From Clostridia bacterium (lineage in GTDB: Bacteria > Bacillota > Clostridia > Christensenellales > CAG-917), in assembly GCA_017461985.1 (NCBI GenBank), contig JAFTSA010000008.1, forward strand, positions 1 to 64,000: a DNA stretch of 64,000 bases. The letters are read 5' to 3'. The notes below the pieces were generated by a model. That model had not been told where the DNA came from and did no database searches. It saw only the letters and a program-made list of their open reading frames with translations. This document shows, one piece after another, positions 1 through 64,000 of this stretch. Numbering within the stretch: position 1 is the first letter of the stretch; each line of letters opens with the position of its first letter. The position numbers and the translations under genes were made by a program.

Positions 1-133
1 AAACGGGTGCTACTGTACAATGGCCTGACATAAATACGATTGCAGGAGCATTTGCGTTTCCTGCTCTATATACGTGGATTTTATGCTCGTTTATTGTTAC
101 GAATTCTCCATTGCATTTTAGTGTATTTGTCAT
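1..133 (-). CDS. Alpha/beta hydrolase, N-terminal fragment
   Basis: Partial gene whose 3' part lies outside the window. Forty-four codons are visible. They contain a short beta-strand pair followed by HVYRAGNANAPAIVFMSG, which is typical of the first strands and oxyanion-hole region of alpha/beta-hydrolase-fold proteins. The ATG at 131-133 has GGAGA about 8 bases upstream. A second in-frame ATG lies at 146-148 but has no better ribosome site. The catalytic serine, acid and histidine would lie beyond the edge, so substrate and exact family cannot be judged. Confidence 0.7.
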   Translation of the reverse strand, partial: MTNTLKCNGEFVTINEHKIHVYRAGNANAPAIVFMSGHCTVAPV

Positions 134-221
134 ATTGATTTTCTCCATAAATTCTTATTTATCGTTCAGTTTATTATAGCACAAAAATCGCATTTTTTCA
201 ATACACAAAGTCCACTGACGC

Positions 222-250
222 AAAAAAAAGACAAGCACTTGCTTGTCTTT
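222..250 (-). terminator. Rho-independent terminator beyond the duplicated tRNA end
   Basis: On the minus strand a 10-bp perfect stem (AAAGACAAGC with GCTTGTCTTT, loop of 4) is followed by a T run. It lies immediately after the copied tRNA-Leu 3' end at 249-263. It would be the original terminator if the intervening 300 bp are an insertion. Confidence 0.75.
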
Positions 251-263
251 GGTGCGGCCAGTG
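249..263 (-). repeat. Copy of tRNA-Leu(GAG) 3' end (direct repeat 2)
   Basis: Fifteen bases identical to 565-579, which is the acceptor 3' strand plus encoded CCA of tRNA-Leu(GAG). Spacing between the copies is 316 bp and the orientation is the same. Bases beyond the match (CAAGT, then an indel) still resemble the T-loop of the tRNA, so the similarity reaches further with small differences. No other half of a tRNA is present here. Confidence 0.85.
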
Positions 264-529
264 TGTACTTGTCTACGCACGTCTGCCTTTGCTATGCAAT
301 ACAACAAGTTGCGGTGCTATGCACCTTGGCAGACGGCTATGTCCACTTCGCACGCCCACCTCAAATACTTTGTGCTTGAGTGTGCTTTGCTTTATGGTGG
401 TGAACGGAGTGTCCGTAATAGCGTAGCGATTGAGTTTACTCAAAAAGCGAAGCGTCACGATACACGGCGCGTGAGTTTGTGCCGTAGGCACGTTGGGCAA
501 AGCCCAACACAAGCCTCACTTGGTCGCAT
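264..529 (-). repeat. Hairpin array downstream of tRNA-Leu(GAG)
   Basis: About 265 bp without a supportable gene, packed with short perfect inverted repeats. Examples are GTTGGGC-AAA-GCCCAAC at 492-508, GTGCC-GTA-GGCAC just before it, and further units with stems ACGGA, TTGAGT, GTCTGCC and GGTGC. Several hairpins are enclosed by outer complementary stretches, giving a multibranched structure if transcribed. Near the distal end it carries GCAACTTGTTGTAT (minus strand), also found in the array after ssrA. Open reading frames here lack ribosome sites and simply follow the repeats. Confidence 0.7.
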
Positions 530-556
530 AAAAAAAGCCAAGTCTATTGACTTGGT
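530..556 (-). terminator. Terminator directly after tRNA-Leu(GAG)
   Basis: Minus-strand stem CCAAGTC / GACTTGG with a 4-base loop followed by seven T. It begins about 10 bases after the encoded CCA. Together with the terminator at 222-250 it brackets the hairpin array. Confidence 0.8.
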
Positions 557-564
557 TCTTTTTC

Positions 565-579
565 TTGGTGCGGCCAGTG
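565..579 (-). repeat. tRNA-Leu(GAG) 3' end (direct repeat 1)
   Basis: This is the 3' strand of the acceptor stem plus CCA of the functional tRNA. It is identical over 15 bases to 249-263. It marks the gene-proximal boundary of the hairpin array and would correspond to the attachment side that keeps the tRNA intact. Confidence 0.85.
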
Positions 580-649
580 AGACTTGAACTCACACGGTCG
601 TCCCATACGCCCCTCAAACGTACGCGTCTGCCTATTCCGCCATGGCCGC
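566..649 (-). tRNA. tRNA-Leu (anticodon GAG)
   Basis: Reading the minus strand, the acceptor stem GCGGCCA pairs with TGGCCGC. The D-arm has the leucine-type GGCGGAATAGGCAGACGC, the anticodon stem TACGT/GCGTA holds loop TTGAGGG (anticodon GAG), and there is a long variable arm typical of class II tRNAs. The T-loop GTTCAAGTC is normal. Discriminator A and CCA are encoded. A consensus promoter lies just upstream at 663-691. Confidence 0.95.
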
Positions 650-662
650 ACATAGTGTCACT

Positions 663-691
663 ATTATATGATACTGAATTTTCAATGTCAA
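663..691 (-). promoter_or_regulatory. Promoter of tRNA-Leu(GAG)
   Basis: Minus strand TTGACA (686-691), a 17-bp spacer, then TATAAT (663-668), both perfect consensus. The -10 ends about 14 bases before the mature tRNA 5' end. A second TTGACA lies a little further upstream. Confidence 0.85.
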
Positions 692-706
692 GAAATTTAC
701 ACCAAA

Positions 707-735
707 TTGTCAACTTTTTTCTTTGAGAATATACT
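707..735 (+). promoter_or_regulatory. Promoter of the DUF6774 gene
   Basis: TTGTCA (707-712), 17-bp spacer, TATACT (730-735). The expected start of transcription is at about 741-742, at the first ATG of the downstream small ORF. It overlaps the upstream flank of the divergent tRNA-Leu promoter. Confidence 0.65.
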
Positions 736-740
736 ATATT

Positions 741-884
741 ATGTTAAACGAGAGGTTTGATAACAATATGCTTGCCATAAGTGTGGCTAATATCCTTGCT
801 GAGGGCAAGAGCAAACAAGATATTTTGGAATTGTTGCAGTTTCTATCCTTATTGCAATGTGCACTAAAAAGCTATTTACATTAA
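741..884 (+). CDS. Small DUF6774-like protein
   Basis: A 47-codon ORF. Residues 10-31 (MLAISVANILAEGKSKQDIL and onward) match my memory of the small Clostridia family DUF6774, whose members pair an 'A-x-A-x-x-L-A-E' helix with a second hydrophobic helix. Function is unknown. The start is uncertain: ATG 741 sits where transcription should begin and would be leaderless, whereas ATG 768 (38 aa) has GAGAGG 12 bases upstream. A terminator follows the stop directly. Family assignment is from memory of the pattern and not from a search. Confidence 0.6.
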   Translation: MLNERFDNNMLAISVANILAEGKSKQDILELLQFLSLLQCALKSYLH

Positions 885-914
885 ATAAAACCTCCCGAGG
901 TGGGAGGTTTTTTG
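885..914. terminator. Bidirectional terminator
   Basis: AAACCTCCC (888-896) pairs with GGGAGGTTT (902-910), with T runs on both sides. It ends the DUF6774 transcript on the plus strand and the nucleotidase transcript on the minus strand. Confidence 0.9.
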
Positions 915-931
915 TTTGGGTTGGATGAGGG

Positions 932-2497
932 CTAGTTGAGGCCACCTTCGGCAACGTAGTCTGCCACAAGGTCGCGGGCATACACAGGACCGAGTGACGC
1001 CACAAAGGTCAATTTGTTTGCCTTGTAGACAAGATTGTAGGTGTCTGTGATGATATAGTAAGTTTTGTTTGCGTCAATATTCACATATATTTTACTGCTA
1101 TCTTGTTGGCGCAAGTAGTTGCCGTAGTCACCTAGGTAGATGAAATAGCTGCCGTTTTCAAAGTATCTGTTTATTAAGTCACTGCCCTTGATTGAGCATA
1201 GGACAACTTCGTTGTCAAAGGGCAAAAGCATATAGAGCATTGAGTAGTTGACTGCACCGCTATTTAGGTCATAGGGTGAGCGGACTGAAAGATATCCACC
1301 GCCCAAAACTATGTCGTAAGAGTCGCCCCACTGCTCTACCCCTGCCTCGTAGTAAAGACGGGCAACAAGGTTTTTGATTTGGGTGCTGCCTATTGTTGTG
1401 CGGTTGACGCCAATTGTGTCGTACATTGTGCCAACCAAATCGTCATACTTTTCAAGAAGCTTGTCGACGATTTCATCTTCAGCAAGGTTTGAGTAGACGG
1501 AGTGTCTCAATATCTCTGCGGTGTTGACACGGACGGTGTCGTTGTCAAGGTTGAAGACCACTTGTGCGTGGGTCATACCCTTTGTGTTGTCACCGCCACC
1601 TTGCAGGTGATATACGCCGAATTCGTCCTTGATGACGTAGCTTTGGTGGCTGTGTGACTCAAAGACTAAGTCAACGTAGCCCTTTGAAAGTGCGGTGTCA
1701 TAGTAGACTCCTCCCTCATTGCTGAATTGATCGGCTACAAGATATTTGTCGCTGGAATAACTTCTGCCGTAGCCGTCGTGGAGGGAGTAGATGATGAAGT
1801 CTGCCCCTTGAGTTTTCAACTTTTGTGACTCTGCCTTTACAAGAGCGGTGAGCTCTGCATCAGTCTTGAAATAGATGCCTTCAACTTGGTCCGCTGAAAT
1901 TGAGGAATAGCAGTCACCGATTGCGCCGATGATGCCGATTTGCACCTCGCCCTTGTCAATGAGGACGGAAGGCTCACAATAGTCCACTCTTTGATTGGTG
2001 GTTTCGTCATAGACGTTGATGGCAAGAAGGGGGAACTCTGCAATGGCTGCGTTGGCTTTTATGGGCTCTGCACCCCAATCAAATTCGTGATTGCCAAGAG
2101 TCATAGCAGAAAAGCCCAACTCATTCATCCAGTCGGTGATGATGTTGCCCCTTGTAAGACCGCTTTCACAACTGCCCTGCCACATATCTCCTGAGGACAA
2201 AAGAAGGGCGTTTTGCTCGTTTTGGACCCTTCCAAGATAGGTGGTCATTTCGTCAACGCCGGGTTGAGCGTCAGTGTCCGTGAATTTGCCGTGCATGTCG
2301 TTGATGGCGTATACGTCAAGTATGTAGGTGCCACTGCCTGAGCCACTTCCGCCGTCTCCTGCGCCATCACCTGAGCCTACGTCACCGTTTCCGCCGATGA
2401 TGTCGCCTATATCTTTCAGTACGTCGCAAGCAACAAACACTGACAATGAAAAGACCATCACCAGCACTATTGCAAGGATTTTGAACAAATTTTTCAT
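932..2497 (-). CDS. 5'-nucleotidase / UshA-like metallophosphatase lipoprotein
   Basis: A secreted, lipid-anchored phosphoesterase of about 521 aa that should release phosphate from nucleotides outside the cell. The chosen ATG (2495-2497) has GGGAG upstream; a longer in-frame start lacks one. The N-terminus is a lipoprotein signal ending SLSVFVAC, then a Gly/Asp/Ser linker. The calcineurin-like metallophosphatase domain follows with AINDMHGKF, SGDMWQGS, GNHEFDWG, and SHSHQ as metal ligands. The C-terminal third is the 5'-nucleotidase substrate domain. It is the last gene of the minus-strand block. Exact substrate (nucleotide, 2',3'-cyclic nucleotide) is not decidable from sequence. Confidence 0.88.
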   Translation of the reverse strand: MKNLFKILAIVLVMVFSLSVFVACDVLKDIGDIIGGNGDVGSGDGAGDGGSGSGSGTYILDVYAINDMHGKFTDTDAQPGVDEMTTYLGRVQNEQNALLLSSGDMWQGSCESGLTRGNIITDWMNELGFSAMTLGNHEFDWGAEPIKANAAIAEFPLLAINVYDETTNQRVDYCEPSVLIDKGEVQIGIIGAIGDCYSSISADQVEGIYFKTDAELTALVKAESQKLKTQGADFIIYSLHDGYGRSYSSDKYLVADQFSNEGGVYYDTALSKGYVDLVFESHSHQSYVIKDEFGVYHLQGGGDNTKGMTHAQVVFNLDNDTVRVNTAEILRHSVYSNLAEDEIVDKLLEKYDDLVGTMYDTIGVNRTTIGSTQIKNLVARLYYEAGVEQWGDSYDIVLGGGYLSVRSPYDLNSGAVNYSMLYMLLPFDNEVVLCSIKGSDLINRYFENGSYFIYLGDYGNYLRQQDSSKIYVNIDANKTYYIITDTYNLVYKANKLTFVASLGPVYARDLVADYVAEGGLN

Positions 2498-2540
2498 ATA
2501 TACTCCCAAGATTGAGTTTGTAAGCAAACTCAGTCAAGAA

Positions 2541-2987
2541 TTATTCGACAAGTTTGCGCTTTCTGCCGTTGATGATGTTCATGCTTTCTTTCAGTGCTTT
2601 TTCGGCGCTGTCCAAAAGATTGAAGGCAAGGGCGCGGGCTTCATAGTCCATCTTGTCGTAGTTTTCTTGTGCTTCCTTGCGGAGTGCTTCGGCGTCTTCC
2701 TTTGCTTGACGGAGAATTTCAGTTTCTGCAATCATTGCTTTCACTTGGTTTTCTGCGTTGTCGCAAATGCTTTCAGCATATTGATTGGCTTTGTCAATGA
2801 TTTCGTCACGGTCTCTTTTGATTTGTTCCGCTTCACGGAGTGCGCTGGGATATGCACCTCTAAAGCGGTTGATAAGTGACAACATAACTTGACGATTGAC
2901 AAGTACATCAGTGTTTGAAAAAGTTGCCTTTTTCGCTCTCAAAACTTCGCTTTCAATTTCATTCAACAATGCTTCGATAGTTTCCAT
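2541..2987 (-). CDS. Coiled-coil protein, possibly ATP synthase E/DivIVA-like
   Basis: 148 aa, highly charged and almost entirely helical, with heptad-like segments from about residue 40 to 140 and no signal or membrane segment. Similar short coiled-coil proteins, often labelled only 'ATPase' or hypothetical, sit next to rsmD and coaD in Clostridia. That neighbourhood is kept here, 7 bases after the RsmD-CoaD fusion gene. No catalytic motif is visible, so a structural role is more likely than enzymatic activity. Function unknown. Confidence 0.7.
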   Translation of the reverse strand: METIEALLNEIESEVLRAKKATFSNTDVLVNRQVMLSLINRFRGAYPSALREAEQIKRDRDEIIDKANQYAESICDNAENQVKAMIAETEILRQAKEDAEALRKEAQENYDKMDYEARALAFNLLDSAEKALKESMNIINGRKRKLVE

Positions 2988-2994
2988 ATTTTCC

Positions 2995-4002
2995 TCATCT
3001 ATTGTGATTTTTTTCTTTTAAAATGTTCATCACCGTCATAACTGCCCCTGTGGGGATATGGCGGAAATTGCCTTCTTTCAGTTCCTCTCGTACTTTTGTT
3101 GAGGACACGTCTGCGTATCGGTCTAGGGTGACGATGTCGGTGTCGATACCTCCGTGAGTCAGGTTGTAGTCACGGACAAAGTTTTCGTACTCTCTGTCCT
3201 CTTCTCCACGGATTCCTCTAAGGAATACGGTTGCGCCTTCCCTCTTTGCAAGGTCAACTGCCATGCCGTCACTGTACACTACTCTTGCGCCCTTTTTGCC
3301 TGATATTGCTGCCTCAACAATGGCAACACGCTCTTCGGGGGTGAAGAAATACTCCTTCTCCTCGTTGACAAGGCACGCAACAATCACTTCGTCATATCGT
3401 GAAAGCCCCTCTTCAAGGAGTGCTTCATGACCTTTGGTCATGGGGTCAAAACTGCCCGTCATCATTGCCACGTTGCTTTTTGAGATGAATTCACCCACTG
3501 TATATCCCATTTTCTTGGTGCGGGTTTTGTAGCCGACAGGAGGGGTGAAAGTGATTTCGTCACCATGCTCAAAGTAGATGACGCCGTCATCACGAAGGAG
3601 CCCTTTGTTGATAACGTATTCAACGGCAATCCCCCCAAGATTTGACTTGTAGGGAGGGTCGATGAATACGAGGTCAAACTTTGTGTTGAGGCCCCCTAGC
3701 ACTGACAAAAAGTCGCCGGCTATGACACGATAGTTGCCCTCTATCCCTTGAAGATTTCTCTTGACAAGGTCTATGCTTTGAGGGCTTTTGTCACCAAAAA
3801 CAACCTCTTTTGCCCCACGGGACAAACACTCTATGCCCAGTGCTCCACTGCCTGCAAACAGGTCTAGGCACACTGCGTCTTGCACTCTAAACTGCAACAC
3901 GTTGAATATGGTTTCCTTTATCCTATCCGTGGTGGGACGGACAAGGTCACCCTCGGGAGAAAACAGCCTTCTGCCTCTATATTTTCCTGATATCACTCGC
4001 AT
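2995..4002 (-). CDS. Fused 16S rRNA (m2G966) methyltransferase RsmD and phosphopantetheine adenylyltransferase CoaD
   Basis: One 335-codon frame holds two enzymes that are normally separate. Residues 1-174 are RsmD: LDLFAGSGALGIE for SAM binding and DPPY (115-118) as the catalytic motif of an N2-guanine methyltransferase. Residues 177-335 are CoaD, penultimate step of coenzyme A synthesis: TGSFDPMTKGH (182-192) is the T-x-G-H nucleotidyltransferase motif, and SSTKVREE the C-terminal one. There is no linker beyond a few residues. The start overlaps the upstream cyclo-ligase stop by 10 bases. In most Bacillota rsmD and coaD are adjacent genes, so this looks like loss of the stop/start between them. 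Confidence 0.9.
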   Translation of the reverse strand: MRVISGKYRGRRLFSPEGDLVRPTTDRIKETIFNVLQFRVQDAVCLDLFAGSGALGIECLSRGAKEVVFGDKSPQSIDLVKRNLQGIEGNYRVIAGDFLSVLGGLNTKFDLVFIDPPYKSNLGGIAVEYVINKGLLRDDGVIYFEHGDEITFTPPVGYKTRTKKMGYTVGEFISKSNVAMMTGSFDPMTKGHEALLEEGLSRYDEVIVACLVNEEKEYFFTPEERVAIVEAAISGKKGARVVYSDGMAVDLAKREGATVFLRGIRGEEDREYENFVRDYNLTHGGIDTDIVTLDRYADVSSTKVREELKEGNFRHIPTGAVMTVMNILKEKNHNR

Positions 4003-4577
4003 ATTTCTCTCCCAAACTTGTTTTCAGTGGTTTTTCTACTGCCTGTCACGATGCGTTTTTCGGTGACAAGAATGTCAAGGGGTACGTCAAAGGAGTCGCA
4101 TTGAAGCCCCTCAACTGACTGACAATCAAAGGCCAAACCCAACTTTTTGCAGGGGTGGGTGGACAGGAATTTGTCGTAATATCCTTTGCCGTGACCTACT
4201 CTTTTCAAGCCGTCAAATGCCACAAGGGGTATGATGGCAAGGTCAATTTCGTCAAGACGATAGCCTTTGACAGGCTCAAGTATGCCCCACTTGTTTGTCC
4301 TAAAGTCGGTGAAAGGAGTGATTGAGATTGCGTCCATCTCATCTCCCCGCACTCTAGGGACGGCAACCGTCTTTTCCATTGCAAGGGCAAGACCGACGAT
4401 TTCGTGGGTGTCAGGCTCGGTGGAAGTGCCAAGATAGATGAATATCTTTTTGGCTTGTTTGAACATGTCAAGGCTTGACACAGCATCTATGATGCTGTCG
4501 CTTGCCCATTCTCTTTCCGCATCGCTCATTTTGGCTATCCTTGAACGTGCTATCTTCCGTGCCTCTTGCTTCAACAT
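3993..4577 (-). CDS. 5-formyltetrahydrofolate cyclo-ligase
   Basis: About 194 aa. The enzyme converts 5-formyl-THF to 5,10-methenyl-THF with ATP, returning a storage folate to one-carbon metabolism. Diagnostic are the C-terminal VGHGKGYYDKFL (the G-x-G-x-G-Y-Y-D signature) and the N-terminal basic helix KQEARKIARSRI. The ATG at 4575-4577 is preferred because it has AGAGG upstream and overlaps the alr stop as ATGTTGA, which suggests translational coupling. A start 10 codons further upstream would sit deeper inside alr. Confidence 0.9.
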   Translation of the reverse strand: MLKQEARKIARSRIAKMSDAEREWASDSIIDAVSSLDMFKQAKKIFIYLGTSTEPDTHEIVGLALAMEKTVAVPRVRGDEMDAISITPFTDFRTNKWGILEPVKGYRLDEIDLAIIPLVAFDGLKRVGHGKGYYDKFLSTHPCKKLGLAFDCQSVEGLQCDSFDVPLDILVTEKRIVTGSRKTTENKFGREICE

Positions 4578-5521
4578 TGATATATCCTCTCGGTGCGCCC
4601 TCTCCATTTTGTCAAGATGACGTAGGGGATTGTGCCCGTCAGTTTTGCTAGTTTGTTTTGGTCTAGGTCTTCACCTAAAAGAGTGACCTCGTCACCGACC
4701 TTTACGGCGTCTTCTCCCACGTACACGGCAAATGTGTCCATACACACTGCCACCACTTCACGGAGTTTTCCGCCTATAAGTACGGGTGCAGGATCTTCAC
4801 GGGATATGCCGTCGGCGTAGCCACCAAACACCCAAGCAACTCCACCTGACTTTGGCATTTTGTTGCCGTAGCCCACGTTGTCTCCTAAGTGTAAACCCCT
4901 CACAGCAACAACGGTGCTTGTCACCGTCATTGCCCCTTGATACGCCCCTATCCCTAGCCTCACCGTGTCACCCAAATGAGCGTATGAGGAGGAAAATAAG
5001 TGGGTTTCAACTCCTTTTAGGTTAAGGCGGTTGACAACACTCTCGAACCTCTCTTTCTGCCCTTTTACGGCTTCAAGGGAGAACAGGTGGGAATATATGC
5101 CCGAGAGAGAAAACCCCTCCACCTTTCTGCTTAATTCGGCGGTGTCGCCAAAGTCAAAACCAAATCTATTCATGCCGGTGTTGACTTTGATTTCCGCCTT
5201 CCTGCCTACACTCTTCACTAGGTCAAGTTGAACAAAATCTCCAACTGACAAAGTGAGGTCGTATTCGGTTGCAACCTCTATTTCATCTTGCAACCACTGG
5301 GCAACTAAAATCTTTGATTTTATGCCCGACTTTCTTAAAGTGACGCCCTCGTCAACGGTGGCAACTCCAAAGCCCTCTACAAGGCTCTCGGTTGCCTTTG
5401 CCACTTCTTTCAGTCCGTGGCCGTAGGCGTCCGCTTTGACCATAAGTATGATCTTTTTGCCGTCATACTTTTTCAAGTTTTCAATTATTTTTGCTAGGTT
5501 GATTTTGACTGTTATCTTCAC
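4571..5521 (-). CDS. alr: Alanine racemase
   Basis: 316 aa; a PLP enzyme making D-alanine for peptidoglycan. MVKADAYGHG places the PLP lysine at residue 29, NTGMNRFG is the conserved barrel motif, VGYGNKM holds the expected second catalytic tyrosine, and VCMDTFAV is the substrate-site motif. It is clearly shorter than the usual 360-390 residues, with shortened loops across the barrel but all key motifs kept. It is followed with a 7-base overlap by the folate cyclo-ligase. Confidence 0.9.
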   Translation of the reverse strand: MKITVKINLAKIIENLKKYDGKKIILMVKADAYGHGLKEVAKATESLVEGFGVATVDEGVTLRKSGIKSKILVAQWLQDEIEVATEYDLTLSVGDFVQLDLVKSVGRKAEIKVNTGMNRFGFDFGDTAELSRKVEGFSLSGIYSHLFSLEAVKGQKERFESVVNRLNLKGVETHLFSSSYAHLGDTVRLGIGAYQGAMTVTSTVVAVRGLHLGDNVGYGNKMPKSGGVAWVFGGYADGISREDPAPVLIGGKLREVVAVCMDTFAVYVGEDAVKVGDEVTLLGEDLDQNKLAKLTGTIPYVILTKWRGRTERIYQC

Positions 5522-5558
5522 TTTGCACCCCTCTCATTTTATGAGAGATAGGTGTGCA

Positions 5559-6944
5559 CTATACGTTTTTGCAAAGATACCTGAAATCGTATTCATTGTA
5601 TTCCGCTCTGCCCCTTTCTTCAAAACCTAGCTTTTGCAGGTTGTTGATTGAGCGCATATTGTCATACTGCACAACCGCACAAAGGACACAGGGTGAAAGG
5701 TTTTCCTTGGCGTACTCAATGACCTCTCTGCAAAGGGCGTTTGATATGCCCTTGCGCTGACCTTCGGGGGCGGTCATTATCCCTGAAAACTCATAGTGGT
5801 TGATGGGCTTTTCTGCATGGCAGATTTCTGCCAACTTTTTGCCATATTCCTTGTCGGTGTCAACGGCGCAAGTTGAAAGGAGTTTATCCCCCTCAAACAC
5901 CCCAAGCATAAAGCCCTTTTCAAGGACGGATTTCAACTCCTCTTCGGTGTAGTTGAGAAAGTGCTTTTTGTCCTCAAGTGCCTCACGACCGCTTTCAAAG
6001 AAAGTCATTGCTGTGTCATAGTCCTCTACGGTCAGTCGTTTCACTTTGTAGCCTGTGAGGGCGCAACACTTGTTTGGTGACTTTGCGCATTGCAAAGGTG
6101 TCATGACGTAGCGGTTGTTGAGGAATGCAGGATTGTATGAGAGCTTTGACTTTCTCAATCCTTCAAGCCCCATATCCTCTTGACGATTGATATATTTGCA
6201 ACCGCTGAAATTTCGTTTTGCAAAGGTGTTGGCAAGATAACTGTACACCCCTTCAAACTGGATATTGCCCTTTTCATACATAACGACGGCGTTGCCTGAG
6301 GGCATAATCTCACCGATTGACATCCCTACGATTTCGCCATCCACTCTGACTATGTCCGCTATGAGGTTGCCCTTTATTGCTTGGTCATACCACATATCCA
6401 CAATTTCCATCTCACGAAGGGCGGATTCCTTTGCCTTTTCGTCAAAGTCCTTGTCTTCAAGCCACTTACGTTCAAACTCCAAAACAGCCTGTTTATCTTC
6501 GGGTTTGATTTGTTCAATAGTGGAATTGTACAGTTTCAGGAATTTCTTTATGTGGTTGCGCTTGGCGTGATAGCGTTTGCCTTCAAGGGCTATGAAGTCC
6601 TTTGCATCATAGATATATTCCGCCCACTTTCTTTCGCAGTGCAGTTGATATTTGCCATAGGTTTCATTGACAAAATCCTCGTTTGCAAAATAGATTGTGG
6701 CATCGGGGATTCTCTTCAAAGCATCTTCTGCCGATACGCCCTCTTTCACAAGAGGAGGCCAGTACATATCTCCGTCTTCATCGACTGCACGAAGATACAG
6801 TGCGCCCCCCTCCTCGGTGTATTCAACTTGGTCAAACCAACAGATGAAAGCGTAGTAAGAATACTCGCTTCCAACTGAGGCGCTCCCTTGAAGATAGGTG
6901 TTGAGGAGGGCTCTGCCCTCCATATCAAAAGGTCGAAAATCCAT
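5559..6944 (-). CDS. DUF2156 (LPG-synthase C-terminal-like) domain fused to GNAT acetyltransferase
   Basis: About 461 aa from the ATG at 6942-6944, 8 bases after the upstream stop. Residues 1 to about 290 match the DUF2156 family, a double-GNAT-fold domain related to the aminoacyl-transferase part of phosphatidylglycerol lysyltransferase. Typical are KRYHAKRNHIKKF and the SIGEI...YEKGN stretch. The last 160 residues form a separate GNAT fold: EFSGIMTAPEGQRKGISNALC is its acetyl-CoA-binding motif, and VQYDNMRSINNLQKLGF the end of the domain. The acceptor is unknown. The join of these two families in one chain is less common than either alone. Confidence 0.75.
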   Translation of the reverse strand: MDFRPFDMEGRALLNTYLQGSASVGSEYSYYAFICWFDQVEYTEEGGALYLRAVDEDGDMYWPPLVKEGVSAEDALKRIPDATIYFANEDFVNETYGKYQLHCERKWAEYIYDAKDFIALEGKRYHAKRNHIKKFLKLYNSTIEQIKPEDKQAVLEFERKWLEDKDFDEKAKESALREMEIVDMWYDQAIKGNLIADIVRVDGEIVGMSIGEIMPSGNAVVMYEKGNIQFEGVYSYLANTFAKRNFSGCKYINRQEDMGLEGLRKSKLSYNPAFLNNRYVMTPLQCAKSPNKCCALTGYKVKRLTVEDYDTAMTFFESGREALEDKKHFLNYTEEELKSVLEKGFMLGVFEGDKLLSTCAVDTDKEYGKKLAEICHAEKPINHYEFSGIMTAPEGQRKGISNALCREVIEYAKENLSPCVLCAVVQYDNMRSINNLQKLGFEERGRAEYNEYDFRYLCKNV

Positions 6945-6952
6945 GTTGCCTG

Positions 6953-7414
6953 TCACTTTTTGTCTTTCTTTTCGGGGGTGAAATAGTCCACAAGCATACC
7001 GCATTTGCCTGCAAGCTCACTGGCAAACTTGTCCGCCTCTGCCCCCACTAAATTGATTGTGGCGTAGGTGGGCACTCCCCTATCGTCCTCAACTGCAACG
7101 TACACCTCTTTGGTGTCCAAGTTTTGGCGGATGAGGGTGACGCAACTATACTTGACTTTGTCACTGAAAATGCCAAAAGAAACTTTGAGATGGTCATCTT
7201 TCAGCCCATAGTGACTGCCAAAAAGCACCGCCATAAACGCCCCTGCCATAAGAAGGCATATGCCCATTGACACTCCTGCAACCACCTTGTTTGCGCCGTC
7301 ACCAAACACTCCTGCAAGAAGCAAGACGTCCACGATGACAACGGCAAAGGCTAGGGATATGACTATCCCTAAAAGCGCGGTCTTCAAAGTGCCAAAATTC
7401 ATCTTAAATTTCAT
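6953..7414 (-). CDS. Small membrane protein with bacterial PH-like domain
   Basis: 153 aa. Two hydrophobic helices (about 12-36 and 44-66) are followed by a soluble part beginning YGLKDDHLKVSFGIFSDKV, the pattern of small bacterial PH-like (DUF1200-type) domains behind a two-helix anchor. The end is lysine rich. It lies 9 bases after the multi-pass membrane protein gene and 8 bases before the DUF2156-GNAT gene, so the three are probably one transcription unit. No enzymatic motif is seen; function unknown. Confidence 0.7.
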   Translation of the reverse strand: MKFKMNFGTLKTALLGIVISLAFAVVIVDVLLLAGVFGDGANKVVAGVSMGICLLMAGAFMAVLFGSHYGLKDDHLKVSFGIFSDKVKYSCVTLIRQNLDTKEVYVAVEDDRGVPTYATINLVGAEADKFASELAGKCGMLVDYFTPEKKDKK

Positions 7415-7422
7415 AGTCGCAA

Positions 7423-8406
7423 TTAGTAGTTGATGTCGCTATACTCGTCCACTTCGCCCTCTTGGTTGTCCTTGCGGTAGCCGTATTCAACGGTGTTGAT
7501 GACTGTGCGTGCGTCAACGTAGAAACTCATATTGTTGGTCTTGTAGAAACCGATCATCTCCACTGAGCGAAGGAGCACGTAGTACATTGAGGGGATCAAA
7601 ACGTTGATGACACCAAAGGTGGGCACTGTAAGTGTGAAGACACAGCAATATGCCACGAAGAAGATAAGTGAAAATGCCTTGAACAAACTGCCAAAGTTGC
7701 CCTTGACACTGACAAGACTTCTTGAAAATGCTGCGTAGCATCTTTCTTCGGGGTGATGAATGAGTCTGGGCAACCAGCCTGAGTAAAGCATACTGCGGAG
7801 AGTGAACATGCACACTCCAAGCACAAGGAGTATGGGAAGTGCAAAGAAACCGATAAGTTTCAAAAGTCCAAAGCCTACCCCTGCAAGGATTGCTATGATG
7901 CCAATGTCAATGGGCAGTGACAACAACATTCTGCAAAATGAGAATTTGCAAGCGGATTTAATGTTTTTGACCATTGCCACGGCAAAGCCGTATCTGGTGT
8001 TTGAGGACATCAGTTCATTGACAATGAATGCGGTGGGATAATAACTCATTCCTGAAAGGAACAAGTAAAGCCCATACAAAAACACTGCTGCAATGATGAA
8101 TCCTGCCATTGCCCCGGCGTGTGATGCGAGAAGACCGAGGATTGAAAGAAGACTTCCCTCTGCGCCGACCAACATATCGTAGATGCCTTGGTCGTTTTTG
8201 AGGAAACTCCATACGTTGTCCTTGATCGCTGTTATCTCTGCAACTATTTCGTCTTTGAATTCAAGGGAGTTGCCGGCAGGGATAAATATTGCCGCCGCCA
8301 CACCCACGATGATGAGCACTGAGATAAGTGTCCAAACAAAGAGTTTGGCAACGTATCTCATATTGCCCAACATAAATGATGATGCGTGTTTGATTTCCAT
8401 ATTCAC
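7423..8406 (-). CDS. Multi-pass membrane protein of unknown function
   Basis: 327 aa with about six membrane helices, the first at residues 21-45. A soluble loop lies between helices 1 and 2 and there is an acidic C-terminal tail (QEGEVDEYSDINY). Helix pairs flanking VNELMSSNTRYGFAVAMVKNIK and SRSLVSVKGN resemble each other loosely, suggesting an internal repeat as in integral membrane domains of the YciC/DUF975 sort, but I cannot name the family. It sits between valS and the PH-domain protein in the minus-strand block. Confidence 0.7.
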   Translation of the reverse strand: MNMEIKHASSFMLGNMRYVAKLFVWTLISVLIIVGVAAAIFIPAGNSLEFKDEIVAEITAIKDNVWSFLKNDQGIYDMLVGAEGSLLSILGLLASHAGAMAGFIIAAVFLYGLYLFLSGMSYYPTAFIVNELMSSNTRYGFAVAMVKNIKSACKFSFCRMLLSLPIDIGIIAILAGVGFGLLKLIGFFALPILLVLGVCMFTLRSMLYSGWLPRLIHHPEERCYAAFSRSLVSVKGNFGSLFKAFSLIFFVAYCCVFTLTVPTFGVINVLIPSMYYVLLRSVEMIGFYKTNNMSFYVDARTVINTVEYGYRKDNQEGEVDEYSDINY

Positions 8407-8410
8407 CTCT

Positions 8411-8478
8411 TAGCCTTTCGGCGGTGAGAATTTCTCGCATAGGCTCGTAGGCAGGCTTGCGCCCACCTGTGCGCCTAC
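8411..8478. repeat. Hairpins in the valS downstream spacer
   Basis: The 84-bp gap between valS and the next gene holds two inverted repeats: GCC-TTTC-GGC near 8413 and GTAGGC (8447-8452) with GCCTAC (8473-8478), the latter enclosing smaller GGC/GCC stems. There is no T run, so this is more likely an RNA processing or stability element, or a remnant of the hairpin family seen elsewhere, than a terminator. Confidence 0.45.
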
Positions 8479-8490
8479 TTGTGCCTGTTA

Positions 8491-11124
8491 TTAGGCAAGT
8501 TCTTGAAGTTTGTCTTGAAGTTTTTGAAGTCTGTCCTCTGCTCTCAACAACTTTTCCTTTTCATTGTCAATGAGTTTTTGAGGTGCTTTTGCCACAAAGC
8601 CTTGGTTTGAAAGGAGTCCTTTTGCCTTCTTGATTTCGGCTTCTGCTTGTGCGATTTCCTTCGTTATACGCTCTCTTTCCTTTTCAAAGTCAATGAGGTC
8701 GCCCATAGGGATCATGACTTCAGCAATGTTTGTGACGATTGCGGTCCAACGCTCTGTGATTTCACTCTTGTCTTCAACAAAGGTGACTGAGCCTATGCCT
8801 GCCAACTTTTCAAGATATTGAGCGGATTTTTCCATAAACTTCTTGTCTGTTGCCTTCACGTATGCGTTGAGACGCTTTGAAGGTGCTACACCCATTTCTG
8901 CACGGGTGTTGCGGATTGCAACGATAAGTTCACGGAGGCCTTCAAAGTTCTTTTCTTCCTTGCGGAATGCAAATCTCTTGTTGTATGAGGGCCAATCTGA
9001 TTTCATCAAGATGCTTCCCTTTTCTGCATACTTAGAGTAGATTTCCTCTGTGATGTAGGGGATGAAGGGGTGCAACAACTTGAGAATTTCGGTGAGGGTG
9101 TAGGTGAGCATTGCCACGGCGTGGTTGTGTTCCTTCTTGTCCTTGCTGTAAAGCAACGGCTTGCTCATTTCAATGTACCAGTCGCAGTATTCAGTCCAAG
9201 TGAAGTCATAAAGGCGTGCTGCTGCAAGACCGATTTCATACTTGTTGAGGTTGATGGTCACTTCCTTGATGACGTCGTTAAGTCTTGCCAAAATCCACTT
9301 GTCTGCTCCGTTCAACTTGCTGGGGAATGTGAGGTCGTCGTCCTTGCCAATGTTCATAATGACAAAACGAGATGCGTTCCAAAGTTTGTTGATGAAGTTT
9401 CTTGCACTTTCCGTCTTTGCGTCTGTATATCTTGTGTCAGAGCCGGGGGCGATGCCTGTTGCCAATGAGAAACGGAGTGCGTCTGCGCCGTACTTGTCTA
9501 TGATGAGAAGGGGGTCAATGCCGTTGCCCAAACTCTTTGACATCTTTCTGCCTTGGCTGTCACGAACAATACCATGGATGAGCACTTCACTGAAAGGCAC
9601 ATCACACATAAATTCAAGTCCGCTGAATATCATTCTTGCCACCCAGAAGAAGATGATGTCGTAGCCTGTCACAAGGACGCTTGTGGGATAGAAATAGCCG
9701 AGAGATTTGGTCTTTCTGGGATAACCCAAGGTGCTGAAAGGCCAAAGTGCACTGCTGAACCAGGTGTCAAGGACGTCTTCGTCTTGATGGAAGTGTGTGC
9801 CTCCGCACTTGGGGCAAACTTCGGGCATACTCTTTGCCACAACCGTTTCACCACACTGGTCGCAGTAGTATGCAGGGATACGATGTCCCCACCAAAGTTG
9901 ACGAGATATGCACCAGTCTTTGATGTTTTCCATCCAGTTGAAATAAATCTTTTCAAAACGTTTGGGCACAAACTCAATCTTCTTTGACTTGACTGCCTTG
10001 ATTGCAGGGGCTGCCAAATCCTTCATCTTGACAAACCATTGCTTTGACACCACTGCTTCCACGGTTTCACCACAGCGGTAGCACTCGCCAACGTTGTGTG
10101 CATAGGGTTCAATCTTTTCAAGGAGACCGAGTTTTTCAAGGTCGGCAACAACTGCCTTACGGCATGTGAGTCTGTCCATACCTTGGTATGCGCCTGCGTT
10201 TTCGTTCATAAGACCGCCGTCGTCGATGACACGGATGACGGGCAGGTTGTGTCTAAGTCCAAGTTCAAAGTCGTTGGGGTCGTGGGCAGGTGTAATCTTC
10301 ACTGCGCCTGTGCCAAAACCGATTTCGCAATAGTCGTCGCCAACAACGGGGATTTCTCTGTCGGTGAGGGGGAGTTTGACCATCTTGCCGATGTATTTTG
10401 CCATCTTTTCGTCCTTGGGGTTGACTGCCACTGCGGTGTCACCAAGCATTGTTTCAGGACGAGTGGTTGCGATGGTGATATAGTCGTCTTCGCCCACCAC
10501 GGGATAGCGGTAATACCAAAGGTTTGATTGTTGCTCGTTGTATTCAACTTCCGCGTCAGACAATGCTGTCTTGCAGTGAGGACACCAGTTGATGATGCGG
10601 TCACCACGATAAATCAAGCCCTTGTTGTAGTATTTAACAAAGGCGTCAAGGACTGCGTTTGAGCAGTTTTGGTCCATAGTGAAAGCCTCTCTTGACCAGT
10701 CACATGATGAGCCAAGGCGTTTCAGTTGTTCAACAATGCGTCCGCCGTATTGCTCTTTCCACGCCCAAGCGCGCTCCATAAAGCCGTCACGGCCAACGTC
10801 CATCTTGGTGACGCCTTCCTCGTTTTTCATCTTTTCTACGATTTTCACTTCGGTGGCGATTGATGCGTGGTCGGTGCCGGGGAGCCAAAGGGCTTCGTAT
10901 CCGCTCATACGCTTGAAACGTGTGAGAATGTCTTGCACCGTTTGGTCAAGAGCGTGTCCCATGTGAAGCTGTCCCGTGATGTTGGGAGGAGGCATCATAA
11001 TGGTGAACGGCTCTTTGTCGGGGTTGACGTGTGCTTCAAAGCACTTGTTCTTCATCCAGAAGTTGTAAATGCGCTGTTCAAACTCTGGATTGTAAGTTTT
11101 TTCCATTTGAATTTCTTTTTCCAC
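8491..11124 (-). CDS. valS: Valyl-tRNA synthetase
   Basis: 877 aa class I synthetase charging tRNA-Val. PPPNITGQLHMGHAL contains the HIGH motif (HMGH), the editing domain follows (TTRPETMLGDTAVAVNP), GRKMSKSLGNGIDP is the KMSKS loop, and the C-terminal coiled coil (IDFEKERERITKEIAQAEAE onward) is typical of bacterial ValRS. The frame begins with GTG at 11122-11124, which has AAAGGA close by. An ATG six codons in (11104-11106) has a weaker site, so the start is open by six residues. No T-box leader fits in the 70-bp gap upstream. Confidence 0.95.
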   Translation of the reverse strand: MEKEIQMEKTYNPEFEQRIYNFWMKNKCFEAHVNPDKEPFTIMMPPPNITGQLHMGHALDQTVQDILTRFKRMSGYEALWLPGTDHASIATEVKIVEKMKNEEGVTKMDVGRDGFMERAWAWKEQYGGRIVEQLKRLGSSCDWSREAFTMDQNCSNAVLDAFVKYYNKGLIYRGDRIINWCPHCKTALSDAEVEYNEQQSNLWYYRYPVVGEDDYITIATTRPETMLGDTAVAVNPKDEKMAKYIGKMVKLPLTDREIPVVGDDYCEIGFGTGAVKITPAHDPNDFELGLRHNLPVIRVIDDGGLMNENAGAYQGMDRLTCRKAVVADLEKLGLLEKIEPYAHNVGECYRCGETVEAVVSKQWFVKMKDLAAPAIKAVKSKKIEFVPKRFEKIYFNWMENIKDWCISRQLWWGHRIPAYYCDQCGETVVAKSMPEVCPKCGGTHFHQDEDVLDTWFSSALWPFSTLGYPRKTKSLGYFYPTSVLVTGYDIIFFWVARMIFSGLEFMCDVPFSEVLIHGIVRDSQGRKMSKSLGNGIDPLLIIDKYGADALRFSLATGIAPGSDTRYTDAKTESARNFINKLWNASRFVIMNIGKDDDLTFPSKLNGADKWILARLNDVIKEVTINLNKYEIGLAAARLYDFTWTEYCDWYIEMSKPLLYSKDKKEHNHAVAMLTYTLTEILKLLHPFIPYITEEIYSKYAEKGSILMKSDWPSYNKRFAFRKEEKNFEGLRELIVAIRNTRAEMGVAPSKRLNAYVKATDKKFMEKSAQYLEKLAGIGSVTFVEDKSEITERWTAIVTNIAEVMIPMGDLIDFEKERERITKEIAQAEAEIKKAKGLLSNQGFVAKAPQKLIDNEKEKLLRAEDRLQKLQDKLQELA

Positions 11125-11143
11125 AGTTTCCTTTATGCGAGAT

Positions 11144-11160
11144 GACGTACTTTGTACGTC
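11144..11160. repeat. Perfect 7-bp TTT-triloop palindrome in the pgsA-valS spacer
   Basis: GACGTAC-TTT-GTACGTC. There is no T run, and it sits between two co-directional genes. The same architecture (7-bp perfect stem, TTT loop) occurs at 15102-15118 and, on the minus strand, at 492-508. Confidence 0.6.
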
Positions 11161-11193
11161 GGTGATTAGTCTATATGGTTTACGCTCCCGTAA

Positions 11194-11931
11194 TTATTCC
11201 TTGTCGGCTGCCACTTCTTCCTTTTCTTCGGGTTTCAAAAGTGCGGTGTTTTCTGCGTTGGTGTACTTCACGCTTTCGTCTGTCACTCTTTCCATCTTGC
11301 CTGCATCAATAAGTTTGATTTGGTGCACGATTTCCTTGATATATCCAAACAGTGCGCCGTATGTAAGTGCTACGCCCCAAGCAAGGATGCCCCAGTCTGC
11401 AAGATATACGTAGGGGTGGAAGAAACAAAGGATGACGCCGATTGAGATGGTTGCGGATGCGACTTTGCCCATCCAGTTGGCTTGGATTTTTGCGCCACGT
11501 TTCATGACGTAGGGTGACATCAAAACCATAAATGCTTCCTTGGCAAGAATCAAAATGACAAATGCGTAGTGGACGTACCAGCCGTCGGTGAGGGCTGCTG
11601 TTTCAGCGCCGAGAGGTGTGAGGCCTGTGCAAAGTGAGAGGCAGAAAAGTACGCTGACGTGCATAAGTTTGTCTGCAAAGGGGTCAAGGACCATGCCGAT
11701 GCCTGTGGTCATATTGAATCTTCTTGCGATCCAGCCGTCAACAAGGTCACTTGCTGATGCAACCACAAATACGCCCAGTGCGCCGTAGAGCAAAGTCATA
11801 TCTGCGCGGATGCCTGCAAATGCCATTAGCACAACGTATGCGGGGATGCAGATAATGCGGAAGTAGGTGATGAGATTTGGAATTGTCCACAAATCTTTTT
11901 TGTTGATTTGAGCCATACCCTTGTAAGCCAT
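11194..11931 (-). CDS. pgsA: CDP-diacylglycerol--glycerol-3-phosphate 3-phosphatidyltransferase
   Basis: About 245 aa membrane enzyme making phosphatidylglycerol phosphate. The CDP-alcohol phosphotransferase signature is intact: SDLVDGWIARRFNMTTGIGM followed by VLDPFADKLMH (D-G-x2-A-R-x8-G-x3-D-x3-D). Five to six membrane helices follow. N-terminal WTIPNLITYFRI is the usual PgsA opening. The ATG at 11929-11931 is chosen because GGAG lies 8 bases upstream; the frame also has a TTG two codons earlier. A charged C-terminal tail of about 45 residues (KPEEKEEVAADKE at its end) extends past the usual length. Confidence 0.9.
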   Translation of the reverse strand: MAYKGMAQINKKDLWTIPNLITYFRIICIPAYVVLMAFAGIRADMTLLYGALGVFVVASASDLVDGWIARRFNMTTGIGMVLDPFADKLMHVSVLFCLSLCTGLTPLGAETAALTDGWYVHYAFVILILAKEAFMVLMSPYVMKRGAKIQANWMGKVASATISIGVILCFFHPYVYLADWGILAWGVALTYGALFGYIKEIVHQIKLIDAGKMERVTDESVKYTNAENTALLKPEEKEEVAADKE

Positions 11932-12179
11932 TTTCAATTCTCCATTAATAAAATTTTAAGAAATTTTATACATTATAGCACAAATGTCAGTGGGTGGCAA
12001 TCATATTTTGAAGATAGAGGGGCAAAATAACCATAAAAAATGAATTTGTTTGCTAAAAGCAAAATTTTGACGATGAGAGTGGCAATCCGCTCAAAGTTGA
12101 AAGAAAATCTCGCCAAGGTCTAAAAACAGTGGATTTTGGACAAAATACGGGTGAAATTGAGTAAGTGAATTGAGGTGAT

Positions 12180-13172
12180 ATGAAAATAAGTGCAAACAAC
12201 AAAACTGAGGAGAAAAAGTGCCTTATCCTCATCAACGACAATGCAGGCAAATGCAGAAAGTGCTCGGTTGAAAACGTAAAAAAAGCACTGGGTGAGTATG
12301 ACTTCACATCAGTGCATCTGCCGTCAAACGTCAAGATAAATTTTGAGGATTTTGACACTTTTGCTGTATGCGGTGGAGACGGCACTCTTCAAATAATTAT
12401 GCAAGAAATATACAGTCTTGACAAGACGGTGTACTACTTCCCTTGTGGCACTTTGAACGATAAGGCAGGGGCGGAGAAATACTCACACGCAACCCTCTCA
12501 CCTCACCCTGTCACCATTGGAAAAGTTGATGATAACGTCTTCACCTACGTTTTTGCTTCGGGTGCTTTCACCGAAATAGGCTACACCGCAAAGCAAAAGG
12601 ACAAGCAAAGGTTTGGAGTGCTTGCCTACGTCCTTAAAGTGTTGAAGGCTTACGAGGTCAACCGAATCAAGTGCAAAATCAACTGTCAAGTTGAGGACGG
12701 CTTAATGAAAAACGAGGACAATATTAAAGAAGAAATCCGCAGAAATATAGACAAAAAATCAAGAAGAAAATTGAAGAAAAACGAGGGCGATAACACCCGT
12801 GTGACAAAGGAGTTTCAAGGGGAGTTTAACCTCATTATGTTCATCAAATCGCCTAGGTGTTTTGGCTTTCATTTCAACAAGCTGTACGATGAAAAAGACG
12901 AGGGCGGACACCTTGTGTTGATACCCTCGCCAAAGCATGATGGACTACTTGGTAAGGTGGAGATGTTCTTCCCTTTCTTCAAGGTTTTCTTCATTGGACT
13001 ACGTAAAGAAAGCGAGGACGGAGTTGTCTTCAAGAGGATAAAATCCGCAAACATTTCACTTCCTCACAACACAACTTTCTGCGTTGATGGTGAAAGACGT
13101 GACCATAGAGGTGACCTCAATCTTTCCTTTGAAAAGACCACCTGCAAACTTAAAATAATTGACATAATTTGA
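12180..13172 (+). CDS. Diacylglycerol/lipid kinase family protein
   Basis: 330 aa, start supported by GAGGTGAT just upstream. The N-terminal catalytic domain has LILINDNAGK and FAVCGGDGTLQ, the GGDGT ATP site of the DAGK/sphingosine kinase fold, then YYFPCGTLNDKA, equivalent to the usual P-x-G-T-x-N-D motif. A lysine/glutamate-rich insertion (about 180-215) interrupts the C-terminal beta domain, which ends normally with CVDGERRD. It likely phosphorylates diacylglycerol or another lipid. It stands alone on the plus strand, opposite pgsA. Confidence 0.82.
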   Translation: MKISANNKTEEKKCLILINDNAGKCRKCSVENVKKALGEYDFTSVHLPSNVKINFEDFDTFAVCGGDGTLQIIMQEIYSLDKTVYYFPCGTLNDKAGAEKYSHATLSPHPVTIGKVDDNVFTYVFASGAFTEIGYTAKQKDKQRFGVLAYVLKVLKAYEVNRIKCKINCQVEDGLMKNEDNIKEEIRRNIDKKSRRKLKKNEGDNTRVTKEFQGEFNLIMFIKSPRCFGFHFNKLYDEKDEGGHLVLIPSPKHDGLLGKVEMFFPFFKVFFIGLRKESEDGVVFKRIKSANISLPHNTTFCVDGERRDHRGDLNLSFEKTTCKLKIIDII

Positions 13173-13207
13173 ACTGCGGTTGACCACAATTAAATTTCGT
13201 GAAATAA

Positions 13208-13258
13208 CAAAACACGGAGTTTATCATCTCGATTATTGAGAATAAACGCCGTGTTTTT
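13208..13258. terminator. Bidirectional terminator between lipid kinase and HAD gene
   Basis: AAAACACGG.GTTTAT pairs with ATAAAC.CCGTGTTTT across one mismatch; an inner CTCGATTATTGAG hairpin forms the loop. T-rich on both sides, it serves the converging kinase (plus) and HAD (minus) genes. Confidence 0.85.
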
Positions 13259-13317
13259 GCATTTAAGTGAATTTGGATTGATTTGTGATCGGGTGTATCA
13301 ACGTGTTGTTTTCTTCA

Positions 13318-13977
13318 TTATTTTACAAGGAAGTTGACAACTTCACTGGGGGTGGACAAGATGAAGTCTGCACCGCAGTTTTCGTGCTCGGCTCTGTCAC
13401 CGTAGCCCCAAAGAATGCCCATGCTGTCAACTCCACTTTGCTTTGCACCTTCTATGTCATACAGGCGGTCACCTATCATAAGGACGCTGTCAAGGTCAGT
13501 GACGTTAAGTTTTGAAAGCACCATGTTGATGACGTCAGTTTTCATCTCGGCAGTGGCGTCACCTGTTGCTCCGCCAACGTAGTCAAAATATTTATCAAGA
13601 CCAAGGCTTTCCATAATGATTGTGGTGTACTGTAAAGGCTTTGAGGTGGCAAGGCCTAGTGTGTAGCCTGCGCCTCTTAATGCAGTGAGCATATCCTCTA
13701 CTCCGTCATAGATGCTGCAACCTTTCCAATCTCCACCTTTGTAGTGAGTGCGATAGACGAAAATAAGTTGCTCAATGAGGGACATATCTTCAATGCCTAA
13801 AAGTTCCTTCATGCTGATGCGGAAAGGAGGGCCAACCATTTGATTTATGACCTCTTCGGTGTAGGGGATTTGAAACTCATTGAGGGTTTTGCGGATTGCA
13901 GTCAAAATGCCCGGCTTGCTGTCAATGAGTGTGCCGTCAAGGTCAAAAAGTATAGTTTTGTATTTCTTGTTTGTCAT
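13318..13977 (-). CDS. HAD-family hydrolase, phosphoglycolate-phosphatase-like
   Basis: About 219 aa. Motif I ILFDLDGTLIDS, motif II LATSKP, and motif III/IV VLMIGDRLYDIEGAKQSG are all present with the helical cap of subfamily IA between residues 15 and 85. Substrate cannot be told; such proteins remove phosphate from phosphoglycolate, pyrophosphate or small sugar phosphates. The ATG at 13975-13977 is taken as start over a GTG two codons earlier. It is convergent with the lipid kinase. Confidence 0.85.
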   Translation of the reverse strand: MTNKKYKTILFDLDGTLIDSKPGILTAIRKTLNEFQIPYTEEVINQMVGPPFRISMKELLGIEDMSLIEQLIFVYRTHYKGGDWKGCSIYDGVEDMLTALRGAGYTLGLATSKPLQYTTIIMESLGLDKYFDYVGGATGDATAEMKTDVINMVLSKLNVTDLDSVLMIGDRLYDIEGAKQSGVDSMGILWGYGDRAEHENCGADFILSTPSEVVNFLVK

Positions 13978-14115
13978 AGTCACTTTGTGTCACCAAGTTT
14001 GCATACTTGCACATAAACACCGTTGCTATTTTCCAAAATATCCACTTTGCTTTTATGCAAAATTGTTTTGAGTTTTATGCACATTAAAAATTATGGCAGG
14101 TTGCCCTGCCACTGA

Positions 14116-15084
14116 TTATACGAATTTGGCTATAGCGTCAAGCCTATCACCAAGTAATGCTCCGACAGGGATATCAATGATTGTCTTTGCGCCACGGACA
14201 CCACTTTCATGCATTTTCTTCAGGCATCTTGCGTACGCCATAAGTACACTGGCGGTGAAGTCAGGGTTTGAGGACAAAGTCAATTTGAATTCAAGGTTTT
14301 CTTCCTTGCCGTTGACTGAGCCACTGCGAAGCACAAGTCCTCCGTGAGGCATTGCGTTGTGGTCGCGGTCAAACTCCTCTGCGGTGATGAAGTGGACGAT
14401 GGTGTCGTAATCTGCAAAATAGTTGGGCATTGACTTGATTTCATTTTCAATGGCGGATTTGTCCGCATCATCACTTGCCACAACAAAGCACTCTCTCAAA
14501 TGCTTGTCACGGGTGGTGAGAGTGTCACCTTTGCCCTCCCTTGCTTTTTCGAGGGCTTCTTCCTTGGGGATTGTGTATTGGATTCCTTTCAGCACGCCGT
14601 CAATCTTGCGGATAGCCTCACTGTGTCCTTGTGACACACCTTTGCCCCAGAAGGTGACTGTGTTGCCCTCAGGGAGCACACCTTCATAGAGGGCGCGCAT
14701 AACTGAAAACACACCAGGGTCCCAACCAATGCCAACAAAGGAAAGGTGGTCGTGCTCGGTTGCAACCTTGTCAAGAGCGGTGACATAATCTCTCATCCTT
14801 GCGTGAGTGTCAAAGCTGTCAACCGTGTTGAACTTTTCTGCTTGTTTCAGCGCAAGGTCAACAAGGTCGTTTGCAGAGCCTGTGCAGAGTGCCAAAACAT
14901 CAACCTCATTTTCAAATCTGTCAAGATCATCTTGGCGGAAAAATGCGCTGCCGTAAGGTGAGGTCATTGTAGCGGGGTCACGACGGGTGAAAATGCCAAC
15001 CAGTGACATATCATCACGGCTCATAACGATTTTTTCGCAAGCCTTGCCCAAATTGCCATATCCAACTATGCCTATCTTTGTCAT
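14116..15084 (-). CDS. ddh: meso-Diaminopimelate D-dehydrogenase
   Basis: 322 aa, matching the normal family length. It makes meso-diaminopimelate directly from tetrahydrodipicolinate, NADPH and ammonia, for lysine and peptidoglycan. The Rossmann motif GIVGYGNLGKA opens the protein. VDSFDTHARM, GWDPGVFSVMRALYE and GKGVSQGHSEAIRKIDGV are the conserved substrate-site blocks. The ATG at 15082-15084 has AGGAT just upstream; the frame is open for 50 more codons without a ribosome site. Its upstream region carries a 7-bp TTT-triloop hairpin and two ACAC-N5-GTGT palindromes. Confidence 0.92.
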   Translation of the reverse strand: MTKIGIVGYGNLGKACEKIVMSRDDMSLVGIFTRRDPATMTSPYGSAFFRQDDLDRFENEVDVLALCTGSANDLVDLALKQAEKFNTVDSFDTHARMRDYVTALDKVATEHDHLSFVGIGWDPGVFSVMRALYEGVLPEGNTVTFWGKGVSQGHSEAIRKIDGVLKGIQYTIPKEEALEKAREGKGDTLTTRDKHLRECFVVASDDADKSAIENEIKSMPNYFADYDTIVHFITAEEFDRDHNAMPHGGLVLRSGSVNGKEENLEFKLTLSSNPDFTASVLMAYARCLKKMHESGVRGAKTIIDIPVGALLGDRLDAIAKFV

Positions 15085-15101
15085 AATATCCTTTTGAAAA
15101 C

Positions 15102-15118
15102 TTATTGCTTTGCAATAA
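15102..15118. repeat. Perfect 7-bp TTT-triloop palindrome in the ddh leader
   Basis: TTATTGC-TTT-GCAATAA, 18 bases upstream of the ddh ATG. If transcribed it would form a hairpin just above the ribosome site. Same design as 11144-11160. Confidence 0.6.
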
Positions 15119-15150
15119 AATTTCAGTTTTAATACGATTTTTTGCTTAAT

Positions 15151-15181
15151 ACACGATTTGTGTACTGAACACGATACGTGT
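15151..15181. promoter_or_regulatory. Two ACAC-N5-GTGT palindromes upstream of ddh
   Basis: ACACGATTTGTGT (15151-15163) and ACACGATACGTGT (15169-15181), centres 18 bp apart, 67-97 bp before the ddh start, where a -35 or upstream element of a ddh promoter would lie. The second is identical to a site at 48138-48150. They look like operator sites for a dimeric regulator; the regulator is unknown. Confidence 0.5.
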
Positions 15182-15424
15182 ATTTTTCCTATTATTAGGG
15201 GAAAACGAAGGTTTTTGACGGTGGTTTTCACCATTATCGGTGCATTTTTGAACCACTATCTTTGGTCATACAAAAAGCACAGCCGAAACACTCCTTCCCT
15301 CTATTTCACTACTATATAAATATTAAACTACAACCGCTCTTTTGACAAGTGTGCTACAACAAATTTTCAAAATAAAACATAGTGTATAAGGATATATTCC
15401 TTTCTTTTGGCAACAATCGGTGGT

Positions 15425-15778
15425 ATGGAAATGATAAAACGTGGTGAGATATACTTTGCGGACCTATCCCCTGTCATCGGCAGTGAGCAAGGTGGCGTCC
15501 GTCCTGTACTTGTGGTGCAAAACAACGTGGGCAACAAATATAGCCCTACAATCATTGCTGCCGCAATCACCTCGCAACTTGAAAAGGCAAAACTACCTAC
15601 ACATATACAACTGCCTGCTGAAAAGTTTGGTTTGCCAAAAGATAGCGTTGTCCTCCTTGAACAAATCCGAACATTGGACAAGAAAAGACTAAAAGAAAAA
15701 ATCGGCGAGTTGCCGATTTCTATGATGACCAAGGTCAACGAGGCCCTTCTCATATCCCTTGGCTTTTTTGACACTTGA
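15425..15778 (+). CDS. mazF: MazF/PemK-type endoribonuclease (toxin)
   Basis: About 117 aa. [29 protein letters not shown] is the standard MazF N-terminus including the GSEQ-GG-RP substrate-loop motif, and [10 protein letters not shown] with the later [11 protein letters not shown] complete the fold. It should cleave single-stranded mRNA. Two close ATG codons (15425 and 15431) both fit. No MazE-like antitoxin ORF was seen immediately upstream, so it appears to be solitary, as single mazF (EndoA/NdoA-like) genes in Bacillota sometimes are. A hairpin-rich non-coding stretch follows it. Confidence 0.88.
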
Positions 15779-15780
15779 TA

Positions 15781-16075
15781 TTGACCGCGTAAGTTATATT
15801 GCCTACGGCAAGTGATATTAGTGAGTGCGAACATATCAAGTGCAGGTCCCCCTTCCTCACGTGTTTCCCCCTTCTGCCATACGGCAGAGCCCTACGGGCA
15901 GGGCAACACTCGGCTCTCGCACATTAAGCGGCGTCGCCTCATTATGCCACTCGTTGCGTTGGTGCAAAAAAATCACAGCGCACCCGCAACTTCGTACTCT
16001 CGTCTGGTGCTCGGCGCTCCCTTCCTCGTCGCCGCTGCTCCTCGCATTCCGTCACGCAACAAGTAAGTGCTTGTA
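15781..16075. repeat. GC-rich hairpin stretch after mazF
   Basis: Some 300 bp with no credible gene. It contains TTGCC-TAC-GGCAA flanked by ATATT/GTGATATT, CTGCC-ATAC-GGCAG, GCCC-TAC-GGGC and other short stems of the same style as the arrays after the tRNA genes. Composition is markedly more GC-rich and pyrimidine-biased than the surroundings. Unlike the other arrays there is no tRNA gene or tRNA-end copy next to it. Confidence 0.55.
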
Positions 16076-16106
16076 TAAGAACGCTTCTAATAGACCATAC
16101 GTTTCT

Positions 16107-16228
16107 AAAAACGCGATATTTGGATGCATAGCAAGAAAGAAAAACCACAGGGGTCGTAGCGTACTGGGCGTACGTGAGAATCCTGTGGTTTGTATCTGCC
16201 GAAGTTAGGCGCCAAATAGCGCGTTTTT
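16107..16228. repeat. Nested inverted repeat after recX
   Basis: Outer arms of 17 bp (16107-16123 and 16212-16228, 16 of 17 pairs) begin AAAAACGCG. Inside lies a 10-bp perfect stem AAACCACAGG / CCTGTGGTTT (16142-16151, 16182-16191) and a GTAC-containing inner loop. The right arm touches the recX stop codon. The whole could fold into one long interrupted stem. Confidence 0.7.
16138..16191 (-). terminator. Probable terminator of recX
   Basis: Read on the minus strand, the 10-bp stem AAACCACAGG / CCTGTGGTTT is followed by a T-rich run (TTTTTCTTTC). The loop of 30 bases is longer than usual but can itself fold. Confidence 0.55.
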
Positions 16229-16724
16229 ACTCGTTCTCGGGCTTGTCGCAGAGTGCGACGTTGTCTAATGCACGGTTTATAATATTCCACTCAAAGCCCT
16301 TTGTGAAAAGATATGCGCCAACTTTTCCTAAATCCTTTTTGTCCCAAATGCGTTTTTTCTTCACGTACTTTGATGCCATATCCGTGCACTTTTCTGTTTC
16401 CGCTTCATCACTGACCAAATCCATAATCATATTACCGACAAGAGTTGCATCAACTCCTTTGTCGTTGGTCAGTTTGTACGCCATCATCTTTCTGCCCATT
16501 TTGTGGGAATAATACTCAATAAAGGATCGGGTGTAGGCTTCGTCATTGATATACTTGTAGCCCTTGCAACGGTCAATAGCCTCTTCAACTTCGTTGCGGT
16601 GATAGCCCTTTTCGTAAAGTTTCTCCCCGACTTCCTTTTCACTGCGTGGTGAAATTGCCAAGTATTTCACTGCTTGGTCAAAACACTTTTGCATTCTTTC
16701 TTCGGGAGTCAATTCTTTCTTCAT
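16227..16724 (-). CDS. recX: Regulatory protein RecX
   Basis: 165 aa, usual length. RecX binds RecA filaments and limits recombination. The family's three tandem three-helix repeats are seen: AVKYLAISPRSEKEVGEKL, then the repeat around YINDEAYTRSFIEYYSHKMGRKMMAYKL, then the degenerate last repeat ending in GFEWNIINRAL. The recA gene is not in this window. It is the third gene in the order tyrS, IMPACT-family, recX, with 23-base spacing from its neighbour. Confidence 0.85.
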   Translation of the reverse strand: MKKELTPEERMQKCFDQAVKYLAISPRSEKEVGEKLYEKGYHRNEVEEAIDRCKGYKYINDEAYTRSFIEYYSHKMGRKMMAYKLTNDKGVDATLVGNMIMDLVSDEAETEKCTDMASKYVKKKRIWDKKDLGKVGAYLFTKGFEWNIINRALDNVALCDKPENE

Positions 16725-16747
16725 AGAAAAAAGCCACTGGTGGGCTT

Positions 16748-17380
16748 TCAGTCAATTTTGACAAACTCGGTTTCGGTCATATCGTAGGAGATAAGAGCCT
16801 TGCCAAGTGTTGTTTCGGTGATGATTGATTCAACGCTTTTCACCTCGTCGGTGGGAATCCAAAGTGAGGTCTTTACGCCGTCAAGATACTGGGTATTGTC
16901 AACGGTCCAACCCTGTTTGCGGACAAGTTTGTCAACAACGGGGTTCAAGGTATAATCCGTTGAAACCGACAATCTAACACACTCAATTTTGGTTGCGAGG
17001 GTGGCACACTCAATGCCACGAACTGCGCTCTCGGTGTATGCGCCCACAAGTCCGCCTGCACCAAGCTTGATGCCTCCAAAGTATCTAGTGACGACAACTG
17101 CCGTCCTCACAAGACCTTTCTTGCGTAGGACTTCAAGGATAGGTTGACCTGCAGTGCCACCTGGCTCACCGTCATCAGAAAATCTAGTTGCTTGGCCATT
17201 GACGTCACCGATGTAGGCGTAGCAATTGTGAGTGGCGTCTGCATACTTCTTTTTGATATTTTTCACAAAGGTTTCGGCGGAGTCGCCATCGACTTCGCCC
17301 ATTACAGTCGCTATGAATTTGGAGCGTTTTATCTCATAAACCGCTTCAAAAGTGCCATCTGCGTATCTGTATGATTTCAC
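16748..17380 (-). CDS. YigZ/IMPACT-family protein
   Basis: 210 aa. The N-terminal UPF0029 domain carries the family signature: KSKFIA-type opening (IKRSKFIATV), ATHNCYAYI, SDDGEPGGTAGQPIL and RYFGGIKLGAGGLVGAY. The C-terminal 70 residues form the second, EF-G domain V-like part. These proteins are linked to translation or amino-acid stress in eukaryotes (IMPACT) and are uncharacterised in most bacteria. It sits 18 bases after tyrS, fitting a translation-related context. Confidence 0.9.
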   Translation of the reverse strand: MKSYRYADGTFEAVYEIKRSKFIATVMGEVDGDSAETFVKNIKKKYADATHNCYAYIGDVNGQATRFSDDGEPGGTAGQPILEVLRKKGLVRTAVVVTRYFGGIKLGAGGLVGAYTESAVRGIECATLATKIECVRLSVSTDYTLNPVVDKLVRKQGWTVDNTQYLDGVKTSLWIPTDEVKSVESIITETTLGKALISYDMTETEFVKID

Positions 17381-17398
17381 CTTTGCACCTAAACTCAG

Positions 17399-18616
17399 TT
17401 ATGCTTCAACTGAAACTTTGTAGAAATTCTTTTTGCCCTTTTGGAGGACAAAGCCGTTTTTCAGTTGGTCTTCGGTGACGGATGCAAAGACGTCTGTCAC
17501 TTTGACGCTGTCAACTGAAATGCCACCGCCTTGGATAAGGCGTTTTGCTTCACCCTTTGAAGGCACTTTGGCAACTGCAACAAGGATGTCTGCAACTGAG
17601 GTCATACCGCTAGGGATTGTGGCCTCGGGCATATTGTCACGGTCACCACTGAATGCGGCACGTGCCTTTTGGAGTGCACTGTCTGCTTCGTCCTTGCCGT
17701 GAACCATCAAAGTGAGCTCGTATGCAAGGCGTTCCTTTGCCTTGTTCATACGTTCATCGTTGTATTTTGTCAATTCCTCGATTTCATCGAGAGGGAGGAA
17801 AGTGAGGAATCTAAATACCTTTTCTACGTCTTGGTCTGCGATGTTGCGCCAGTATTGGAAGAAATCGTAAGGAGCGGTCTTATTGGGATCAAGCCACACT
17901 GCGCCTTTTGCCGTCTTGCCCATCTTGATGCCTTCTGAGGTGGTGAGAAGTGCAAAGGTGAGAGCAAATGCGCTCTTTTGTTCCTTACGTCTAATGAGGT
18001 CTGCACCTGCAAGGATGTTTGACCATTGGTCGTCACCGCCAAATTCCATAACGCAACCGTACTTGCGGTTGAGCACCAAAAAGTCGTATGCTTGCATAAG
18101 CATATAGTTGAATTCAAGGAAAGTGAGTCCCTTTTCAAGGCGTTGCTTGTAGCACTCTGCGGTCAACATACGGTTGACTGAGAAGTTTGCGCCGACTTCA
18201 CGAAGGAAATCGATATAGTTGAGATCAAGGAGCCAGTCTGCATTGTTGACAAGGATTGCTGCGTTTTCACCGTCAAAGCGGATGAACTTTTCCATTTGCT
18301 TTTTAAAGCAAGCCACGTTGTGGGCGATGGTCTCCTTTGTCATCATACTGCGCATATCAGTTCTGCCACTGGGGTCGCCGACCATTGCCGTGCCACCACC
18401 TATCAAAATGATGGGACGATGACCTGCATCTTGAAGACGCTTTGCAACGATCATTTGCATAAAGTGACCAACGTGCAAACTGTCTGCAGTGGGGTCAAAA
18501 CCGATGTAAAATGATTGTGATTCTGTGTCAAGAAGCTCTTTCAGTTCGTCTTCGAAAACGACTTGTTTCACAAGACCACGGGCTCTCAATTCTTCCAAAA
18601 TACCTTTCTTTACCAT
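17399..18616 (-). CDS. tyrS: Tyrosyl-tRNA synthetase
   Basis: 405 aa class I synthetase. [17 protein letters not shown] contains the HIGH motif, [16 protein letters not shown] and [11 protein letters not shown] are tyrosine-specific, and [13 protein letters not shown] is the KMSKS-equivalent loop. The last 65 residues are an S4 RNA-binding domain ([16 protein letters not shown]). It has its own consensus promoter (18646-18674) that leaves a leader of only about 25 bases, so there is no T-box, unlike many Bacillota tyrS genes. Confidence 0.95.
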
Positions 18617-18645
18617 AATTTCTTCCTACAAAATTTAGTGAAAAG

Positions 18646-18674
18646 ATTATAACACTAAAAGTGTTAAGTGGCAA
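18646..18674 (-). promoter_or_regulatory. tyrS promoter with palindrome in the spacer
   Basis: Minus strand TTGCCA (18669-18674), 17 bp, TATAAT (18646-18651). The spacer contains the perfect palindrome AACACT-TTT-AGTGTT (18651-18665), positioned so that a bound protein would block RNA polymerase. Confidence 0.75.
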
Positions 18675-18756
18675 GTCGTTTCACTTAAATTGCCGTTTAC
18701 TGCACAAAATAGCCCGAAATGCTTGAAAACTCACCGCATTATTCACAAAAAATCTG

Positions 18757-18785
18757 TTGTCAATTTATCACCTATGTGATAAAAT
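18757..18785 (+). promoter_or_regulatory. Promoter of the scaffold-GGGtGRT operon
   Basis: TTGTCA (18757-18762), 17-bp spacer, TAAAAT (18780-18785). The start of transcription should fall near 18792, leaving a leader of about 27 bases that includes AGGAGG. Confidence 0.7.
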
Positions 18786-18818
18786 TCCATAGAAGAAAAC
18801 TTTTAAAGGAGGCAGGTT

Positions 18819-19547
18819 TTGCGGACTCCGCAAAACGAACAAAACATGCAATATTCTCGTGAAGTACAAGAAATGTGCAGTGTGCGTAAAGGCCCTAACC
18901 ACGGTCCCGCTCCCATCCCCGAAGAAGGTAGATGGATACAAGCAAAGGAAATCAAAGACATCAGCGGTCTTACACACGGTATTGGCTGGTGCGCACCTCA
19001 ACAAGGCGCTTGCAAGCTCACCCTCAACGTCAAAGATGGTATCATCCAAGAAGCATTGGTTGAAACCCTCGGTTGCTCAGGTATGACCCACTCAGCAGCA
19101 ATGGCAGCAGAAATCCTCGCTGGCAAAACCATCCTCGAAGCACTGAACACCGACCTCGTCTGCGACGCAATCAACACCGCTATGAGAGAACTCTTCCTCC
19201 AAATCGTCTACGGAAGAACTCAATCCGCTTTCTCAGAAGACGGTCTTGTCATCGGCGCAGGTCTTGAAGACCTCGGCAAAGGCACAAGAAGCCAAATCGG
19301 CACAATGTACTCAACCGTTGCAAAAGGCCCCCGCTATCTGGAAATGGCAGAAGGCTACGTCACAAAGATCGCTCTCGACGAAAACGACGAAATCATCGGT
19401 TATCAATTCTGCAAGCTTGGCGTCTTTATGGAAATGATCAAGAAAGGCGTTGATGCAAACGAAGCACTGGCAAAATGCACCGGCACCTATGGCAGATTCA
19501 AGGAAGAAGACGGCGCAGTCAAGTGGATTGACCCTCGTAAGGAATAA
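18819..19547 (+). CDS. IscU/NifU-like iron-sulfur scaffold protein (partner of GGGtGRT protein)
   Basis: 243 codons from a TTG start. AGGAGG at 18807-18812 lies exactly 6 bases before this TTG, whereas the first ATG (18846) has no ribosome site. An IscU/NifU-N-like fold is indicated by Cys58, Cys65 and Cys86 in GWCAPQQGAC and LGCSGMTHSAAMAAEILAGK, the latter matching the G-C-x2-x2-S-S-A-M element of scaffold proteins. It is much longer than IscU because of N- and C-terminal extensions. It is followed after 11 bases by the GGGtGRT gene. Scaffold activity is inferred from the cysteines; no isc/suf cysteine desulfurase is in the window. Confidence 0.8.
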   Translation: MRTPQNEQNMQYSREVQEMCSVRKGPNHGPAPIPEEGRWIQAKEIKDISGLTHGIGWCAPQQGACKLTLNVKDGIIQEALVETLGCSGMTHSAAMAAEILAGKTILEALNTDLVCDAINTAMRELFLQIVYGRTQSAFSEDGLVIGAGLEDLGKGTRSQIGTMYSTVAKGPRYLEMAEGYVTKIALDENDEIIGYQFCKLGVFMEMIKKGVDANEALAKCTGTYGRFKEEDGAVKWIDPRKE

Positions 19548-19558
19548 GGAGGCAGACT

Positions 19559-20560
19559 ATGAGCATCACTTTTGAAGGATATGAAAGAAGAATAGACAAG
19601 ATCAATGCAGTCCTCAAAGAATACGGCATCGCAGATCTTGAAGAAGCAAGAGCACTCTGCCTTGAAAAAGGCATCGACGCAGAATCAATCGTCAAAGGCA
19701 TCCAACCTATCGCTTTTGAAAACGCAGTCTGGGCATACACAGTGGGTTGCGCAATCGCACTCAAAAAGAACTGCACAAACGCAGCAGACGCAGCAGAAGC
19801 AATCGGCATCGGCCTTCAATCATTCTGCATCCCCGGTTCAGTTGCTGAACAACGTCAAGTTGGTATCGGCCACGGCAACCTTGCAGCAATGCTCCTGAGA
19901 GAAAACACAAAGTGTTTTGCATTCCTCGCAGGTCACGAATCATTTGCAGCAGCAGAAGGTGCAATCGGCATCGCAAAGACCGCAAATAAGGTCCGTAAAG
20001 AACCCCTCCAAGTCATCCTCAACGGTCTTGGCAAGGACGCAGCATATATCATTTCACGTATCAACGGTTTCACATACGTCCAAACAAAGATGGACTACTA
20101 CACCGGTGAAGTCACCGTGGTGAAGGAAACCGCATACAGCAAGGGTGAAAGATCAGCAGTCCGCGTTTATGGCGCAGACGACGTCACAGAAGGTGTTGCA
20201 ATCATGCGCCTCGAAGACGTTGACGTGTCAATCACCGGCAACTCAACCAACCCTACTCGTTTCCAACACCCCGTTGCAGGCACATACAAGAAATGGTGCA
20301 TCGACCACAACAAAAAGTACTTCTCAGTGGCATCAGGTGGCGGCACAGGTCGTACACTCCACCCCGACAACATGGCAGCAGGTCCTGCATCATACGGCAT
20401 GACTGACACCATGGGACGTATGCACAGTGACGCACAATTTGCAGGCAGTTCATCTGTCCCCGCACACGTTGAAATGATGGGCCTCATCGGCATGGGCAAC
20501 AACCCCATGGTCGGCGCATCAGTTGCTTGCGCAGTTGCAGTCCAAGAAGCACTTGCATAA
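19559..20560 (+). CDS. GGGtGRT protein (function unknown)
   Basis: 333 aa. It carries SGGGTGRT at residues 259-266, the motif for which this protein family is named. The N-terminal half is alanine-rich helical (ALKKNCTNAADAAEAIGIG, GIGHGNLAAMLL); the glycine-rich motif is followed by HPDNMAAGPASYGMTDTMGRMHSDAQF. Cysteines at 64, 72, 90 and 119 and several histidines could bind metal or a cluster. There is no signal peptide. Codon choice is strongly biased toward one codon per residue, as in the scaffold gene, which usually means high expression. The obligatory neighbour is the scaffold gene. No biochemical role is known to me. Confidence 0.85.
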   Translation: MSITFEGYERRIDKINAVLKEYGIADLEEARALCLEKGIDAESIVKGIQPIAFENAVWAYTVGCAIALKKNCTNAADAAEAIGIGLQSFCIPGSVAEQRQVGIGHGNLAAMLLRENTKCFAFLAGHESFAAAEGAIGIAKTANKVRKEPLQVILNGLGKDAAYIISRINGFTYVQTKMDYYTGEVTVVKETAYSKGERSAVRVYGADDVTEGVAIMRLEDVDVSITGNSTNPTRFQHPVAGTYKKWCIDHNKKYFSVASGGGTGRTLHPDNMAAGPASYGMTDTMGRMHSDAQFAGSSSVPAHVEMMGLIGMGNNPMVGASVACAVAVQEALA

Positions 20561-20574
20561 TAATCAATGAAAAC

Positions 20575-20606
20575 AAAAGGCACTCACTTCGGTGGGTGCT
20601 TTTTTG
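20575..20606 (+). terminator. Terminator of the scaffold-GGGtGRT operon
   Basis: GGCACTCAC-TTCG-GTGGGTGCT with flanking A and T runs (TTCG tetraloop, one G-T pair). Confidence 0.9.
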
Positions 20607-20750
20607 TACAGTTTGTCTTTCTTGACATAATATGTTGAAATGTTTTTTCTTTCGTGCTATTATAAGTTTATAAGTTACTGTAGTTATACAACACTCAAAC
20701 ATGTGTATAAAAATTTCTAATTGGTTTTACATTCAGAATAAGATTCTTTT

Positions 20751-21866
20751 ATGATTGATAGCATCTCGAATATTATTCCCAGCATTGTTGATAAGTATTG
20801 GTGTTATGACAAAAATCATACACCGCCAGAAGAAGTTTCGATATTCACCCAAGAAAAATTTTATTGGGTGAATAGTTTTGGTGTGTTGTTTTATAGATCA
20901 CCGCTTGAAATTGATAAGCCATCTAACCAATGTTCGGATGGTGAAGCATTTCTTTTTTGTCTATTGCGACAAGTCTTTCCAGATGCTGTTCATCGTACAA
21001 AAATTTTCAAAAAAGAAGTCGATGTCTTTATTCCTAGTATCAATGTTGCAATAGAATACGATGGAGCTTACTATCATCGAAATCGTATTGCCTCTGATTT
21101 AGAAAAAAACAAAGTATTAAACCAACACAACATCTATGTCATTCGCGTCAGGGAATGCGATCTCCCACGACTCAATGATCATTATAATGTTGAAATTACA
21201 TGCCAAAACTGTAGATACGAGAGTTTCATAAAGAATCTATTCGGCGAAATATACAAACTCCTAATTCGAACCAATACTTACCGTAAAATTTCTCCAAATA
21301 TAATCAAAAAATTAAAGTATTATACGCCTGAAGATTATGACCTTTCCAACGCCAATGTCGGAAGCTGTTACAAACTTCGAAGTGATGACAAAAATTTACA
21401 TTCCAACGAAAGAATCATAAATTATTATAAATTGCATCAAACAGATCTATACAAAATAGATGTTTGGGACAATTTATTCACTTTAGCATACAGCGACTTA
21501 AATATGTCATTTTTAAAGGACATTGATGATGAGGAGTTTAAAAGCAAATTCTCTTTGGATTGGGAAAAAAGGAACACCATCCTTAGCTCTGAACAAGTAA
21601 AATACCCAGAAAACATCAACCTTGCCGAAACTATTTATAAAAAAACATTCTCATCTGGCTCAAAAAAATGGCTCCTAGAACTTCTAGACAATGAAATTTG
21701 TATAATTAGCAACTCTAATTTGTCGACTTCAATCCTAGAAAAAATCAATATTCTACTTACTGCAATTAGTTTTCATAAGAAATTTCTATATTATTATTAT
21801 GACAGCATACTACCTCAAATAATTTTACGAGAAAATTGTCTAAAACAATTTTCTCGCAAACAATAA
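20751..21866 (+). CDS. Vsr/PD-(D/E)XK-type endonuclease-like protein, AT-rich
   Basis: 371 aa with composition unlike its neighbours (many AAA, ATA, TAT and AAT codons). Residues 60-140 look like a very-short-patch-repair-type nuclease core: EAFLFCLLRQVFPDAVHRTK, then VDVFIPSINVAIEYDGAYYH and KNKVLNQHNIYVIRVRE, giving the E...D...E-Y-D pattern of the fold. The preceding W-rich stretch (KYWCYDKNHTPPEEVS, FYWVNSFG) resembles the DUF4379-type zinc-ribbon repeats often fused to such nucleases but lacks their cysteines. The C-terminal 200 residues match nothing I know. Likely acquired; role in repair, defence or a lost mobile element is open. Confidence 0.65.
   Translation: MIDSISNIIPSIVDKYWCYDKNHTPPEEVSIFTQEKFYWVNSFGVLFYRSPLEIDKPSNQCSDGEAFLFCLLRQVFPDAVHRTKIFKKEVDVFIPSINVAIEYDGAYYHRNRIASDLEKNKVLNQHNIYVIRVRECDLPRLNDHYNVEITCQNCRYESFIKNLFGEIYKLLIRTNTYRKISPNIIKKLKYYTPEDYDLSNANVGSCYKLRSDDKNLHSNERIINYYKLHQTDLYKIDVWDNLFTLAYSDLNMSFLKDIDDEEFKSKFSLDWEKRNTILSSEQVKYPENINLAETIYKKTFSSGSKKWLLELLDNEICIISNSNLSTSILEKINILLTAISFHKKFLYYYYDSILPQIILRENCLKQFSRKQ
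21828..21856. repeat. Inverted repeat at the 3' end of the nuclease-like gene
   Basis: CGAGAAAATTG (21828-21838) and CAATTTTCTCG (21846-21856), perfect 11-bp arms with a 7-base loop, overlapping the last codons. A T-rich stretch follows, so it may terminate this transcript. Confidence 0.6.
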
Positions 21867-21954
21867 ATTTTTCTGAGTTATATCCATTAAATTGCACAAA
21901 AATCACACAAATAACAATCGTAAATAACTGATATTCTTGCTATGAAAATTGCAA

Positions 21955-21985
21955 CAAAAAAGCACCGCTGATTGCGGTGCTTTTC
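21955..21985. terminator. Bidirectional terminator
   Basis: AAAAAGCACCGC-TGATT-GCGGTGCTTTT. It ends the plus-strand nuclease-like gene and the minus-strand DUF1508 gene. Confidence 0.85.
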
Positions 21986-22042
21986 ATTTTCTTATGAGTT
22001 TCAAGCCGATAAAGTTTTCGGCAAATTCTATGTTCTAACCGA

Positions 22043-23026
22043 TTATTCTTGCACTCTGACCACGTCGGTTTGTGCGAAGTATTTTGTGCCCTTTCTTGAT
22101 GCTTCTGCGTCTTCACGTGAAGTCTTGTCGGGACCGGTGTAGGTGTTGAGTTTTCTTGTGAGAACGTAGTTGAACACGCCGTCCTTGCCAACAATGTCAA
22201 AGGTGCCTGCGATGACGTGCTTCTTGAAACGCTTGATTGCGTCACGGCAGAATTGTTCGTTTGCGTAGTTGTGGCTTTCGTACAAAGTGACTTCCTTGTT
22301 TGAGTAGAGGGTGAAGTAATATTCGCCTTCTGCATTATGTTCGATGATGTATTGACCGTAGATGTCTGACATATCAAGGCCAGTGTTCTTACGCTTGATG
22401 CCAACACGGGTTTCCTTTGCTTTTTCGGTGAGAGGTGCGGCAGGGTTCTTGATCTTGCGGACAACTCTTTCAACAGGGGGCAGATACATCTTTTGGACGT
22501 AGACGGGTGCTTTGCCTTCGTAGTAGCAGACGTCGATGGGGTCGTAGTAATAGCCGTCGTATTCGCCATCGTAGTTGCTCCAGTCACCTTGACGTTGGTC
22601 AATGGGAAGAGTGTCGGCTGCGATGGGATTTTCCTCACTGGGCACTGCACTGACAGGTGCGGGTGCGGGCTCGGGTGTAGGTGCAGGTGCGGGTGCCTCT
22701 TCGAGCACGGGTGCGGGTGCTTCGGTGGGAGCAGGTGCAGGGGCTTCCTCAAGGACGGGAGCAGGTGCTTCTTCGAGAACAGGTGCAGGAGTTTCTGCAG
22801 GCTCTTCTGAAGGAAGTTCAAAGCCGTCTTGACCTACGTATTCGCTCAAGAAAGCGGTGGTTTCGTCATCGTCTTTTTCTTTTTTGCCTTTGACGCCACT
22901 GACGATTGCGAGGATTATGCCAAGCAAAATGACTGCGGCAACAACGCCGATGACAATGTAGCCAACCATGCCGTCAAAGATACCGGCAATGTTGAATGCG
23001 AACAAGTTTTGGAAGGAATTAAGCAT
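22043..23026 (-). CDS. Membrane-anchored protein with Pro/Ala/Glu repeats and DUF1508-like domain
   Basis: About 327 aa from the ATG at 23024-23026 (GGGG upstream). One membrane helix at about 19-42 is followed by a charged stretch and then tandem imperfect repeats of APAPVLEEAPAP type (residues about 75-130), likely an extended spacer. The C-terminal part includes GQYIIEHNAEGEYYFTLYSN and a following FCRDAIKRFKKHV helix that resembles a DUF1508/YegP unit. It may act as an envelope-linked stress or structural protein. The assignment of the C-terminal domain is tentative. Confidence 0.65.
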   Translation of the reverse strand: MLNSFQNLFAFNIAGIFDGMVGYIVIGVVAAVILLGIILAIVSGVKGKKEKDDDETTAFLSEYVGQDGFELPSEEPAETPAPVLEEAPAPVLEEAPAPAPTEAPAPVLEEAPAPAPTPEPAPAPVSAVPSEENPIAADTLPIDQRQGDWSNYDGEYDGYYYDPIDVCYYEGKAPVYVQKMYLPPVERVVRKIKNPAAPLTEKAKETRVGIKRKNTGLDMSDIYGQYIIEHNAEGEYYFTLYSNKEVTLYESHNYANEQFCRDAIKRFKKHVIAGTFDIVGKDGVFNYVLTRKLNTYTGPDKTSREDAEASRKGTKYFAQTDVVRVQE

Positions 23027-23221
23027 AATGCACCCCACTAAATACCATAATACTGTATAATTGTAGCATACGCGCGGGCGAAATTCAATAATTTTTTTAT
23101 ATTTTATAAATTTTATGTCAAAGCGCACACATTTGCCCGCATATGCACTGAAAATTTTGTTTCAAAATTTGGCGCACGCGAGGAAATTTTGCGCTGTTTC
23201 AACTGCCCTAAAAACTGAAAA

Positions 23222-24811
23222 TCAAATCAATGCCAAAGTGATAATCACTCCAAAAAGTGCAAGCCACAACGTGACTGCAACAAACTTGAAACGCTTGTTT
23301 ACAAAGATATATTTTGAACTGAGTATTGCGCTGACAATCCAAGCAATGACCAAGAATACCGTTGCTGAAAAGTCTATGGTCGACCAGTCTAGCGTGCCAA
23401 CAAAATCCGTCCAAGCAACAAAAGGTTTGAGGAGAATTTGCATAATTGTCACACCACCCCAAAGTGTTGTCAACTGACAAAACAAGGTGATAATCAGCAA
23501 AATTAGATAGATAAACATCAAGTACGGTAAAATGATGATGTTTGACAGGATAAACAAAACGGGCAAAGATTTGAAGAAATACGCAATGAGAGGCGTGGTC
23601 ATCAAGTTGGCGGACAGGCTCACTGACACCACGTCACCTACCTTATTGTAGCACTTGGTGAAGCCTCTGTCCAAGAGGAAAATGCCCTTGCCGTCTTCCC
23701 TTTTCTTGTTGCCAAAACCAAGTTTCAACCGCACCTTCTCCACCGTGTTTTTGAAGGTCTTGTAGTAGGTGAAAATGCCAAGCACAGAAAACATGCTGAG
23801 GAGGAATCCTGCGTCCATAATGCTCTGAGGACGGGTGATGAGGATGATTGCTCCTGCCAAAGATAGCGAGGACATTTTGTCGTACTTGAACCCCATCATC
23901 ACACCGAAGTTGAGGACTGCGGTCATAATGAATGCTCTTATTGACGAGGCGGTGAAGCCACAAAGCATAACGTAGAAGAAGGTGATGACTGCCACTATAA
24001 TGAAGGACAACAACGGTTTCAACTTGGTCTTTTTGAGAAGATACATCAAGGCACTGGCAAGAGCGGTGACGTGAAGTCCGCTGACTGCAAGTACGTGAGC
24101 AAGACCGCTTGCCTTTATGCCGTCATAGAGGTTGTCTTCAATGCCAAACTTGTCGCCGAGCACTAGGGCTTGACAAATCATTGCGGTGTCTTCGTCCAAA
24201 TAGTCATAGAACATTTGCTTGATGCTCAGTTGCAAATTCAAGGGGAAAGAAGGCTTTCCGTCCGCAACCCTAGTGACACTTTTGCCCCACATATTATAGT
24301 AGGTTTGCTTGTTTACAGACACTGAATAGTAAGTGTCAAACCAGTTGTGCTCCTTAAACTCAAAGTTGCCGTAGATGACCACAATATCCCCTGCACGGAA
24401 GTCAGGTCTGTCATCACTTTCTAAACTGACGTATGCCCTGCCACTGAGTTCCTCGCCGTCAAGAACTACGTCTTTGACGTAGAACATTGTTTTGCCGTCC
24501 TCAATCACTATCTCACTGTCTACCTTGCCTTGAATGGCGGTGTAGCCACCCTCAACGTATCGGCTGTCATAGACGGAGGAGGCTGAAAACATGGCAATGA
24601 GCCCTATGAGGAAGAACACTGCCATATAGGTGAAACGGCGAGTTTTTGAAAATAAAAACAGCCCTATCCCTACTGCGAGAGATAGAACTGCTGGAATCAA
24701 AACGTAAAGTTTGTGGACGGGATAGAGGCACTCCGCCGTCAATATGCCTGCCACAAGAAATAGTGCGACAAAGCACAAAGGACGGTAGTTGAAAAGCCTC
24801 TTAGTCTTCAT
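23222..24811 (-). CDS. comEC: ComEC/Rec2-family DNA uptake channel, without the MBL domain
   Basis: 529 aa integral membrane protein. The N-terminal OB-like DUF4131 part (about 60-180) precedes the competence domain with GLAHVLAVSGLHVTALASALMYL, the most characteristic ComEC motif, and SSIRAFIMTAVLNFG. About ten membrane helices are present. The metallo-beta-lactamase-like C-terminal domain found in full ComEC (about 750 aa) is absent and the frame ends after the last helices. No comEA or other competence gene is nearby. It may still form the channel with a nuclease supplied elsewhere. Confidence 0.85.
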   Translation of the reverse strand: MKTKRLFNYRPLCFVALFLVAGILTAECLYPVHKLYVLIPAVLSLAVGIGLFLFSKTRRFTYMAVFFLIGLIAMFSASSVYDSRYVEGGYTAIQGKVDSEIVIEDGKTMFYVKDVVLDGEELSGRAYVSLESDDRPDFRAGDIVVIYGNFEFKEHNWFDTYYSVSVNKQTYYNMWGKSVTRVADGKPSFPLNLQLSIKQMFYDYLDEDTAMICQALVLGDKFGIEDNLYDGIKASGLAHVLAVSGLHVTALASALMYLLKKTKLKPLLSFIIVAVITFFYVMLCGFTASSIRAFIMTAVLNFGVMMGFKYDKMSSLSLAGAIILITRPQSIMDAGFLLSMFSVLGIFTYYKTFKNTVEKVRLKLGFGNKKREDGKGIFLLDRGFTKCYNKVGDVVSVSLSANLMTTPLIAYFFKSLPVLFILSNIIILPYLMFIYLILLIITLFCQLTTLWGGVTIMQILLKPFVAWTDFVGTLDWSTIDFSATVFLVIAWIVSAILSSKYIFVNKRFKFVAVTLWLALFGVIITLALI

Positions 24812-24812
24812 C

Positions 24813-25154
24813 TTAGGCTATGCCTGTGATCACCAAATTTACGCCGTCTGCAAAGAAATTTTCTTCAACAACGTCACCGATTTTGCTGTCGGCGGAAACA
24901 GTCAGTTTGCCAACGTATTCGGCGGCTTCACGGATTTTGTCTTTGGGGATAGGGGCTGAGGTTTTGGCAGATGCCATACCGCCGTCTGCACGTCTAATGA
25001 GGGTTGTCAAGGTGCGGACAGGGGCGGAATACTCTTGCTCACCATACTTTTTGCCACGAGGACAAGTTTGACCTTGAACGGTGATGACACCGTCCTTTTC
25101 TTCTATTGTAAGGGGGCATCCCATGGGACACATAATGCAGATTGTGTTCATCAT
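24813..25154 (-). CDS. DUF1667 protein of the glycerol-3-phosphate dehydrogenase-like set
   Basis: 113 aa with MCPMGCPL near the N-terminus and a further cysteine in GQTCPRGKKYGEQEY, a pattern suited to an iron-sulfur or zinc site. DUF1667 proteins occur as the third gene after two flavoproteins related to GlpA and a NAD(P)/FAD oxidoreductase, as here. The start overlaps the preceding stop by 4 bases. By analogy it could be the electron-transfer or anchoring subunit taking the place of GlpC. Confidence 0.85.
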   Translation of the reverse strand: MMNTICIMCPMGCPLTIEEKDGVITVQGQTCPRGKKYGEQEYSAPVRTLTTLIRRADGGMASAKTSAPIPKDKIREAAEYVGKLTVSADSKIGDVVEENFFADGVNLVITGIA

Positions 25155-26383
25155 TTCAACCTCACAATCACGTCACCAACCAAATCTTGACGTGCAAGAG
25201 TGATTTTTTCCATTTCGCCGGGGGCGAGAATCATTGTCTTTCTTGAATAGATTTCATTGCCGTCCACTTCAACTACGATGCGTTTCTTTGTGTAGACGTC
25301 AACCGTGCGGAAGAAGACGTCAACCTTGCCTTCTCCGCCCTTGGTTATCCTTTGAGGAAGTGCATATCTTACGCCGTCTGTGGCGCGGACACTCACGGTG
25401 TCCCCTGCCGTCACGTTGCCGAGAGCGTAGTCAGCGGCTGCTCCCCCTGCAATCTCTGCTTCACGGGATACGTTGTCCACAAGGTCGTGTACGTGAAGGA
25501 CGTTTCCGCAAGAGAATACGCCGGGGATTGAGGTCATACGATTTTCGTCAACCACTGCCCCTGAGGTGATGGGTGACATTTCAACGTCCATGCCTGAGAG
25601 AAGGTCGTTTTCAGGGATAAGACCAACTGACAAAAGCAAGGTGTCGCAAGAGACGTATTCTTCCTTTTCAAGGATAGGATTTCTGTTTTCGTCAACGGGT
25701 GCATAGTAAAGACCTGTAAGACGAGGGCTTCCTTCAAGACGAGTGATTGTATGTGCGTACTTGATAGGGATGTCAAAGTCATTGAGGCATTGGACGATAT
25801 TGCGCTTCAAACCGCTTGAATAAGGCATAAGTTCAAGGACAAGTTCCACCTTTGCCCCTTCAAGTGTCATACGTCTTGCCATGATGAGACCGATGTCACC
25901 ACTGCCCAAAATGACAACCTTTTTGCCAACGAGGTATCCCTTCATATTGCACAGTTTTTGCGCCATACCTGCGGTATAGACGCCTGCAGGACGAGTGCCG
26001 GGCACTGCGATTGCCCCTGCTGTGCGCTCTCTGCAACCCATTGCAAGGACCACTGCCCCTGCTTCAACTGTGATATAGCCTTCGGGAGAAAGGATTTCCA
26101 CCTTCTTGTCGGGAGTGAGGCGCAACACCATACTTTCAAGCATGACGTCTATATCCTCACTTTCCACCAACTTGACAAATCTGTCTGCGTATTCGGGGCC
26201 AGTCAACTCCTCACCAAAATAGTGAAGTCCAAATCCGTTGTGAATGCATTGATTGAGGATTCCGCCAAGACGGACGTCTCTTTCAACCACAAGGACTTTT
26301 GCGCCCTTTTTCAGTGCGCTGAGAGCCGCCGCCATACCTGCAGGGCCACCGCCTATAACAACAACGTCATATTTCTTAATCAT
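25151..26383 (-). CDS. FAD-dependent pyridine nucleotide-disulfide-type oxidoreductase (GlpB-like role)
   Basis: 410 aa. VVVIGGGPAGMAAALSALKKG binds FAD and VVILGSGDIGLIMARRM is the second dinucleotide site; GVFSCGNVLHVHDLVD is the conserved C-terminal FAD contact. LGGILNQCIHNGFGLHYF is typical of the subgroup found with DUF1667 and GlpA-like proteins. Probably one subunit of an anaerobic glycerol-3-phosphate or related dehydrogenase. Start and stop overlap both neighbours, showing tight coupling. Confidence 0.85.
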   Translation of the reverse strand: MIKKYDVVVIGGGPAGMAAALSALKKGAKVLVVERDVRLGGILNQCIHNGFGLHYFGEELTGPEYADRFVKLVESEDIDVMLESMVLRLTPDKKVEILSPEGYITVEAGAVVLAMGCRERTAGAIAVPGTRPAGVYTAGMAQKLCNMKGYLVGKKVVILGSGDIGLIMARRMTLEGAKVELVLELMPYSSGLKRNIVQCLNDFDIPIKYAHTITRLEGSPRLTGLYYAPVDENRNPILEKEEYVSCDTLLLSVGLIPENDLLSGMDVEMSPITSGAVVDENRMTSIPGVFSCGNVLHVHDLVDNVSREAEIAGGAAADYALGNVTAGDTVSVRATDGVRYALPQRITKGGEGKVDVFFRTVDVYTKKRIVVEVDGNEIYSRKTMILAPGEMEKITLARQDLVGDVIVRLK

Positions 26384-27806
26384 TGGGCACCTCCTTTACG
26401 GAGTAAAGAGCAATGTTTGAGCCTTTTTTGCCCTTTCTTATTTCGGTGATGTCTTTGCCTGTTTCACGAGAGATGATTTCCATAACTCTTGTGGCACAGA
26501 AACCGCCTTGGCATCTTCCCATACCTGCACGGACTCTGCGCTTTACTGCGTCAACGGTGACTGCAGGAAGAGGTGAGTGAATTGCCTTGACTATTTCTGC
26601 CTCGCTGACCTTTTCACATCTGCAGACGATACGTCCCCAAGCCTCGTCCTCTTTGATGAGGGTGTTGAGTTCATCTCCGTCAAGTTCGCTCAAGCGTTTT
26701 GCTCTAGGCAAACGGGTGACAACGTTGTCTTTCAATGCTACGTCACCTGCGATGAGGTTTTCAAGATGCTCTGCAATGGCAGGTGCTGAGGAAAGCCCCG
26801 GTGAGCAAATGCCGATTGCCATATAGAAGTCGTCCACCACTTTTGACTCACCGATGACGAAGTCATCTCCTATAATGGTGCGCACGCCGGCATACGTGCG
26901 TATGCACTTGCGCACGACGGGATTCTTGTAAGTCTTTGCCACGTTTGAGCGGATGTCTTGAAGTCCGTCAAGGGTGACTGACGTATCATCAAGGTCACAA
27001 AGGTGTGAGGTGGGGCCGTAGATGACGTTGCCGTCTGCTGTGGGAGCTACCAAAATGCCTTTGCCTGCTTTTGTGGGCAGAGGGAATATGACTGTTTCAA
27101 CGTTTTGTCTTTCAGTGTTGTCAAGGACGTAATACTCTCCTTTGCGGAAAGAGGTTTCATAGTGCTCTGCGCCAGCAAGGTCGTTTACGTCTGCGCCGTA
27201 TGCACCTGCGCAGTTGACAACTGTCTTTGCAAGATATTGGCTCTTTTCGGTGGTGACAACCCAAAGTCCGTCCTTTCTTTCAAGAGCGGTGACCCCTTCT
27301 TCAAGGTGGATTTCCGCTCCGTTGAGGACTGCTCTATCGGCTAAGGCTATTGCCAGTTGATAGGGTGACACGATGCCTGCTTCTTTTGCGTACAACGACC
27401 ACTCGATATTGTCTGAAAGGTTGGGCTCAAAAGACATAGTCTTTTGCTTGTCCCAGACTTCTACTTCAACGCCGTTTTTCACGCCTTTGTCATAGAGTTC
27501 GTCTATGCCTGCTTTGTTGTCCTTGTCTGCTACGACAAGTGAACCGCACTTCAAGTGAGGCACGTCAAGGTCGTCAACCAAACTCCACATAAGATGATTG
27601 CCACGGACGTTGAACTTTGCCTTCAAAGTGCCCGGCTTGCAGTCATATCCTGCGTGGACTATACCGCTGTTTGCACGAGATGCGCCCACTGATACGTCGT
27701 CATCCTTTTCCAAAAGTAAGGTGGCCAAGTCGTGGAAAGCAAGCCTGTCTAAGACTGCCGTGCCGACTACGCCACCGCCAATAACTATACAATCGTATGT
27801 TTTCAT
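26376..27806 (-). CDS. GlpA-like FAD-dependent dehydrogenase with [2Fe-2S] BFD-like domain
   Basis: 476 aa. The N-terminus VIGGGVVGTAVLDRLA binds FAD in a DAO-type fold with SGIVHAGYD and TVVNCAGAYGADVNDLAG as usual in glycerol-3-phosphate dehydrogenases. The last 70 residues carry CRCEKVSEAEI and CQGGFC, the four cysteines of a bacterioferritin-associated-ferredoxin-like [2Fe-2S] domain. It oxidises glycerol 3-phosphate or a similar 2-hydroxy compound. No glpF or glpK lies nearby, so the substrate stays an inference. Confidence 0.82.
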   Translation of the reverse strand: MKTYDCIVIGGGVVGTAVLDRLAFHDLATLLLEKDDDVSVGASRANSGIVHAGYDCKPGTLKAKFNVRGNHLMWSLVDDLDVPHLKCGSLVVADKDNKAGIDELYDKGVKNGVEVEVWDKQKTMSFEPNLSDNIEWSLYAKEAGIVSPYQLAIALADRAVLNGAEIHLEEGVTALERKDGLWVVTTEKSQYLAKTVVNCAGAYGADVNDLAGAEHYETSFRKGEYYVLDNTERQNVETVIFPLPTKAGKGILVAPTADGNVIYGPTSHLCDLDDTSVTLDGLQDIRSNVAKTYKNPVVRKCIRTYAGVRTIIGDDFVIGESKVVDDFYMAIGICSPGLSSAPAIAEHLENLIAGDVALKDNVVTRLPRAKRLSELDGDELNTLIKEDEAWGRIVCRCEKVSEAEIVKAIHSPLPAVTVDAVKRRVRAGMGRCQGGFCATRVMEIISRETGKDITEIRKGKKGSNIALYSVKEVPND

Positions 27807-27833
27807 AATATCCCTCTCGGGGTTTCCCCCGCC

Positions 27834-28367
27834 TTATTTCACGTTAAATTTCTTCTTGTATTGATGGATATTGTCTTTGATGATAAGTTCCGCAAAGGCT
27901 CTGTCCTTCACTTGGAATACTGTTGTTTGTTTCTCTTCCAGTTGCTTGTAGACGCGGAAGAAGTGGGCCATTTCTTGCATAATGTGGGGAGGGAGTTCGT
28001 CCACTTCCTTGTATATGCTCCAGTTGGGATCTTTGAAAGGAATTGCGATGATCTTGTAGTCCATATCTCCGCCGTCTTGCATCATCATCACACCGATGGG
28101 ATAGCAACGCACCATTGCCATAGGCACGATTGCTTCACTGCAAAGGACCAGCACGTCAAGAGGATCGTTGTCGTCACTGAAAGTGCGGGGGATAAATCCG
28201 TAGTTTGCAGGATAGTGGGTGGAGGTGTGCAGAACTCTGTCAAGAATGAGTACGCCTGTTTCCTTGTCAAGTTCGTATTTGTTTTTGCAACCCTTTGAAA
28301 TTTCGATTACAGCAAGAAAATCTGTGGGTGTAATGCGACTAGGGTCAACGTCATGCCAAATGCTCAT
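27834..28367 (-). CDS. ppa: Inorganic pyrophosphatase, family I
   Basis: 177 aa soluble enzyme splitting PPi to phosphate. NKYELDKETG, HYPANYGFIPRTFSDDNDPLDVLVL and the D-x-D-x-x-D variant GGDMDYKIIAI hold the metal and substrate residues. The DNDPLDVL block is the usual signature. It is a separate unit 28 bases downstream-facing from the GlpA-like gene. Confidence 0.93.
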   Translation of the reverse strand: MSIWHDVDPSRITPTDFLAVIEISKGCKNKYELDKETGVLILDRVLHTSTHYPANYGFIPRTFSDDNDPLDVLVLCSEAIVPMAMVRCYPIGVMMMQDGGDMDYKIIAIPFKDPNWSIYKEVDELPPHIMQEMAHFFRVYKQLEEKQTTVFQVKDRAFAELIIKDNIHQYKKKFNVK

Positions 28368-28416
28368 ATTTGTCTCCTATTGTTGAATTACAAAACTATG
28401 TTTTGTCTGTGTTTGT

Positions 28417-29751
28417 CTATTTAAAGTTGCTGATGAATTTCTTGAAAAATGCCGTGCCGTCAATGAGGGATTGTACGTCAATGTTTTCATCACTTGCGTG
28501 CATTGATGCAAGCTGTTGAGGATTGAGTCGACATGGAGTGCATCTTATTGCGCAGGGCACGATTGTCTGCATATGTCTGCAGTCTGTGCCTCCAAACATA
28601 AGATAGGGTGAAATGCCGATTTCGGGGAAACACTCTCTCATTGTGTCCACAAAGTGTTTGTATTCATCACACTCTGTGTCAACGAATGCGCTGTGCTCAC
28701 GGCAGGTGAGGACTTCAACCTCAAGGTCGTATTTTTTTGCAAGGTCGGTGAGTTTTGCAATGCAATCTGCGCTCTTATCACCGGGGCCAAATCGAAGATT
28801 TGCCACCACTGAGGCGGATTGAGGAATCACGTTAGGAGCGTCTGAGGACTGTGCCATTGTGAAAACCATTGTTGTGCCGAGAAGTGCCTTGCCAAAGGGT
28901 GTGATCATAGGCAGTGCCTTGACGATGAGAGGGGCAAAACCTTTTGCGTGTTTGGTGATAAACTTCAAAGGTCCGCCAAGACCTGTTGACACGCCTTTCA
29001 ACATTTGCAGTGCAGGCTTTGACATACTGCGCTTGAAAAGAACGTGGGTTTCGCAATAGTCGATGAATGCGCCAAGTCTTGCAAGAGGTGTATTGTTCGG
29101 AGGTGAACTGCTGTGTCCGCCCTTACTGTGTGCGGTGAAACGGACGTCTGCATAGCCCTTTTCCATAATGCCAACCATTGCAAAGGGCATCTTCATGCCG
29201 GGGAAAGCGTTTTCAACAATTGCGCCACCTTCGTCAACTGCCACAACGGGGTGTACGTCGTGATCCTTGAACCACTGGACTGCGTAAGGTGCGCCCATAC
29301 CGCTGTTTTCTTCGCAGTCTGAATATGAAAGATAGACGTCGTGTTCAGGGACAAAACCTTCTGCAATCAGTTCCTCAACTGCGTTGATGGTGATGAAAAG
29401 GGTGTTTTTGCAGTCCATTGCGCCACGGCCCCAAATCTTGCCATCTTCAAGAGTGCCACCGTAAGGGTCATACTTCCAGGTTTCAGGTGAGGCAGGCACT
29501 ACGTCTTGGTGTGCCATAAGCACCATAGGACGGCGGTCTGACTTGCCTTTCCATTTGAGAAGGATTGCTCTTGACTCACTGTCCTTGTCCTTGCCGGGAT
29601 AGAACACTTCAAGATTGCTGAAAACAAGGGGGAATTCCTCTTTCAGCACTTGTTGGAATTTGTCAAAATACTCTGCTCCGCTGCTTGACACCGTGGGGCA
29701 TTGAATCATTTTTGCAAAGGTGTTTGAATATTTTTCAAATTGATTTGACAT
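28417..29751 (-). CDS. M20 family metallopeptidase
   Basis: About 444 aa from the ATG at 29749-29751 (GGGGG upstream). Zinc ligands are visible in VLMAHQDVVP, WGRGAMDCKNTL and SYSDCEENSGMG. The dimerisation domain follows from about 200 to 330, and MFGGTDCRHMQ brings the last ligand near the C-terminus. The closest named relatives are carboxypeptidase S-like and succinyl-diaminopimelate desuccinylase-like M20 enzymes. Substrate is probably a short peptide or N-acyl amino acid. Confidence 0.85.
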   Translation of the reverse strand: MSNQFEKYSNTFAKMIQCPTVSSSGAEYFDKFQQVLKEEFPLVFSNLEVFYPGKDKDSESRAILLKWKGKSDRRPMVLMAHQDVVPASPETWKYDPYGGTLEDGKIWGRGAMDCKNTLFITINAVEELIAEGFVPEHDVYLSYSDCEENSGMGAPYAVQWFKDHDVHPVVAVDEGGAIVENAFPGMKMPFAMVGIMEKGYADVRFTAHSKGGHSSSPPNNTPLARLGAFIDYCETHVLFKRSMSKPALQMLKGVSTGLGGPLKFITKHAKGFAPLIVKALPMITPFGKALLGTTMVFTMAQSSDAPNVIPQSASVVANLRFGPGDKSADCIAKLTDLAKKYDLEVEVLTCREHSAFVDTECDEYKHFVDTMRECFPEIGISPYLMFGGTDCRHMQTIVPCAIRCTPCRLNPQQLASMHASDENIDVQSLIDGTAFFKKFISNFK

Positions 29752-29896
29752 ATTAACCCCCAAAAAACTTATGGGAACATTATACGCTCGCACGGGCGTA
29801 AAGTCAATAGCGGACTTCACTTTTGTCATATTCTAGCACACATTTTTCAAAAATATGAAGAAAATTCACGTTTTCAAAGAAAACGCAAAGGTGCGT

Positions 29897-29930
29897 ATAA
29901 AAAAACAACCCCACGATTTCGTAGGGTTGT
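29897..29930 (-). terminator. Distal terminator of the tRNA-Leu(CAA) array
   Basis: Minus-strand ACAACCC / GGGTTGT with an inner ACGA-TTTCGT pairing, followed by seven T. The sequence just before it on the minus strand contains CGAGTCC as in the tRNA T-arm. Confidence 0.8.
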
Positions 29931-29933
29931 GTT

Positions 29934-30137
29934 GGACTCGTAGTACAAAAATGCAACTCGAAAATCACGGCGAAGTCGTGGATGGAATCCGCAGCTTGTC
30001 TGCGGTATGGAATCAACACGGAGTGTTGTATGTAATCAATCCAAGGAGGATGCACGCTGGCGCGTGATGCCATGCGCCTTCGGCGATTACATACTCACCT
30101 GCGGTGAGATTACATGCCAATCCTTCGGGTTGGATAG
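29934..30137 (-). repeat. Hairpin array downstream of tRNA-Leu(CAA)
   Basis: About 200 bp of head-to-tail short stems (minus strand): TCACC/GGTGA, CGCC-GAA-GGCG, CACGC/GCGTG, ATCC/GGAT, AACAC/GTGTT, CCGCA/TGCGG and CACG/CGTG. They are joined by near-identical linkers ATGTAATC, GATTACATA and GATTCCAT. The linkers are themselves complementary (GTAATC with GATTAC), so the array can fold into a multibranched RNA. No gene is supported here. Confidence 0.75.
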
Positions 30138-30168
30138 AAAAAAGACCGTTCGAAAACGGTCTTTTTTT
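30138..30168. terminator. Terminator directly after tRNA-Leu(CAA)
   Basis: GACCGTT-CGAA-AACGGTC with A and T runs on both sides, three bases from the encoded CCA. Confidence 0.9.
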
Positions 30169-30170
30169 CT

Positions 30171-30258
30171 TGGTGCCGGTGGACGGACTCGAACCGTCAC
30201 GGAGGATTAGTCCACAGGATTTTGAGTCCAGCGCGTCTGCCAATTTCACCACACCGGC
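30171..30258 (-). tRNA. tRNA-Leu (anticodon CAA)
   Basis: Minus strand GCCGGTG pairs with CACCGGC in the acceptor stem. The D-arm GTGAAATTGGCAGACGC is leucine-type, the anticodon loop is CTCAAAA (anticodon CAA), there is a long variable arm, and the T-loop GTTCGAGTC is normal. The anticodon stem has one T-T mismatch at its second pair. Discriminator A and CCA are encoded. Confidence 0.92.
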
Positions 30259-30267
30259 GCAAGTGAT

Positions 30268-30296
30268 AATATATCACAAGTGTTGTCATTTCGCAA
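30268..30296 (-). promoter_or_regulatory. Promoter of tRNA-Leu(CAA)
   Basis: Minus strand TTGCGA (30291-30296), 17 bp, TATATT (30268-30273), ending 10 bases before the mature 5' end. Confidence 0.65.
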
Positions 30297-30406
30297 CTGT
30301 TTTTTGAAAAGTGTGAATTTTTTGAGTTTTTCGCCTCTCTAACCGCCGAAATCCACTATTGCCTTTCGCTGTTGTATGGGTTATACTTTGGATAGGAGGG
30401 AGAATT

Positions 30407-31363
30407 ATGCTTCGCAAACTTGACGGAACTTTTTTTGAGTTTAGACATCACAATACCGCTGAGGGTAAATATTGGAATCCTGCCTTGAAGGAATTTGAAG
30501 GCATTGACTGGCGCAATAAAATCCGTGAAATCCACGCCCTTGGCATGGAGTACGTGATGATTATGGCGACGGCACTTTACGAAAGGTGCTTTTATCAATC
30601 CAAAATCTTCCCCTTTGCGGATATGAAAACAGATGACCCCATTGAAGAAGTCCTTGACGAAGCGGACAAGTTGGGGCTGAAAGTCTTTCTCGGCAACGGA
30701 TTTTTCGGCAACTGGCGCAGGGCTCATCACAACATAAAGAGTGAAGATATCGTCAATATGTCCTTCAAGGCTATGGAGGAAATCACCGCGCTATACGGTC
30801 ATCACCCCAGTTTCTATGGTTGGTATTACCCCGACGAGTGTTTCATCAAACTCCACTTCCCTCGTGCTTTCGTGTCCTACGTCAACAGAGCATCAAAGGT
30901 TGCTCACGAACTCACCCCGGGCAAAAAGACCTTGATTGCTCCCTACGGCACAAACGTCACCTTGACAAACGACAGATACACCCGCGATCTTGTGTCTATG
31001 GACCTTGACTATATTGTGTATCAAGACGAGGTGGGTGTGCAGAAAACTCCCGTCCACCGCACCGCAAAACTTTATGAAAAGTTGAAACGTGTCCATGACG
31101 AGGCAGGACGTGCTGAACTTTGGGCAGAAGTTGAAGTGTTCAAGTTTGAAGGAGTCGTCTATGACAGTGCCCTTCTTCCTGCAAGTTTTGAAAGAGTAAA
31201 GCGTCAAATTGAAAACGTGTCACCATACGTGAACAAAATCATCGCATATCAATATCTTGGCATAATGAACCCTGCCGACTCCCCCTCATTCTGCGGACAC
31301 CCAGACAGCGTAAAACTCTACAACGACTACGTTGACTATCTCAAAACAAACAACCTGCTTTAG
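30407..31363 (+). CDS. DUF4434-like TIM-barrel protein
   Basis: 318 aa from the ATG at 30407 with AGGAGGGAG upstream; an earlier in-frame ATG encodes a spurious hydrophobic lead. The order GTFFEFRHHN, LGMEYVMIMATALYE, VFLGNGFFGNW, GWYYPDECF and VYQDEVGVQ follows the beta strands of DUF4434/GH-like barrels, with acidic residues at strand ends. No signal peptide is present, so it acts in the cytoplasm. It may be a glycosidase-like enzyme; the substrate is unknown. It is monocistronic with its own terminator. Confidence 0.7.
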   Translation: MLRKLDGTFFEFRHHNTAEGKYWNPALKEFEGIDWRNKIREIHALGMEYVMIMATALYERCFYQSKIFPFADMKTDDPIEEVLDEADKLGLKVFLGNGFFGNWRRAHHNIKSEDIVNMSFKAMEEITALYGHHPSFYGWYYPDECFIKLHFPRAFVSYVNRASKVAHELTPGKKTLIAPYGTNVTLTNDRYTRDLVSMDLDYIVYQDEVGVQKTPVHRTAKLYEKLKRVHDEAGRAELWAEVEVFKFEGVVYDSALLPASFERVKRQIENVSPYVNKIIAYQYLGIMNPADSPSFCGHPDSVKLYNDYVDYLKTNNLL

Positions 31364-31383
31364 TCCTATCAAATCACAATGAA

Positions 31384-31410
31384 AAAACCGAGCGGTGTGC
31401 TCGGTTTTTT
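31384..31410 (+). terminator. Terminator of the DUF4434-like gene
   Basis: ACCGAGC-GGTGT-GCTCGGT followed by six T; A-rich on the other side, so it may also serve the minus strand. Confidence 0.9.
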
Positions 31411-31468
31411 GTTTTGGTCTTTTTTTTGGGTTGAGGGTTAGGATTTATTTTCTTCCCTCAAAAATTTG

Positions 31469-31711
31469 TTAGTCCTCTTGACGGCGAATTTTGCTCATCT
31501 TGACAAGATAGGTCATTTCACCGATGACGAAGATAAGACCTGCCACAATAAACATTGCCACGCCGATGCCGTATCCAACTGAGCCGGGCACTAGGAAGAA
31601 AAACGCAAGGCCCACTGACAGTGCGATGACTGCAACGAGAAGTGCAAGAATCATCATATTGATGTTTGAAAGTTCTGCCACTTTTTTCAGCAAGATTTTT
31701 TCGTTGTCCAT
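31469..31711 (-). CDS. Small two-helix membrane protein
   Basis: 80 aa, ATG preceded by AAGGAGG, a strong ribosome site. Two hydrophobic segments (about 19-41 and 44-69) are separated by a PGSVGYG turn and followed by a basic tail (KMSKIRRQED). I do not recognise a family. It is downstream of the nucleoside cluster on the same strand. Confidence 0.7.
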   Translation of the reverse strand: MDNEKILLKKVAELSNINMMILALLVAVIALSVGLAFFFLVPGSVGYGIGVAMFIVAGLIFVIGEMTYLVKMSKIRRQED

Positions 31712-31764
31712 AGAAACCTCCTTTTTGGTTTTGACACTATTGTGTGCAAAAGGAGGAATACTAT

Positions 31765-31974
31765 TCAGTCATCGTATTCGTCAACGTATCTTGTGCGCCT
31801 AGGCTCGTGGCGGTGGAAACTGTCTTTTATGGGAAGGTCGCAATCGTTGCAACGATAATACCACCCGTCCTCTTCACGGCATACGTACACCCCAGTGTGA
31901 GCACCGCAAGTGCAAACATCCACGTCACGGAAGAGGTCTTTGTTCAAATTTTTGTCATCATCAAAATAATTCAT
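31765..31974 (-). CDS. Small zinc-ribbon-like protein
   Basis: 69 aa, acidic at both ends. CTCGAH and YRCNDCD offer a four-cysteine zinc-ribbon arrangement with an aromatic centre (DGWYYR). The ribosome site is weak, but codon use is like that of neighbouring genes and there is no competing frame. It is possibly the last or next-to-last gene of the nucleoside operon. Function unknown. Confidence 0.5.
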   Translation of the reverse strand: MNYFDDDKNLNKDLFRDVDVCTCGAHTGVYVCREEDGWYYRCNDCDLPIKDSFHRHEPRRTRYVDEYDD

Positions 31975-32048
31975 AATAAAGCCAAAAGCGATGTTTATCG
32001 GTCATATACGCAAGATAAACACCACTTTCTGTCGTTAAGTTGTTTTTT

Positions 32049-32450
32049 TTACAGTTCGGTTGCAGTGAAGGAATGAGGCATAATTTCTTCAAGAGTCAAC
32101 ACCTTGAAGTCATCGGGTGTGCCAAGGATAATCTTGAAATCCTTGTGGCAAAACTCTGTCATCACTTGACGGCAAACACCGCAAGGAGTGCAGTTTTTGG
32201 ACAACTCTTCTCCGTCCTTTCCTGCCACGATTGCTATCATTTCAAACTCTCTATCGCCCTCGCTTATTGCCTTGAAAAAGGCAGTTCTTTCTGCGCAGTT
32301 GGTGGGGGTGAATGATGCGTTTTCAACATTGCAACCTGTGTAGATTTTTCCGCTTTTGGCAAGAAGTGCCGCCCCTACTTTGTAGTGTGAGTAGGGGGCA
32401 TAAGCCATTTCTCTTGCTTTCACTGCGGTTTCAATAAGTTGCTTTTTCAT
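32049..32450 (-). CDS. cdd: Cytidine deaminase
   Basis: 133 aa, tetrameric-type enzyme turning cytidine and deoxycytidine into uridine forms. NVENASFTPTNCAERTAF holds the catalytic glutamate and first zinc cysteine; CTPCGVCRQ supplies the other two. Last enzyme of the nucleoside cluster, giving uridine for Udk or Pdp encoded upstream. Confidence 0.95.
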   Translation of the reverse strand: MKKQLIETAVKAREMAYAPYSHYKVGAALLAKSGKIYTGCNVENASFTPTNCAERTAFFKAISEGDREFEMIAIVAGKDGEELSKNCTPCGVCRQVMTEFCHKDFKIILGTPDDFKVLTLEEIMPHSFTATEL

Positions 32451-32495
32451 AGTTTTCTCCTTTCATCTCTACTCATATTTGAAGATGAACTGGGG

Positions 32496-33659
32496 TTATT
32501 TTGCCACGTCGCCAAGGAAGCTGTGTCCGCTGGTGTCCTTTTGGTCAACTCCAAAGAAGTCAAGGATTGTGGCTGAAACATCTGCAAAGGAATCACGTGT
32601 GCCGAGGTCAACTCCGCCCTTTACGCCATTGCCGTAGACCAGCATAGGCACGTATTCACGGGAGTGGTCTGTTGAGGGGGTTGAGGGGTCACATCCGTGG
32701 TCTGCGGTGATGATGAGAAGGTCATCTTCACGCATATTTGCCATAAACTCACCAAGTTGACCATCAAAGTCTGTCATGGCGGCAGCATAGCCTGCTATGT
32801 CGTTGCGGTGACCATATTTCATGTCAAAGTCCACAAGGTTGACAAAGCAAAGTCCTTCAAAATCTCTCTTTTGGATGTCAAGAGTCACTTCCATACCGTG
32901 GTGGTTTGAGGTGGTGCGGTTGCTTTCACTCACTGACTTGCCTGCAAAGATGTCGTAGATCTTGCCCACTGATATGGTGGCAAGTCCCTTTTCCATAAGA
33001 AGGTCAAGCATTGTTGTGCCTACGGGGAGCAGTGAATAGTCGTGGCGGTTGGCTGTCCTTGTGTAGGGATATTCGCCGTTGAAAGGACGGGCAATAACTC
33101 TGCCTACGCCGTGCTCTCCTTGGAGGAGGTTTCTTGCGATTTCGCAGTATCTATAAAGTTCGGGTACGGGCACATAGTCCTCGTGGGCTGCGATTTGGAA
33201 AACGCTGTCCGCTGAGGTGTAGACGATGAGCGCGCCTGTTTCAATATGCTCTTTGCCGTAGTCTTTGATGACTTCGGTGCCTGAATATGGTAGATTGCAG
33301 ATTGCCTTTCTGCCTGTGCGTCTTTCAAACTCCTCAATCACTTCCTTGGGGAAGCCGTTGGGATAGGTTGGGAGAGGTGTGGGTGACACGATGCCTGCAA
33401 TCTCCCAGTGTCCTATTGTTGTGTCCTTGCCCTTTGAAAGTTCGCCAAGACGAGCAAAACTGCCAGTGGGGTGATCCACTCCCCCGCCAACTGTTTCCAC
33501 GTTGAAAAGACCCATATTGACAAGGTTTGGGCAGTTGAAGTTTTCGTGATTGCGGATTGCGCCAAGGGTGTTGCTTCCTTCGTCGCCCCAAAGGTGCGCG
33601 TCAGGAAGTGCCCCTATTCCGCAACTGTCAAGTACGATAATGAAAGCTCTTTTCATCAT
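32496..33659 (-). CDS. deoB: Phosphopentomutase
   Basis: 387 aa alkaline-phosphatase-fold enzyme interconverting (deoxy)ribose 1- and 5-phosphates. VLDSCGIGALPDA at the N-terminus and TADHGCDPSTPSTDHSREYVP near the C-terminus carry the metal ligands, and DTTIGHWEIAG contains the phosphorylated threonine. The start overlaps the deoD stop as ATGATGA. It supplies deoxyribose-5-phosphate to DeoC. Confidence 0.95.
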   Translation of the reverse strand: MMKRAFIIVLDSCGIGALPDAHLWGDEGSNTLGAIRNHENFNCPNLVNMGLFNVETVGGGVDHPTGSFARLGELSKGKDTTIGHWEIAGIVSPTPLPTYPNGFPKEVIEEFERRTGRKAICNLPYSGTEVIKDYGKEHIETGALIVYTSADSVFQIAAHEDYVPVPELYRYCEIARNLLQGEHGVGRVIARPFNGEYPYTRTANRHDYSLLPVGTTMLDLLMEKGLATISVGKIYDIFAGKSVSESNRTTSNHHGMEVTLDIQKRDFEGLCFVNLVDFDMKYGHRNDIAGYAAAMTDFDGQLGEFMANMREDDLLIITADHGCDPSTPSTDHSREYVPMLVYGNGVKGGVDLGTRDSFADVSATILDFFGVDQKDTSGHSFLGDVAK

Positions 33660-34363
33660 GCAAGTTCAAGAGCAATTTCCATCATCTTTGTGAAGGAATT
33701 TTGTCTCTCCTCCGCTGTCGTGTTTTCTTCGGGATAGATGAACGAGTCGCTGACGGTGCAGATGCAGAGTGCTTTCTTGCCTGCTCTTGCTGCGTTGCAG
33801 TAAAGGGCTGCTGACTCCATTTCAACGCCGAGGACACCCATCTTTGCCCATTCCATGCCAGAGTTGGCTTCGTCATAGAAAATGTCTGATGAGAAGATGT
33901 TGCCCACCTTGTAGTTGACTCCTGCCTTTTCACAAAGTTCGGCGGCTCTACGGACAAGGTCGAAGTCTGCGATAGGTGCATAAGTGCCGGGGAGGTTATA
34001 CTGCATTGCATAGTTGCCGTTGGTGCATGCGCCCATTGCAACGATGATGTCTCTTGCGTGCAAATCCTTGTGGAATGAGCCACATGAGCCAATGCGGATG
34101 ATTGTCTTCACGTCGTAGAAGTTGAAAAGTTCGTATGAGTAGATGCCGATTGAGGGTTGTCCCATGCCTGATGCCATGACGGAGACTCTCTTGCCCTTGT
34201 AGTATCCTGTGTAGCCGTTGACGCCACGGACATTGTTGACAAGGACTGCGTCTTCAAGGAAATTTTCTGCAATAAATTTTGCTCTAAGGGGATCGCCGGG
34301 CATAAGCACTGTATCGGCGAAGTCACCTGCTTTTGCTGTGATGTGCGGTGTGGGGATAGGCAT
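33656..34363 (-). CDS. deoD: Purine-nucleoside phosphorylase, hexameric DeoD type
   Basis: About 235 aa from ATG 34361-34363, with AAGGAGG upstream. MPIPTPHITAKAGDFADTVLMPGDPLRAK is the DeoD N-terminus, MGQPSIGIYSYEL and RIGSCGS bind phosphate, and VEMESAALY binds ribose. SDSFIYPEENTTAEERQ contains the base-selecting aspartate. It splits inosine, guanosine and their deoxy forms to base plus pentose 1-phosphate. Confidence 0.95.
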   Translation of the reverse strand: MPIPTPHITAKAGDFADTVLMPGDPLRAKFIAENFLEDAVLVNNVRGVNGYTGYYKGKRVSVMASGMGQPSIGIYSYELFNFYDVKTIIRIGSCGSFHKDLHARDIIVAMGACTNGNYAMQYNLPGTYAPIADFDLVRRAAELCEKAGVNYKVGNIFSSDIFYDEANSGMEWAKMGVLGVEMESAALYCNAARAGKKALCICTVSDSFIYPEENTTAEERQNSFTKMMEIALELA

Positions 34364-34373
34364 AGTTTCCTCC

Positions 34374-35042
34374 TTAATATGCACTGCCGTCGTCTTGTGC
34401 TTTGACGATTTTGACAATGCGTGACGTGCCAAGACGGCTTGCGCCAAGGCGGACAAATTCTTCTGCGTCTTCAATTGATGAAATGCCACCTGCGGCCTTC
34501 ATCTTGACGTCTGCGCCGATGTTGGCTGCAAAGAGTGCGATGTCGCTGAAAGTTGCGCCTGCTTTTGAAAAACCGGTTGAGGTCTTGATGTAGTCTGCAC
34601 CGGCTTCGGTGACAAGTTGACACATCTTCACCTTTTCTTCATCGGTGAGGAGGCAGGTTTCAATGATGACTTTGAGGATGTTGTCTCCGCAAGCCTTTTT
34701 CAAGGTTTTGATTTCGTTGAGGACGTAGTCATAGTTGCCTGCTTTCAGTTCACCGATGTTGATGACCATATCAATTTCATCTGCGCCGTTTTTCAGTGCA
34801 TCGATGGTTTCAAATTCCTTGCAGGCGGTTGTGTTGTAGCCGTTGGGGAAACCGATGACTGTGCAGATTGCAAGACGGTCGCCTACGTAGTCCTTTGCTC
34901 TTTTCACAAAACTGGGAGGGATGCAAACTGATGCGGTTGAATATTTGATGCCGTCATCACAGATGCCTTTGATTTCGTCCCAAGTTGCTGTTTGACCAAG
35001 CAAAGTGTGGTCGCATTTTGCGAGAATGTCTTTGATGTCCAT
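34374..35042 (-). CDS. deoC: Deoxyribose-phosphate aldolase
   Basis: 222 aa class I aldolase cleaving deoxyribose 5-phosphate into acetaldehyde and glyceraldehyde 3-phosphate. [15 protein letters not shown] contains the Schiff-base lysine, and [12 protein letters not shown] the second conserved lysine. CDHTLL is the usual N-terminal substrate motif. It is the step that moves nucleoside carbon into glycolysis. Confidence 0.95.
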
Positions 35043-35151
35043 AATTTATTTCTCCTAAATTTTATTACTATTTTTAGTGGGATATGCCACGCATATTCCA
35101 CGTTGTTTTCACTGAGTTTATTTTTTGTTTGTTTACAAAATCGAGAGTTTA

Positions 35152-36063
35152 TCAGCCGAGTTTTGACAGTTCAACTGCGATTTGTGATGCAAGGCGGGCG
35201 TTGTTGAGCACCAGTTGAATGTTGCTTGCAAGGCTGTCGCCTCCTGTTATCTTTTGGATTTTGTCAAGAAGGAACGGGGTGATATCTTTGCCCTTGACAC
35301 CCTTTTCTTCTGCCTCTTTCACTGCCTTATCAATTGCCTCACCAATGACCTTAGCGTCCATTGAATACTCTTCGGGAATAGGGTTGGTGACAAGCATTCC
35401 GCCTTCAAGCCCCATATCCTCTTTTGCCTTCATTGACTCTGCAATTTCCTTTGGTGTGTCCATACGATAGCCCACCTTGATTCCGCTTTCTCTTGTGAAG
35501 AAGGCAGGGAGTTCATCTGTGCCGTAGCCTATGACTGCAACACCCTTTGTTTCAAGATATTCCATGGTGAGGTTGAGGTCAAGTATGCTCTTTGCACCTG
35601 CGCAAACAACGGTCACGTTGGTCTTGGATAGTTCATCAAGGTCGGCGGAAATGTCCATTGTTTTTTCTGCCCCTCTATGCACTCCGCCAATGCCACCTGT
35701 TGCAAAAATCTTGACTCCTGCTTTTTCAGCAAGAATCATTGTGCTTGCAACTGTGGTTGCGCCGTTGAGCCCCTTTGCTATGACGATGGGGATATCCCTA
35801 CGGGATACTTTGGTGACGGTGAGACCTGCCTTTCCCAGCTTTTCAATCTCTTCACGATTGCATCCAACCGTGGGCACGCCGTCAATGATTGCGATGGTTG
35901 CAGGCACTGCGCCGTTCTTTCTCACTTCCTCTTCAACTCTCAATGCGGTTTCCACGTTTTGAGGGTAAGGCATACCGTGAGATATGATTGTGGACTCCAG
36001 CGCCACAACGGCTTTGCCTTCGGCTAGGGCCTTTTTTACTTCTTCGGCTACTTTGATTTTCAT
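35152..36063 (-). CDS. psuG: Pseudouridine-5'-phosphate glycosidase
   Basis: 303 aa. The enzyme cleaves the C-C bond of pseudouridine 5'-phosphate to uracil and ribose 5-phosphate. ALESTIISHGMPYP, GVPTVG, TTVASTM and ATGGIGGVHRGAE are signature stretches. The usual partner kinase PsuK was not found here, so either another kinase (perhaps Udk encoded just upstream) or an unlinked psuK makes the substrate. Confidence 0.93.
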   Translation of the reverse strand: MKIKVAEEVKKALAEGKAVVALESTIISHGMPYPQNVETALRVEEEVRKNGAVPATIAIIDGVPTVGCNREEIEKLGKAGLTVTKVSRRDIPIVIAKGLNGATTVASTMILAEKAGVKIFATGGIGGVHRGAEKTMDISADLDELSKTNVTVVCAGAKSILDLNLTMEYLETKGVAVIGYGTDELPAFFTRESGIKVGYRMDTPKEIAESMKAKEDMGLEGGMLVTNPIPEEYSMDAKVIGEAIDKAVKEAEEKGVKGKDITPFLLDKIQKITGGDSLASNIQLVLNNARLASQIAVELSKLG

Positions 36064-36124
36064 AATTTTTCCTGTTTGTTTATTTCGTCTATTTCGTCGG
36101 CTGTTTAGTCGCTACGATTGAGGA

Positions 36125-36745
36125 TTACTCCTGCTCTGCGATTTTTCTCTTGATGGTGTTTATTATCATATTGAACGCCACGTCGTTGTGGCCGCCTACG
36201 GGGACGATGACGTCTGCAAGGCGTTTTGATGGCTCAACGAATCTTTCGTGCATAGGCTTTACGGTGGTGAGATATTGCTTGACTACGCTGTCAAGATTTC
36301 TGCCTCTCTCCTTGACGTCACGGACAAGACGGCGAAGTATGCGTACGTCTGCATCTGTGTCCACAAAGATTTTGATGTCAAGCATATCAACAAGGTCTTG
36401 GTTTTCAAAAAGCAAAATGCCTTCAACCACTATGACCTTTGCGCTGTCAAGTTTCAACCACTCTTCACCGCGAACGTGGTTTGAAAAGTCATAGGTGGGG
36501 TGCATAATGCTCTTGCCTGCCTTCAAATCCTTCAGGTGTGAGATGAGAAGGTCGGTGTCAAATGCGTTGGGGTGGTCGTAGTTGATTTTTGCTCTTTCTT
36601 CAAAGGGCATTTCTCTGTGGTCGGTGTAGTAGCAATCCATACTGACAAGGACACCGTCTCCGCCTACTGCGTCAATTACTCTTTTTGCAAGGGTGGTTTT
36701 GCCTGAGCCTGTGCCACCACAAAATCCTATAATCAAGCGTTCCAT
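36125..36745 (-). CDS. udk: Uridine kinase
   Basis: 206 aa. GFCGGTGSGKTTLAKRV is the P-loop, DCYYTDHREMPFEER and NYDHPNAFDTDLL the substrate motifs, and VVEGILLFENQ the Walker B-like region. It phosphorylates uridine and cytidine to the monophosphates. The C-terminal HNDVAFNMI is as in family members. Confidence 0.93.
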   Translation of the reverse strand: MERLIIGFCGGTGSGKTTLAKRVIDAVGGDGVLVSMDCYYTDHREMPFEERAKINYDHPNAFDTDLLISHLKDLKAGKSIMHPTYDFSNHVRGEEWLKLDSAKVIVVEGILLFENQDLVDMLDIKIFVDTDADVRILRRLVRDVKERGRNLDSVVKQYLTTVKPMHERFVEPSKRLADVIVPVGGHNDVAFNMIINTIKRKIAEQE

Positions 36746-36878
36746 ATCTTTCCGTGTGATTTTGCTTTTGTATTTTAAGTTGTCGTTTGCTGTGAGTGTT
36801 GTATTTTCTGTGTTTTGTTGGCTATTTTGTTTTTCTCATTGCGATACAAGCCAGTTGACACGCTGTGCCAACATGGTA

Positions 36879-37475
36879 TTAGGTGAAAATGCCTCTTGCT
36901 TCTTGGTCGCGTCTTGCTTTCAGCCAGCATTTTTTGCACATTGCCACGTATCTTTCATTGCCCCCTAAGCACAGTTGGTCACCGCTGAAAACAACGTTGC
37001 CGTCGTCGTCAAGGCGGGCATTGACTGTGGCTTTGTCACCGCATTTGCAAACTGACTTGATTTCTTGGATTGAGTCCGCAATTTCAAAAAGGCGTCTGCT
37101 TCCGGGGAAAAGGTGGGTTAGAAAGTCAGTGGACAAGCCAAAGCACAAAACGGGGATGTCAAAGTCCATAACCACTCTGCTCAGTTGGTCAACTTGGTCG
37201 GGGTGCAGGAATTGGCACTCGTCCACGATGATGACGTTGCATTCGCTGTTTTCGTCCTTGTAAAGGTCGTATAGATCTACGCTTTCAGGGACGGTGATTG
37301 CCTCTGCCTGAAGACCGATGCGTGAACGTACTGTGGTTGCGCCGTCACGATTGTCGGTGGAGGGCTTCACAAGAAGGACCTTCATCCCTCTTTCTTCATA
37401 GTTGAATTTGGTTATCAGTGCTTGTGCCGTTTTGGAGCAACCCATTGCTCCAAACTTGAAATAAAGTTTTGCCAT
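36879..37475 (-). CDS. tdk: Thymidine kinase
   Basis: 198 aa type II thymidine kinase. The P-loop is a variant, GAMGCSKTAQAL instead of the common G-x-M-x-S-G-K-T. IIVDECQFL is the Walker B/DE-CQF motif. CKCG and CKKC are the zinc-binding pairs. It lies 7 bases after pdp. The changed P-loop residue is worth noting but the Lys-Thr pair is intact. Confidence 0.92.
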   Translation of the reverse strand: MAKLYFKFGAMGCSKTAQALITKFNYEERGMKVLLVKPSTDNRDGATTVRSRIGLQAEAITVPESVDLYDLYKDENSECNVIIVDECQFLHPDQVDQLSRVVMDFDIPVLCFGLSTDFLTHLFPGSRRLFEIADSIQEIKSVCKCGDKATVNARLDDDGNVVFSGDQLCLGGNERYVAMCKKCWLKARRDQEARGIFT

Positions 37476-37482
37476 TTTTCAC

Positions 37483-38784
37483 CTATTCTACTCTTGCAAA
37501 GACCAAAGGTCTTTCCTGAGGTTTTTCATCTTTGATTGTCGTTGAGTTATTAAATCTTGCCACGGCGCCGTCAAATCGGGCTTCGTCATTGGTGTACATA
37601 ACCGCAATGACCTCTCCCTTTTCAACCTTGTCACCCGTCTTTTTCACGAGAGTGATGCCGGCGGAGTAGTCGATTTCTTCTTCCTTGGTGTTTCTGCCTG
37701 CGCCAAGCATAAGAGATGCTATGCCGTAGCCCTCGGTGTCAACACGGACGATATATCCGCTCTTTTCCGCCTTGACTTCACGGCTGAATTTTGCCTTTTC
37801 AAAGAGGTCGGGATTGTAGATGACTGAGTCGTCACCATGTTGTGCTTTGACCATTTTGGCAAGTGTTTCAAGGGCGATGCCGTCAGCAATTGCCTTTTTG
37901 ACCATATCTTCGCACTCTGTCATACTGCCTTTGCCTGCAAGATAAAGCATATTTGTGGCAAGAATCACACACACTTCGGTGAAGTCAGCAGGGCCGTTGC
38001 CTTTGAGGGTTTCAATGGCTTCAATCACTTCAAGGCTGTTGCCTATGTTTGCACCGAGAGGCCTGTCCATATCCGTGATGAGGGCGAGCATCTTTTTGCC
38101 TGCGCTCTTGCCTATGTCCACCATAACCTCTGCAAGACGGACGCTTTCTTCAACCGTCTTTGCAAATGCGCCACTGCCTGTCTTGACGTCAAGGACTATG
38201 CAGTCATCGTCTGCTGCCAACTTTTTGCCCATAATGCTGGACACTATGAGGGGCAAACAGTCCACAGTTGCAGTGACGTCACGGAGGGCGTACAACTTTT
38301 TGTCTGCGGGGGCAAGCTCGTGAGATTGACCTACAATTGCCACACCCAAATCGTTGACGATTGAGATGAATTCCTCTTCGCTAAGGTCGGTTTTGAAGCC
38401 GGGGATTGACTCCAGTTTGTCTATTGTGCCGCCGGTGTGACCAAGGCCTCTACCGCTCATCTTTGCAACCTTGACACCAAGAGAAGCAACAATAGGTGCA
38501 ACAACAAGGCTTGTCTTGTCACCCACACCGCCTGTTGAGTGTTTGTCAACACGGATGCCGTCTATGCCTGAAAAGTCAAGGGTGACGCCGCTGTCACGGA
38601 CTGCGAAAGTCAGCTCACGAGTTTCGTTTATTGTCATGCCCTTGTAATAAACTGCCATCAAAAAAGCGGAGGCCTGATAGTCGGGGATTTCACCCTTGAC
38701 GTATCCGTCAACGAAAAAGTGAATTTCCTTGGGAGTCAATTCACCGCCGTCACGCTTCTTTTTGATAATGTCGTACATTCTCAT
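37483..38784 (-). CDS. pdp: Pyrimidine-nucleoside (thymidine) phosphorylase
   Basis: About 433 aa, exactly the family length, from ATG 38782-38784 with GGAGG upstream. RVDKHSTGGVGDKTSLVVAP is the phosphate and pyrimidine site; MSGRGLGHTGGTIDKLESIPGF and DVKTGSGAF are further signatures. It has the C-terminal barrel-sandwich domain. First gene of the nucleoside cluster, preceded by a consensus promoter whose transcript would begin with a hairpin. Confidence 0.93.
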   Translation of the reverse strand: MRMYDIIKKKRDGGELTPKEIHFFVDGYVKGEIPDYQASAFLMAVYYKGMTINETRELTFAVRDSGVTLDFSGIDGIRVDKHSTGGVGDKTSLVVAPIVASLGVKVAKMSGRGLGHTGGTIDKLESIPGFKTDLSEEEFISIVNDLGVAIVGQSHELAPADKKLYALRDVTATVDCLPLIVSSIMGKKLAADDDCIVLDVKTGSGAFAKTVEESVRLAEVMVDIGKSAGKKMLALITDMDRPLGANIGNSLEVIEAIETLKGNGPADFTEVCVILATNMLYLAGKGSMTECEDMVKKAIADGIALETLAKMVKAQHGDDSVIYNPDLFEKAKFSREVKAEKSGYIVRVDTEGYGIASLMLGAGRNTKEEEIDYSAGITLVKKTGDKVEKGEVIAVMYTNDEARFDGAVARFNNSTTIKDEKPQERPLVFARVE

Positions 38785-38803
38785 AATATTCCTCCAAAAG
38801 GGA

Positions 38804-38822
38804 TATTGGCTTTTAGCCAATA
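38804..38822 (-). promoter_or_regulatory. 5'-end hairpin of the nucleoside operon transcript
   Basis: TATTGGC (38804-38810) pairs with GCCAATA (38816-38822). With the -10 at 38824-38829 the transcript should begin inside or next to this stem. It could be an operator or a 5' stabilising hairpin. Confidence 0.5.
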
Positions 38823-38823
38823 C

Positions 38824-38852
38824 ATTATACACTAAAACCGCCTATTTCACAA
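38824..38852 (-). promoter_or_regulatory. Promoter of the nucleoside salvage cluster
   Basis: Minus strand TTGTGA (38847-38852), 17 bp, TATAAT (38824-38829), about 40 bp before the pdp ATG. Confidence 0.8.
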
Positions 38853-39104
38853 TACCCAATTTTGATTTGTCCCCATTTGAAGTCAAAAAACTTGCAAAAA
38901 CCGCCGAAATTGTCATAAAAATAATAAAAATAAAACAAAAAGCACTATTTTAGTGCTTTTTGAACTGGCGTTTTTTGTTGTTGCAATGCGCTCAATAATA
39001 TGCCATTTCTTCAATGCTGACTACTGCGATTGTCGTGGTCTTGGCGACGACGATTTTGACGTGTGACGTTAAATAAACAAAAGAGTTTTTCGGTTTCTAA
39101 CCGC
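38853..39104. other. Spacer between pdp promoter and mntP end
   Basis: About 250 bp without a gene. It contains the terminator at 38937-38961 and otherwise nothing I can identify. Confidence 0.6.
38937..38961. terminator. Terminator downstream of mntP
   Basis: AAAAAGCACTA-TTTT-AGTGCTTTTT; a symmetric bidirectional hairpin, about 145 bp past the mntP stop on the minus strand. Confidence 0.75.
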
Positions 39105-39740
39105 CTAAAATCTTTCAATCAAAAACTCAATGAGCAATTTAAGACCGATTGCTATGAGGATAAGTCCACCAAGTATTCCTGACTTGGATTTCAGCTTGTC
39201 ACCAAACTTTTGACCGATGAATACTCCGCCTACGCAAATGCCAAAGGTGATGACAGCAATGAGAGCAAAAGTGACGTAGGTTTCAACTGCGGATTTGCCT
39301 ATATAGACAAGCCCAACGGTGAGAGCGTCAATTGAGGTCGCAACTGACTGAACGAGCAAGGTTTTCACCCCAAACTTGTAGGGCTTTTCTTCTTCATTGT
39401 CAAGGCAATTCGGGCAGGATAGATTGTCGGTTTCCTTCTCTTTTGCCTTCTTTTCCTTCACTATGTCACGGACGGAATCAAATATCATTTTTGCGCCCAA
39501 AAGGAACAAGATGCAAAAGCCGATTATGGGCACCGCCACCTCAATCCACTTCTCAAATAGACTGCCCAGAAGATAGCCTATGAGGGGCATAATTCCTTGA
39601 AAAAGTCCAAAAGAAAGGGCTGTGAGAATCATATATTTCACAGGCATCTTTTTTGCGGTCAAGCCGTTTGACAAACTGACTGCAAACGCGTCCATTGACA
39701 AGGACACGGATATGAGCAAACTTTGGACTATCCAGGGCAT
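39105..39740 (-). CDS. mntP: Manganese efflux pump MntP
   Basis: 211 aa with six membrane helices in two three-helix repeats. SMDAFAVSLSNGL and SIDALTVGLVY are the two D-A motifs for the metal path. The cytoplasmic loop contains SCPNCLDNEEEKP, a CxxC pair with acidic residues not usual in short MntP sequences. No yybP-ykoY riboswitch fits in the 70-bp upstream gap; instead a terminator-like hairpin (39751-39780) precedes it. Confidence 0.9.
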   Translation of the reverse strand: MPWIVQSLLISVSLSMDAFAVSLSNGLTAKKMPVKYMILTALSFGLFQGIMPLIGYLLGSLFEKWIEVAVPIIGFCILFLLGAKMIFDSVRDIVKEKKAKEKETDNLSCPNCLDNEEEKPYKFGVKTLLVQSVATSIDALTVGLVYIGKSAVETYVTFALIAVITFGICVGGVFIGQKFGDKLKSKSGILGGLILIAIGLKLLIEFLIERF

Positions 39741-39750
39741 AATTTCTCCA

Positions 39751-39780
39751 AAAAAAATGATATGCTTTGCATACCATTTT
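39751..39780 (-). terminator. Terminator/attenuator between the ECF S-component gene and mntP
   Basis: Minus strand AATGGTATGC-AAA-GCATATCATT followed by eight T, directly before the mntP ribosome site (GGAGAAATT). Either it ends the upstream transcript or it reduces read-through into mntP. Confidence 0.7.
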
Positions 39781-39810
39781 CATTGTATCATCGTTGCATT
39801 ATTCTGTCAA

Positions 39811-40626
39811 CTAAACAAGTTTTGCAGCGCGGATTGCTGTGGCAATAGGAGGTGTGATAAGGCTGAACGCCACAACCTCTATGCCAAAGTTCAAACTGAA
39901 CCAAGCAAGGATATATTCCACGTTGATGATTGTGTTGCCAAGAGATGTGTTGTTGAAGAAGATGAGGGTGAAGATTGCCACAAACACGGTGTTGGTGATG
40001 ACACCAAGGGCGGTTGACACCAAGTGAACCACTTGTCTTACGGCAATTTCCTTTGCCTTTTTGGCTTTCTTTTCCTTGTCGGTGAGTTCAGTTTCCTCAA
40101 CTTCGTCATCTGCGATGACGTCATCGGTTGCGGTCATTTCCTCTTGAGGTGCGAAATCCTCTACAACCTCTTCAGTTATAACCACGTCGATTTCGTCATT
40201 TTGCACTTCGACTTCTTCGTCATCCTCTTCTACAACCGCTTTTTCAGGTTTCAGGTTGATGCCCAGCCACTTTTCAAGGAGGAGTTTTTCAAGGCCTATA
40301 CGAGACCAATATGCCACCACTGCGATGAGCACTCTGGGGAGTATGCACACCAAAGGATTTTGGAAGATAGGTGCAATGGGGCTTGCGGCTTTTGTTGTGA
40401 ACCAAGCAATGTAGTTGATGAGCCCCATCATAAGACCCATAAACAAGGAAATCTTGAAATCACAAACTTGGGCAAGGATAAGGGTGGGCAATATCATCAA
40501 TGCCAAAGTTATCGGGCCAAACTGGATGGGCACGAAACAGAAAATTATGGTGAGAGCAAGCATGAGTGCCAAAAGTGCAATCAGTTTTGTCCTTCCCATT
40601 TTGTTTCTTGCAGTTGACTTTGCCAT
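39811..40626 (-). CDS. ECF transporter S component with acidic insertion
   Basis: 271 aa. Membrane segments at about 15-35, 40-60, 63-80 and 90-115, then two more near 205-265, fit the six-helix substrate-binding subunit of energy-coupling factor vitamin transporters. Between helices 4 and 5 lies an acidic insert of about 65 residues (EEDDEEVEVQ, TEEVVEDFAPQEE) absent from ordinary S components. Ligand unknown. EcfA and EcfT genes are not in the window, so it is a group II type. It is preceded by a consensus promoter. Confidence 0.75.
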   Translation of the reverse strand: MAKSTARNKMGRTKLIALLALMLALTIIFCFVPIQFGPITLALMILPTLILAQVCDFKISLFMGLMMGLINYIAWFTTKAASPIAPIFQNPLVCILPRVLIAVVAYWSRIGLEKLLLEKWLGINLKPEKAVVEEDDEEVEVQNDEIDVVITEEVVEDFAPQEEMTATDDVIADDEVEETELTDKEKKAKKAKEIAVRQVVHLVSTALGVITNTVFVAIFTLIFFNNTSLGNTIINVEYILAWFSLNFGIEVVAFSLITPPIATAIRAAKLV

Positions 40627-40653
40627 AAAATCACCTTCTTAAAGTATAGATAA

Positions 40654-40682
40654 ATTATAAAACCAAATATCCGCTTTGTCAA
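40654..40682 (-). promoter_or_regulatory. Promoter of the ECF S-component gene
   Basis: Minus strand TTGACA (40677-40682), 17 bp, TATAAT (40654-40659); perfect consensus, followed by an AAGGTG ribosome site. Confidence 0.9.
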
Positions 40683-40886
40683 CATTATGAATTTTATTCA
40701 TCGTTTTTGTCGGTTTATATAACATTTTTGGCAGTTTATCCCCCTGTTTTGAAGATAAAACTCATCAACATTGCACTCTTGATTTTAAATTCGTCTTGCG
40801 CCCGCGGGTGGCACGCACTAAGATAAAAAAATATTTCCATATTTCTTCATTTGTGCTACAATATTAAAAAACAAATGAGGTGCATT

Positions 40887-43211
40887 ATGAAAAAACTGCT
40901 TGCACTTGTCCTTGTATTCCTCACTGGTTTGTCCCTTTTTGTGGCCTGTAGCCCCGTTGACAAGCCTGCAGATGACAATTCTGCCGACAACACGCCTACA
41001 TACCTCTACACCGATTTCACCAATGAGGAAAAAGCGGCGTTTGTGGATTTGGTTGGTGAGACTATCCCCTTCCTGCCCTGCAATGAGTATTCTGTTGTGG
41101 GCGATGATGAAGGAGTCACATACACTGTCAGCGGCGCGGAGGTGGACGATTTTCTCACGTACCGCAGCCTTATGACAGGATATGAATATAAAGATGCCTA
41201 CATAGATGATTTCGGTGGCAAGACTTGGCACATCTATGAAAAAGAACTTGCGGACAAAAATGTCATCCGTGTTGAAATGTCATACTCAAACGGCACAATC
41301 ACTGCCGTTGCAACACTTCGCATTATCCCCGGAGATACCCCCGGTGGTGACAATCCCGGAGGCGGTGATACTCCCGGTGGCGGAGATACCCCTAGTGGCG
41401 ATGACAACACGGGCGGTACAGATACTCCCTCAAGTAAAACCTACACCGCTTTCACTTCTGGTGAAGTGGACATGCTGACAAACTTGGTTGGCGAAACCAT
41501 CCCCTTCCTCCCCAACAACGAATACTATGTTGAGGCAGGAAGTGATGAATACGGCACATACATCGCTTTCTACACCTTCGGCAATACCAAGGCGGAATTT
41601 GACGCATACTGCGCAACTCTCGTCAGCGCAGGCTATACCCTTGTGGGTGATGACGAAGATGAATATGGCGACACTTGGTACTACTACGAAAAAGGGGATA
41701 TTTGCATTGATATCTCTTTCTACTACTATGAAAACGAATATGTGGTGGATTCATACGTCTATCTCTACACCGAAGACGACACACCCGATCAAGGTGGCAG
41801 TGGTGACGGCGGAAACACTGGCGGAAACACTGGTGGAAATACAGGCGGAAATACCGGCGGTGGCAATACTGATGAAGTGGACCTCATCACCAACAACGGA
41901 CTTGGCCTCCCCACCGATGCTGACGGTGTGTATGACCTGGACTTCACCAAGGCAACAAATGTGAAAAACGTCCACGACCAAGGATATTATCTTGACGGAT
42001 GCCCCACAACTGGCACACCCAAAGTGCTTGTCATCCCCGTTGACTTTGCTGACGTCACCGCATCAAGCAAGGGATACGACATCGACCTCATCAAAAAGGC
42101 CTTTGCAAGCAATGATTCCACTGACGGATTCTACTCTGTCTATGAATATTTCAACCTTTCAAGTTATGGTCAACTGACGTTGGATTTCACCGTCCTTGAC
42201 AGCTGGTTTAGACCTGAAAACAACAGCACCTACTACGCCAGCTCCACTGACGCTGAAGGCGGTATGAACGGTGATCAACTGATCCTTGACGAGGCCCTTC
42301 AATATCTTGCCACAACTATGGATCTCAGCGAGTTTGACAGTGACGGCAACTCCGTTATCGATGCAGTTGTCATCATCCACACCCTTGACATCGACGATTC
42401 CGCCGACTTCTACTGGGCATATAGATATTGGAACACCCACGTGGACGAAGACGGATATTACTACGAATACGACGGCGTCAGTGCCAACGACTACCTGTGG
42501 GCTTCATATCAGTTTATGCACGAATCCTACGACGAAGACGGCAACGTTGACTACACCGACACCACCGCCTTCAACACCTACACTTACGTCCACGAATTTG
42601 CCCACGTCCTTGGCGCAGACGACTACTACGACACCGCTTACGTCAATGAGGATTTGCTCCTCGACGGCAAAGATATGATGGATGCAATGTTCGGCGACCA
42701 CAACCCATACACCAAGTTCAACTACGGCTGGATTACCACTTCTCGCCTTGTTGTGGCGGAAGAAAGCGTCACACTCACTCTCACCGATTTCGGCAAGACA
42801 GGTGACACCATCATCATCGCAAACAACTGGTCTGACGACCTTGGTGCATATCAAGAATATTACGTCCTTATGTACTACACCAACACAGGCCTCAACGCAG
42901 GCGATGACTACGGCTATTTCTCCCGTGACGGCGTGGTGGTCTATCACATCAATGCCTCCCTCTATCGTGAGGTTTACGACGGTGAAACGTACTATGACGT
43001 CTACAACAACAATACCCACTCTTCTGACCAATACGGCACTTCAAACAACCTTATTGAGTATGTAAAGTCATCAAACGACACTTTCACCTATATCGCAGGA
43101 GACACAATGGGTGCAGTCACAGGCGACAGCGGAAATGCTCTTGTTTACAACTTTGTTGTGGACTCAATCGACGGCGACACCGCCACAATCACCTTCACAA
43201 AAACAATCTAA
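40887..43211 (+). CDS. Secreted lipoprotein with duplicated N-terminal domain and M6-like metalloprotease domain
   Basis: 774 aa from ATG 40887 with GAGGTG upstream. The signal ends GLSLFVACS, a lipobox. Two copies of a domain of about 110 residues follow; both contain the sequence LVGETIPFLP and are separated by Pro/Gly/Asp-rich linkers (GGDTPGGGDTPSGDD; repeated GGNT). The protease domain begins near residue 330 and contains YVHEFAHVLGADDYYD, an HExxH-x8-D zinc site as in immune-inhibitor-A-type (M6) peptidases. The exported enzyme probably digests external protein. Function of the duplicated domain is unknown. Confidence 0.85.
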   Translation: MKKLLALVLVFLTGLSLFVACSPVDKPADDNSADNTPTYLYTDFTNEEKAAFVDLVGETIPFLPCNEYSVVGDDEGVTYTVSGAEVDDFLTYRSLMTGYEYKDAYIDDFGGKTWHIYEKELADKNVIRVEMSYSNGTITAVATLRIIPGDTPGGDNPGGGDTPGGGDTPSGDDNTGGTDTPSSKTYTAFTSGEVDMLTNLVGETIPFLPNNEYYVEAGSDEYGTYIAFYTFGNTKAEFDAYCATLVSAGYTLVGDDEDEYGDTWYYYEKGDICIDISFYYYENEYVVDSYVYLYTEDDTPDQGGSGDGGNTGGNTGGNTGGNTGGGNTDEVDLITNNGLGLPTDADGVYDLDFTKATNVKNVHDQGYYLDGCPTTGTPKVLVIPVDFADVTASSKGYDIDLIKKAFASNDSTDGFYSVYEYFNLSSYGQLTLDFTVLDSWFRPENNSTYYASSTDAEGGMNGDQLILDEALQYLATTMDLSEFDSDGNSVIDAVVIIHTLDIDDSADFYWAYRYWNTHVDEDGYYYEYDGVSANDYLWASYQFMHESYDEDGNVDYTDTTAFNTYTYVHEFAHVLGADDYYDTAYVNEDLLLDGKDMMDAMFGDHNPYTKFNYGWITTSRLVVAEESVTLTLTDFGKTGDTIIIANNWSDDLGAYQEYYVLMYYTNTGLNAGDDYGYFSRDGVVVYHINASLYREVYDGETYYDVYNNNTHSSDQYGTSNNLIEYVKSSNDTFTYIAGDTMGAVTGDSGNALVYNFVVDSIDGDTATITFTKTI

Positions 43212-43229
43212 CAAATTCTAATCTCAAAC

Positions 43230-43258
43230 AAAAAACCGAGAGCAATCTCGGTTTTTTT
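43230..43258 (+). terminator. Terminator of the M6-like protease gene
   Basis: ACCGAGA-GCAA-TCTCGGT followed by seven T. Confidence 0.9.
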
Positions 43259-43267
43259 ATTAAAAGA

Positions 43268-43294
43268 AAAAACGGACTTGTTTGTCCGTTTTTG
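43268..43294. terminator. Second, bidirectional terminator
   Basis: AAAAACGGAC-TTGTTT-GTCCGTTTTT. It backs up the preceding terminator and also ends the convergent acetyltransferase gene on the minus strand. Confidence 0.85.
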
Positions 43295-43307
43295 TTTTAC
43301 ACTTTCT

Positions 43308-43901
43308 CTATTCTTGAATGTACGTAGGATAAGTGGTTTTGTCCTCATCGGTGATTTCTCGCAGAACCCTACAGGGTACTCCAACTGCCACCACACCACT
43401 GGGGATATCTTTTGTCACAACACTGCCCGCCCCTATGACAGAATTGTCACCTATTGTCACACCAGCAAGAATTGTGCTATGCGCTCCTATCCAAACGTTG
43501 TTGCCAATGGTTATAGGTTTTGCAATCTCCACTCCTGCCTTGCGCATTTCAGGGTCTATAGCATGCTCGGCGGTTGTGATGCAACAGTATGGCGCGATGA
43601 AAACATTGTTACCAAAAGTCACTTTTGCGCCGTCTGTGATGACAAGACCATGGTTTGAATAAAAGTTGTCACCAACGGATATGTTGTATCCATAGTCGCA
43701 CCAAAAAGGAGGGGTGATGATGACGTCACTGCCCATATTTCCAAGCAAAGTTTTCAAGATTTCAGTTTGCTCTATCCTGTCGTTTGGCGACAGTTGGTTG
43801 AACCGGAAACACTTGTCCTTGCCTTTTTTGATCTCCTCTTCATATTGCGGGTTGTAGCACCCCTGAAAAAACTGATATGTTGGCACAATAGGCTTTTCCA
43901 T
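43308..43901 (-). CDS. Hexapeptide-repeat sugar O-acetyltransferase (maltose/galactoside acetyltransferase type)
   Basis: 197 aa. An N-terminal helical Mac domain (about 1-55) is followed by a left-handed beta-helix with hexapeptide turns such as ISVGDN, VTFGNN, ITIGNN and [21 protein letters not shown] contains the catalytic histidine of the MAT/GAT group. It transfers acetate from acetyl-CoA to a sugar or nodulation-factor-like acceptor, possibly for detoxifying excess sugar. Confidence 0.88.
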
Positions 43902-43971
43902 AAGACTCTCCTTTTCATAATAATATCACCCTTTCCACACAATTTCAATATCAAAATCAAGCATCAAACTC

Positions 43972-43999
43972 TTGCAAATTGAAAATAATATGTTATAAT
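43972..43999 (+). promoter_or_regulatory. ssrA promoter
   Basis: TTGCAA (43972-43977), 16-bp spacer, TATAAT (43994-43999), placing the start close to the mature tmRNA 5' end. Confidence 0.85.
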
Positions 44000-44015
44000 A
44001 CGACTACACTCTTTT

Positions 44016-44381
44016 GGGGGTGTACTGGATTCGACTACTGGTTGGAGTCGGGATAAGCATGTCGCAGGCTCGTCTGCGTTAAAACGGAAAGCTAAAATTA
44101 AATGCAAAAAACAATACTATGAAATCCACCAACATGGGTTTCGCCCTCGCTGCATAATTTAGTCAGCGTGTCGCCCCGAGGTTTTCTGTTCCCTTGGCAA
44201 GCGGTATCAGAAAAACAGACAACGCCAGCCTAGTGTCCTGTAAGTTGGTTGTCATGAAGGACTCATCAATCTGCGGTTCGCCCACGTACCAAAGTGCGAA
44301 AAATCTAAACGTGAGATAAACATGTAGAAAGTCGCGGTGAAGGCTTTTAGGACCGGGGTTCAACTCCCCGCATCTCCACCA
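44016..44381 (+). ncRNA. ssrA: tmRNA (ssrA), one-piece form
   Basis: The 5' GGGGGTGTACTGGATTCGAC and 3' GGTTCAACTCCCCGCATCTC with encoded CCA form the alanine tRNA-like domain. The tag frame runs from the resume codon GCA at 44104 to TAA at 44155-44157, giving AKNNTMKSTNMGFALAA, whose LAA end is the proteolysis signal. It rescues stalled ribosomes with SmpB, encoded about 15 kb away at 58937-59389. The 3' 21 bases plus AAAA are repeated 330 bp downstream. Confidence 0.97.
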
Positions 44382-44384
44382 AAA
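44361..44384 (+). repeat. tmRNA 3' end, direct repeat 1
   Basis: Twenty-four bases from the T-loop (CAACTCCCCG) to just past the CCA (CACCAAAA), identical to 44691-44714. Confidence 0.95.
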
Positions 44385-44690
44385 AGTAAGAAACACGAAC
44401 CCTTGGGTGCGTGTTTTTTGCTTTTTTGATACGGAAATAGTATGTTGCAGGGGAGTTGAACAGGAGCGTTAAGAAAATGGTGGACACCCACCATTTTTAG
44501 CAATGACCACAAAACAAAGGACAACCAAGCGCTTGTCATTTGAGTTGTCCGCGTGAAGTGGACGATACTGTCCACATAGTGCGAAGCACAGCAACTTGTT
44601 GTATCACGAAGTGAATGTGGGCAAGCAAGACCGAAGCATTGAGCAAGGCATACAACGATATAAGCACTCTTGCCTTGCGAAATGCAAGAA
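44385..44690 (+). repeat. Hairpin array downstream of ssrA
   Basis: About 305 bp without a gene. It starts with a terminator and contains an inverted copy of 12 bases of the tmRNA T-arm (44450-44461 versus 44358-44369). It also has a 10-bp perfect hairpin with a T run (44474-44497) and further stems GTGGAC/GTCCAC, GTGC-GAA-GCAC and TCAC-GAA-GTGA. Near its end GCAACTTGTTGTAT matches the array after tRNA-Leu(GAG), in a similar context of a GTGC-N3-GCAC hairpin before and a short stem after. Stems differ in sequence but keep pairing. Confidence 0.8.
44391..44419 (+). terminator. Terminator directly after ssrA
   Basis: AAACACG / CGTGTTT with an inner CCTTGG loop, then T run. Confidence 0.85.
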
Positions 44691-44714
44691 CAACTCCCCG
44701 CATCTCCACCAAAA
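44691..44714 (+). repeat. Copy of tmRNA 3' end, direct repeat 2
   Basis: Identical over 24 bases to 44361-44384, spacing exactly 330 bp. The tRNA-like 5' partner is missing, so this copy cannot be a functional RNA end by itself. Confidence 0.95.
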
Positions 44715-44719
44715 GGACA

Positions 44720-44750
44720 AAAAACCCACTCTTATGAGTGGGTTTTGTTT
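44720..44750 (+). terminator. Distal terminator of the ssrA array
   Basis: AAACCCACTC-TTAT-GAGTGGGTTT with flanking T run. It lies right after the copied tmRNA end and is also positioned to end the converging exporter gene on the minus strand. Confidence 0.9.
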
Positions 44751-44770
44751 TAGTTGATTTGGGTTGACCC

Positions 44771-47560
44771 TTATTCGCTGCGGAGGGCGATTGCAGGGTC
44801 TTTCTTTGCGGCAACTCTTGAAGGTACGAAGCCGGCAAGCATGCTGAGGACAACTGAGATGCCAAGCATCATAACTGCGTGCCACCACTCAACTTGCATA
44901 ATGTTGGCGATGCCAAACACTGATTTCAGTATTGCACTGCCTGCAAGAGAGATAAGGCAACTGACCACCACGCCGATGACGCCACTGTATCCGCCGAGGA
45001 TTGCACTTTCTGCAAGGAAGACACGAGCAACGTCTTTCTTTCTTGCGCCGATACTTCTGAGCACACCGATTTCCTTGCGCCTTTCAAGGACTGAGGTGTA
45101 GATGATGATTGCAATCATAATTGTTGAAACAACCAGTGAGATTGCGGCAAATGCAACCAGAACACCTGTGATGACCTCTGCCATTGTGTTGACAAACGAC
45201 ATCATTGTGGACAGTGAGTCGCTGAATTGAATTTCTTTTGCGGGGTCGGTTTGCTTTGCGTTGTAGTCCTTGATGAAGGACTCTACTGCATCCTTTGAAT
45301 CGAAGGACGAACAGTAGAACTCAATTGCAAGAGGATAGTCAAGGTCAGCAACACCAAGAGCACGGAGGATGACGTCGTGACGGTCCTTTGTTTTGATGTT
45401 GATTGTGCCACCCACTTTCAATTCATCAGTGTTGCTGATTGTGTAGGACAACACACTCTTGTAGCTGTTTTTGCCGTCTGCTACTGCCTTTTCATATGCG
45501 GCGATTTGGGCTTGGACAGCTTCGTGGGTTTCTGCCTTTTCAAGGAGGTAGTCACCAAGTTCCTTGGTGTAGCCGATAACACCGCTGATTGACAATGCGT
45601 TTGCGCCTTCCTTGGGTTGGACAACACCGACAATCTTCACGTCCATTGAAGCGTTGCTTTCAATGAAATCCTTGTCAAGGGTGCTCTTGGACATGTGTGC
45701 CCAGGTAGGACCGCCGTCAGCTGAAAGAATGGGGTTGCCATCTGCATCCACGTTGGGAACGAGGTAGTCTGCGTTGGTGAGGACTTTGTAGGACTTGCCA
45801 AGAAGTTCCTCATATTTGAAACCTACTGAACTGAAGGTTTCTCCGTCCGTAAGTGCTTGCATAACGTCATCTTGTGACTTCAAGCCAAGCATGAAGAGTT
45901 GGTAGTCGATGAGTTTGCCGTCTCTGGTGAGGACAACAACAACTTCATCCTTTGAGGTGGGCCATCTGCCTGCCTTGACGTCGTATTGGCTGTCAAGAAG
46001 TTCTTGGTTGGTGGACATCTCTGCCCAGCTGTCACCAAGCATACTGCCGAGGAGAGGCAATGCTTCGTTCATGGTGATTTCCATGCCGAAGATGGGGAAC
46101 TTGGTGTCCATAATTGCGTTTATCATGGGGTCTTTGCGCATATCTTCAAGGACGATGAACATTGCTTCCACGTAGGGGTTTATCTTCATATAGATTTGCT
46201 CGTCGGCAGGTCTTTCGTTGTTCTTGGGGTCTTCGGCGTACACGTTGAAGGTTGTGCCGTAGTCATACTTGACGGTGGCGATTGCATCGTCAAAGTTTTC
46301 GTCTATGTACTTTTTGAAAGAGTGCAAGTCGTTTTCTGAGCCGAATTCGCCTGAAACGAAGCCGGGAATCAATTCACCGAGGGCTGAAAGGACTGTGACG
46401 TCATATCCTGCGTTGATGTCAACGTTGCATTGATCACAATATCCGTCTGCATTTGCGTCAACGTGCTCCTTACACGCTTCGCCAGCTGACATAAGCTTGG
46501 ACAGGACCTCTTCGATTTGAAGACTGCTCTTGTTGACGGTGAGAGGATAGGTGGACAGTGCGTCCTCTTCCATTGATGCGATGAAGGCACTTGCACCTGA
46601 TGACAGTGACAAAACGAGGATTATGCCGATGATGCCGATTGAGCCAGCAACTGAGGTGAGGAAGGTCCTGCCCTTCTTGCTGATGAGGTTGTTCCAAGAC
46701 AAAGATATTGCTGTGGACAACTTCATTGATGCTTTGTCGTGCTTTTTGAATTTTTCAATCTTTTCGGACAATTTCTTCATCTTGTCCTTGAAGGTTGCCT
46801 TTTTAGGTGCAGGGGTTTCTGCTTGTGCTTCTTCAACTGTTTCAACAACTGCAACCTCTTCTGCCTCTTCAACTGAGCCATCATAAGGCATTGTGTCGCC
46901 GACGACTTCGCCGTCCTTCAAGTACACGATGCGTGTGCTGTATTCCTCGGCAAGTTGAGGGTTGTGTGTGACCATAACCACAAGGCGGTCGCTGGCAACT
47001 TCCTTCAAAAGCTCCATAATTTGAAGACCGCTTTCGGTGTCAAGTGCGCCGGTGGGCTCGTCTGCAAGGATGATGTCAGGATTGTTGACAAGGGCGCGGG
47101 CGATTGCGACACGTTGTGCTTGTCCGCCAGAAAGTTGGTTGGGGCGTTTCTTGGCTTGGTCTGCAAGGCCAACCTTGCGGAGTGCTTCCATTGCTCGCTC
47201 AATACGCTCTTCTTTTGACACACCTGCAAGGGTAAGGCAAAGAGCAACATTCTTAAGAATGTTCATATGAGGGATAAGGTTGTAGGATTGGAAAACAAAG
47301 CCGATACGTTGATTGCGGTAGGTGTCCCAGTCTACGTCGTCAAATTCCTTTGTGGAAACGCCGTCAACTTGGATGTCGCCACTGGTGTAGCGATCAAGTC
47401 CGCCAACGATATTAAGAAGTGTGGTTTTGCCACAGCCTGAAGGGCCTAATATTGAAACAAATTCATTTTGTCTAAATTCGATTGATACGTTATTGAGGGC
47501 AAGAGTAACGTCATTATCGTCAATGCGATACTCTTTGGTTATATTCAAAAGCTTAAGCAT
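44771..47560 (-). CDS. MacB-type ABC exporter, ATPase fused to FtsX-like permease
   Basis: 929 aa. Residues 1-225 are a LolD/MacB-class ATPase: GPSGCGKTT (Walker A), LSGGQAQR signature, [11 protein letters not shown] (Walker B). An acidic Ala/Glu linker leads to the first membrane helix near 305. A large external domain (about 335-780) and three C-terminal helices (FtsX/MacB fold) follow. The external domain starts with CKEH-DAN-DGYCDQC (about 362-378), a cysteine/aspartate motif found in various clostridial surface proteins. It may export peptides or act in mechanotransmission with a partner; none is seen. Confidence 0.88.
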
Positions 47561-48425
47561 AAACTTACTTCCTTATTTAGATTGTGATGCAGTTGGACAA
47601 GCGGTTGTAGCCTACTAGTGCTGAAATGATGATTTTGTTGTTTGGACGGCGGATTATTTTCGGTTGAAACCGCCCTTTGTTTATATAAATATAACAACGC
47701 GCTGTCATACATCCTTGATATTATACCACATCAAAACGAATTTGCCTACTACTTTTTTTATCCCGACAATTTTTGGCAAAAATGTTGCCTTTATCAAAAC
47801 ACTTGTCCGTTTAATGGTCGAATTTTGTCGATTTTGACTGCACAACTGGCTGTTAACGATACAGCTGTCGGTTTAAGTAGCAGTCAAAATAAAGAAAGCA
47901 TCCGCAGTTAATGACGCAAAAATTTCTTCACTTAGACCACGAATTGAAGCCAAAAACTAAAATTAGTTGGACATTGAAGATATGCTCAACGAGGCAACAC
48001 CTTGCCCTACGGTAGACAAAAAATCTGTGTACAGTAAATGCTCTTTCCGTTTCTCTTGCAGTCATTTTGCGTTTTTATCTAGTCAAATTTCAAAAGACAC
48101 TCTCTCACTCAGAAAACGATAAGAATAGATGCGAAATACACGATACGTGTTATATTTTTGAATTTTTGCCTATTTTTCGCCGTTTATAACACGTATCGTG
48201 TACTTATCTACAACAATCAAAACACTTATCGTGTATTATTTTGGAAATAAAACAAAAGAAAAACGCCGACACATTTGCCGACGTCATTGAGATTTATTCT
48301 AATATTATAGTTGATTGCGGTGTTTGTAGGCTAGCTTCAGTTGATTGCGGTTTTTCATTGGTTTAAGATTGATTTGCCGTCCTATATTTAGAACTGGTTG
48401 ACCGTGTTGTTTTATTTACAAACAC
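47561..48425. other. 865-bp region without a supported gene
   Basis: AT-rich. It contains a probable -10 (TATAAT) for the exporter gene on the minus strand near 47720, a leader stem GGCGG/CCGCC, and three ACAC-N5-GTGT palindromes (48138-48234). It also has a 13-bp direct repeat AGTTGATTGCGGT (48309-48321 and 48339-48351). Possible ORFs have no ribosome sites. Confidence 0.55.
48138..48234. promoter_or_regulatory. Cluster of three ACAC-N5-GTGT palindromes
   Basis: ACACGATACGTGT (48138-48150), ACACGTATCGTGT (48189-48201) and ACACTTATCGTGT (48222-48234). The first is identical to the site at 15169-15181 and the second is its reverse complement. Flanks are A/T-rich. No promoter or gene close by explains them. 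Confidence 0.5.
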
Positions 48426-48905
48426 TTATATAAGATTGTTTTCTGTGAGGTGGTTGATGAGCCCGTCAACACCTTCTACAACATCGCGGTAGGTTGCGTC
48501 AAAGTTGCCACTGTACCACGGATCTGCTATGTCACCGCCACGTGACGTGTAGTCCAAGAGCTTTGAAATCTTGTTATCCTTGTCTCCGCCGAATATGTTT
48601 CTCATACGGCGCAGGTTGTAGTCCTCCATGCCGATGAACATATCGTAGCGGTCATAGTCCTCTTTCACGATGGGTGTGGCACGATGAGGATAGATGGTGA
48701 CACCTTCCCTCTTCATCTTTTGGACGGCAGGGGGATAGACGGGGTTGCCGTACTCTTCATAACTGGTTGCCCCTGAGGACACCTCAATGAGATGATCAAG
48801 GTGACGACGGCTCAGTTCATCACGCATGACAAACTCTGCCATCGGTGAACGGCAGATGTTGCCAAGACAAATAAACATAATTTTCAACTTTCTATCCATT
48901 GCCAT
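48426..48905 (-). CDS. Low-molecular-weight protein-tyrosine phosphatase
   Basis: 159 aa. FICLGNICRSPMAEF is the C-x5-R-S catalytic loop, and DPWYSGNFDATY carries the general-acid aspartate with the tyrosines usual in the eukaryote-like LMW-PTP group. The ATG at 48903-48905 has GAGGAG upstream. Target unknown. A second, shorter member of the family is encoded at 60598-61038. Confidence 0.92.
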   Translation of the reverse strand: MAMDRKLKIMFICLGNICRSPMAEFVMRDELSRRHLDHLIEVSSGATSYEEYGNPVYPPAVQKMKREGVTIYPHRATPIVKEDYDRYDMFIGMEDYNLRRMRNIFGGDKDNKISKLLDYTSRGGDIADPWYSGNFDATYRDVVEGVDGLINHLTENNLI

Positions 48906-49121
48906 ATGCTCTCCTCAATTCAATTAAATCATACGCTTTCATTTTTGTCAAACGTGCTGACTTTCAAAAAAAGGCACGACGCTTGGTCGTGTCTGTTGCA
49001 ACCGCTATTGGATTGCTTTCCTCTTTGGGTGCAAGTCATGTTTGTTATTTTAACGTTGCTGATATTCTGGGTTTGATTTCTAAATACGTTGCGGAATTGC
49101 GGTTGACTATGAAATCAGCCT

Positions 49122-49859
49122 TCAGTTTGCCTCCACCGCCTCGTTGTCGTCTTCATCATCTTCCGTCACTTGAGAGCAATCGTCAGCACCGGCTGCGACT
49201 GGGTACTCGTTTTTGAAGAAGGACATTGAGGTGTAAAGATAGGTGACTCCTATATTGTAAAGCATAAACAAAATCATTTGCGCGGGAGCGGACACTACAC
49301 AATAACTGCTGGGATCAAATATGCTTGTCAGTGAAAATACCCCAAGGATAAGAGTGAATCCAACAAGCGCCATTCCTATCAAAAATTGTTTGCGGTTGCG
49401 TTTCACTGTGGTGAGGATAAGGAATATCTCAATAAAGTAGAAGCCAAAGAAACCAACCGTTGAAATTGCGGTGTGGGCGGTGCGCATTGCTTCATACACA
49501 GGACCTCTGTCAACGTAGGCAGGGATTGACACTCCTGCGGTGAGCAAAAAGGCACTGACACCAAAAAGTGCAAAGAAAAGTTTGCGCCATTTCATAGTGT
49601 AGCCACCGTCATCAATGGCCATCTTCATAGCAAAGAAAAAGGTGCCCATATTGAATATGCCCCAAACGTAGACAAGCCACAAAAGCCCCTCGGGCCATGC
49701 CAAACGGGATAATGAATTGTACAGGGCGGATTGCTTGCCGCTGCATATAATGAGAACGCTGACTATGGGCACAACAATGAAGGTCAAAAGGATAAGAGCG
49801 ATCTCTTTTGCTTTCCGATTTTTGATTTCAATCGGCTCTCCAAAAATGCTATTTCTCAT
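49122..49859 (-). CDS. Multi-pass membrane protein of unknown function
   Basis: 245 aa with about six membrane helices beginning at residue 20, connected by short loops, and an acidic C-terminal tail (DDCSQVTEDDEDDNEAVEAN). The layout recalls DUF998-type proteins, but no clear signature is visible. It stands alone between two other minus-strand genes. Confidence 0.65.
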   Translation of the reverse strand: MRNSIFGEPIEIKNRKAKEIALILLTFIVVPIVSVLIICSGKQSALYNSLSRLAWPEGLLWLVYVWGIFNMGTFFFAMKMAIDDGGYTMKWRKLFFALFGVSAFLLTAGVSIPAYVDRGPVYEAMRTAHTAISTVGFFGFYFIEIFLILTTVKRNRKQFLIGMALVGFTLILGVFSLTSIFDPSSYCVVSAPAQMILFMLYNIGVTYLYTSMSFFKNEYPVAAGADDCSQVTEDDEDDNEAVEAN

Positions 49860-49919
49860 TTGTATTTACCTAAATTTATAGTGTAAAATTATGTCTAAAT
49901 TTTATTCGCACAAAATCCG

Positions 49920-50456
49920 TCAATCAACATAAAACACGGTTTCATTGAGCTCTTTACGCTTTTTAACCCTTGTTTCTGCATTTTCACCCTTACCAATGGC
50001 AAGGACCAGCTTGACGTCTTTTGCCCTTGACTCATCAATGCCGATGACCTTTGCGACAGCCTTTCCACTGAATGCACCAAGTATGCAACTGCCAAGCCCC
50101 AGATCCGCTGCTTGATAGGTCATTGATGCCACTGCAATGCCGATGTCGTTTTCAACAAAGTCACGGCTTGTCACTGTCTTCATCATCTTGTCAAGGGTTG
50201 TGCTTTTGTCTGCAACGATAGCGATAAATGCCCCTGCATTGTCCACAAATTTGTTGAAACCCATAACCTTGACGGCATTTGCCATATCTTCAAGTTTTTC
50301 ACCGCTGACCACGTAAAACTTCCAAGGTTGAGTGTTTTTGGCAGAGGGTGCCATACGTCCTGCGTGAACTATGGTGTCGAGGTCTTCTCTCCTTACGGGT
50401 GCGCCTGTGTATGCACGACAACTTTCTCTCTTTTCAACAAGTTCATTAAAATTCAT
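49920..50456 (-). CDS. Nitroreductase family protein
   Basis: About 178 aa FMN enzyme. RESCRAYTGAPVRREDLDTIVHAGRMAPSAKNTQPWKFYVV is the N-terminal flavin-binding signature of the family, and DIGIAVASMTYQAADLGLGSCILGAF the dimer and flavin contact. It reduces nitro or quinone compounds with NAD(P)H, in anaerobes possibly other electron acceptors. ATG 50454-50456 chosen; the frame extends two codons to a GTG. Confidence 0.88.
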   Translation of the reverse strand: MNFNELVEKRESCRAYTGAPVRREDLDTIVHAGRMAPSAKNTQPWKFYVVSGEKLEDMANAVKVMGFNKFVDNAGAFIAIVADKSTTLDKMMKTVTSRDFVENDIGIAVASMTYQAADLGLGSCILGAFSGKAVAKVIGIDESRAKDVKLVLAIGKGENAETRVKKRKELNETVFYVD

Positions 50457-50661
50457 AGTCACTCACTTCAAGGAAACATAGTTTCCTTTCATTTTATGCT
50501 TTGATTATATATTCTCCGCCCCTATCCGTCAATAGGTATTTTTGATTTGACAGGACTGTTAGACCTCTCTCAATCATTTAATCCATGAATTTTTATTGAA
50601 TTCGGGATTTCTACACAACACTTTTAGCCTTGTTGTATTAAAAAACCATGAATTTTGCGTA

Positions 50662-50690
50662 TTGACTTAATACTTATTTATAAGTATAAT
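50662..50690 (+). promoter_or_regulatory. Promoter giving an apparently leaderless rlmL-type message
   Basis: TTGACT (50662-50667), 17 bp, TATAAT (50685-50690). The -10 ends 8 bases before the ATG at 50699, so transcription should begin at or within two bases of the start codon. No Shine-Dalgarno sequence is present. Confidence 0.85.
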
Positions 50691-50698
50691 AAGATTGT

Positions 50699-51880
50699 AT
50701 GAGCATTTTTGACGGAAAACTGAATATTGAGGTTTCATCCGCAAGCGGTATTGAAGCAGTGACAAAACGTGAAATCACGTCACTGGGCTACACTCCCGGC
50801 GGTGCTGAATATGGTCGTATTCTTTTCGAGGGCGACTGGACTGACGTGCTGAGGGCAAATATGTTTCTCCGCACAGCAGGCAGAGTGAGAGTGCTCATCG
50901 GCACTTTTGACGCAACCGACTTTGACACTCTTTTTGACGGCACTGAGTCTGTTGACTGGCAGGATATTATCCCCCTTGACGGCAAGATTTTGGTGACTGC
51001 AAAAAGCGTCAAAAGCAAGTTGTTTGCTTTAAGCAGCATTCAAAGCATAGTCAAAAAAGCCATAGTCACAAAGCTGTGCCGTGTTCACAACGTGAACAAA
51101 CTCAGTGAAAGCGGTGCGGAATACTCTATTGAGGCATCAATCATCAACGACACCGTCCGCCTTACCCTTGACACCTCTGGAGCAGGTCTTCACAAACGTG
51201 GCTACCGCACTTGGCTTGGTGAAGCACCTATCCGCGAAACCTTGGCATCTGCCATAATTCAACTGTCGGTGTGGAACCCTGACCGCCCTCTCATTGACCC
51301 TTTTTGCGGTAGCGGTACAATCCCCATTGAAGCGGCACTTATAGGGCTGAATATTGCCCCCGGCATACAAAGAGAATTCAGTTGCGAGCATTTTTCAAAC
51401 GCTCCCGACCTCCGTGGCATTGTGCAAGAGGAAGCCGAGCAACTGGTGAACCGCGACAGAGAAATCCGCATAAGCGGATTTGACATAAACCCCGAGGCCA
51501 TAAAACTTGCCCTGCGTCACGCAGAAAAGGCAGGAGTCCGTGACAAGATTCATCTGCAAGTGGCAGATATGAGAAATCTGTCCTCAAGATTCTCACACGG
51601 CGTCATCGTCACCAATCCCCCTTATGGCGAAAGATTGATGAAGGAAGATGAACTGAGAGAGCTATATCGTGACTTCGGCAAGGTGTTCAACTCCCTTGAT
51701 GAGTGGTGCGCCTATGTCATCACCTCATATATGGCCTTTGAAAAATACTTCGGCAAAAAGGCAACAAAGACAAGAAAACTATACAACAGCGAACTTGAGT
51801 GCAACCTATATCAATATCTTGGCAAGCCTCCCAAAATGCGTTTTGACGAGGTGTATAAAAACCCTAGGTTGCTTAGATAA
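50699..51880 (+). CDS. THUMP-domain 23S rRNA guanine-N2 methyltransferase (RlmL/RlmK-type)
   Basis: 393 aa. A ferredoxin-like/THUMP RNA-binding region (about 5-165) precedes a SAM-methyltransferase domain with LIDPFCGSGTIPIEAALI and the catalytic TNPPYGERL. It corresponds to the N2-guanine methyltransferase half of RlmKL, the form common in Bacillota. The ATG is only 8 bases from the -10 box and has no ribosome site. The dtd gene follows after 24 bases. Confidence 0.9.
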   Translation: MSIFDGKLNIEVSSASGIEAVTKREITSLGYTPGGAEYGRILFEGDWTDVLRANMFLRTAGRVRVLIGTFDATDFDTLFDGTESVDWQDIIPLDGKILVTAKSVKSKLFALSSIQSIVKKAIVTKLCRVHNVNKLSESGAEYSIEASIINDTVRLTLDTSGAGLHKRGYRTWLGEAPIRETLASAIIQLSVWNPDRPLIDPFCGSGTIPIEAALIGLNIAPGIQREFSCEHFSNAPDLRGIVQEEAEQLVNRDREIRISGFDINPEAIKLALRHAEKAGVRDKIHLQVADMRNLSSRFSHGVIVTNPPYGERLMKEDELRELYRDFGKVFNSLDEWCAYVITSYMAFEKYFGKKATKTRKLYNSELECNLYQYLGKPPKMRFDEVYKNPRLLR

Positions 51881-51904
51881 CAAACTTCAACAAGGCAATA
51901 GACT

Positions 51905-52348
51905 ATGCGAGCAGTGATTCAAAGAACATTTCATTCCGCCCTCTACGTTGACGGCAAACTCATCAGCGAGATACCCTCGGGACTGACCATTTTCCTTGGC
52001 ATTGAAAAGGGGGATACCGAGGCACAAGCGGACTACTTTGCAAGCAAAATGGCAAAACTCCGTGTCTTCCGTGATGAAAATGAAAAGATGAATTTGAACA
52101 TTTTGCAAGCAGGCGGAGAGATACTTCTTGTGTCACAATTTTCTCTTGCAGGCACTCTTGGAAAAGGCAGTGGCAATCGCCCCGACTTTGGCAAAGCAGA
52201 AGAGCCGGTGAGGGCAAAATATCTCTACAAATACGTCACCGAGAAAATCCGTGAGCAAGGCGTCACAGTGAAAAACGGAGTCTTTGGTGCACATATGTAC
52301 ATCGAACAGCAACAAGATGGTCCTTTGTCATTTGTGTTTGAGTGCTAA
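51905..52348 (+). CDS. dtd: D-aminoacyl-tRNA deacylase
   Basis: 147 aa dimeric enzyme that removes D-amino acids mischarged on tRNA. MRAVIQR opens the protein; LLVSQFSLAG is the S-Q-x-T/S motif and the C-terminal QDGPLSFVFE replaces the common N-G-P-V-T (cis-Pro motif kept as G-P). VFGAHM is also typical. It follows rlmL-type gene in the same direction, likely one operon. Confidence 0.92.
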   Translation: MRAVIQRTFHSALYVDGKLISEIPSGLTIFLGIEKGDTEAQADYFASKMAKLRVFRDENEKMNLNILQAGGEILLVSQFSLAGTLGKGSGNRPDFGKAEEPVRAKYLYKYVTEKIREQGVTVKNGVFGAHMYIEQQQDGPLSFVFEC

Positions 52349-52358
52349 CGAGAATGAT

Positions 52359-52389
52359 GGTTTATGTGTCAAAAACACACATATAAACC
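52359..52389. repeat. Inverted repeat after dtd
   Basis: GGTTTAT-GTGT pairs with ACAC-AT-ATAAACC with a 2-base bulge. There is no T run, so termination is doubtful. A second short palindrome (CGTTGAAAACTCTTCAACG) follows near 52407. Confidence 0.5.
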
Positions 52390-52472
52390 CTTGTCTATGA
52401 AAAATCGTTGAAAACTCTTCAACGTCAAATTGTATCAATAAAATGAAAATAAAACCTTAAAGGGAGAAAACT

Positions 52473-54212
52473 ATGGCAACACTTACAGCCTCACCTGGAG
52501 TCGAAAGACTTTCCAAGCGCAACCTTTGGGGATATTCACTTGGCGGTATTGGTCGTGACATGACATATCAACTTGTCAACACCTTCCTCACAGTGTTCAT
52601 CCTCTTCGCAAAAGGCCTTACCCCCGAGCAATATGCTGTCGTCGGTATCGTCTTCATCGTTTGCAGAATCTTTGACGGATGCAACGACCCCTTCATGGGC
52701 ATGCTCATCGAAAAGACTCGCACTAAGATAGGCAAGTTCAAACCTTGGATTTTGGCAGGATGCTTCTCAAACATCGTCATCATCCTCCTCTTGTTCTTTG
52801 TCCCTCTTCAAGGTGCAGATTACGTCATCTTCTTCGCATTTGGTTATCTCCTCTGGGGCGTCACCTACACGATGAACGACATCTCATACTGGGGCATGAT
52901 GCCTTCACTTACATCACACCCCACTGACAGAAACAACCTGTCAACCATCGCAAACGTTGGCGCAGGTCTCGGCGCAGGTATCATGGTTTTGTTTGTGCCT
53001 ATCTTGACACAATCCGAAACCGGCACACCTCCTTTTGCAACTGAACTCCTCGGTAACAACACAGGCGGTGCATTCAAACTCCTTGCAATCGTGGTCTGCT
53101 TGCTCTTTGCAGCTTGCCAAATCATGACTTGCTGTGTGGTCAAAGAAAAGCCCCTTGCAACAGCACAAGCACAAAATACTGAAAAGCGTGGTCTTGGCGC
53201 AATGTTCAAGGTTCTCCTCAAGAACGACCAACTCCTTTACACTGCAGGCTCAATGCTCCTCTACAACACTGGTAGCGCAATCCTTGCAGCACTGTCAACT
53301 TTCTGGGTATACTTCAGATTCTGCTCATTCCAAGGCGCACTTGTCACCCTGTTCTCAACACTGACTGGCGTGTCAATGGCAATCATCGTCCTCTACCCCT
53401 TCTTGTCAAAGAAGTTCACAAGAAAGCAAATTGCAAAACTCTCCGTCACAACAGTTGTGGTTGGATATTCACTTATGTTTATCCTTGCAACAGTCACCGG
53501 TCTCTTCCCCGAAACAAGAACAAATATGGTTGCATTTGTGTTCATCGCAATCTGTGGCGCAATCGCATCATTTGGTCAAGCACTCTACTATCAAGTGCTC
53601 ACCATCTCTGTTTCAAACACCGTTGAATACAACGACCTCAAGACTGGCAAACGTGACGAAGGCATCATCTTTGCAGTCCGTCCTTTCATGGCAAAGATGG
53701 GCTCATCCTTTGTCAAGGCAATTGAAACCATCACCCTCTCTGCTCTTGCAATCGTGCCTATCACCAGTGCAATCGCACTCCACGACCAAGCAAAGGGCGC
53801 AGGTGAAATCACACAAGAACAATTTGAACAACTTGTCAACGGCGAATTGGCAGGCGCGCCCGACTACGTCCACTTCGCACTTATGGCAGTCATGGCACTC
53901 ATTCCTATCGCATTGGTCGTCTCTTCATTTGTCATCTATATGAAGAAGTACAAGATTGACGAAAAGGAATACGACAGAATCTGTGAAGAAATCAGACTCC
54001 GTGATGCAGCAGCAGAAAATGGTGAATGCACTTGCGACTGCGGTTGTGACTGCGAATGCACAGACGGCGAATGCACCTGTGACTGTGACGAAAACTGCGA
54101 CGAAACTTGCACTTGCTCCTGCCACGCAGAAGCACCCGCAGAAGAGGTGTTTGAAGAAGTAGCAGCAGACAAAACACCTGCAGAAGAAGCACCTGCAACT
54201 GACGCAGAATAA
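52473..54212 (+). CDS. MFS (GPH-family) transporter with metallothionein-like tail
   Basis: 579 aa, AGGGAG upstream of the ATG. Twelve membrane helices to about residue 495 match sodium:sugar-type symporters of the glycoside-pentoside-hexuronide family: WGYSLGGIGRDMTYQLV at the start and GRDEGIIFAVRPFMAKMG-like loop in the second half. The C-terminal cytoplasmic tail is extraordinary: 13 cysteines in 32 residues (519-550), spaced mostly as C-x-C, ending SCH, followed by an Ala/Glu-rich end. Such a tail could bind zinc, copper or iron-sulfur. Substrate of the transporter unknown. Confidence 0.85.
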   Translation: MATLTASPGVERLSKRNLWGYSLGGIGRDMTYQLVNTFLTVFILFAKGLTPEQYAVVGIVFIVCRIFDGCNDPFMGMLIEKTRTKIGKFKPWILAGCFSNIVIILLLFFVPLQGADYVIFFAFGYLLWGVTYTMNDISYWGMMPSLTSHPTDRNNLSTIANVGAGLGAGIMVLFVPILTQSETGTPPFATELLGNNTGGAFKLLAIVVCLLFAACQIMTCCVVKEKPLATAQAQNTEKRGLGAMFKVLLKNDQLLYTAGSMLLYNTGSAILAALSTFWVYFRFCSFQGALVTLFSTLTGVSMAIIVLYPFLSKKFTRKQIAKLSVTTVVVGYSLMFILATVTGLFPETRTNMVAFVFIAICGAIASFGQALYYQVLTISVSNTVEYNDLKTGKRDEGIIFAVRPFMAKMGSSFVKAIETITLSALAIVPITSAIALHDQAKGAGEITQEQFEQLVNGELAGAPDYVHFALMAVMALIPIALVVSSFVIYMKKYKIDEKEYDRICEEIRLRDAAAENGECTCDCGCDCECTDGECTCDCDENCDETCTCSCHAEAPAEEVFEEVAADKTPAEEAPATDAE

Positions 54213-54225
54213 TCATCAACGAAAT

Positions 54226-54256
54226 ACTTGCGGTGGCAACCCCACCGCAAGTTTCT
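54226..54256. terminator. Terminator after the first MFS gene
   Basis: ACTTGCGGTGG-CAAC-CCACCGCAAGT, then TTTCTTTTG. Strong 10-bp GC-rich stem. Confidence 0.8.
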
Positions 54257-54290
54257 TTTGTAAAAAAACTTTACACAAAGTGTAAAAACT

Positions 54291-54989
54291 ATGGAAACAA
54301 ACTTTTCTCGCACTGAAATGCTCATAGGCTGTGATGCTCTTTCCGCTCTCAAAAACGCCAAAGTCCTTGTGGCAGGTGTTGGGGGCGTTGGGGGATACGT
54401 TGTTGAAGCACTGGCCCGTGCCGGTGTTGGACGTATTGGTGTCCTTGACAATGACTGCATCCATGAAAGCAACCTTAATCGCCAAATTTTGGCGACCACT
54501 TCCACCATTGGCAAAAAGAAGGTTGAGGTGGCAAAAGAGCGTATTTTGTCCATCAATCCTCAGTGCGTCGTGGACGTCTATGAGACTTTCTATTTGCCTG
54601 AAAATGCGGACTCTATTCCCCTTGAAAACTATGATTTCATAGTGGACGCGGTGGACACAGTGTCTGCAAAACTTGAACTCATTGTCCGTGCAAAAGCCCT
54701 TGGCGTGAATATTGTCAGCTCAATGGGCACAGGAAACAAACTTGGTGATGATTTTGAGATTGCAGACATAAAAAAGACCTCTGTTTGCCCCCTTGCAAAA
54801 GTGATGAGAAAGGAGCTTAAAGCCCGTGGGATAGACTCTCTCACCGTGGTGTACTCAAAGGAAACACCTGTTTCACCTCAGTATCAAGTGGAGGAAAAAG
54901 GCAGGCATATCCCTGCAAGCATATCCTACCCTCCTGCAATTGCGGGACTGAAACTGGCAGGATACGTGATAAGAGTCCTCATTGACTAG
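54291..54989 (+). CDS. tcdA: tRNA threonylcarbamoyladenosine dehydratase (TcdA/CsdL family)
   Basis: 232 aa E1-like enzyme that cyclises t6A37 in tRNA to ct6A. VLVAGVGGVGGYVVEALARAGVG binds ATP, DNDCIHESNLNRQI and VDAVDTVSAKLELI are MoeB/ThiF-family motifs, and CPLAKVMRKELKARGI is specific to this branch. The t6A precursor enzyme Sua5 is encoded at 61040-62026. The gene sits between two MFS transporter genes with its own upstream terminator. Confidence 0.9.
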   Translation: METNFSRTEMLIGCDALSALKNAKVLVAGVGGVGGYVVEALARAGVGRIGVLDNDCIHESNLNRQILATTSTIGKKKVEVAKERILSINPQCVVDVYETFYLPENADSIPLENYDFIVDAVDTVSAKLELIVRAKALGVNIVSSMGTGNKLGDDFEIADIKKTSVCPLAKVMRKELKARGIDSLTVVYSKETPVSPQYQVEEKGRHIPASISYPPAIAGLKLAGYVIRVLID

Positions 54990-55025
54990 ACCAAAATAGG
55001 CGGATAATTCTACCGAATTTGATTG

Positions 55026-55050
55026 AAAACCACTCAAATGAGTGGTTTTT
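55026..55050. terminator. Terminator of tcdA
   Basis: AAAACCACTC-AAAT-GAGTGGTTTTT, symmetric and followed by T's. Confidence 0.9.
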
Positions 55051-55055
55051 CTATA

Positions 55056-55083
55056 TTGACATATCCTAGTATTGTGCTAAAAT
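55056..55083 (+). promoter_or_regulatory. Promoter of the second MFS gene
   Basis: TTGACA (55056-55061), 16 bp, TAAAAT (55078-55083), then a 30-base leader with AGGAG before the ATG. Confidence 0.8.
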
Positions 55084-55114
55084 TATTGTGTTAAGACAAT
55101 TTTAGGAGAAACTT

Positions 55115-56638
55115 ATGAGCAATATTCCTACAACTCAAACTGTGAAAACAACTAAGCTCAGCGGAAAAGTTTGGCTCTCTGCTATCCTCTTCGGCTTGAT
55201 TGGTCAAGTTGCTTGGTCAGTTGAAAACATGTACTTTGCAAAGATGGCTCAAGACATCGGAGCAAACGTGGGCAACGTGGACTGGGGCACTATCGTCAGC
55301 ACTTTGATGATTTGGCTCAGCGCAATCGCCGCAACCGCAACCACTATCTTTGCAGGCGGACTTATTGACAAAGTGGGCAAGCGTAAACCCTTTGTGGCAT
55401 ACGGCTATATTGCATGGGGCGTCACCATTATGCTCTTTGCAGCAATCCCTATGTCCCCTACCGCCAACACCTTGGGCATTGTTGCAGCATTCCTCGTCAT
55501 CTTCGACTGCATCATGACCTTCTTTGGCTCAACCGCCAACGATGCCGCATTCAACACTTGGATCACTGACGTCACCGACACAACCAACCGCGGTAAGGTC
55601 AACAGCGTCATGTCAATCTTCTCTATCCTTGCTTTCGTCATCGTGTTTGTCCTTGGTATGCTCACCTATGACGCAGGCAACACAGTGGCATTCTTCATCG
55701 TCCTCGGTGTGCTGCCTATTGTGGCTGGTATTGTGGCAATCTTCACAATGAAGGATAGCCCCACCATTATCAAAAACAGCAACCCCAACTACTGGAAGGA
55801 AACCTTCTACGGATTCCGTCCTTCCGTCATAAAAAACAATAAGATGCTCTACGTCTGCCTCACCGCAAGTTGTATCCTTGGCATCTCACAACAAACCTTC
55901 TTCTCATACCTCATCAACTTCATCACCAACACCCTTGGCGTCAAGGACTTCATCATCCCCCTTGCAATCGTCATCGTGCTTGCTGGTGTCCTCACCGCTG
56001 TGACAGGCATCCTTTATGACAAATACGGCAGAAAGTTCTTCTATCTCCCCCTTGTCCTTGTGGTCATCACAGCAACAATCGTCATCTACCTTATGAAGTT
56101 TATGCCTCAAAACGTCTACGTTTACGTCCTTGTGGTGGCAGGCACCTTTATGCTTGGCGCACTGCTTGCAGGCGGTGGTGCTTTGATGTCAACCTTCCAA
56201 GACTATATCCCCAAGGGTGGCGAAGGCAGATTCCAAGGTGTAAGAATGTGCTTTACAGTTCTTCTCCCCATGCTCATCGGTCCTCTCATAACAATGATCA
56301 TCAACCTTATGAAGATGGACGATCAATCAGTGGACTATATGCCTCCCTTTGAAATCTTCCTTGCAGCGGCAATCATCGCAGTGCTTGCAATCATTCCTAT
56401 TGTGTTTGTCATGATTGACGCAGACAAACTCCGCAAACGTAAGATGGAAGAAAAACTCGCCGAGCAACAAGCAGAAGCAGAAACCGCAGAAGAAATGGCA
56501 GCCGCAACAGAAACCGCAGAAGAAGTGGTTGAAGAAACAATCGAAGAAGCACCTGTCGGCGAAGAACTTGAACCCGTCTGCACCTGTGGTGTTGACTGTG
56601 AAGGAGCATGCCCCTTCCCTGATGGAAATGAAGAATGA
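55115..56638 (+). CDS. MFS transporter with cysteine-containing C-terminal tail
   Basis: 507 aa, start with AGGAGAAACTT upstream. Twelve membrane helices in the GPH/MelB-like arrangement; FAGGLIDKVGKRKPF and YDKYGRKFFYLP are the two cytoplasmic basic loops of MFS proteins. The tail from about 440 is Ala/Glu coiled coil (EEKLAEQQAEAETAEEMA) and ends with CTCGVDCEGAC, four cysteines in 11 residues (489-499), then PFPDGNEE. The tail recalls, in shorter form, that of the transporter encoded at 52473. Substrate unknown. Confidence 0.85.
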   Translation: MSNIPTTQTVKTTKLSGKVWLSAILFGLIGQVAWSVENMYFAKMAQDIGANVGNVDWGTIVSTLMIWLSAIAATATTIFAGGLIDKVGKRKPFVAYGYIAWGVTIMLFAAIPMSPTANTLGIVAAFLVIFDCIMTFFGSTANDAAFNTWITDVTDTTNRGKVNSVMSIFSILAFVIVFVLGMLTYDAGNTVAFFIVLGVLPIVAGIVAIFTMKDSPTIIKNSNPNYWKETFYGFRPSVIKNNKMLYVCLTASCILGISQQTFFSYLINFITNTLGVKDFIIPLAIVIVLAGVLTAVTGILYDKYGRKFFYLPLVLVVITATIVIYLMKFMPQNVYVYVLVVAGTFMLGALLAGGGALMSTFQDYIPKGGEGRFQGVRMCFTVLLPMLIGPLITMIINLMKMDDQSVDYMPPFEIFLAAAIIAVLAIIPIVFVMIDADKLRKRKMEEKLAEQQAEAETAEEMAAATETAEEVVEETIEEAPVGEELEPVCTCGVDCEGACPFPDGNEE

Positions 56639-56664
56639 AAAAGAATAAAAAATGAAAAATGAAA

Positions 56665-56695
56665 CAAAAAAGGCACTCGATTGAGTGTCTTTTTT
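56665..56695. terminator. Bidirectional terminator between the MFS gene and metA
   Basis: AAAAAGGCACTC-GATT-GAGTGTCTTTTTT with one mismatch; serves the converging genes. Confidence 0.85.
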
Positions 56696-56721
56696 GATGT
56701 TATTCGCGATTTAGCGCGTTT

Positions 56722-57639
56722 TTATTTTTGAATTTGACTAATGTCAAATGGCGTAATCTGATACACATAATAGTTGAGCCAGTTGTAGAAAAGAAGATTT
56801 GCGGTTGAACGCCAAGTCATCTTGATTTCTTTCTTCTCTTCGTCAACAAAATAGTTTTCAGGGGCTTTGATAGGCTCACCTTTTGCAAGGTCTCTCTCGT
56901 ACTCGGTCAGGAGGGTTTCGCGGTCATATTCGGCGTGGCCAGTGAAATAGAAACTTCTGTTGTTGTGACGTTTCAAAATGCAAATGCCTGCCTTGTCACT
57001 GACTGCCAAAACCTTCAAATCCTTGCACTCATACACAGCCTTTTCATCAATGGCGGTGTGGCGGGAGTGAGGTATGTTGAAAGTGTCGTTCATGCCTTTA
57101 AGAAGCATATCGTTTTCAACAACCGCTTTCGTTTCAAAAACACCAAACAATTTTTCAGGAAGAGGGTGTTTATTGATGCCATATTGATAATAAAGTGCCG
57201 CTTGTGCTCCCCAACAGATATATATGGTGCTGGTGACATTGGTTTCAGCAAAGTCCATGATATCAGTCAATTCGTTCCAATATTTGACCTCTTCAAAGGG
57301 GATGTTTTCAACGGGTGCGCCCGTCACTATCATGCCGTCAAACTTCTTCTTTTTGGCTTCCTCAATGGTGCAATAGAATTTGCCCATATGGTCGGTTGAC
57401 GCGTGGGTGCTTGTGTAGCTTGCGGTCTTGATAAGAGTGATGTTGATCTGCAAAGGACTGTTGGAAAGAAGACGCACGATTTGCGCCTCGGTCACTTCCT
57501 TTGTGGGCATCAAGTTGACTATGGCAATTTCAATGGGACGGATGTCCTGCTTGCCTGCCCTGTCGCTGTCCATAACGAAGATTTTTTCTTTTGCCAACAC
57601 CTTGTAGGCAGGCAACTCTTTTGGAATAATAATGGGCAT
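56722..57639 (-). CDS. metA: Homoserine O-acetyltransferase, MetA type
   Basis: 305 aa. Catalytic Cys142 in YICWGAQAALYY, His235 and Glu237 in FTGHAEYD match the family triad by position. Residue 111 is glutamate (TGAPVE), which in characterised MetA proteins marks use of acetyl-CoA rather than succinyl-CoA. The next gene upstream is an O-acetylhomoserine sulfhydrylase, consistent with that. It begins the methionine branch from homoserine. Start lies 2 bases after the metY stop. Confidence 0.92.
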   Translation of the reverse strand: MPIIIPKELPAYKVLAKEKIFVMDSDRAGKQDIRPIEIAIVNLMPTKEVTEAQIVRLLSNSPLQINITLIKTASYTSTHASTDHMGKFYCTIEEAKKKKFDGMIVTGAPVENIPFEEVKYWNELTDIMDFAETNVTSTIYICWGAQAALYYQYGINKHPLPEKLFGVFETKAVVENDMLLKGMNDTFNIPHSRHTAIDEKAVYECKDLKVLAVSDKAGICILKRHNNRSFYFTGHAEYDRETLLTEYERDLAKGEPIKAPENYFVDEEKKEIKMTWRSTANLLFYNWLNYYVYQITPFDISQIQK

Positions 57640-57641
57640 AA

Positions 57642-58922
57642 TTATCTCACTGTGTCAAGGGCTTGACTAAGGTCTGCGATGAGGTCATCTGCACTTTCAA
57701 GTCCGCAACTGAGACGGACAAGGTCGGGGGTGATGCCTGCGGCAACAAGTTCGTCATCTGTCATTTGACGATGGGTTGCATTGGCGGGGTGCAGACAGCA
57801 ACTTCTTGCATCTGCCACGTGGGTTTCAATGGCGATAAGGCGCAGGCTCTTCATAAATTGCTCTGCTCCCTTTCTTCCGCCCTTTACGCCGAAACTGACA
57901 ACGCCACAAGTGCCGTTGGGGCAATACTTTTTGGCAAGGTCATAATATTTGTCCCCTTCAAGGTCGGGATAGGTCACCCAGTCAACAAGAGGATGATTTT
58001 TCAAAAACTCTGCAACTCTCTTGCCGTTTTCAACGTGACGTGCCATACGGACGTGGAGGCTTTCAAGGCCAAGGTTGATATAAAATGCGTGTTGAGGTGA
58101 TTGGATTGCACCGAAGTCGCGCATAAGTTGGGCGGTTGCCTTTGTGATGAAAGCACCTTCCTTACCAAACTTGGTGGCGTAGGTGATGCCGTGATAACTG
58201 TCGTCGGGGGTGCAAAGACCGGGGAATTTGTCGGCGTGTGCCATCCAGTCAAACTTGCCACTGTCAATGATTGCACCACCAACGGACACTCCGTGTCCGT
58301 CAATATACTTGGTTGTGGAGTGGGTGACGATGTCTGCGCCCCACTCGATAGGTCTGCAATTTACGGGTGTTGCAAAGGTGTTGTCAATGATGAGAGGCAC
58401 TCCGTGGCGGTGTGCTACCTTTGCAAAAAGCTCGATGTCAAGGACTGCAAGTGAGGGGTTGGCAACGGTTTCACCAAACACTGCTTTGGTGTTGGGGCGC
58501 ATTGCAGCCTCAATTTCTTCCTCGGTGCTGTCAGGTGAGATGAAGGTGAAATCAATGCCCATCTTCTTCATGGTGACAGAAAACAGGTTGAAAGTGCCAC
58601 CGTAAATGTTTGCACTAGACACAACGTGGTCACCGCTGGTGGCAATGTTGAACACTGCAAAGAAGTTGGCTGCTTGACCTGATGATGTCAACATGCCTGC
58701 CGTGCCACCTTCCATTTCGGTCAGTTTTGCCGCTACGTAGTCATTTGTGGGATTTTGCAGACGGGTATAAAAATATCCGCTTGCTTCAAGGTCAAAGAGT
58801 TTGCCCATATCCTCGCTGGTGTCATATTTGAAAGTTGTGCTTTGGACGATGGGGATTTGTCTAGGCTCACCGTTTTTGGGGGTGTAGCCACCTTGCACGC
58901 AAATTGTGTCAATGTTTTTCAT
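57642..58922 (-). CDS. metY: O-acetylhomoserine aminocarboxypropyltransferase (sulfhydrylase)
   Basis: 426 aa Cys/Met-metabolism PLP enzyme. HSTTKYIDGHGVSVGG carries the PLP lysine, and LTSSGQAANFFAVFNIATSGDHVV and VDNTFATPVNCRP-type blocks are standard for MetY. It makes homocysteine from O-acetylhomoserine and sulfide. It lies between smpB and metA on one transcript with 14- and 2-base gaps. No SAM riboswitch precedes it. Confidence 0.93.
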   Translation of the reverse strand: MKNIDTICVQGGYTPKNGEPRQIPIVQSTTFKYDTSEDMGKLFDLEASGYFYTRLQNPTNDYVAAKLTEMEGGTAGMLTSSGQAANFFAVFNIATSGDHVVSSANIYGGTFNLFSVTMKKMGIDFTFISPDSTEEEIEAAMRPNTKAVFGETVANPSLAVLDIELFAKVAHRHGVPLIIDNTFATPVNCRPIEWGADIVTHSTTKYIDGHGVSVGGAIIDSGKFDWMAHADKFPGLCTPDDSYHGITYATKFGKEGAFITKATAQLMRDFGAIQSPQHAFYINLGLESLHVRMARHVENGKRVAEFLKNHPLVDWVTYPDLEGDKYYDLAKKYCPNGTCGVVSFGVKGGRKGAEQFMKSLRLIAIETHVADARSCCLHPANATHRQMTDDELVAAGITPDLVRLSCGLESADDLIADLSQALDTVR

Positions 58923-58936
58923 ATTTCACCTATAAG

Positions 58937-59389
58937 TTATCTTACGTTGTATTCCTTTTTGATTCTGTCAATCTTTCTGTCTTCTTCTCTACGCTTGATT
59001 GATTCACGTTTGTCGTGGGTTTCCTTGCCCTTGCAAAGACCAAGTTCAACCTTGACTAGAGCGTCCTTAAAATAGATTTTGAGGGGGACTAAGGTGTAGC
59101 CCTTTTGCTCTACTTTGGCTTTGAGTTTTCGTATCTCCGCCTTGTTGAGAAGAAGTTTTCTGTTGCGTCTTGGGTCGTGATTGAAATAACTGCCCATTTG
59201 ATAGGGGGCAATGTGCATACCAACAGCAAAGACCTCACCATTTTTGATTATGGCAAAACTGTCACGAAGGTTGACCTGTCCTTGACGAATGGACTTGACC
59301 TCGCAACCCACCAGCACTATGCCGGCCTCATATGTGTCCTCCACAAAATAATCGTGGCGGGCTTTTCTGTTTTCTGCAATCAATTTCAT
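58937..59389 (-). CDS. smpB: SsrA-binding protein SmpB
   Basis: 150 aa. ENRKARHDYFVEDTYEAGIVLVGCEVKSIRQG and ARHDY/NLRDSFA are signature stretches; the lysine/arginine-rich tail from KGKETHDKRESIKRRE onward is the part that enters the ribosomal mRNA channel. It acts with the tmRNA encoded at 44016-44381. Unusually it heads an operon with two methionine biosynthesis genes. Confidence 0.96.
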   Translation of the reverse strand: MKLIAENRKARHDYFVEDTYEAGIVLVGCEVKSIRQGQVNLRDSFAIIKNGEVFAVGMHIAPYQMGSYFNHDPRRNRKLLLNKAEIRKLKAKVEQKGYTLVPLKIYFKDALVKVELGLCKGKETHDKRESIKRREEDRKIDRIKKEYNVR

Positions 59390-59594
59390 AAACTTTATTA
59401 TATATTACTTTTATCTCTCTTTCAAGCAAAATAGATTTTTTGTCTAAAATAGACAAAAACTGCTCTCGTTCGTCTATTGTCTTTTGCGCTGGGATTGAAA
59501 TGCGTCTCAATGTTTATCAAAATTTGCTGTCTGCAAACAAAACTCAATCAAACCAAAACAACAGCACTCTCGCAATCTCTTTCAAGATTTTGGA

Positions 59595-59626
59595 TAAAAA
59601 AAACGACTCCGAGTTGTCGGAGTCGT
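59595..59626 (-). terminator. Terminator of secG
   Basis: Minus strand ACGACTCCG-(6)-CGGAGTCGT then eight T. Confidence 0.9.
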
Positions 59627-59642
59627 CTGAGTTTCAGTTGAA

Positions 59643-59969
59643 TTATGCCACTGTTGCAACGACGAAGCAGATGATTGCACAAACAATGATGAAAGCAAAG
59701 AGTGCGAAGGTGACTTTCTTCAAGATGCCAGCCTTGGTCTTTTCCTTGTTCTTGCCATAGTATGTGTCTGAAACGCCGGTGATGACTCCCACGTTATCGT
59801 TTGTACCTTTTTGCATCAAAACGACGACGATCATTGCGATTGCTGCGATCATCATCAATATCATAAATGCCATAACAACATTGTTTCTTACTGTTGCATC
59901 AATTGATCCACCGGGGTTGTTGATGAAGTCTGATGCTGCAAGAAGTGTGTTGAAAATTGAGTTCAGCAT
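59643..59969 (-). CDS. secG: Preprotein translocase subunit SecG
   Basis: 108 aa with two membrane helices (about 29-52 and 86-106). VVLMQKGTNDNVG is the conserved cytoplasmic loop following helix 1 in SecG, and DTYYGKNKEKT follows as usual. The N-terminal 28 residues are an extension. GGAGG precedes the ATG, and a consensus promoter is visible. Confidence 0.9.
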   Translation of the reverse strand: MLNSIFNTLLAASDFINNPGGSIDATVRNNVVMAFMILMMIAAIAMIVVVLMQKGTNDNVGVITGVSDTYYGKNKEKTKAGILKKVTFALFAFIIVCAIICFVVATVA

Positions 59970-59997
59970 TTTTTTACCTCCAAAAATTATCTATGTG

Positions 59998-60026
59998 ATT
60001 TTAGCATAGTCAAAATGATTTGGCAA
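59998..60026 (-). promoter_or_regulatory. secG promoter
   Basis: Minus strand TTGCCA (60021-60026), 17 bp, TAAAAT (59998-60003). Confidence 0.75.
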
Positions 60027-60125
60027 GCAAAATACAGCAAAGATATATATTTTCTATTGATTTTTCTTTATTTTTCACACTTTCAGTGGTCTCAGAATAT
60101 ATTTGTCACTGAAAAGGAGTGTTTT

Positions 60126-60605
60126 ATGGACCTGAAAACCTATTCAAGCGACCTTCACTACCCCACTTTGCAAGTTGAGAAAAACCTGCACGACAGCAAA
60201 ATCCTTATGCCTGTTTACGGAGGGGTGCAAGGTGAAATCACTGCAGTCATGACTTACACCTATCAGCACTTTGTGGCAGAAGACGAAGCCTTGAAGGAAA
60301 TGCTAAATGGAGTGTCTATTGCCGAGATGAAGCACGTGGACCTACTTGGCAACGCAATCACCGCCCTAGGAGGTTATCCCGTCATTGGTGGCAGAGCCTA
60401 CTGGAGTGGGAGCTACGTCAACTACACCCTAGATCCAAAACGATTTTTGCGACAAAACATTTTGGCTGAGGAAAACGCCATTTTAGGCTACGAACGTGCC
60501 ATACTCAACCTGTCACAGGACTCTGTGAAAAACCTTATTGAGCGGATAATCTTGGACGAAGAAATCCACATCAAATTGTTCAAAGAGTTTCTCTCCTCTA
60601 TTTGA
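60126..60605 (+). CDS. Ferritin-like di-iron/di-manganese protein
   Basis: 159 aa from ATG 60126 with AAGGAG upstream; the longer frame has no ribosome site. A four-helix bundle with metal ligands is indicated by GEITAVMTY, IAEMKHVDLL (E-x-x-H), LAEENAILGYE and LDEEIHIKLF (E-x-x-H). This is the pattern of Mn-catalase/CotJC-like and bacterioferritin-like proteins. It may detoxify peroxide or store metal. The stop overlaps the tail of the opposite phosphatase gene by 8 bases. Confidence 0.82.
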   Translation: MDLKTYSSDLHYPTLQVEKNLHDSKILMPVYGGVQGEITAVMTYTYQHFVAEDEALKEMLNGVSIAEMKHVDLLGNAITALGGYPVIGGRAYWSGSYVNYTLDPKRFLRQNILAEENAILGYERAILNLSQDSVKNLIERIILDEEIHIKLFKEFLSSI

Positions 60606-61038
60606 CCATTTGAAGGAGGCTCATCACCTTGGGGAGGGCGCGGACTGCTTGGTCAAAAACCTGCTTGTAGGCTTCCTCTCCTTTGTGATAAGGGTCAAGC
60701 ATATCTTCGCCGAGGAGCAAGGGGCTTGACAAGGAATAGACCTTGTTTTCGCAACCTAGTTTCATAATCTTTTCGGCAATTTCACTGCTTACTGCAACAA
60801 TCAAATCACTGCTGTCAACGAGGTTTTTGTTCAAGGTGGTGGGGTTTTGATTTTCCACTGAAATTCCGCAATCTAACAGCATCTTTTCAGTTTCGGGAGA
60901 GATTTTTCCGTCTGTGACGTAAAGCCCTGCGCTTTCCACTTCACACTCAACTCCTTGTGCTTTAGCATAGTGGGAAAAAAGCCCCTTGAGGAGAGGTGAG
61001 CGACAAGTGTTTCCAACGCATACGAAAGTCACTTTCAT
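60598..61038 (-). CDS. Low-molecular-weight protein-arginine/tyrosine phosphatase (YwlE/Wzb type)
   Basis: 146 aa. TFVCVGNTCRSPLLKGLF carries the C-x5-R-S loop with the Thr (GNTCRS) that in YwlE goes with phosphoarginine specificity. The C-terminal MLDPYHKGEEAYKQ holds the acid aspartate. It lies next to Sua5 on the same strand, an arrangement also found in other Bacillota, where ywlE follows the sua5/ywlC gene. Confidence 0.9.
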   Translation of the reverse strand: MKVTFVCVGNTCRSPLLKGLFSHYAKAQGVECEVESAGLYVTDGKISPETEKMLLDCGISVENQNPTTLNKNLVDSSDLIVAVSSEIAEKIMKLGCENKVYSLSSPLLLGEDMLDPYHKGEEAYKQVFDQAVRALPKVMSLLQMVK

Positions 61039-61039
61039 A

Positions 61040-62026
61040 CTACACCAACTTGTCCCCTGCGGATTTATACACCCTGTTCATAACAGAATACTCAATGCCA
61101 CCGCCGTGAAGCTCTTCTATGATGATTTCATCAGCAATTTGCTCTCCCTCACGGAGTGCGGAATAGATCCTTCTTGCATAGTCCTCAGGGCTGACGCCTA
61201 GGTCAATTATGCGTCTATCACCTGTCACGTCTTTGTAGATATTGCGATACACCAAAATGGGGTTGCCACCTTCTCTCACACACTTGTCATATTCCTCAAC
61301 TGCGTGTTGAGGGCTGACTGCAACAACAGTCTTCACTTTGGGTGCATAGTGGGTGTATTTCATCCCGGGGGACTTGGCAATCTTGATGACTTTGCCACTT
61401 GCCACAACCTCACCTAAAACTTCCCCCAGCATTTCAACGGTGACTGCACCGGGGCGCAACACTGTGGGGATATCAGTGGTAAGGTCAAGGACTGTGCTTT
61501 CAATGCCCACTTTGCAAGGGCCGTCATCAATGATGAGGGCAACCTCACCCTTTAAGTCGTCGTAGACGTGCTCTGCCGTTGTTGGTGACACGTGCTTTGA
61601 CTTGTTGGCTGATGGGGCTGCAAGAGGGGTTGAGGCGGATATGAGCGCCCTTGCCACCTTGTTTTCGGGCATACGGACTGCCACGGTTTCTCCTCCTGCG
61701 GTGACCCCGTAAGGCACTTTGTCACCCTTTTTCAAAACAACGGAAATAGGGCCGGGCATAAACTTTTCCGCAATGGTGTAAAAGGCGTCGGGCACGTCTT
61801 TTGCCACGTCCTTCACTTGGTCAATGGAGGAGATGTGGACAATGAGAGGATTGTCCTGAGGTCTGCCCTTTGCCTTGAAAATGTCCCCAACTGCTTTTTC
61901 ATTGAAGGCGTCAGCACCGAGGCCATATACGGTTTCGGTGGGAAAGACAACAAGCTCACCACTGAGGATGAGCCGTGCGCCTTCTTCTATTGCTTTTGTG
62001 CCGTTGAGGATTTTTGTTTCTTTCAT
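61040..62026 (-). CDS. Threonylcarbamoyl-AMP synthase, Sua5 type
   Basis: About 328 aa. The YrdC domain has GELVVFPTETVYGLGADAF, KGRPQDNPLIVH and APSANKSKHVSPT, which bind threonine, bicarbonate and ATP. The C-terminal Sua5 extension with SPGMKYTHYAPK follows. It makes the intermediate for t6A37 in tRNA. The start is ATG 62024-62026; a TTG seven codons upstream is possible. The stop is one base from the phosphatase start. Confidence 0.93.
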   Translation of the reverse strand: MKETKILNGTKAIEEGARLILSGELVVFPTETVYGLGADAFNEKAVGDIFKAKGRPQDNPLIVHISSIDQVKDVAKDVPDAFYTIAEKFMPGPISVVLKKGDKVPYGVTAGGETVAVRMPENKVARALISASTPLAAPSANKSKHVSPTTAEHVYDDLKGEVALIIDDGPCKVGIESTVLDLTTDIPTVLRPGAVTVEMLGEVLGEVVASGKVIKIAKSPGMKYTHYAPKVKTVVAVSPQHAVEEYDKCVREGGNPILVYRNIYKDVTGDRRIIDLGVSPEDYARRIYSALREGEQIADEIIIEELHGGGIEYSVMNRVYKSAGDKLV

Positions 62027-62084
62027 AATTCGGTTGTTTATCCGCAAATTTCCGCAAGATAAACTATTTCTTTCGCTTTTTTTC

Positions 62085-63902
62085 TTAAATCAGTCTGTAC
62101 ACGACAAAGTTGTCACTGCCCTCGAATTTTGCAAAGACAAACACCTTGTCGGGGGTTGAGGTGGGTGCGTACATAAGACTGCCTGACACCATATTTGCAG
62201 GGATGATGACGTTGCTACTTACGTCTGTTGAGAAGTTTTTGACACCGTAGTATTTGACGTTTTCACCAGTCACGTCACTGACTCTTGTTTCTGCAAACAT
62301 GTATGAGCCAAGTTTGTAGATGTCACTCTTTGATGAGGTTTGTGCAATGTCAGCAAAAGGCACTGTTTCGTTGTCGCTCATCTTTTCAACCACGTTGCCG
62401 TCCTTTGACAAAAGCACTGACTTGCCGTCAAGTTTTGCAAGGGTGTAGTAGCCAAGGAAAGGATTGATTTCAGTGAAACCCTTTGAGAAAGGCACGATTT
62501 CCTTGCCAGTCAAGTCGTACACTGCATAGATTGTTTGTCCTTTTGAGTTGAGTGCAGTTGCGATGACCATACCGTTGTTGTAGGCGGCAGAGGTGACTGT
62601 TTTGTTGACTGTGAAAAGGATATTGCCCTTGTTGTCAATGACTCTAAGGCTTGTTGAAGGCAGGGGCACAATGCCGATGTCGTCAACAAAGAGGAGTGCA
62701 AGGTCATAGTATGACACCTCGTCAACTTCAAGAAGCTTGTCACGGGATGCACCCAAGTTGCCTGACAATGAATAAATGACGTTGAGATTTTCATCAAGGA
62801 TGAATTGGTCATAATATCCTTCCTTGTCCCCTTCAACGGTTATGCAGTAGGTGGCGTAATAATAGCCTTCCTTCAAAATATTCTTGGTTGCGATGCCTGT
62901 GCGGTCACTGCCATAATAGTGGTTGGCAAGGTTCAAGAAATAGTAGTCGCTGGTGAACACTTTTCTGCTGTCGGTTGTAGCATCGTAGATGAAACGTGAG
63001 ACCTTGACGTATTCGTCGTTGTAGTGGTAGGTGTAGTCCTCTTCCTTTTCAACCGTCCAGTCCTCGTGGATGAAGAACTTGCCCTCTCCCATATAGGTGA
63101 TTTCGTTGTAGTAGTCGTCTTCACCGTTGTCGTAGTAAGAGCCATACTCTGTACCGTTGTTGTTGACTACGTCACCACCACGAGGGATTGAGAAAATACG
63201 GCTGACGTCAATGCCGTCTTCGGTTGTGCCTGTGGACACAACGTAGTTGCCGTCAAAGCCTTGAAGTGATGCAAGGCTTGCACCGGCGTTTTTCACACGA
63301 CAAGCGATTTTGCCTGTTGAAACACGATAAATGCATGTGTATGACTTGTTGTCAGTTGCGTTCTTATCGTAGTTGGGGTTGACTGCAATAAGTTCGTTGT
63401 CAAGGACCTTAACCGTGTTGTCGATGGTCACGTTGTTTGTGCCAGTGATGACACCTTGAGGGATAACGATTTTGCCGTTGTAGTCTGTGACGAACATAAC
63501 ACCGTTGGCACTCTTCAAAACGATAAGGCCGTTTGACACTCTAAGGGCGGTGATTGCCAAGTTTTCTTGGAACATAAGCTCTGTTGTGCCACACTTGATG
63601 ATGCTGAGATAGGTGTTTGAGCCCAACGTCTTTTTCACCACAAATGCGTCAAGGTCACTGACGTAACCACTGTTTGAGTTTTTGTACTCGCTTGAAGTGG
63701 TTGTGGGTGAATAAAGTGACCAGCCTGCAGGGATTGACTCGATTGCCACTTCGTAAGAAATGAACTCCCCTGTTGAGGCGTGGTTTTCGTACACGGTTGT
63801 GAAATCGCTGTAGTCGTTCACGTCGGGGTTGCAAGCAAAGAAACAAACACTGCTCAATGCAAGCAACGTCACTAATGCAACTGTCTTGATTGTTCTTTTC
63901 AT
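62085..63902 (-). CDS. Large lipoprotein of unknown function, WG-repeat-like
   Basis: 605 aa. Signal peptide with lipobox SSVCFFAC at about residue 24. The remainder has recurring short beta segments of the type 'V-x-D-x-x-G-x-x-I/V-x-P' (VTDYNGKIVIP, VIDNKGNILFTV, VYDLTGKEIVP, LSKDGNVV), suggesting a beta-propeller-like or WG-repeat fold on the outer face of the membrane. There are many tyrosines and aspartates and few cysteines. Its ATG overlaps the stop of the upstream gene (ATGA). Confidence 0.7.
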   Translation of the reverse strand: MKRTIKTVALVTLLALSSVCFFACNPDVNDYSDFTTVYENHASTGEFISYEVAIESIPAGWSLYSPTTTSSEYKNSNSGYVSDLDAFVVKKTLGSNTYLSIIKCGTTELMFQENLAITALRVSNGLIVLKSANGVMFVTDYNGKIVIPQGVITGTNNVTIDNTVKVLDNELIAVNPNYDKNATDNKSYTCIYRVSTGKIACRVKNAGASLASLQGFDGNYVVSTGTTEDGIDVSRIFSIPRGGDVVNNNGTEYGSYYDNGEDDYYNEITYMGEGKFFIHEDWTVEKEEDYTYHYNDEYVKVSRFIYDATTDSRKVFTSDYYFLNLANHYYGSDRTGIATKNILKEGYYYATYCITVEGDKEGYYDQFILDENLNVIYSLSGNLGASRDKLLEVDEVSYYDLALLFVDDIGIVPLPSTSLRVIDNKGNILFTVNKTVTSAAYNNGMVIATALNSKGQTIYAVYDLTGKEIVPFSKGFTEINPFLGYYTLAKLDGKSVLLSKDGNVVEKMSDNETVPFADIAQTSSKSDIYKLGSYMFAETRVSDVTGENVKYYGVKNFSTDVSSNVIIPANMVSGSLMYAPTSTPDKVFVFAKFEGSDNFVVYRLI

Positions 63903-64000
63903 AAAAGCTCCGTAAAATAGTGCTTGCCAAGACGAAGTCCAAGAACTTGACCTATAAGGTCAGCAAGGACCATGTTGGCGTTGTTTTTGAGATGGGTGGG
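63899..64000 (-). CDS. C-terminal fragment of an unidentified gene
   Basis: The last 33 codons of a gene that begins outside the window. The visible end includes NANMVLADLIGQVLGLRLG and closes with HYFTELL. The stop (TGA, 63899-63901) overlaps the ATG of the lipoprotein gene as ATGA, indicating translational coupling. The fragment is too short to name. Confidence 0.6.
   Translation of the reverse strand, partial: PTHLKNNANMVLADLIGQVLGLRLGKHYFTELL

Follow-up and report, generated by a model that had tools for sequence, protein, structure and literature searches.

A tRNA-linked repeat unit carrying an unrelated hairpin insert behind tRNA-Leu(GAG) of a Clostridia bacterium

The tRNA-linked repeats (TLRs) of Escherichia coli, which include the 178-bp repeats of tyrT-tyrV (RtT/RttR, Rfam RF00391) and the units of proK, argQZYV and lysT, lie directly 3' of a tRNA gene and consist of an antisense T-arm segment, hairpins and a copy of the 3' end of that tRNA, with CCA. 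They occur in tandem arrays of 1-5, have been known since 1978 and have no accepted general function or origin (PMC8144298). Stenum et al. 2021 described three E. coli units located between dual rrn terminators (RrA, RrB and RrF) as sRNAs. Downstream of the gene, these have a first terminator, then a structured repeat whose end consists of the gene's last 18 bp, and finally a second terminator (PMC8144298). In tRNA and tmRNA genomic islands (Islander) a displaced 3' fragment lies downstream of the gene in the same orientation, with a boundary in the T-loop (PMC4383910). Among open-licence papers on repeats behind tRNA genes, those on E. coli TLRs were the only ones found. REP/BIME repeats, associated with the RAYT transposase, are extragenic palindromic hairpins that also form arrays.

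The window, that is, the whole stretch of 64,000 nucleotides analysed (contig JAFTSA010000008.1, positions 1 to 64,000), contains at positions 222-579 a TLR-type unit behind tRNA-Leu(GAG), into which an unrelated hairpin element (type C) has been inserted (table 1). The anatomy listed above for E. coli TLRs is found here as well, and a hairpin resembling an intrinsic terminator stands ahead of the unit, as it does at proK. The order from gene to second terminator is that of RrA, RrB and RrF; however, those units lie behind 5S rRNA and not behind tRNA or tmRNA, and their transcription has been shown in E. coli. The displaced 3' fragment and the T-loop boundary are shared with Islander islands, but the units of this genome are about 125-350 bp long, contain neither integrase nor cargo, possess antisense arms and form many tandem copies. 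Unlike REP/BIME repeats, they are bound to tRNA ends, and the genome is without Y1 transposase. In E. coli K-12, for which tyrT-tyrV, rrnB and ten tRNA operons were compared, the plan recurs in the units of tyrT, argQZYV, lysT and proK; copies there measure 18-19 nt, from T-loop base 58-59 onward, against 21 nt from C56 here. An antisense T-arm can be clearly recognised at tyrT, argQZYV and proK, and that of lysT is shorter. A preliminary description of this DNA had cited tyrT as a distant precedent, which is valid, although the word distant understates the likeness, since the E. coli units share the plan. Two further differences concern diversity and number: several interior types are present here and ssrA is included, and units occur at about 18 of 46 genes, compared with a reported 22 units, spread over ten loci, in E. 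coli. The Rfam RtT model (RF00391), which does match E. coli, gives no match at E<=5 in the array of the window and none at E<=1 in eight other loci. The units are thus best classed as TLRs by their anatomy and, by sequence, not as members of Rfam RtT, and what is new is the TLR plan known from E. coli in a much wider form.

Table 1. Features of the tRNA-Leu(GAG) and ssrA loci, in positions of the window
Feature	Position	Strand	Basis
Promoter-like TTGACA-17-TATAAT of tRNA-Leu(GAG)	663..691	-	12/12 consensus match
tRNA-Leu(GAG) gene, CCA encoded	566..649	-	ARAGORN; Rfam RF00005 49.2 bits
C56..A76 block of tRNA-Leu(GAG), the duplicated 21 nt	566..586	-	boundary statistics
First terminator T1, directly 3' of tRNA-Leu(GAG)	530..555	-	terminator-like hairpin
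Left arm L TGCGACCAAGTGAGGCTTG, antisense to tRNA-Leu T-arm 3' strand and acceptor	510..528	-	sequence, predicted folds
Two left-half hairpins TTGGGCTTTGCCCAA, GTGCCTACGGCAC	479..507	-	predicted folds
Antisense of T-arm 5' strand AAACTCAC	471..478	-	sequence
Type A core: GTGACGCTTCGC, TTGAGTAAACTCAA hairpin, CGCTATTACGG	396..478	-	model R1 match, 52.7 bits, E 1.6e-8
Type C secondary insert	271..399	-	model R3 match 125 bits; absent from Leu(gag) unit of same-genus G002
14-mer GCAACTTGTTGTAT within type C	299..312	-	exact match
Copy of tRNA-Leu 3' end CAAGTACACACTGGCCGCACCA	250..271	-	alignment to gene
Second terminator T2, past tRNA-Leu copy	221..250	-	terminator-like hairpin
Remnant of further left arm GCGTCAGTGGACTTTGTG	204..221	-	comparison with G002, third partial unit there
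ssrA (tmRNA gene)	44016..44381	+	ARAGORN; Rfam; duplicated block C56..A76 at 44361-44381
First terminator, ssrA array	44391..44420	+	terminator-like hairpin
Type B left arm and first part of core, ssrA array	44447..44508	+	model R2 matches
Type C insert, ssrA array	44505..44631	+	model R3 match 120.5 bits
Exact 21-nt copy of tmRNA 3' end	44691..44711	+	sequence identity
Second terminator, ssrA array	44721..44750	+	terminator-like hairpin

The copied tRNA-Leu 3' end, first noticed at a distance of 316 bp from the original, was recovered as a direct repeat with this spacing (558-579 and 242-263). The weak similarity said to continue into the T-loop is real but is actually a 21-nt block that starts at C56 and has three mismatches to the gene in its last 18 nt; the same imperfect copy, with the same mismatches, is present in a second species of the genus (G002). 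Both terminators named in the preliminary description are indeed represented by terminator-like hairpins, one after the gene (555-530) and one after the copy (250-221). Between the terminator of the tRNA and the copied end lies a 280-nt hairpin array, whose fold, predicted for DNA (z -3.8) or for RNA (z -3.2), is better than that of every one of 200 shuffles, and in predicted folds the left arm (510-528) pairs with the copy (250-271). The unit behind ssrA has the same plan with a different interior, type B instead of the type A of Leu(gag), so that the two inserts are not one element, as had been supposed. Just past the Leu array and before the next co-directional gene, there is a promoter-like TTGAAA-17-TATAAT on the minus strand (window 150-201).

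Described at first for two host genes, the arrangement is in fact genome-wide. When all 45 tRNA genes and ssrA were examined with their 3' flanks, about 18 of the 46 genes were found to have units, decayed copies and matches to the unit models (R1 and R2) included: Thr(cgt), Thr(ggt), Val(tac), Val(cac), Val(gac), Ala(cgc), Ala(ggc), Tyr, Trp, Ile, Arg(cct), Ser(gga), Ser(tga), Leu(taa), Leu(tag), Leu(cag), Leu(gag) and ssrA. At Thr(cgt) three exact copies follow one another with a period of 166 nt. A copy of the gene's own last 18 nt within 400 nt downstream, at <=3 mismatches, is present in 13 of the 44 genes with enough flank; since the control of this search has exact matches from tRNA clusters, reliance was placed on the upstream control and the own-versus-other comparison given below. 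The order within a unit is usually a terminator, then a left arm antisense to the T-arm 3' strand of its own tRNA, hairpins and the antisense of the T-arm 5' strand (GAACC...), after which come the sense T-arm 5' strand, a conserved interior that forms an insert in the T-loop, and the stretch from C56 to CCA. Type A interiors are made up of TGACGCTC, a variable hairpin, CRCTATTACG and CTA ahead of C56, and type B interiors of GAACAAAAGCGT...TTTTAGCGATGACCGAAG...GCAAGAA ahead of C56; further interior types are located at Leu(tag), Leu(cag), Leu(taa) and Val(gac). With model R1, built for type A, 23 sites are detected in the genome; the strong ones follow tRNA genes, occupy a displaced tRNA-Arg half or lie next to Ser-like copies where a contig begins. 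It also matches in 37 of 120 relatives, chiefly one family, plus the surrounding order. Arrays are borne by genera g1, g2, g4, g5 and g8, and R1 gave no match in g3, g6, g7, g9 and g10. Named records that contain the type A motif belong to gut Clostridia of rabbit and sheep.

Several sites stand apart from this pattern. Motif matches in viral contigs lie in coding sequence and are due to chance, and two contig matches (L116 and L122) were rejected as units because they are in coding sequence. At a contig start without a tRNA gene (L079, G000:C5:1-700), two units of type B and one of type A carry tRNA-Ser(gct)-like end copies; they were probably split from their tRNA gene by assembly. The remnant island behind tRNA-Arg(cct) (L080, G000:C8:41000-46500) contains an N-terminal fragment resembling an integrase, together with the 3' half of a tRNA that is displaced and has a type A insert in its T-loop.

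Two aspects of the copied block are informative. First, its limits are fixed on both sides. Downstream of 189 tRNA and tmRNA genes of related genomes there are 86 copies, mostly of 21 nt (up to three exact copies per locus), compared with none upstream and four matches on the opposite strand. The 5' limit of identity is exactly T-loop base C56 in 68 of the 86; it falls short in 17, as a result of mutation, and extends further in one. On the 3' side identity ends 0-3 nt past CCA in 56 copies and runs at least 9 nt into the terminator in 30 (at least 10 nt in 28 of these); the latter would be recent tandem duplicates, and the others fit founding events. No other single clue to the mechanism is as strong as this 21-nt block with its two fixed sides. 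Second, copies resemble their own gene: 83 of 90 lie nearer to it than to the corresponding tRNA end of any other species, and 66 are identical, whereas some old copies, such as that of Leu(gag), do not follow their gene. Because the loci of the relatives were collected either by the type A motif or as tRNA/tmRNA loci, these counts describe the collected loci and are not estimates of clade-wide frequencies.

Units are present behind many tRNA and tmRNA genes of related gut Clostridia, and between close relatives the arrays evidently gain, lose, swap and tandemly repeat units. Within one genus, Ala(cgc) is followed by B or by A-A, Ser(tga) by A or by A-B-A, and Val(gac) by A-F or by F-A-F, and Leu(cag) carries a near copy of the Leu(tag) unit. 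Behind ssrA of genus g8, an array is present in five genomes and absent in four, and a contig ends there in one more. Among these relatives, we did not find a clean empty site at which both flanks can be aligned. Growth at the tRNA-proximal end, in the manner of CRISPR arrays, was also considered and rejected, the distal copy being older in 8 cases versus 3 with 16 ties, which is not significant. The g8 ssrA arrays of G018 and G020 can be aligned and carry CAATTCCCCTCACC and CGACTCCCCTCACC, each matching its own gene. In G025 (L243) the copy reads TCACC and the gene GCACC, whereas in G018 and G020 the T is found in both gene and copy, and the tmRNA genes of these two (L244 and L248) have a compensating C-to-A change. 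It would fit these observations that the ssrA copy (TCACC) had written into the tmRNA gene in G018 and G020, although this is one case and other readings are possible.

Judging by the alignments, the stems of the arrays are maintained: local hairpins have 52 compensated double changes where about 4 are expected, as counted over unit pairs that are not independent of each other. The intermediates of such changes, expressed as G-T to A-C, are 52:49 in array hairpins, 51:66 in left-right long-range pairs and 26:14 in terminators. If an RNA of the sense strand were under selection, more G-T than A-C intermediates would be expected. Terminators lean that way, but neither array hairpins nor left-right pairs show such an excess, which we take as modest evidence that upkeep may take place at the DNA level; the contrast between terminators and array hairpins is suggestive only.

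The 21-nt block, considered together with upkeep at the DNA level, points to a staggered duplication with later tandem copying. The best model, which we hold with moderate confidence, is that of a module acting at the DNA level, which would duplicate the 21-bp tRNA end and be kept palindromic by DNA processes. At founding, the tRNA gene would be opened at two points 21 bp from each other, one between T55 and C56 and the other at CCA, and the outcome would be an intact tRNA with its last 21 bp duplicated beyond the insert, similar to a long target-site duplication. Further units would originate from tandem duplication, exchange between the direct repeats would keep the copy in step with the gene, and hairpin-templated correction would keep the stems perfect. 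The terminators are proposed to hold the array mostly silent, which could be why the tRNA tolerates it. The weakest point of the best model is that plain target duplication leaves the antisense left arm unexplained; fold-back synthesis at the palindromic T-arm would yield such an arm. As to the driver, the genome has no match to the Y1 transposase (PF01797) of IS200/IS605 and REP-RAYT elements or to the reverse transcriptase (PF00078) of retro-elements, and both were rejected in that role. Its sole tyrosine recombinase (L166, G000:C2:235547-236113, 356 aa) has a XerS-like size and is located between tRNA-Trp and a tRNA cluster; this Xer-like protein is also all that the genome offers of that family with regard to an integron, and among the three enzyme families no driver was found in the genome itself. 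Priming by tRNA at a PBS-like site was dropped because the antisense arm usually lacks a TGG complementary to CCA. It may tentatively be imagined, although we regard it as unlikely, that a recombination system makes cuts 21 bp apart in tRNA and tmRNA genes, at T55/C56 and at CCA, and by inserting hairpin cassettes copies whichever tRNA end it meets, with several families exchanged per tRNA and write-back into the gene; the E. coli TLRs would then be a relic with a step of 18-19 bp.

The units could instead be small-RNA genes that are read through T1, cut at the tRNA-like end and employed as a regulator or a protein sponge, comparable to RrA, RrB and RrF. This is a possibility to be taken seriously, although it is probably not the right one. 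On the one hand, the two-terminator layout is the same, with a terminator-like site after 63 of 83 copies, and RttR of E. coli, annotated as an ncRNA, covers a unit built in the same way. RrB arises from transcription that reads through T1, and in vitro it binds Hfq and CsrA (PMC8144298); here the structure beats all shuffles and the stems have compensated changes. On the other hand, G-T does not exceed A-C either in array hairpins or in long-range pairs, unrelated interior types replace one another at the same tRNA, many units are decayed or lost, and a regulator has no need to match its own tRNA.

An origin of the arrays as scars left by integrase-borne islands or satellites, with an attachment core extending from T-loop to CCA, of which the cargo was lost and the joined attachment-site arms remain, appears improbable. 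Tyrosine integrases do use tRNA and tmRNA genes, with the T-loop as a recognised crossover subsite (PMC4383910), and a remnant island with an integrase-like fragment does lie behind tRNA-Arg(cct) (C8:42.1-45.4 kb). However, the units are without an integrase gene, for which the Leu(gag) and ssrA units are too short in any case (221-566 and 44381-44750), and the only tyrosine recombinase of the genome is Xer-like. Moreover, the interiors are conserved tandem sets of hairpins rather than varied remnants, and the left arms are antisense to each local tRNA.

The preliminary description favoured one mobile family, marked by a 14-mer common to the Leu and ssrA arrays, which inserts at tRNA and tmRNA 3' ends and duplicates them. 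The shared 14-mer was verified, as was the GTGC-type hairpin before it (GGTGC-ATA-GCACC at Leu, GTGC-GAA-GCAC at ssrA), and GCAACTTGTTGTAT occurs only in these two arrays, at 299-312 (-) and 44591-44604 (+), with no third site in the 1.41 Mb assembly. The 14-mer belongs to type C, a separate element of about 127 nt, of which covariance model R3 identifies four full copies in the genome, behind Leu(gag), ssrA, Thr(ggt) and Pro(cgg), as well as copies within arrays of G002 and G017; the tRNA arrays with type C extend to another genus. Since all four full copies and the array matches lie there, a preference for tRNA and tmRNA 3' regions does hold for type C, but the copied ends come from elsewhere. 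In G002 the Leu(gag) unit (95% identity over the first 194 nt) has the same copied end and is missing the 14-mer block, and type C can therefore not be the source of these ends. Type C is missing from most units with copied ends, many of them exact, and its Pro(cgg) copy is without a tRNA-end copy in this genome, contrary to the expectation that the 14-mer element is always bounded by one. In comparison with uninterrupted units, GAC(C) is repeated at both ends of type C in ssrA, Thr(ggt) and the Tyr array of G017 (in ssrA the insert sits at TGACC with GACC duplicated, the boundary being taken from uninterrupted type B units). This apparent target duplication is GAC(C) and not the 21-nt tRNA end. 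A single family of this kind is very improbable, and as the source of the tRNA-end copies it is refuted; type C stands as a separate, hitch-hiking passenger.

That the arrays are an assembly artefact of metagenome contigs, which do often stop at arrays, can practically be dismissed, as the same arrays are found in independent assemblies of several genera and the complete E. coli K-12 chromosome shows the same plan. The arrays would rather explain short-read assembly breaks at tRNA genes in these bacteria. The TLR plan thus occurs in a distant phylum, behind more than one third of the tRNA genes plus ssrA, with fixed boundaries and gene-tracking copies, and owing to this wide spread, the fixed boundaries and the copies that track their own gene, origin and upkeep become testable by comparison of close relatives. 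Furthermore, sequence may pass between tRNA 3' ends and the copies downstream of them, and this would bear on the interpretation of tRNA and tmRNA evolution and of island boundaries.

Three additional observations concern neighbouring types of array. A different array of ATGTAATC/ATGGCATC-hairpin units (type D) is located after tRNA-Leu(caa) (30171-30258, minus strand) at window positions 29900-30170, and it also follows Val(gac), Val(tac), fMet, Cys and Glu(ctc); type D has no CCA copy and ends in weakly T-arm-like bases. Behind tRNA-Gly(gcc) (L016, G000:C2:130553-133624) two 43-bp tandem units, each ending in GACCCGCTCCA, form a miniature of the same theme. At tRNA-Lys(ttt) of relatives (L117, L118 and L120), the acceptor part contains hairpin inserts as well, both in the antisense arm and in the copy.

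What the first reader, a model, noticed from the sequence alone, without database searches (positions are those of the whole stretch)
44361..44714. tmRNA gene with its 3' end exactly duplicated 330 bp downstream around a hairpin array
Twenty-four bases from the tmRNA T-loop through CCA recur in direct orientation at 44691-44714. Between them lie a terminator, an inverted 12-bp copy of the T-arm and a series of small hairpins; a second terminator follows the copy. Site-specific integration into tRNA-type genes leaves exactly this geometry (attL keeping the gene, attR carrying the 3' end), but here the insert is only about 306 bp with no integrase. This could be a minimal non-autonomous element, or a structured RNA that reuses the tmRNA 3' end.
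Basis: partly seen in the sequence, partly recalled or inferred. Interest (0 to 1): 0.85.

Follow-up and report, generated by a model that had tools for sequence, protein, structure and literature searches.

The report
T-loop cassettes at tRNA gene ends
The repeated tmRNA tail marks a roughly 300-base DNA cassette that appears to have been inserted into the T-loop of the gene without harming it, one of a previously unreported family of such gene-less cassettes sitting behind many tRNA genes in Christensenellales-type gut bacteria, probably moved by serine recombinases carried on larger islands at the same sites.

Summary
The 24-nt repeat, the inverted T-arm copy and the hairpin array are all present. 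In this genome 12 of 43 usable tRNA/tmRNA genes (15-18 with looser criteria) carry 1-4 downstream copies of their own 3' half, starting at C56 of the T loop; mismatched tRNA/flank pairs give 5/1356. Each insert is [tRNA 3' half, CCA, terminator, inverted T-arm, hairpin core]. The window insert is core type A with a nested type B element; a second array sits behind tRNA-Leu 566-649. Related cores occur in more than 120 stretches of Clostridia MAGs; 58 of 65 hits with a tRNA/tmRNA within 1 kb upstream carry the copy. ssrA with and without a copy occurs within one genus; a tRNA-Ser locus has one unit here and three in a congener. A 15.8-kb island at the same kind of site ends in a large serine recombinase (LSR) gene, the core and an exact tRNA-Leu 3'-half copy. 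An LSR C-terminus abuts a type A unit at a contig edge here. Closest precedent: Dehalococcoides ssrA islands (serine recombinase DsiB, mid-T-loop insertion). New: recombinase-less cassettes of 100-300 bp, many isotypes, host-matched inverted arms, whose upkeep is unexplained.

The parts
44016..44381 (+). ssrA (tmRNA), intact, with CCA encoded; its T-arm (GGGGTT|CAACTCCCC) is the attachment site
44361..44384 (+). proximal copy of the repeat (C56 of the T loop through CCA plus AAA); part of the functional gene
44382..44427 (+). first terminator-like hairpin, cassette-borne in this reading
   Evidence: hairpin plus T run in the fold; not flagged by the simple scan
44444..44461 (+). inverted arm: reverse complement of the T-loop/T-stem 3' half (GGGGAGTTGAAC), can pair with either direct copy
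   Evidence: such arms match their host best in 23 of 34 units
44462..44508 (+). type A hairpin core, first half (AGCGTTAAG-hairpin-TTAGCAATGACC)
   Evidence: alignment A2; covariance model; covariation
44509..44632 (+). nested type B hairpin element, flanked by GACC; relatives in the tRNA-Leu (299-398) and tRNA-Thr (G000:C4) arrays
   Evidence: model R1 hit split there
44633..44690 (+). type A core, second half (GAAGC-hairpin with GA/GA internal loop-GCAAGAA), right end of the cassette
44691..44714 (+). distal copy of the ssrA 3' half: displaced original 3' end (attR side) in this reading
44721..44746 (+). second terminator, presumably the original ssrA terminator
249..565 (-). second array of the same kind in the window, downstream of tRNA-Leu 566-649 (-): type C remnant (411-457), type B (299-398), 15-nt copy of the tRNA 3' end at about 249-263

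Best explanation
The insert is a small, recombinase-less integrative cassette (a mini-island) placed by site-specific recombination in the T-loop of ssrA, between T55 and C56. The cassette brings its own copy of the gene's 3' half plus a terminator, so the gene stays whole, and the original 3' half is pushed downstream as the distal copy. Shown: geometry, recurrent C56 junction, many isotypes, tandem and nested arrays, filled and copy-free sites, array-length difference at an orthologous locus, and a 15.8-kb LSR island with the same junction. Inferred: that the enzyme is a large serine recombinase acting in trans, and that the cassette is or recently was mobile. Not explained: how the inverted T-arm copies come to match each host tRNA.
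For: Copies start at C56 in most arrays. 12/43 own-genome genes against 5/1356 controls at >=16/21. Tandem arrays: Thr four copies in register (166 bp), Ser, Leu. Type A is shared by ssrA, two tRNA-Ala and tRNA-Ser loci, with covarying helices. 120 MAG stretches with the type C core; 58 of 65 hits with a tRNA/tmRNA in the kilobase upstream have the copy, over 13 gene types. ssrA with and without a copy within genus g8. Orthologous tRNA-Ser: 1 unit here, 3 in G002, flanks 76-79% identical. LSR gene (Resolvase + Recombinase + Zn ribbon) ends at the unit in L115, L131/L274 and L177, with an LSR remnant in L211 and a slightly more distant LSR end in L130. Exact 21/21 tRNA-Leu 3'-half copy across a 15.8-kb island. 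Own genome: LSR C-terminus at contig edge C5:1-140 (E = 8e-9 to the L274 LSR), then a type A unit whose copy matches tRNA-Ser at the edge of C8. Precedent: PMC3146451, serine recombinase DsiB, tandem ssrA islands, mid-T-loop insertion, 20-bp repeats.
Against: No LSR is assembled in this genome, only its presumed tail. No circular form, empty-site strain or activity is seen. The inverted T-arm matching each host tRNA is not needed by any serine-recombinase att site that I know of. Core types are shared among isotypes while arms follow the host, which simple cassette transfer does not give. The 15.8-kb island also encodes a tyrosine integrase, so the enzyme is not settled. Nearest relatives are congeneric species, not strains, so no exact empty site with both flanks was shown.
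Confidence: 0.66

Rival explanations
1. Same T-loop integration, but by a tyrosine recombinase (the resident Xer-like protein, or island integrases such as the 314-aa one in L280), as for most tRNA-integrated islands.
For: T-loop sublocations are classic for tyrosine integrases (own knowledge); L280 carries a Phage_integrase gene; this genome has one Xer-family recombinase.
Against: The gene next to the junction is an LSR in the orphan cases that have a recombinase there; the only tyrosine recombinase of this genome is XerS/XerC-like, not an island integrase.
Confidence: 0.17
2. Nucleic-acid-guided insertion: the inverted copies of both T-arm halves, split at the crossover by a hairpin, are guides (like a bridge RNA target loop or IS200/IS605 guide sequences) that aim the element at its tRNA.
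For: Both halves complementary and split at the T loop in type C units; arms host-specific; strong fold.
Against: IS110 and Y1 transposases are absent from this genome; Y1 genes of relatives have no core nearby; type A has only the right half.
Confidence: 0.08
3. A structured RNA or regulatory 3' trailer that reuses the tRNA 3' end (decoy, processing signal or minihelix).
For: Helices covary; same strand as the tRNA; hairpin arrays flanked by terminators.
Against: Type C cores also sit antisense in the tRNA-Ser anticodon loop and in REP-like repeats; presence and number vary between congeners; no promoter-like site.
Confidence: 0.05
4. Tandem duplication or slippage of the gene end, with hairpins added later; no site-specific recombination.
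For: Some arrays are regular tandem repeats (Thr, Leu), and units could multiply by homologous recombination.
Against: The left junction is at C56 in unrelated isotypes and genomes; different core types and a 15.8-kb island share it; the tRNA 5' half is not duplicated.
Confidence: 0.04

Closest known systems
Dehalococcoides ssrA-specific genomic islands with serine recombinase DsiB (McMurdie et al. 2011, PMC3146451)
   Same: Serine recombinase of about 540 aa next to an att site; [quoted passage not shown] 20-21-nt direct repeats of the gene's 3' end; tandem islands, some without an integration module
   Different: There only ssrA and gene-bearing islands; here many tRNA isotypes plus ssrA, cassettes of roughly 100-300 bp without genes, hairpin cores and host-matched inverted arms; a different phylum. 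DsiB was not aligned with these LSRs
tRNA/tmRNA-integrated islands and IMEs in general
   Same: Gene restored by the element, 3' end duplicated at the far end
   Different: Integrase usually tyrosine type and element in kilobases (own knowledge)
Integron cassette arrays (attC)
   Same: Small cassettes in tandem with folded, inverted-arm sites; arrays grow at one place
   Different: No IntI (only an Xer-like protein); att is a tRNA T-arm
IS110 bridge RNA / IS200-IS605 guide elements
   Same: Arms complementary to both sides of the insertion point
   Different: Enzymes absent from this genome; 3' half duplicated
REP/REPIN-RAYT repeats
   Same: Short palindromic non-autonomous repeats
   Different: Site-specific to T-arm-like sites; Y1 (RAYT-like) genes not linked to the core

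Membership tests
tRNA/ssrA T-loop integrative elements | Direct repeat of the gene's 3' end at the distal boundary, gene intact | tested here: met
tRNA/ssrA T-loop integrative elements | Junction inside the T loop | tested here: met
   C56 in most units
tRNA/ssrA T-loop integrative elements | Filled and empty sites in relatives | tested here: inconclusive
   ssrA with and without a copy in genus g8; tRNA-Ser 1 against 3 units. An exact empty site with both flanks conserved was not shown
tRNA/ssrA T-loop integrative elements | Encodes its own integrase | tested here: not met
   The insert between the copies is 306 bp and no integrase gene was found in it; LSR islands at the same type of site exist
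Dehalococcoides-type LSR islands (DsiB) | Large serine recombinase adjacent to the repeat | tested here: inconclusive
   Met in L115, L131/L274, L177; in this genome only an LSR C-terminus at a contig edge
Dehalococcoides-type LSR islands (DsiB) | Homology of recombinase to DsiB/CcrB | not tested
   Sequence of DsiB not fetched
IS110/IS1111 (bridge RNA) | DEDD/Tnp20 recombinase | tested here: not met
   PF02371 absent from this genome and from the 23 family members searched
IS200/IS605 or REP-RAYT | Y1 HUH transposase near the repeats | tested here: not met
   absent from this genome; the Y1 loci of relatives that were fetched lack the core
Integron | IntI integrase | tested here: not met
   single Xer-family tyrosine recombinase
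Group II intron / retroelement | Reverse transcriptase | tested here: not met
   PF00078 absent from this genome
Rfam RNA families | Match above gathering score | tested here: not met
   only tmRNA and tRNAs in the window

The most novel reading that the evidence does not exclude
The split inverted copies of both T-arm halves are working guides. As folded single-stranded DNA or RNA they rebuild the host tRNA's T-arm duplex and direct recombination to one tRNA gene, and they are re-templated from the target after each jump. This would be a retargetable, nucleic-acid-guided cassette system for tRNA genes.
Probability: 0.1. Interest if true: 0.93.

Novelty: new variant of a known kind. Interest (0 to 1): 0.74.

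Why it matters
It shows that tRNA-gene attachment sites can hold whole arrays of gene-less cassettes of roughly 100-300 bp, on about a third of the tRNA genes of one 1.4-Mb genome and in many Clostridia MAGs from animal guts. It points to serine recombinases using the T-loop of many different tRNAs. It offers compact natural sites (T-arm plus cassette core) for tests of recombinase specificity, and raises the open question of how arms complementary to each host tRNA are kept in step. It also warns annotators that extra tRNA 3' ends in these genomes are probably att copies.

Tried and rejected
IS110 bridge-RNA system: no Tnp20 in the family members searched. IS200/605 and RAYT: no Y1 in this genome, and relatives' Y1 genes lack the core nearby. 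Reverse-transcriptase route: none in this genome. Xer as a dedicated integrase: only a XerS/XerC-like protein. Casposon-like target-site duplication: considered because it would explain host-matched 3' copies; not pursued because the repeat has no fixed right boundary beyond CCA and an LSR was found; Cas1 was not searched. Phage carriers: two motif scans of viral contigs gave nothing. An apparent LSR fragment inside small units (L113, L136) was rejected: the L177 ORF simply runs into the unit. Literature searches on duplicated tRNA ends or small tRNA-associated repeats found no description of this family, but the library holds open-licence papers only.

Full report
OBSERVATION. The tmRNA gene lies at 44016-44381 (+). 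Its last bases, CAACTCCCCGCATCTCCACCAAAA (44361-44384), recur exactly at 44691-44714, and GGGGAGTTGAAC (44450-44461) is the reverse complement of the T-loop/T-stem. The region folds far better than shuffles (z -8.7), the inverted copy pairing with the distal direct copy around a hairpin array. A terminator follows the distal copy; the proximal terminator hairpin appears in the fold.

IT IS A GENOME-WIDE FAMILY. A search of the own genome with the insert found pieces elsewhere, several of them just downstream of tRNA genes. I collected 44 distinct tRNA/tmRNA genes with their 3' flanks. Many carry one to four downstream copies of their own 3' half, beginning at C56 of the T loop (TTCRA gives CRA...), running through CCA and followed by a terminator, usually 110-310 bp away. 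At a threshold of 16/21 identical bases, 12 of 43 genes match their own flank against 5 of 1356 mismatched gene/flank pairs; cases with indels raise the count to 15-18. Arrays are tandem: four copies at 166-bp spacing behind tRNA-Thr, three behind a tRNA-Leu, type A then two type C units behind a tRNA-Ser. The tRNA-Leu at 566-649 (-) of this window has such an array too; the tRNA-Leu at 30171 has none. I distinguish core types A (ssrA, two Ala, Ser), B (nested in A at ssrA, also in Leu and Thr arrays), C (most isotypes), D and E (Leu). These types are my own grouping by eye, supported for A by a covariance model and for C by another (18 hits, nearly all at tRNA 3' flanks).

STRUCTURE. In type A the outer helix joins the inverted arm to the distal 3' half and changes with the host tRNA. 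Independent of the tRNA, the inner hairpins covary as well: 92.5% of cells paired, covariation score 0.445 against 0.205 in shuffles and 0.06-0.13 in slid controls (only seven sequences, and the structure was predicted on the same alignment). Type C units carry complements of both T-arm halves, split at the T loop by extra hairpins. Over 34 units the inverted right arm matches the host tRNA better than any other tRNA in 23.

DISTRIBUTION AND DYNAMICS. Named records include Candidatus Borkfalkia, which NCBI places in Christensenellales, and Coproplasma, which NCBI places elsewhere in Clostridia. Of 139 core hits, 58 have a tRNA/tmRNA with a 3'-half copy, 7 a tRNA without a copy, 31 lie within 1 kb of an edge and 43 have no tRNA in the kilobase upstream. 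The last two groups include insertions in REP-like repeats and in the antisense anticodon loop of tRNA-Ser, both T-arm-like in sequence. That argues for DNA site specificity rather than a tRNA-end function. At ssrA in one genus, G018, G020 and G023 have a copy and G009 and G022 do not; G009 shares the upstream gene with G018 and G020. A tRNA-Ser locus with conserved flanks has one unit here and three (C-A-C) in congener G002, and the tRNA plus array is inverted relative to its flanks. Only one genome per species is held, so strain-level empty sites could not be shown.

THE ENZYME. This genome has no IS110, Y1 or reverse-transcriptase match and one Xer-type tyrosine recombinase. Orphan cores with a tRNA 3'-half copy but no nearby tRNA led to large serine recombinase genes ending at or close to the unit (L115, L131/L274, L177; L130 about 250 bp away; remnant in L211). 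In G062 the intact tRNA-Leu lies 15.8 kb upstream and its 21-nt 3' half recurs exactly after the core next to the LSR gene; the island carries type III restriction-modification genes, a helicase and also a tyrosine integrase. LSRs occur in 26 of 43 family genomes but none is assembled here. However, contig C5 of this genome begins with an LSR C-terminal coding end (E = 8e-9 to the L274 LSR), a terminator and a type A unit whose 3'-half copy matches tRNA-Ser at the end of contig C8. I infer an LSR island in that assembly gap.

MECHANISM. Best reading: recombination in the T-loop inserts a cassette that supplies a new 3' half and terminator, leaving the gene intact and the old 3' half downstream. 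Cassettes without genes are moved in trans, or were left behind, by LSR islands using the same site. The T-loop/LSR part has a published precedent in Dehalococcoides ssrA islands (DsiB, tandem 20-bp repeats, insertion in mid T-loop, module-less islands; PMC3146451). LSR activity in trans and present mobility are inference. The host-matched inverted arms, with core types shared between isotypes, are not explained. Gene conversion among cores, selection for symmetric att sites, or guide-like function are possible, and the last is the most novel reading.

VERDICT. Observation confirmed. The integration interpretation is supported and extended. New variant of a known kind.

Noticed in passing
window 249-565 (-): A second array of the same kind behind tRNA-Leu 566-649, with type C and B remnants and a 15-nt 3'-end copy.
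   Followed up: partly
L249 (G000:C8 about 42144): A tRNA-Arg-like gene fragment is split in its T-loop by a type C core (left T-stem, core, right half to CCA).
   Followed up: partly
L079 1-140 (G000:C5 edge) and L075/L278 (G000:C8 edge): LSR C-terminus and tRNA-Ser on opposite contig edges: probable LSR island in the assembly gap.
   Followed up: partly
L024 (G002) versus L074 (own): tRNA-Ser plus its array is inverted relative to conserved flanking genes between two congeneric species.
   Followed up: partly
L111, L137, L144, L167, L188, L191, L197, L200, L207, L218, L223: The core repeatedly sits in the antisense anticodon loop of tRNA-Ser (TTT|CAAGACCG), with duplication of the gene's 5' part in some.
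   Followed up: partly
L134, L140, L152, L158, L159, L174, L179 and others: The core inserted in genome-wide REP-like repeats (GTCATT|..|CGACC) at a TTCGA site.
   Followed up: partly
L115, L177, L130, L211, L273, L274, L079: LSR coding ends all show GTTY plus 25 nt ending in CCA, then usually a terminator: a 26-nt pseudo 3' half overlapping the LSR C-terminal codons.
   Followed up: partly
L280: 15.8-kb island at tRNA-Leu carrying a type III restriction-modification system, an SNF2-type helicase, a tyrosine integrase and an LSR.
   Followed up: yes
L139 1078-2235: Transposase ORF (IS3-like by eye) inserted between tRNA-Thr and its 3'-half copy.
   Followed up: no
L060, L041, L066: Another repeat (ATGGCATCAATGCAAAGCATTGTATG...) sits behind tRNA terminators; not obviously T-arm related.
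   Followed up: no
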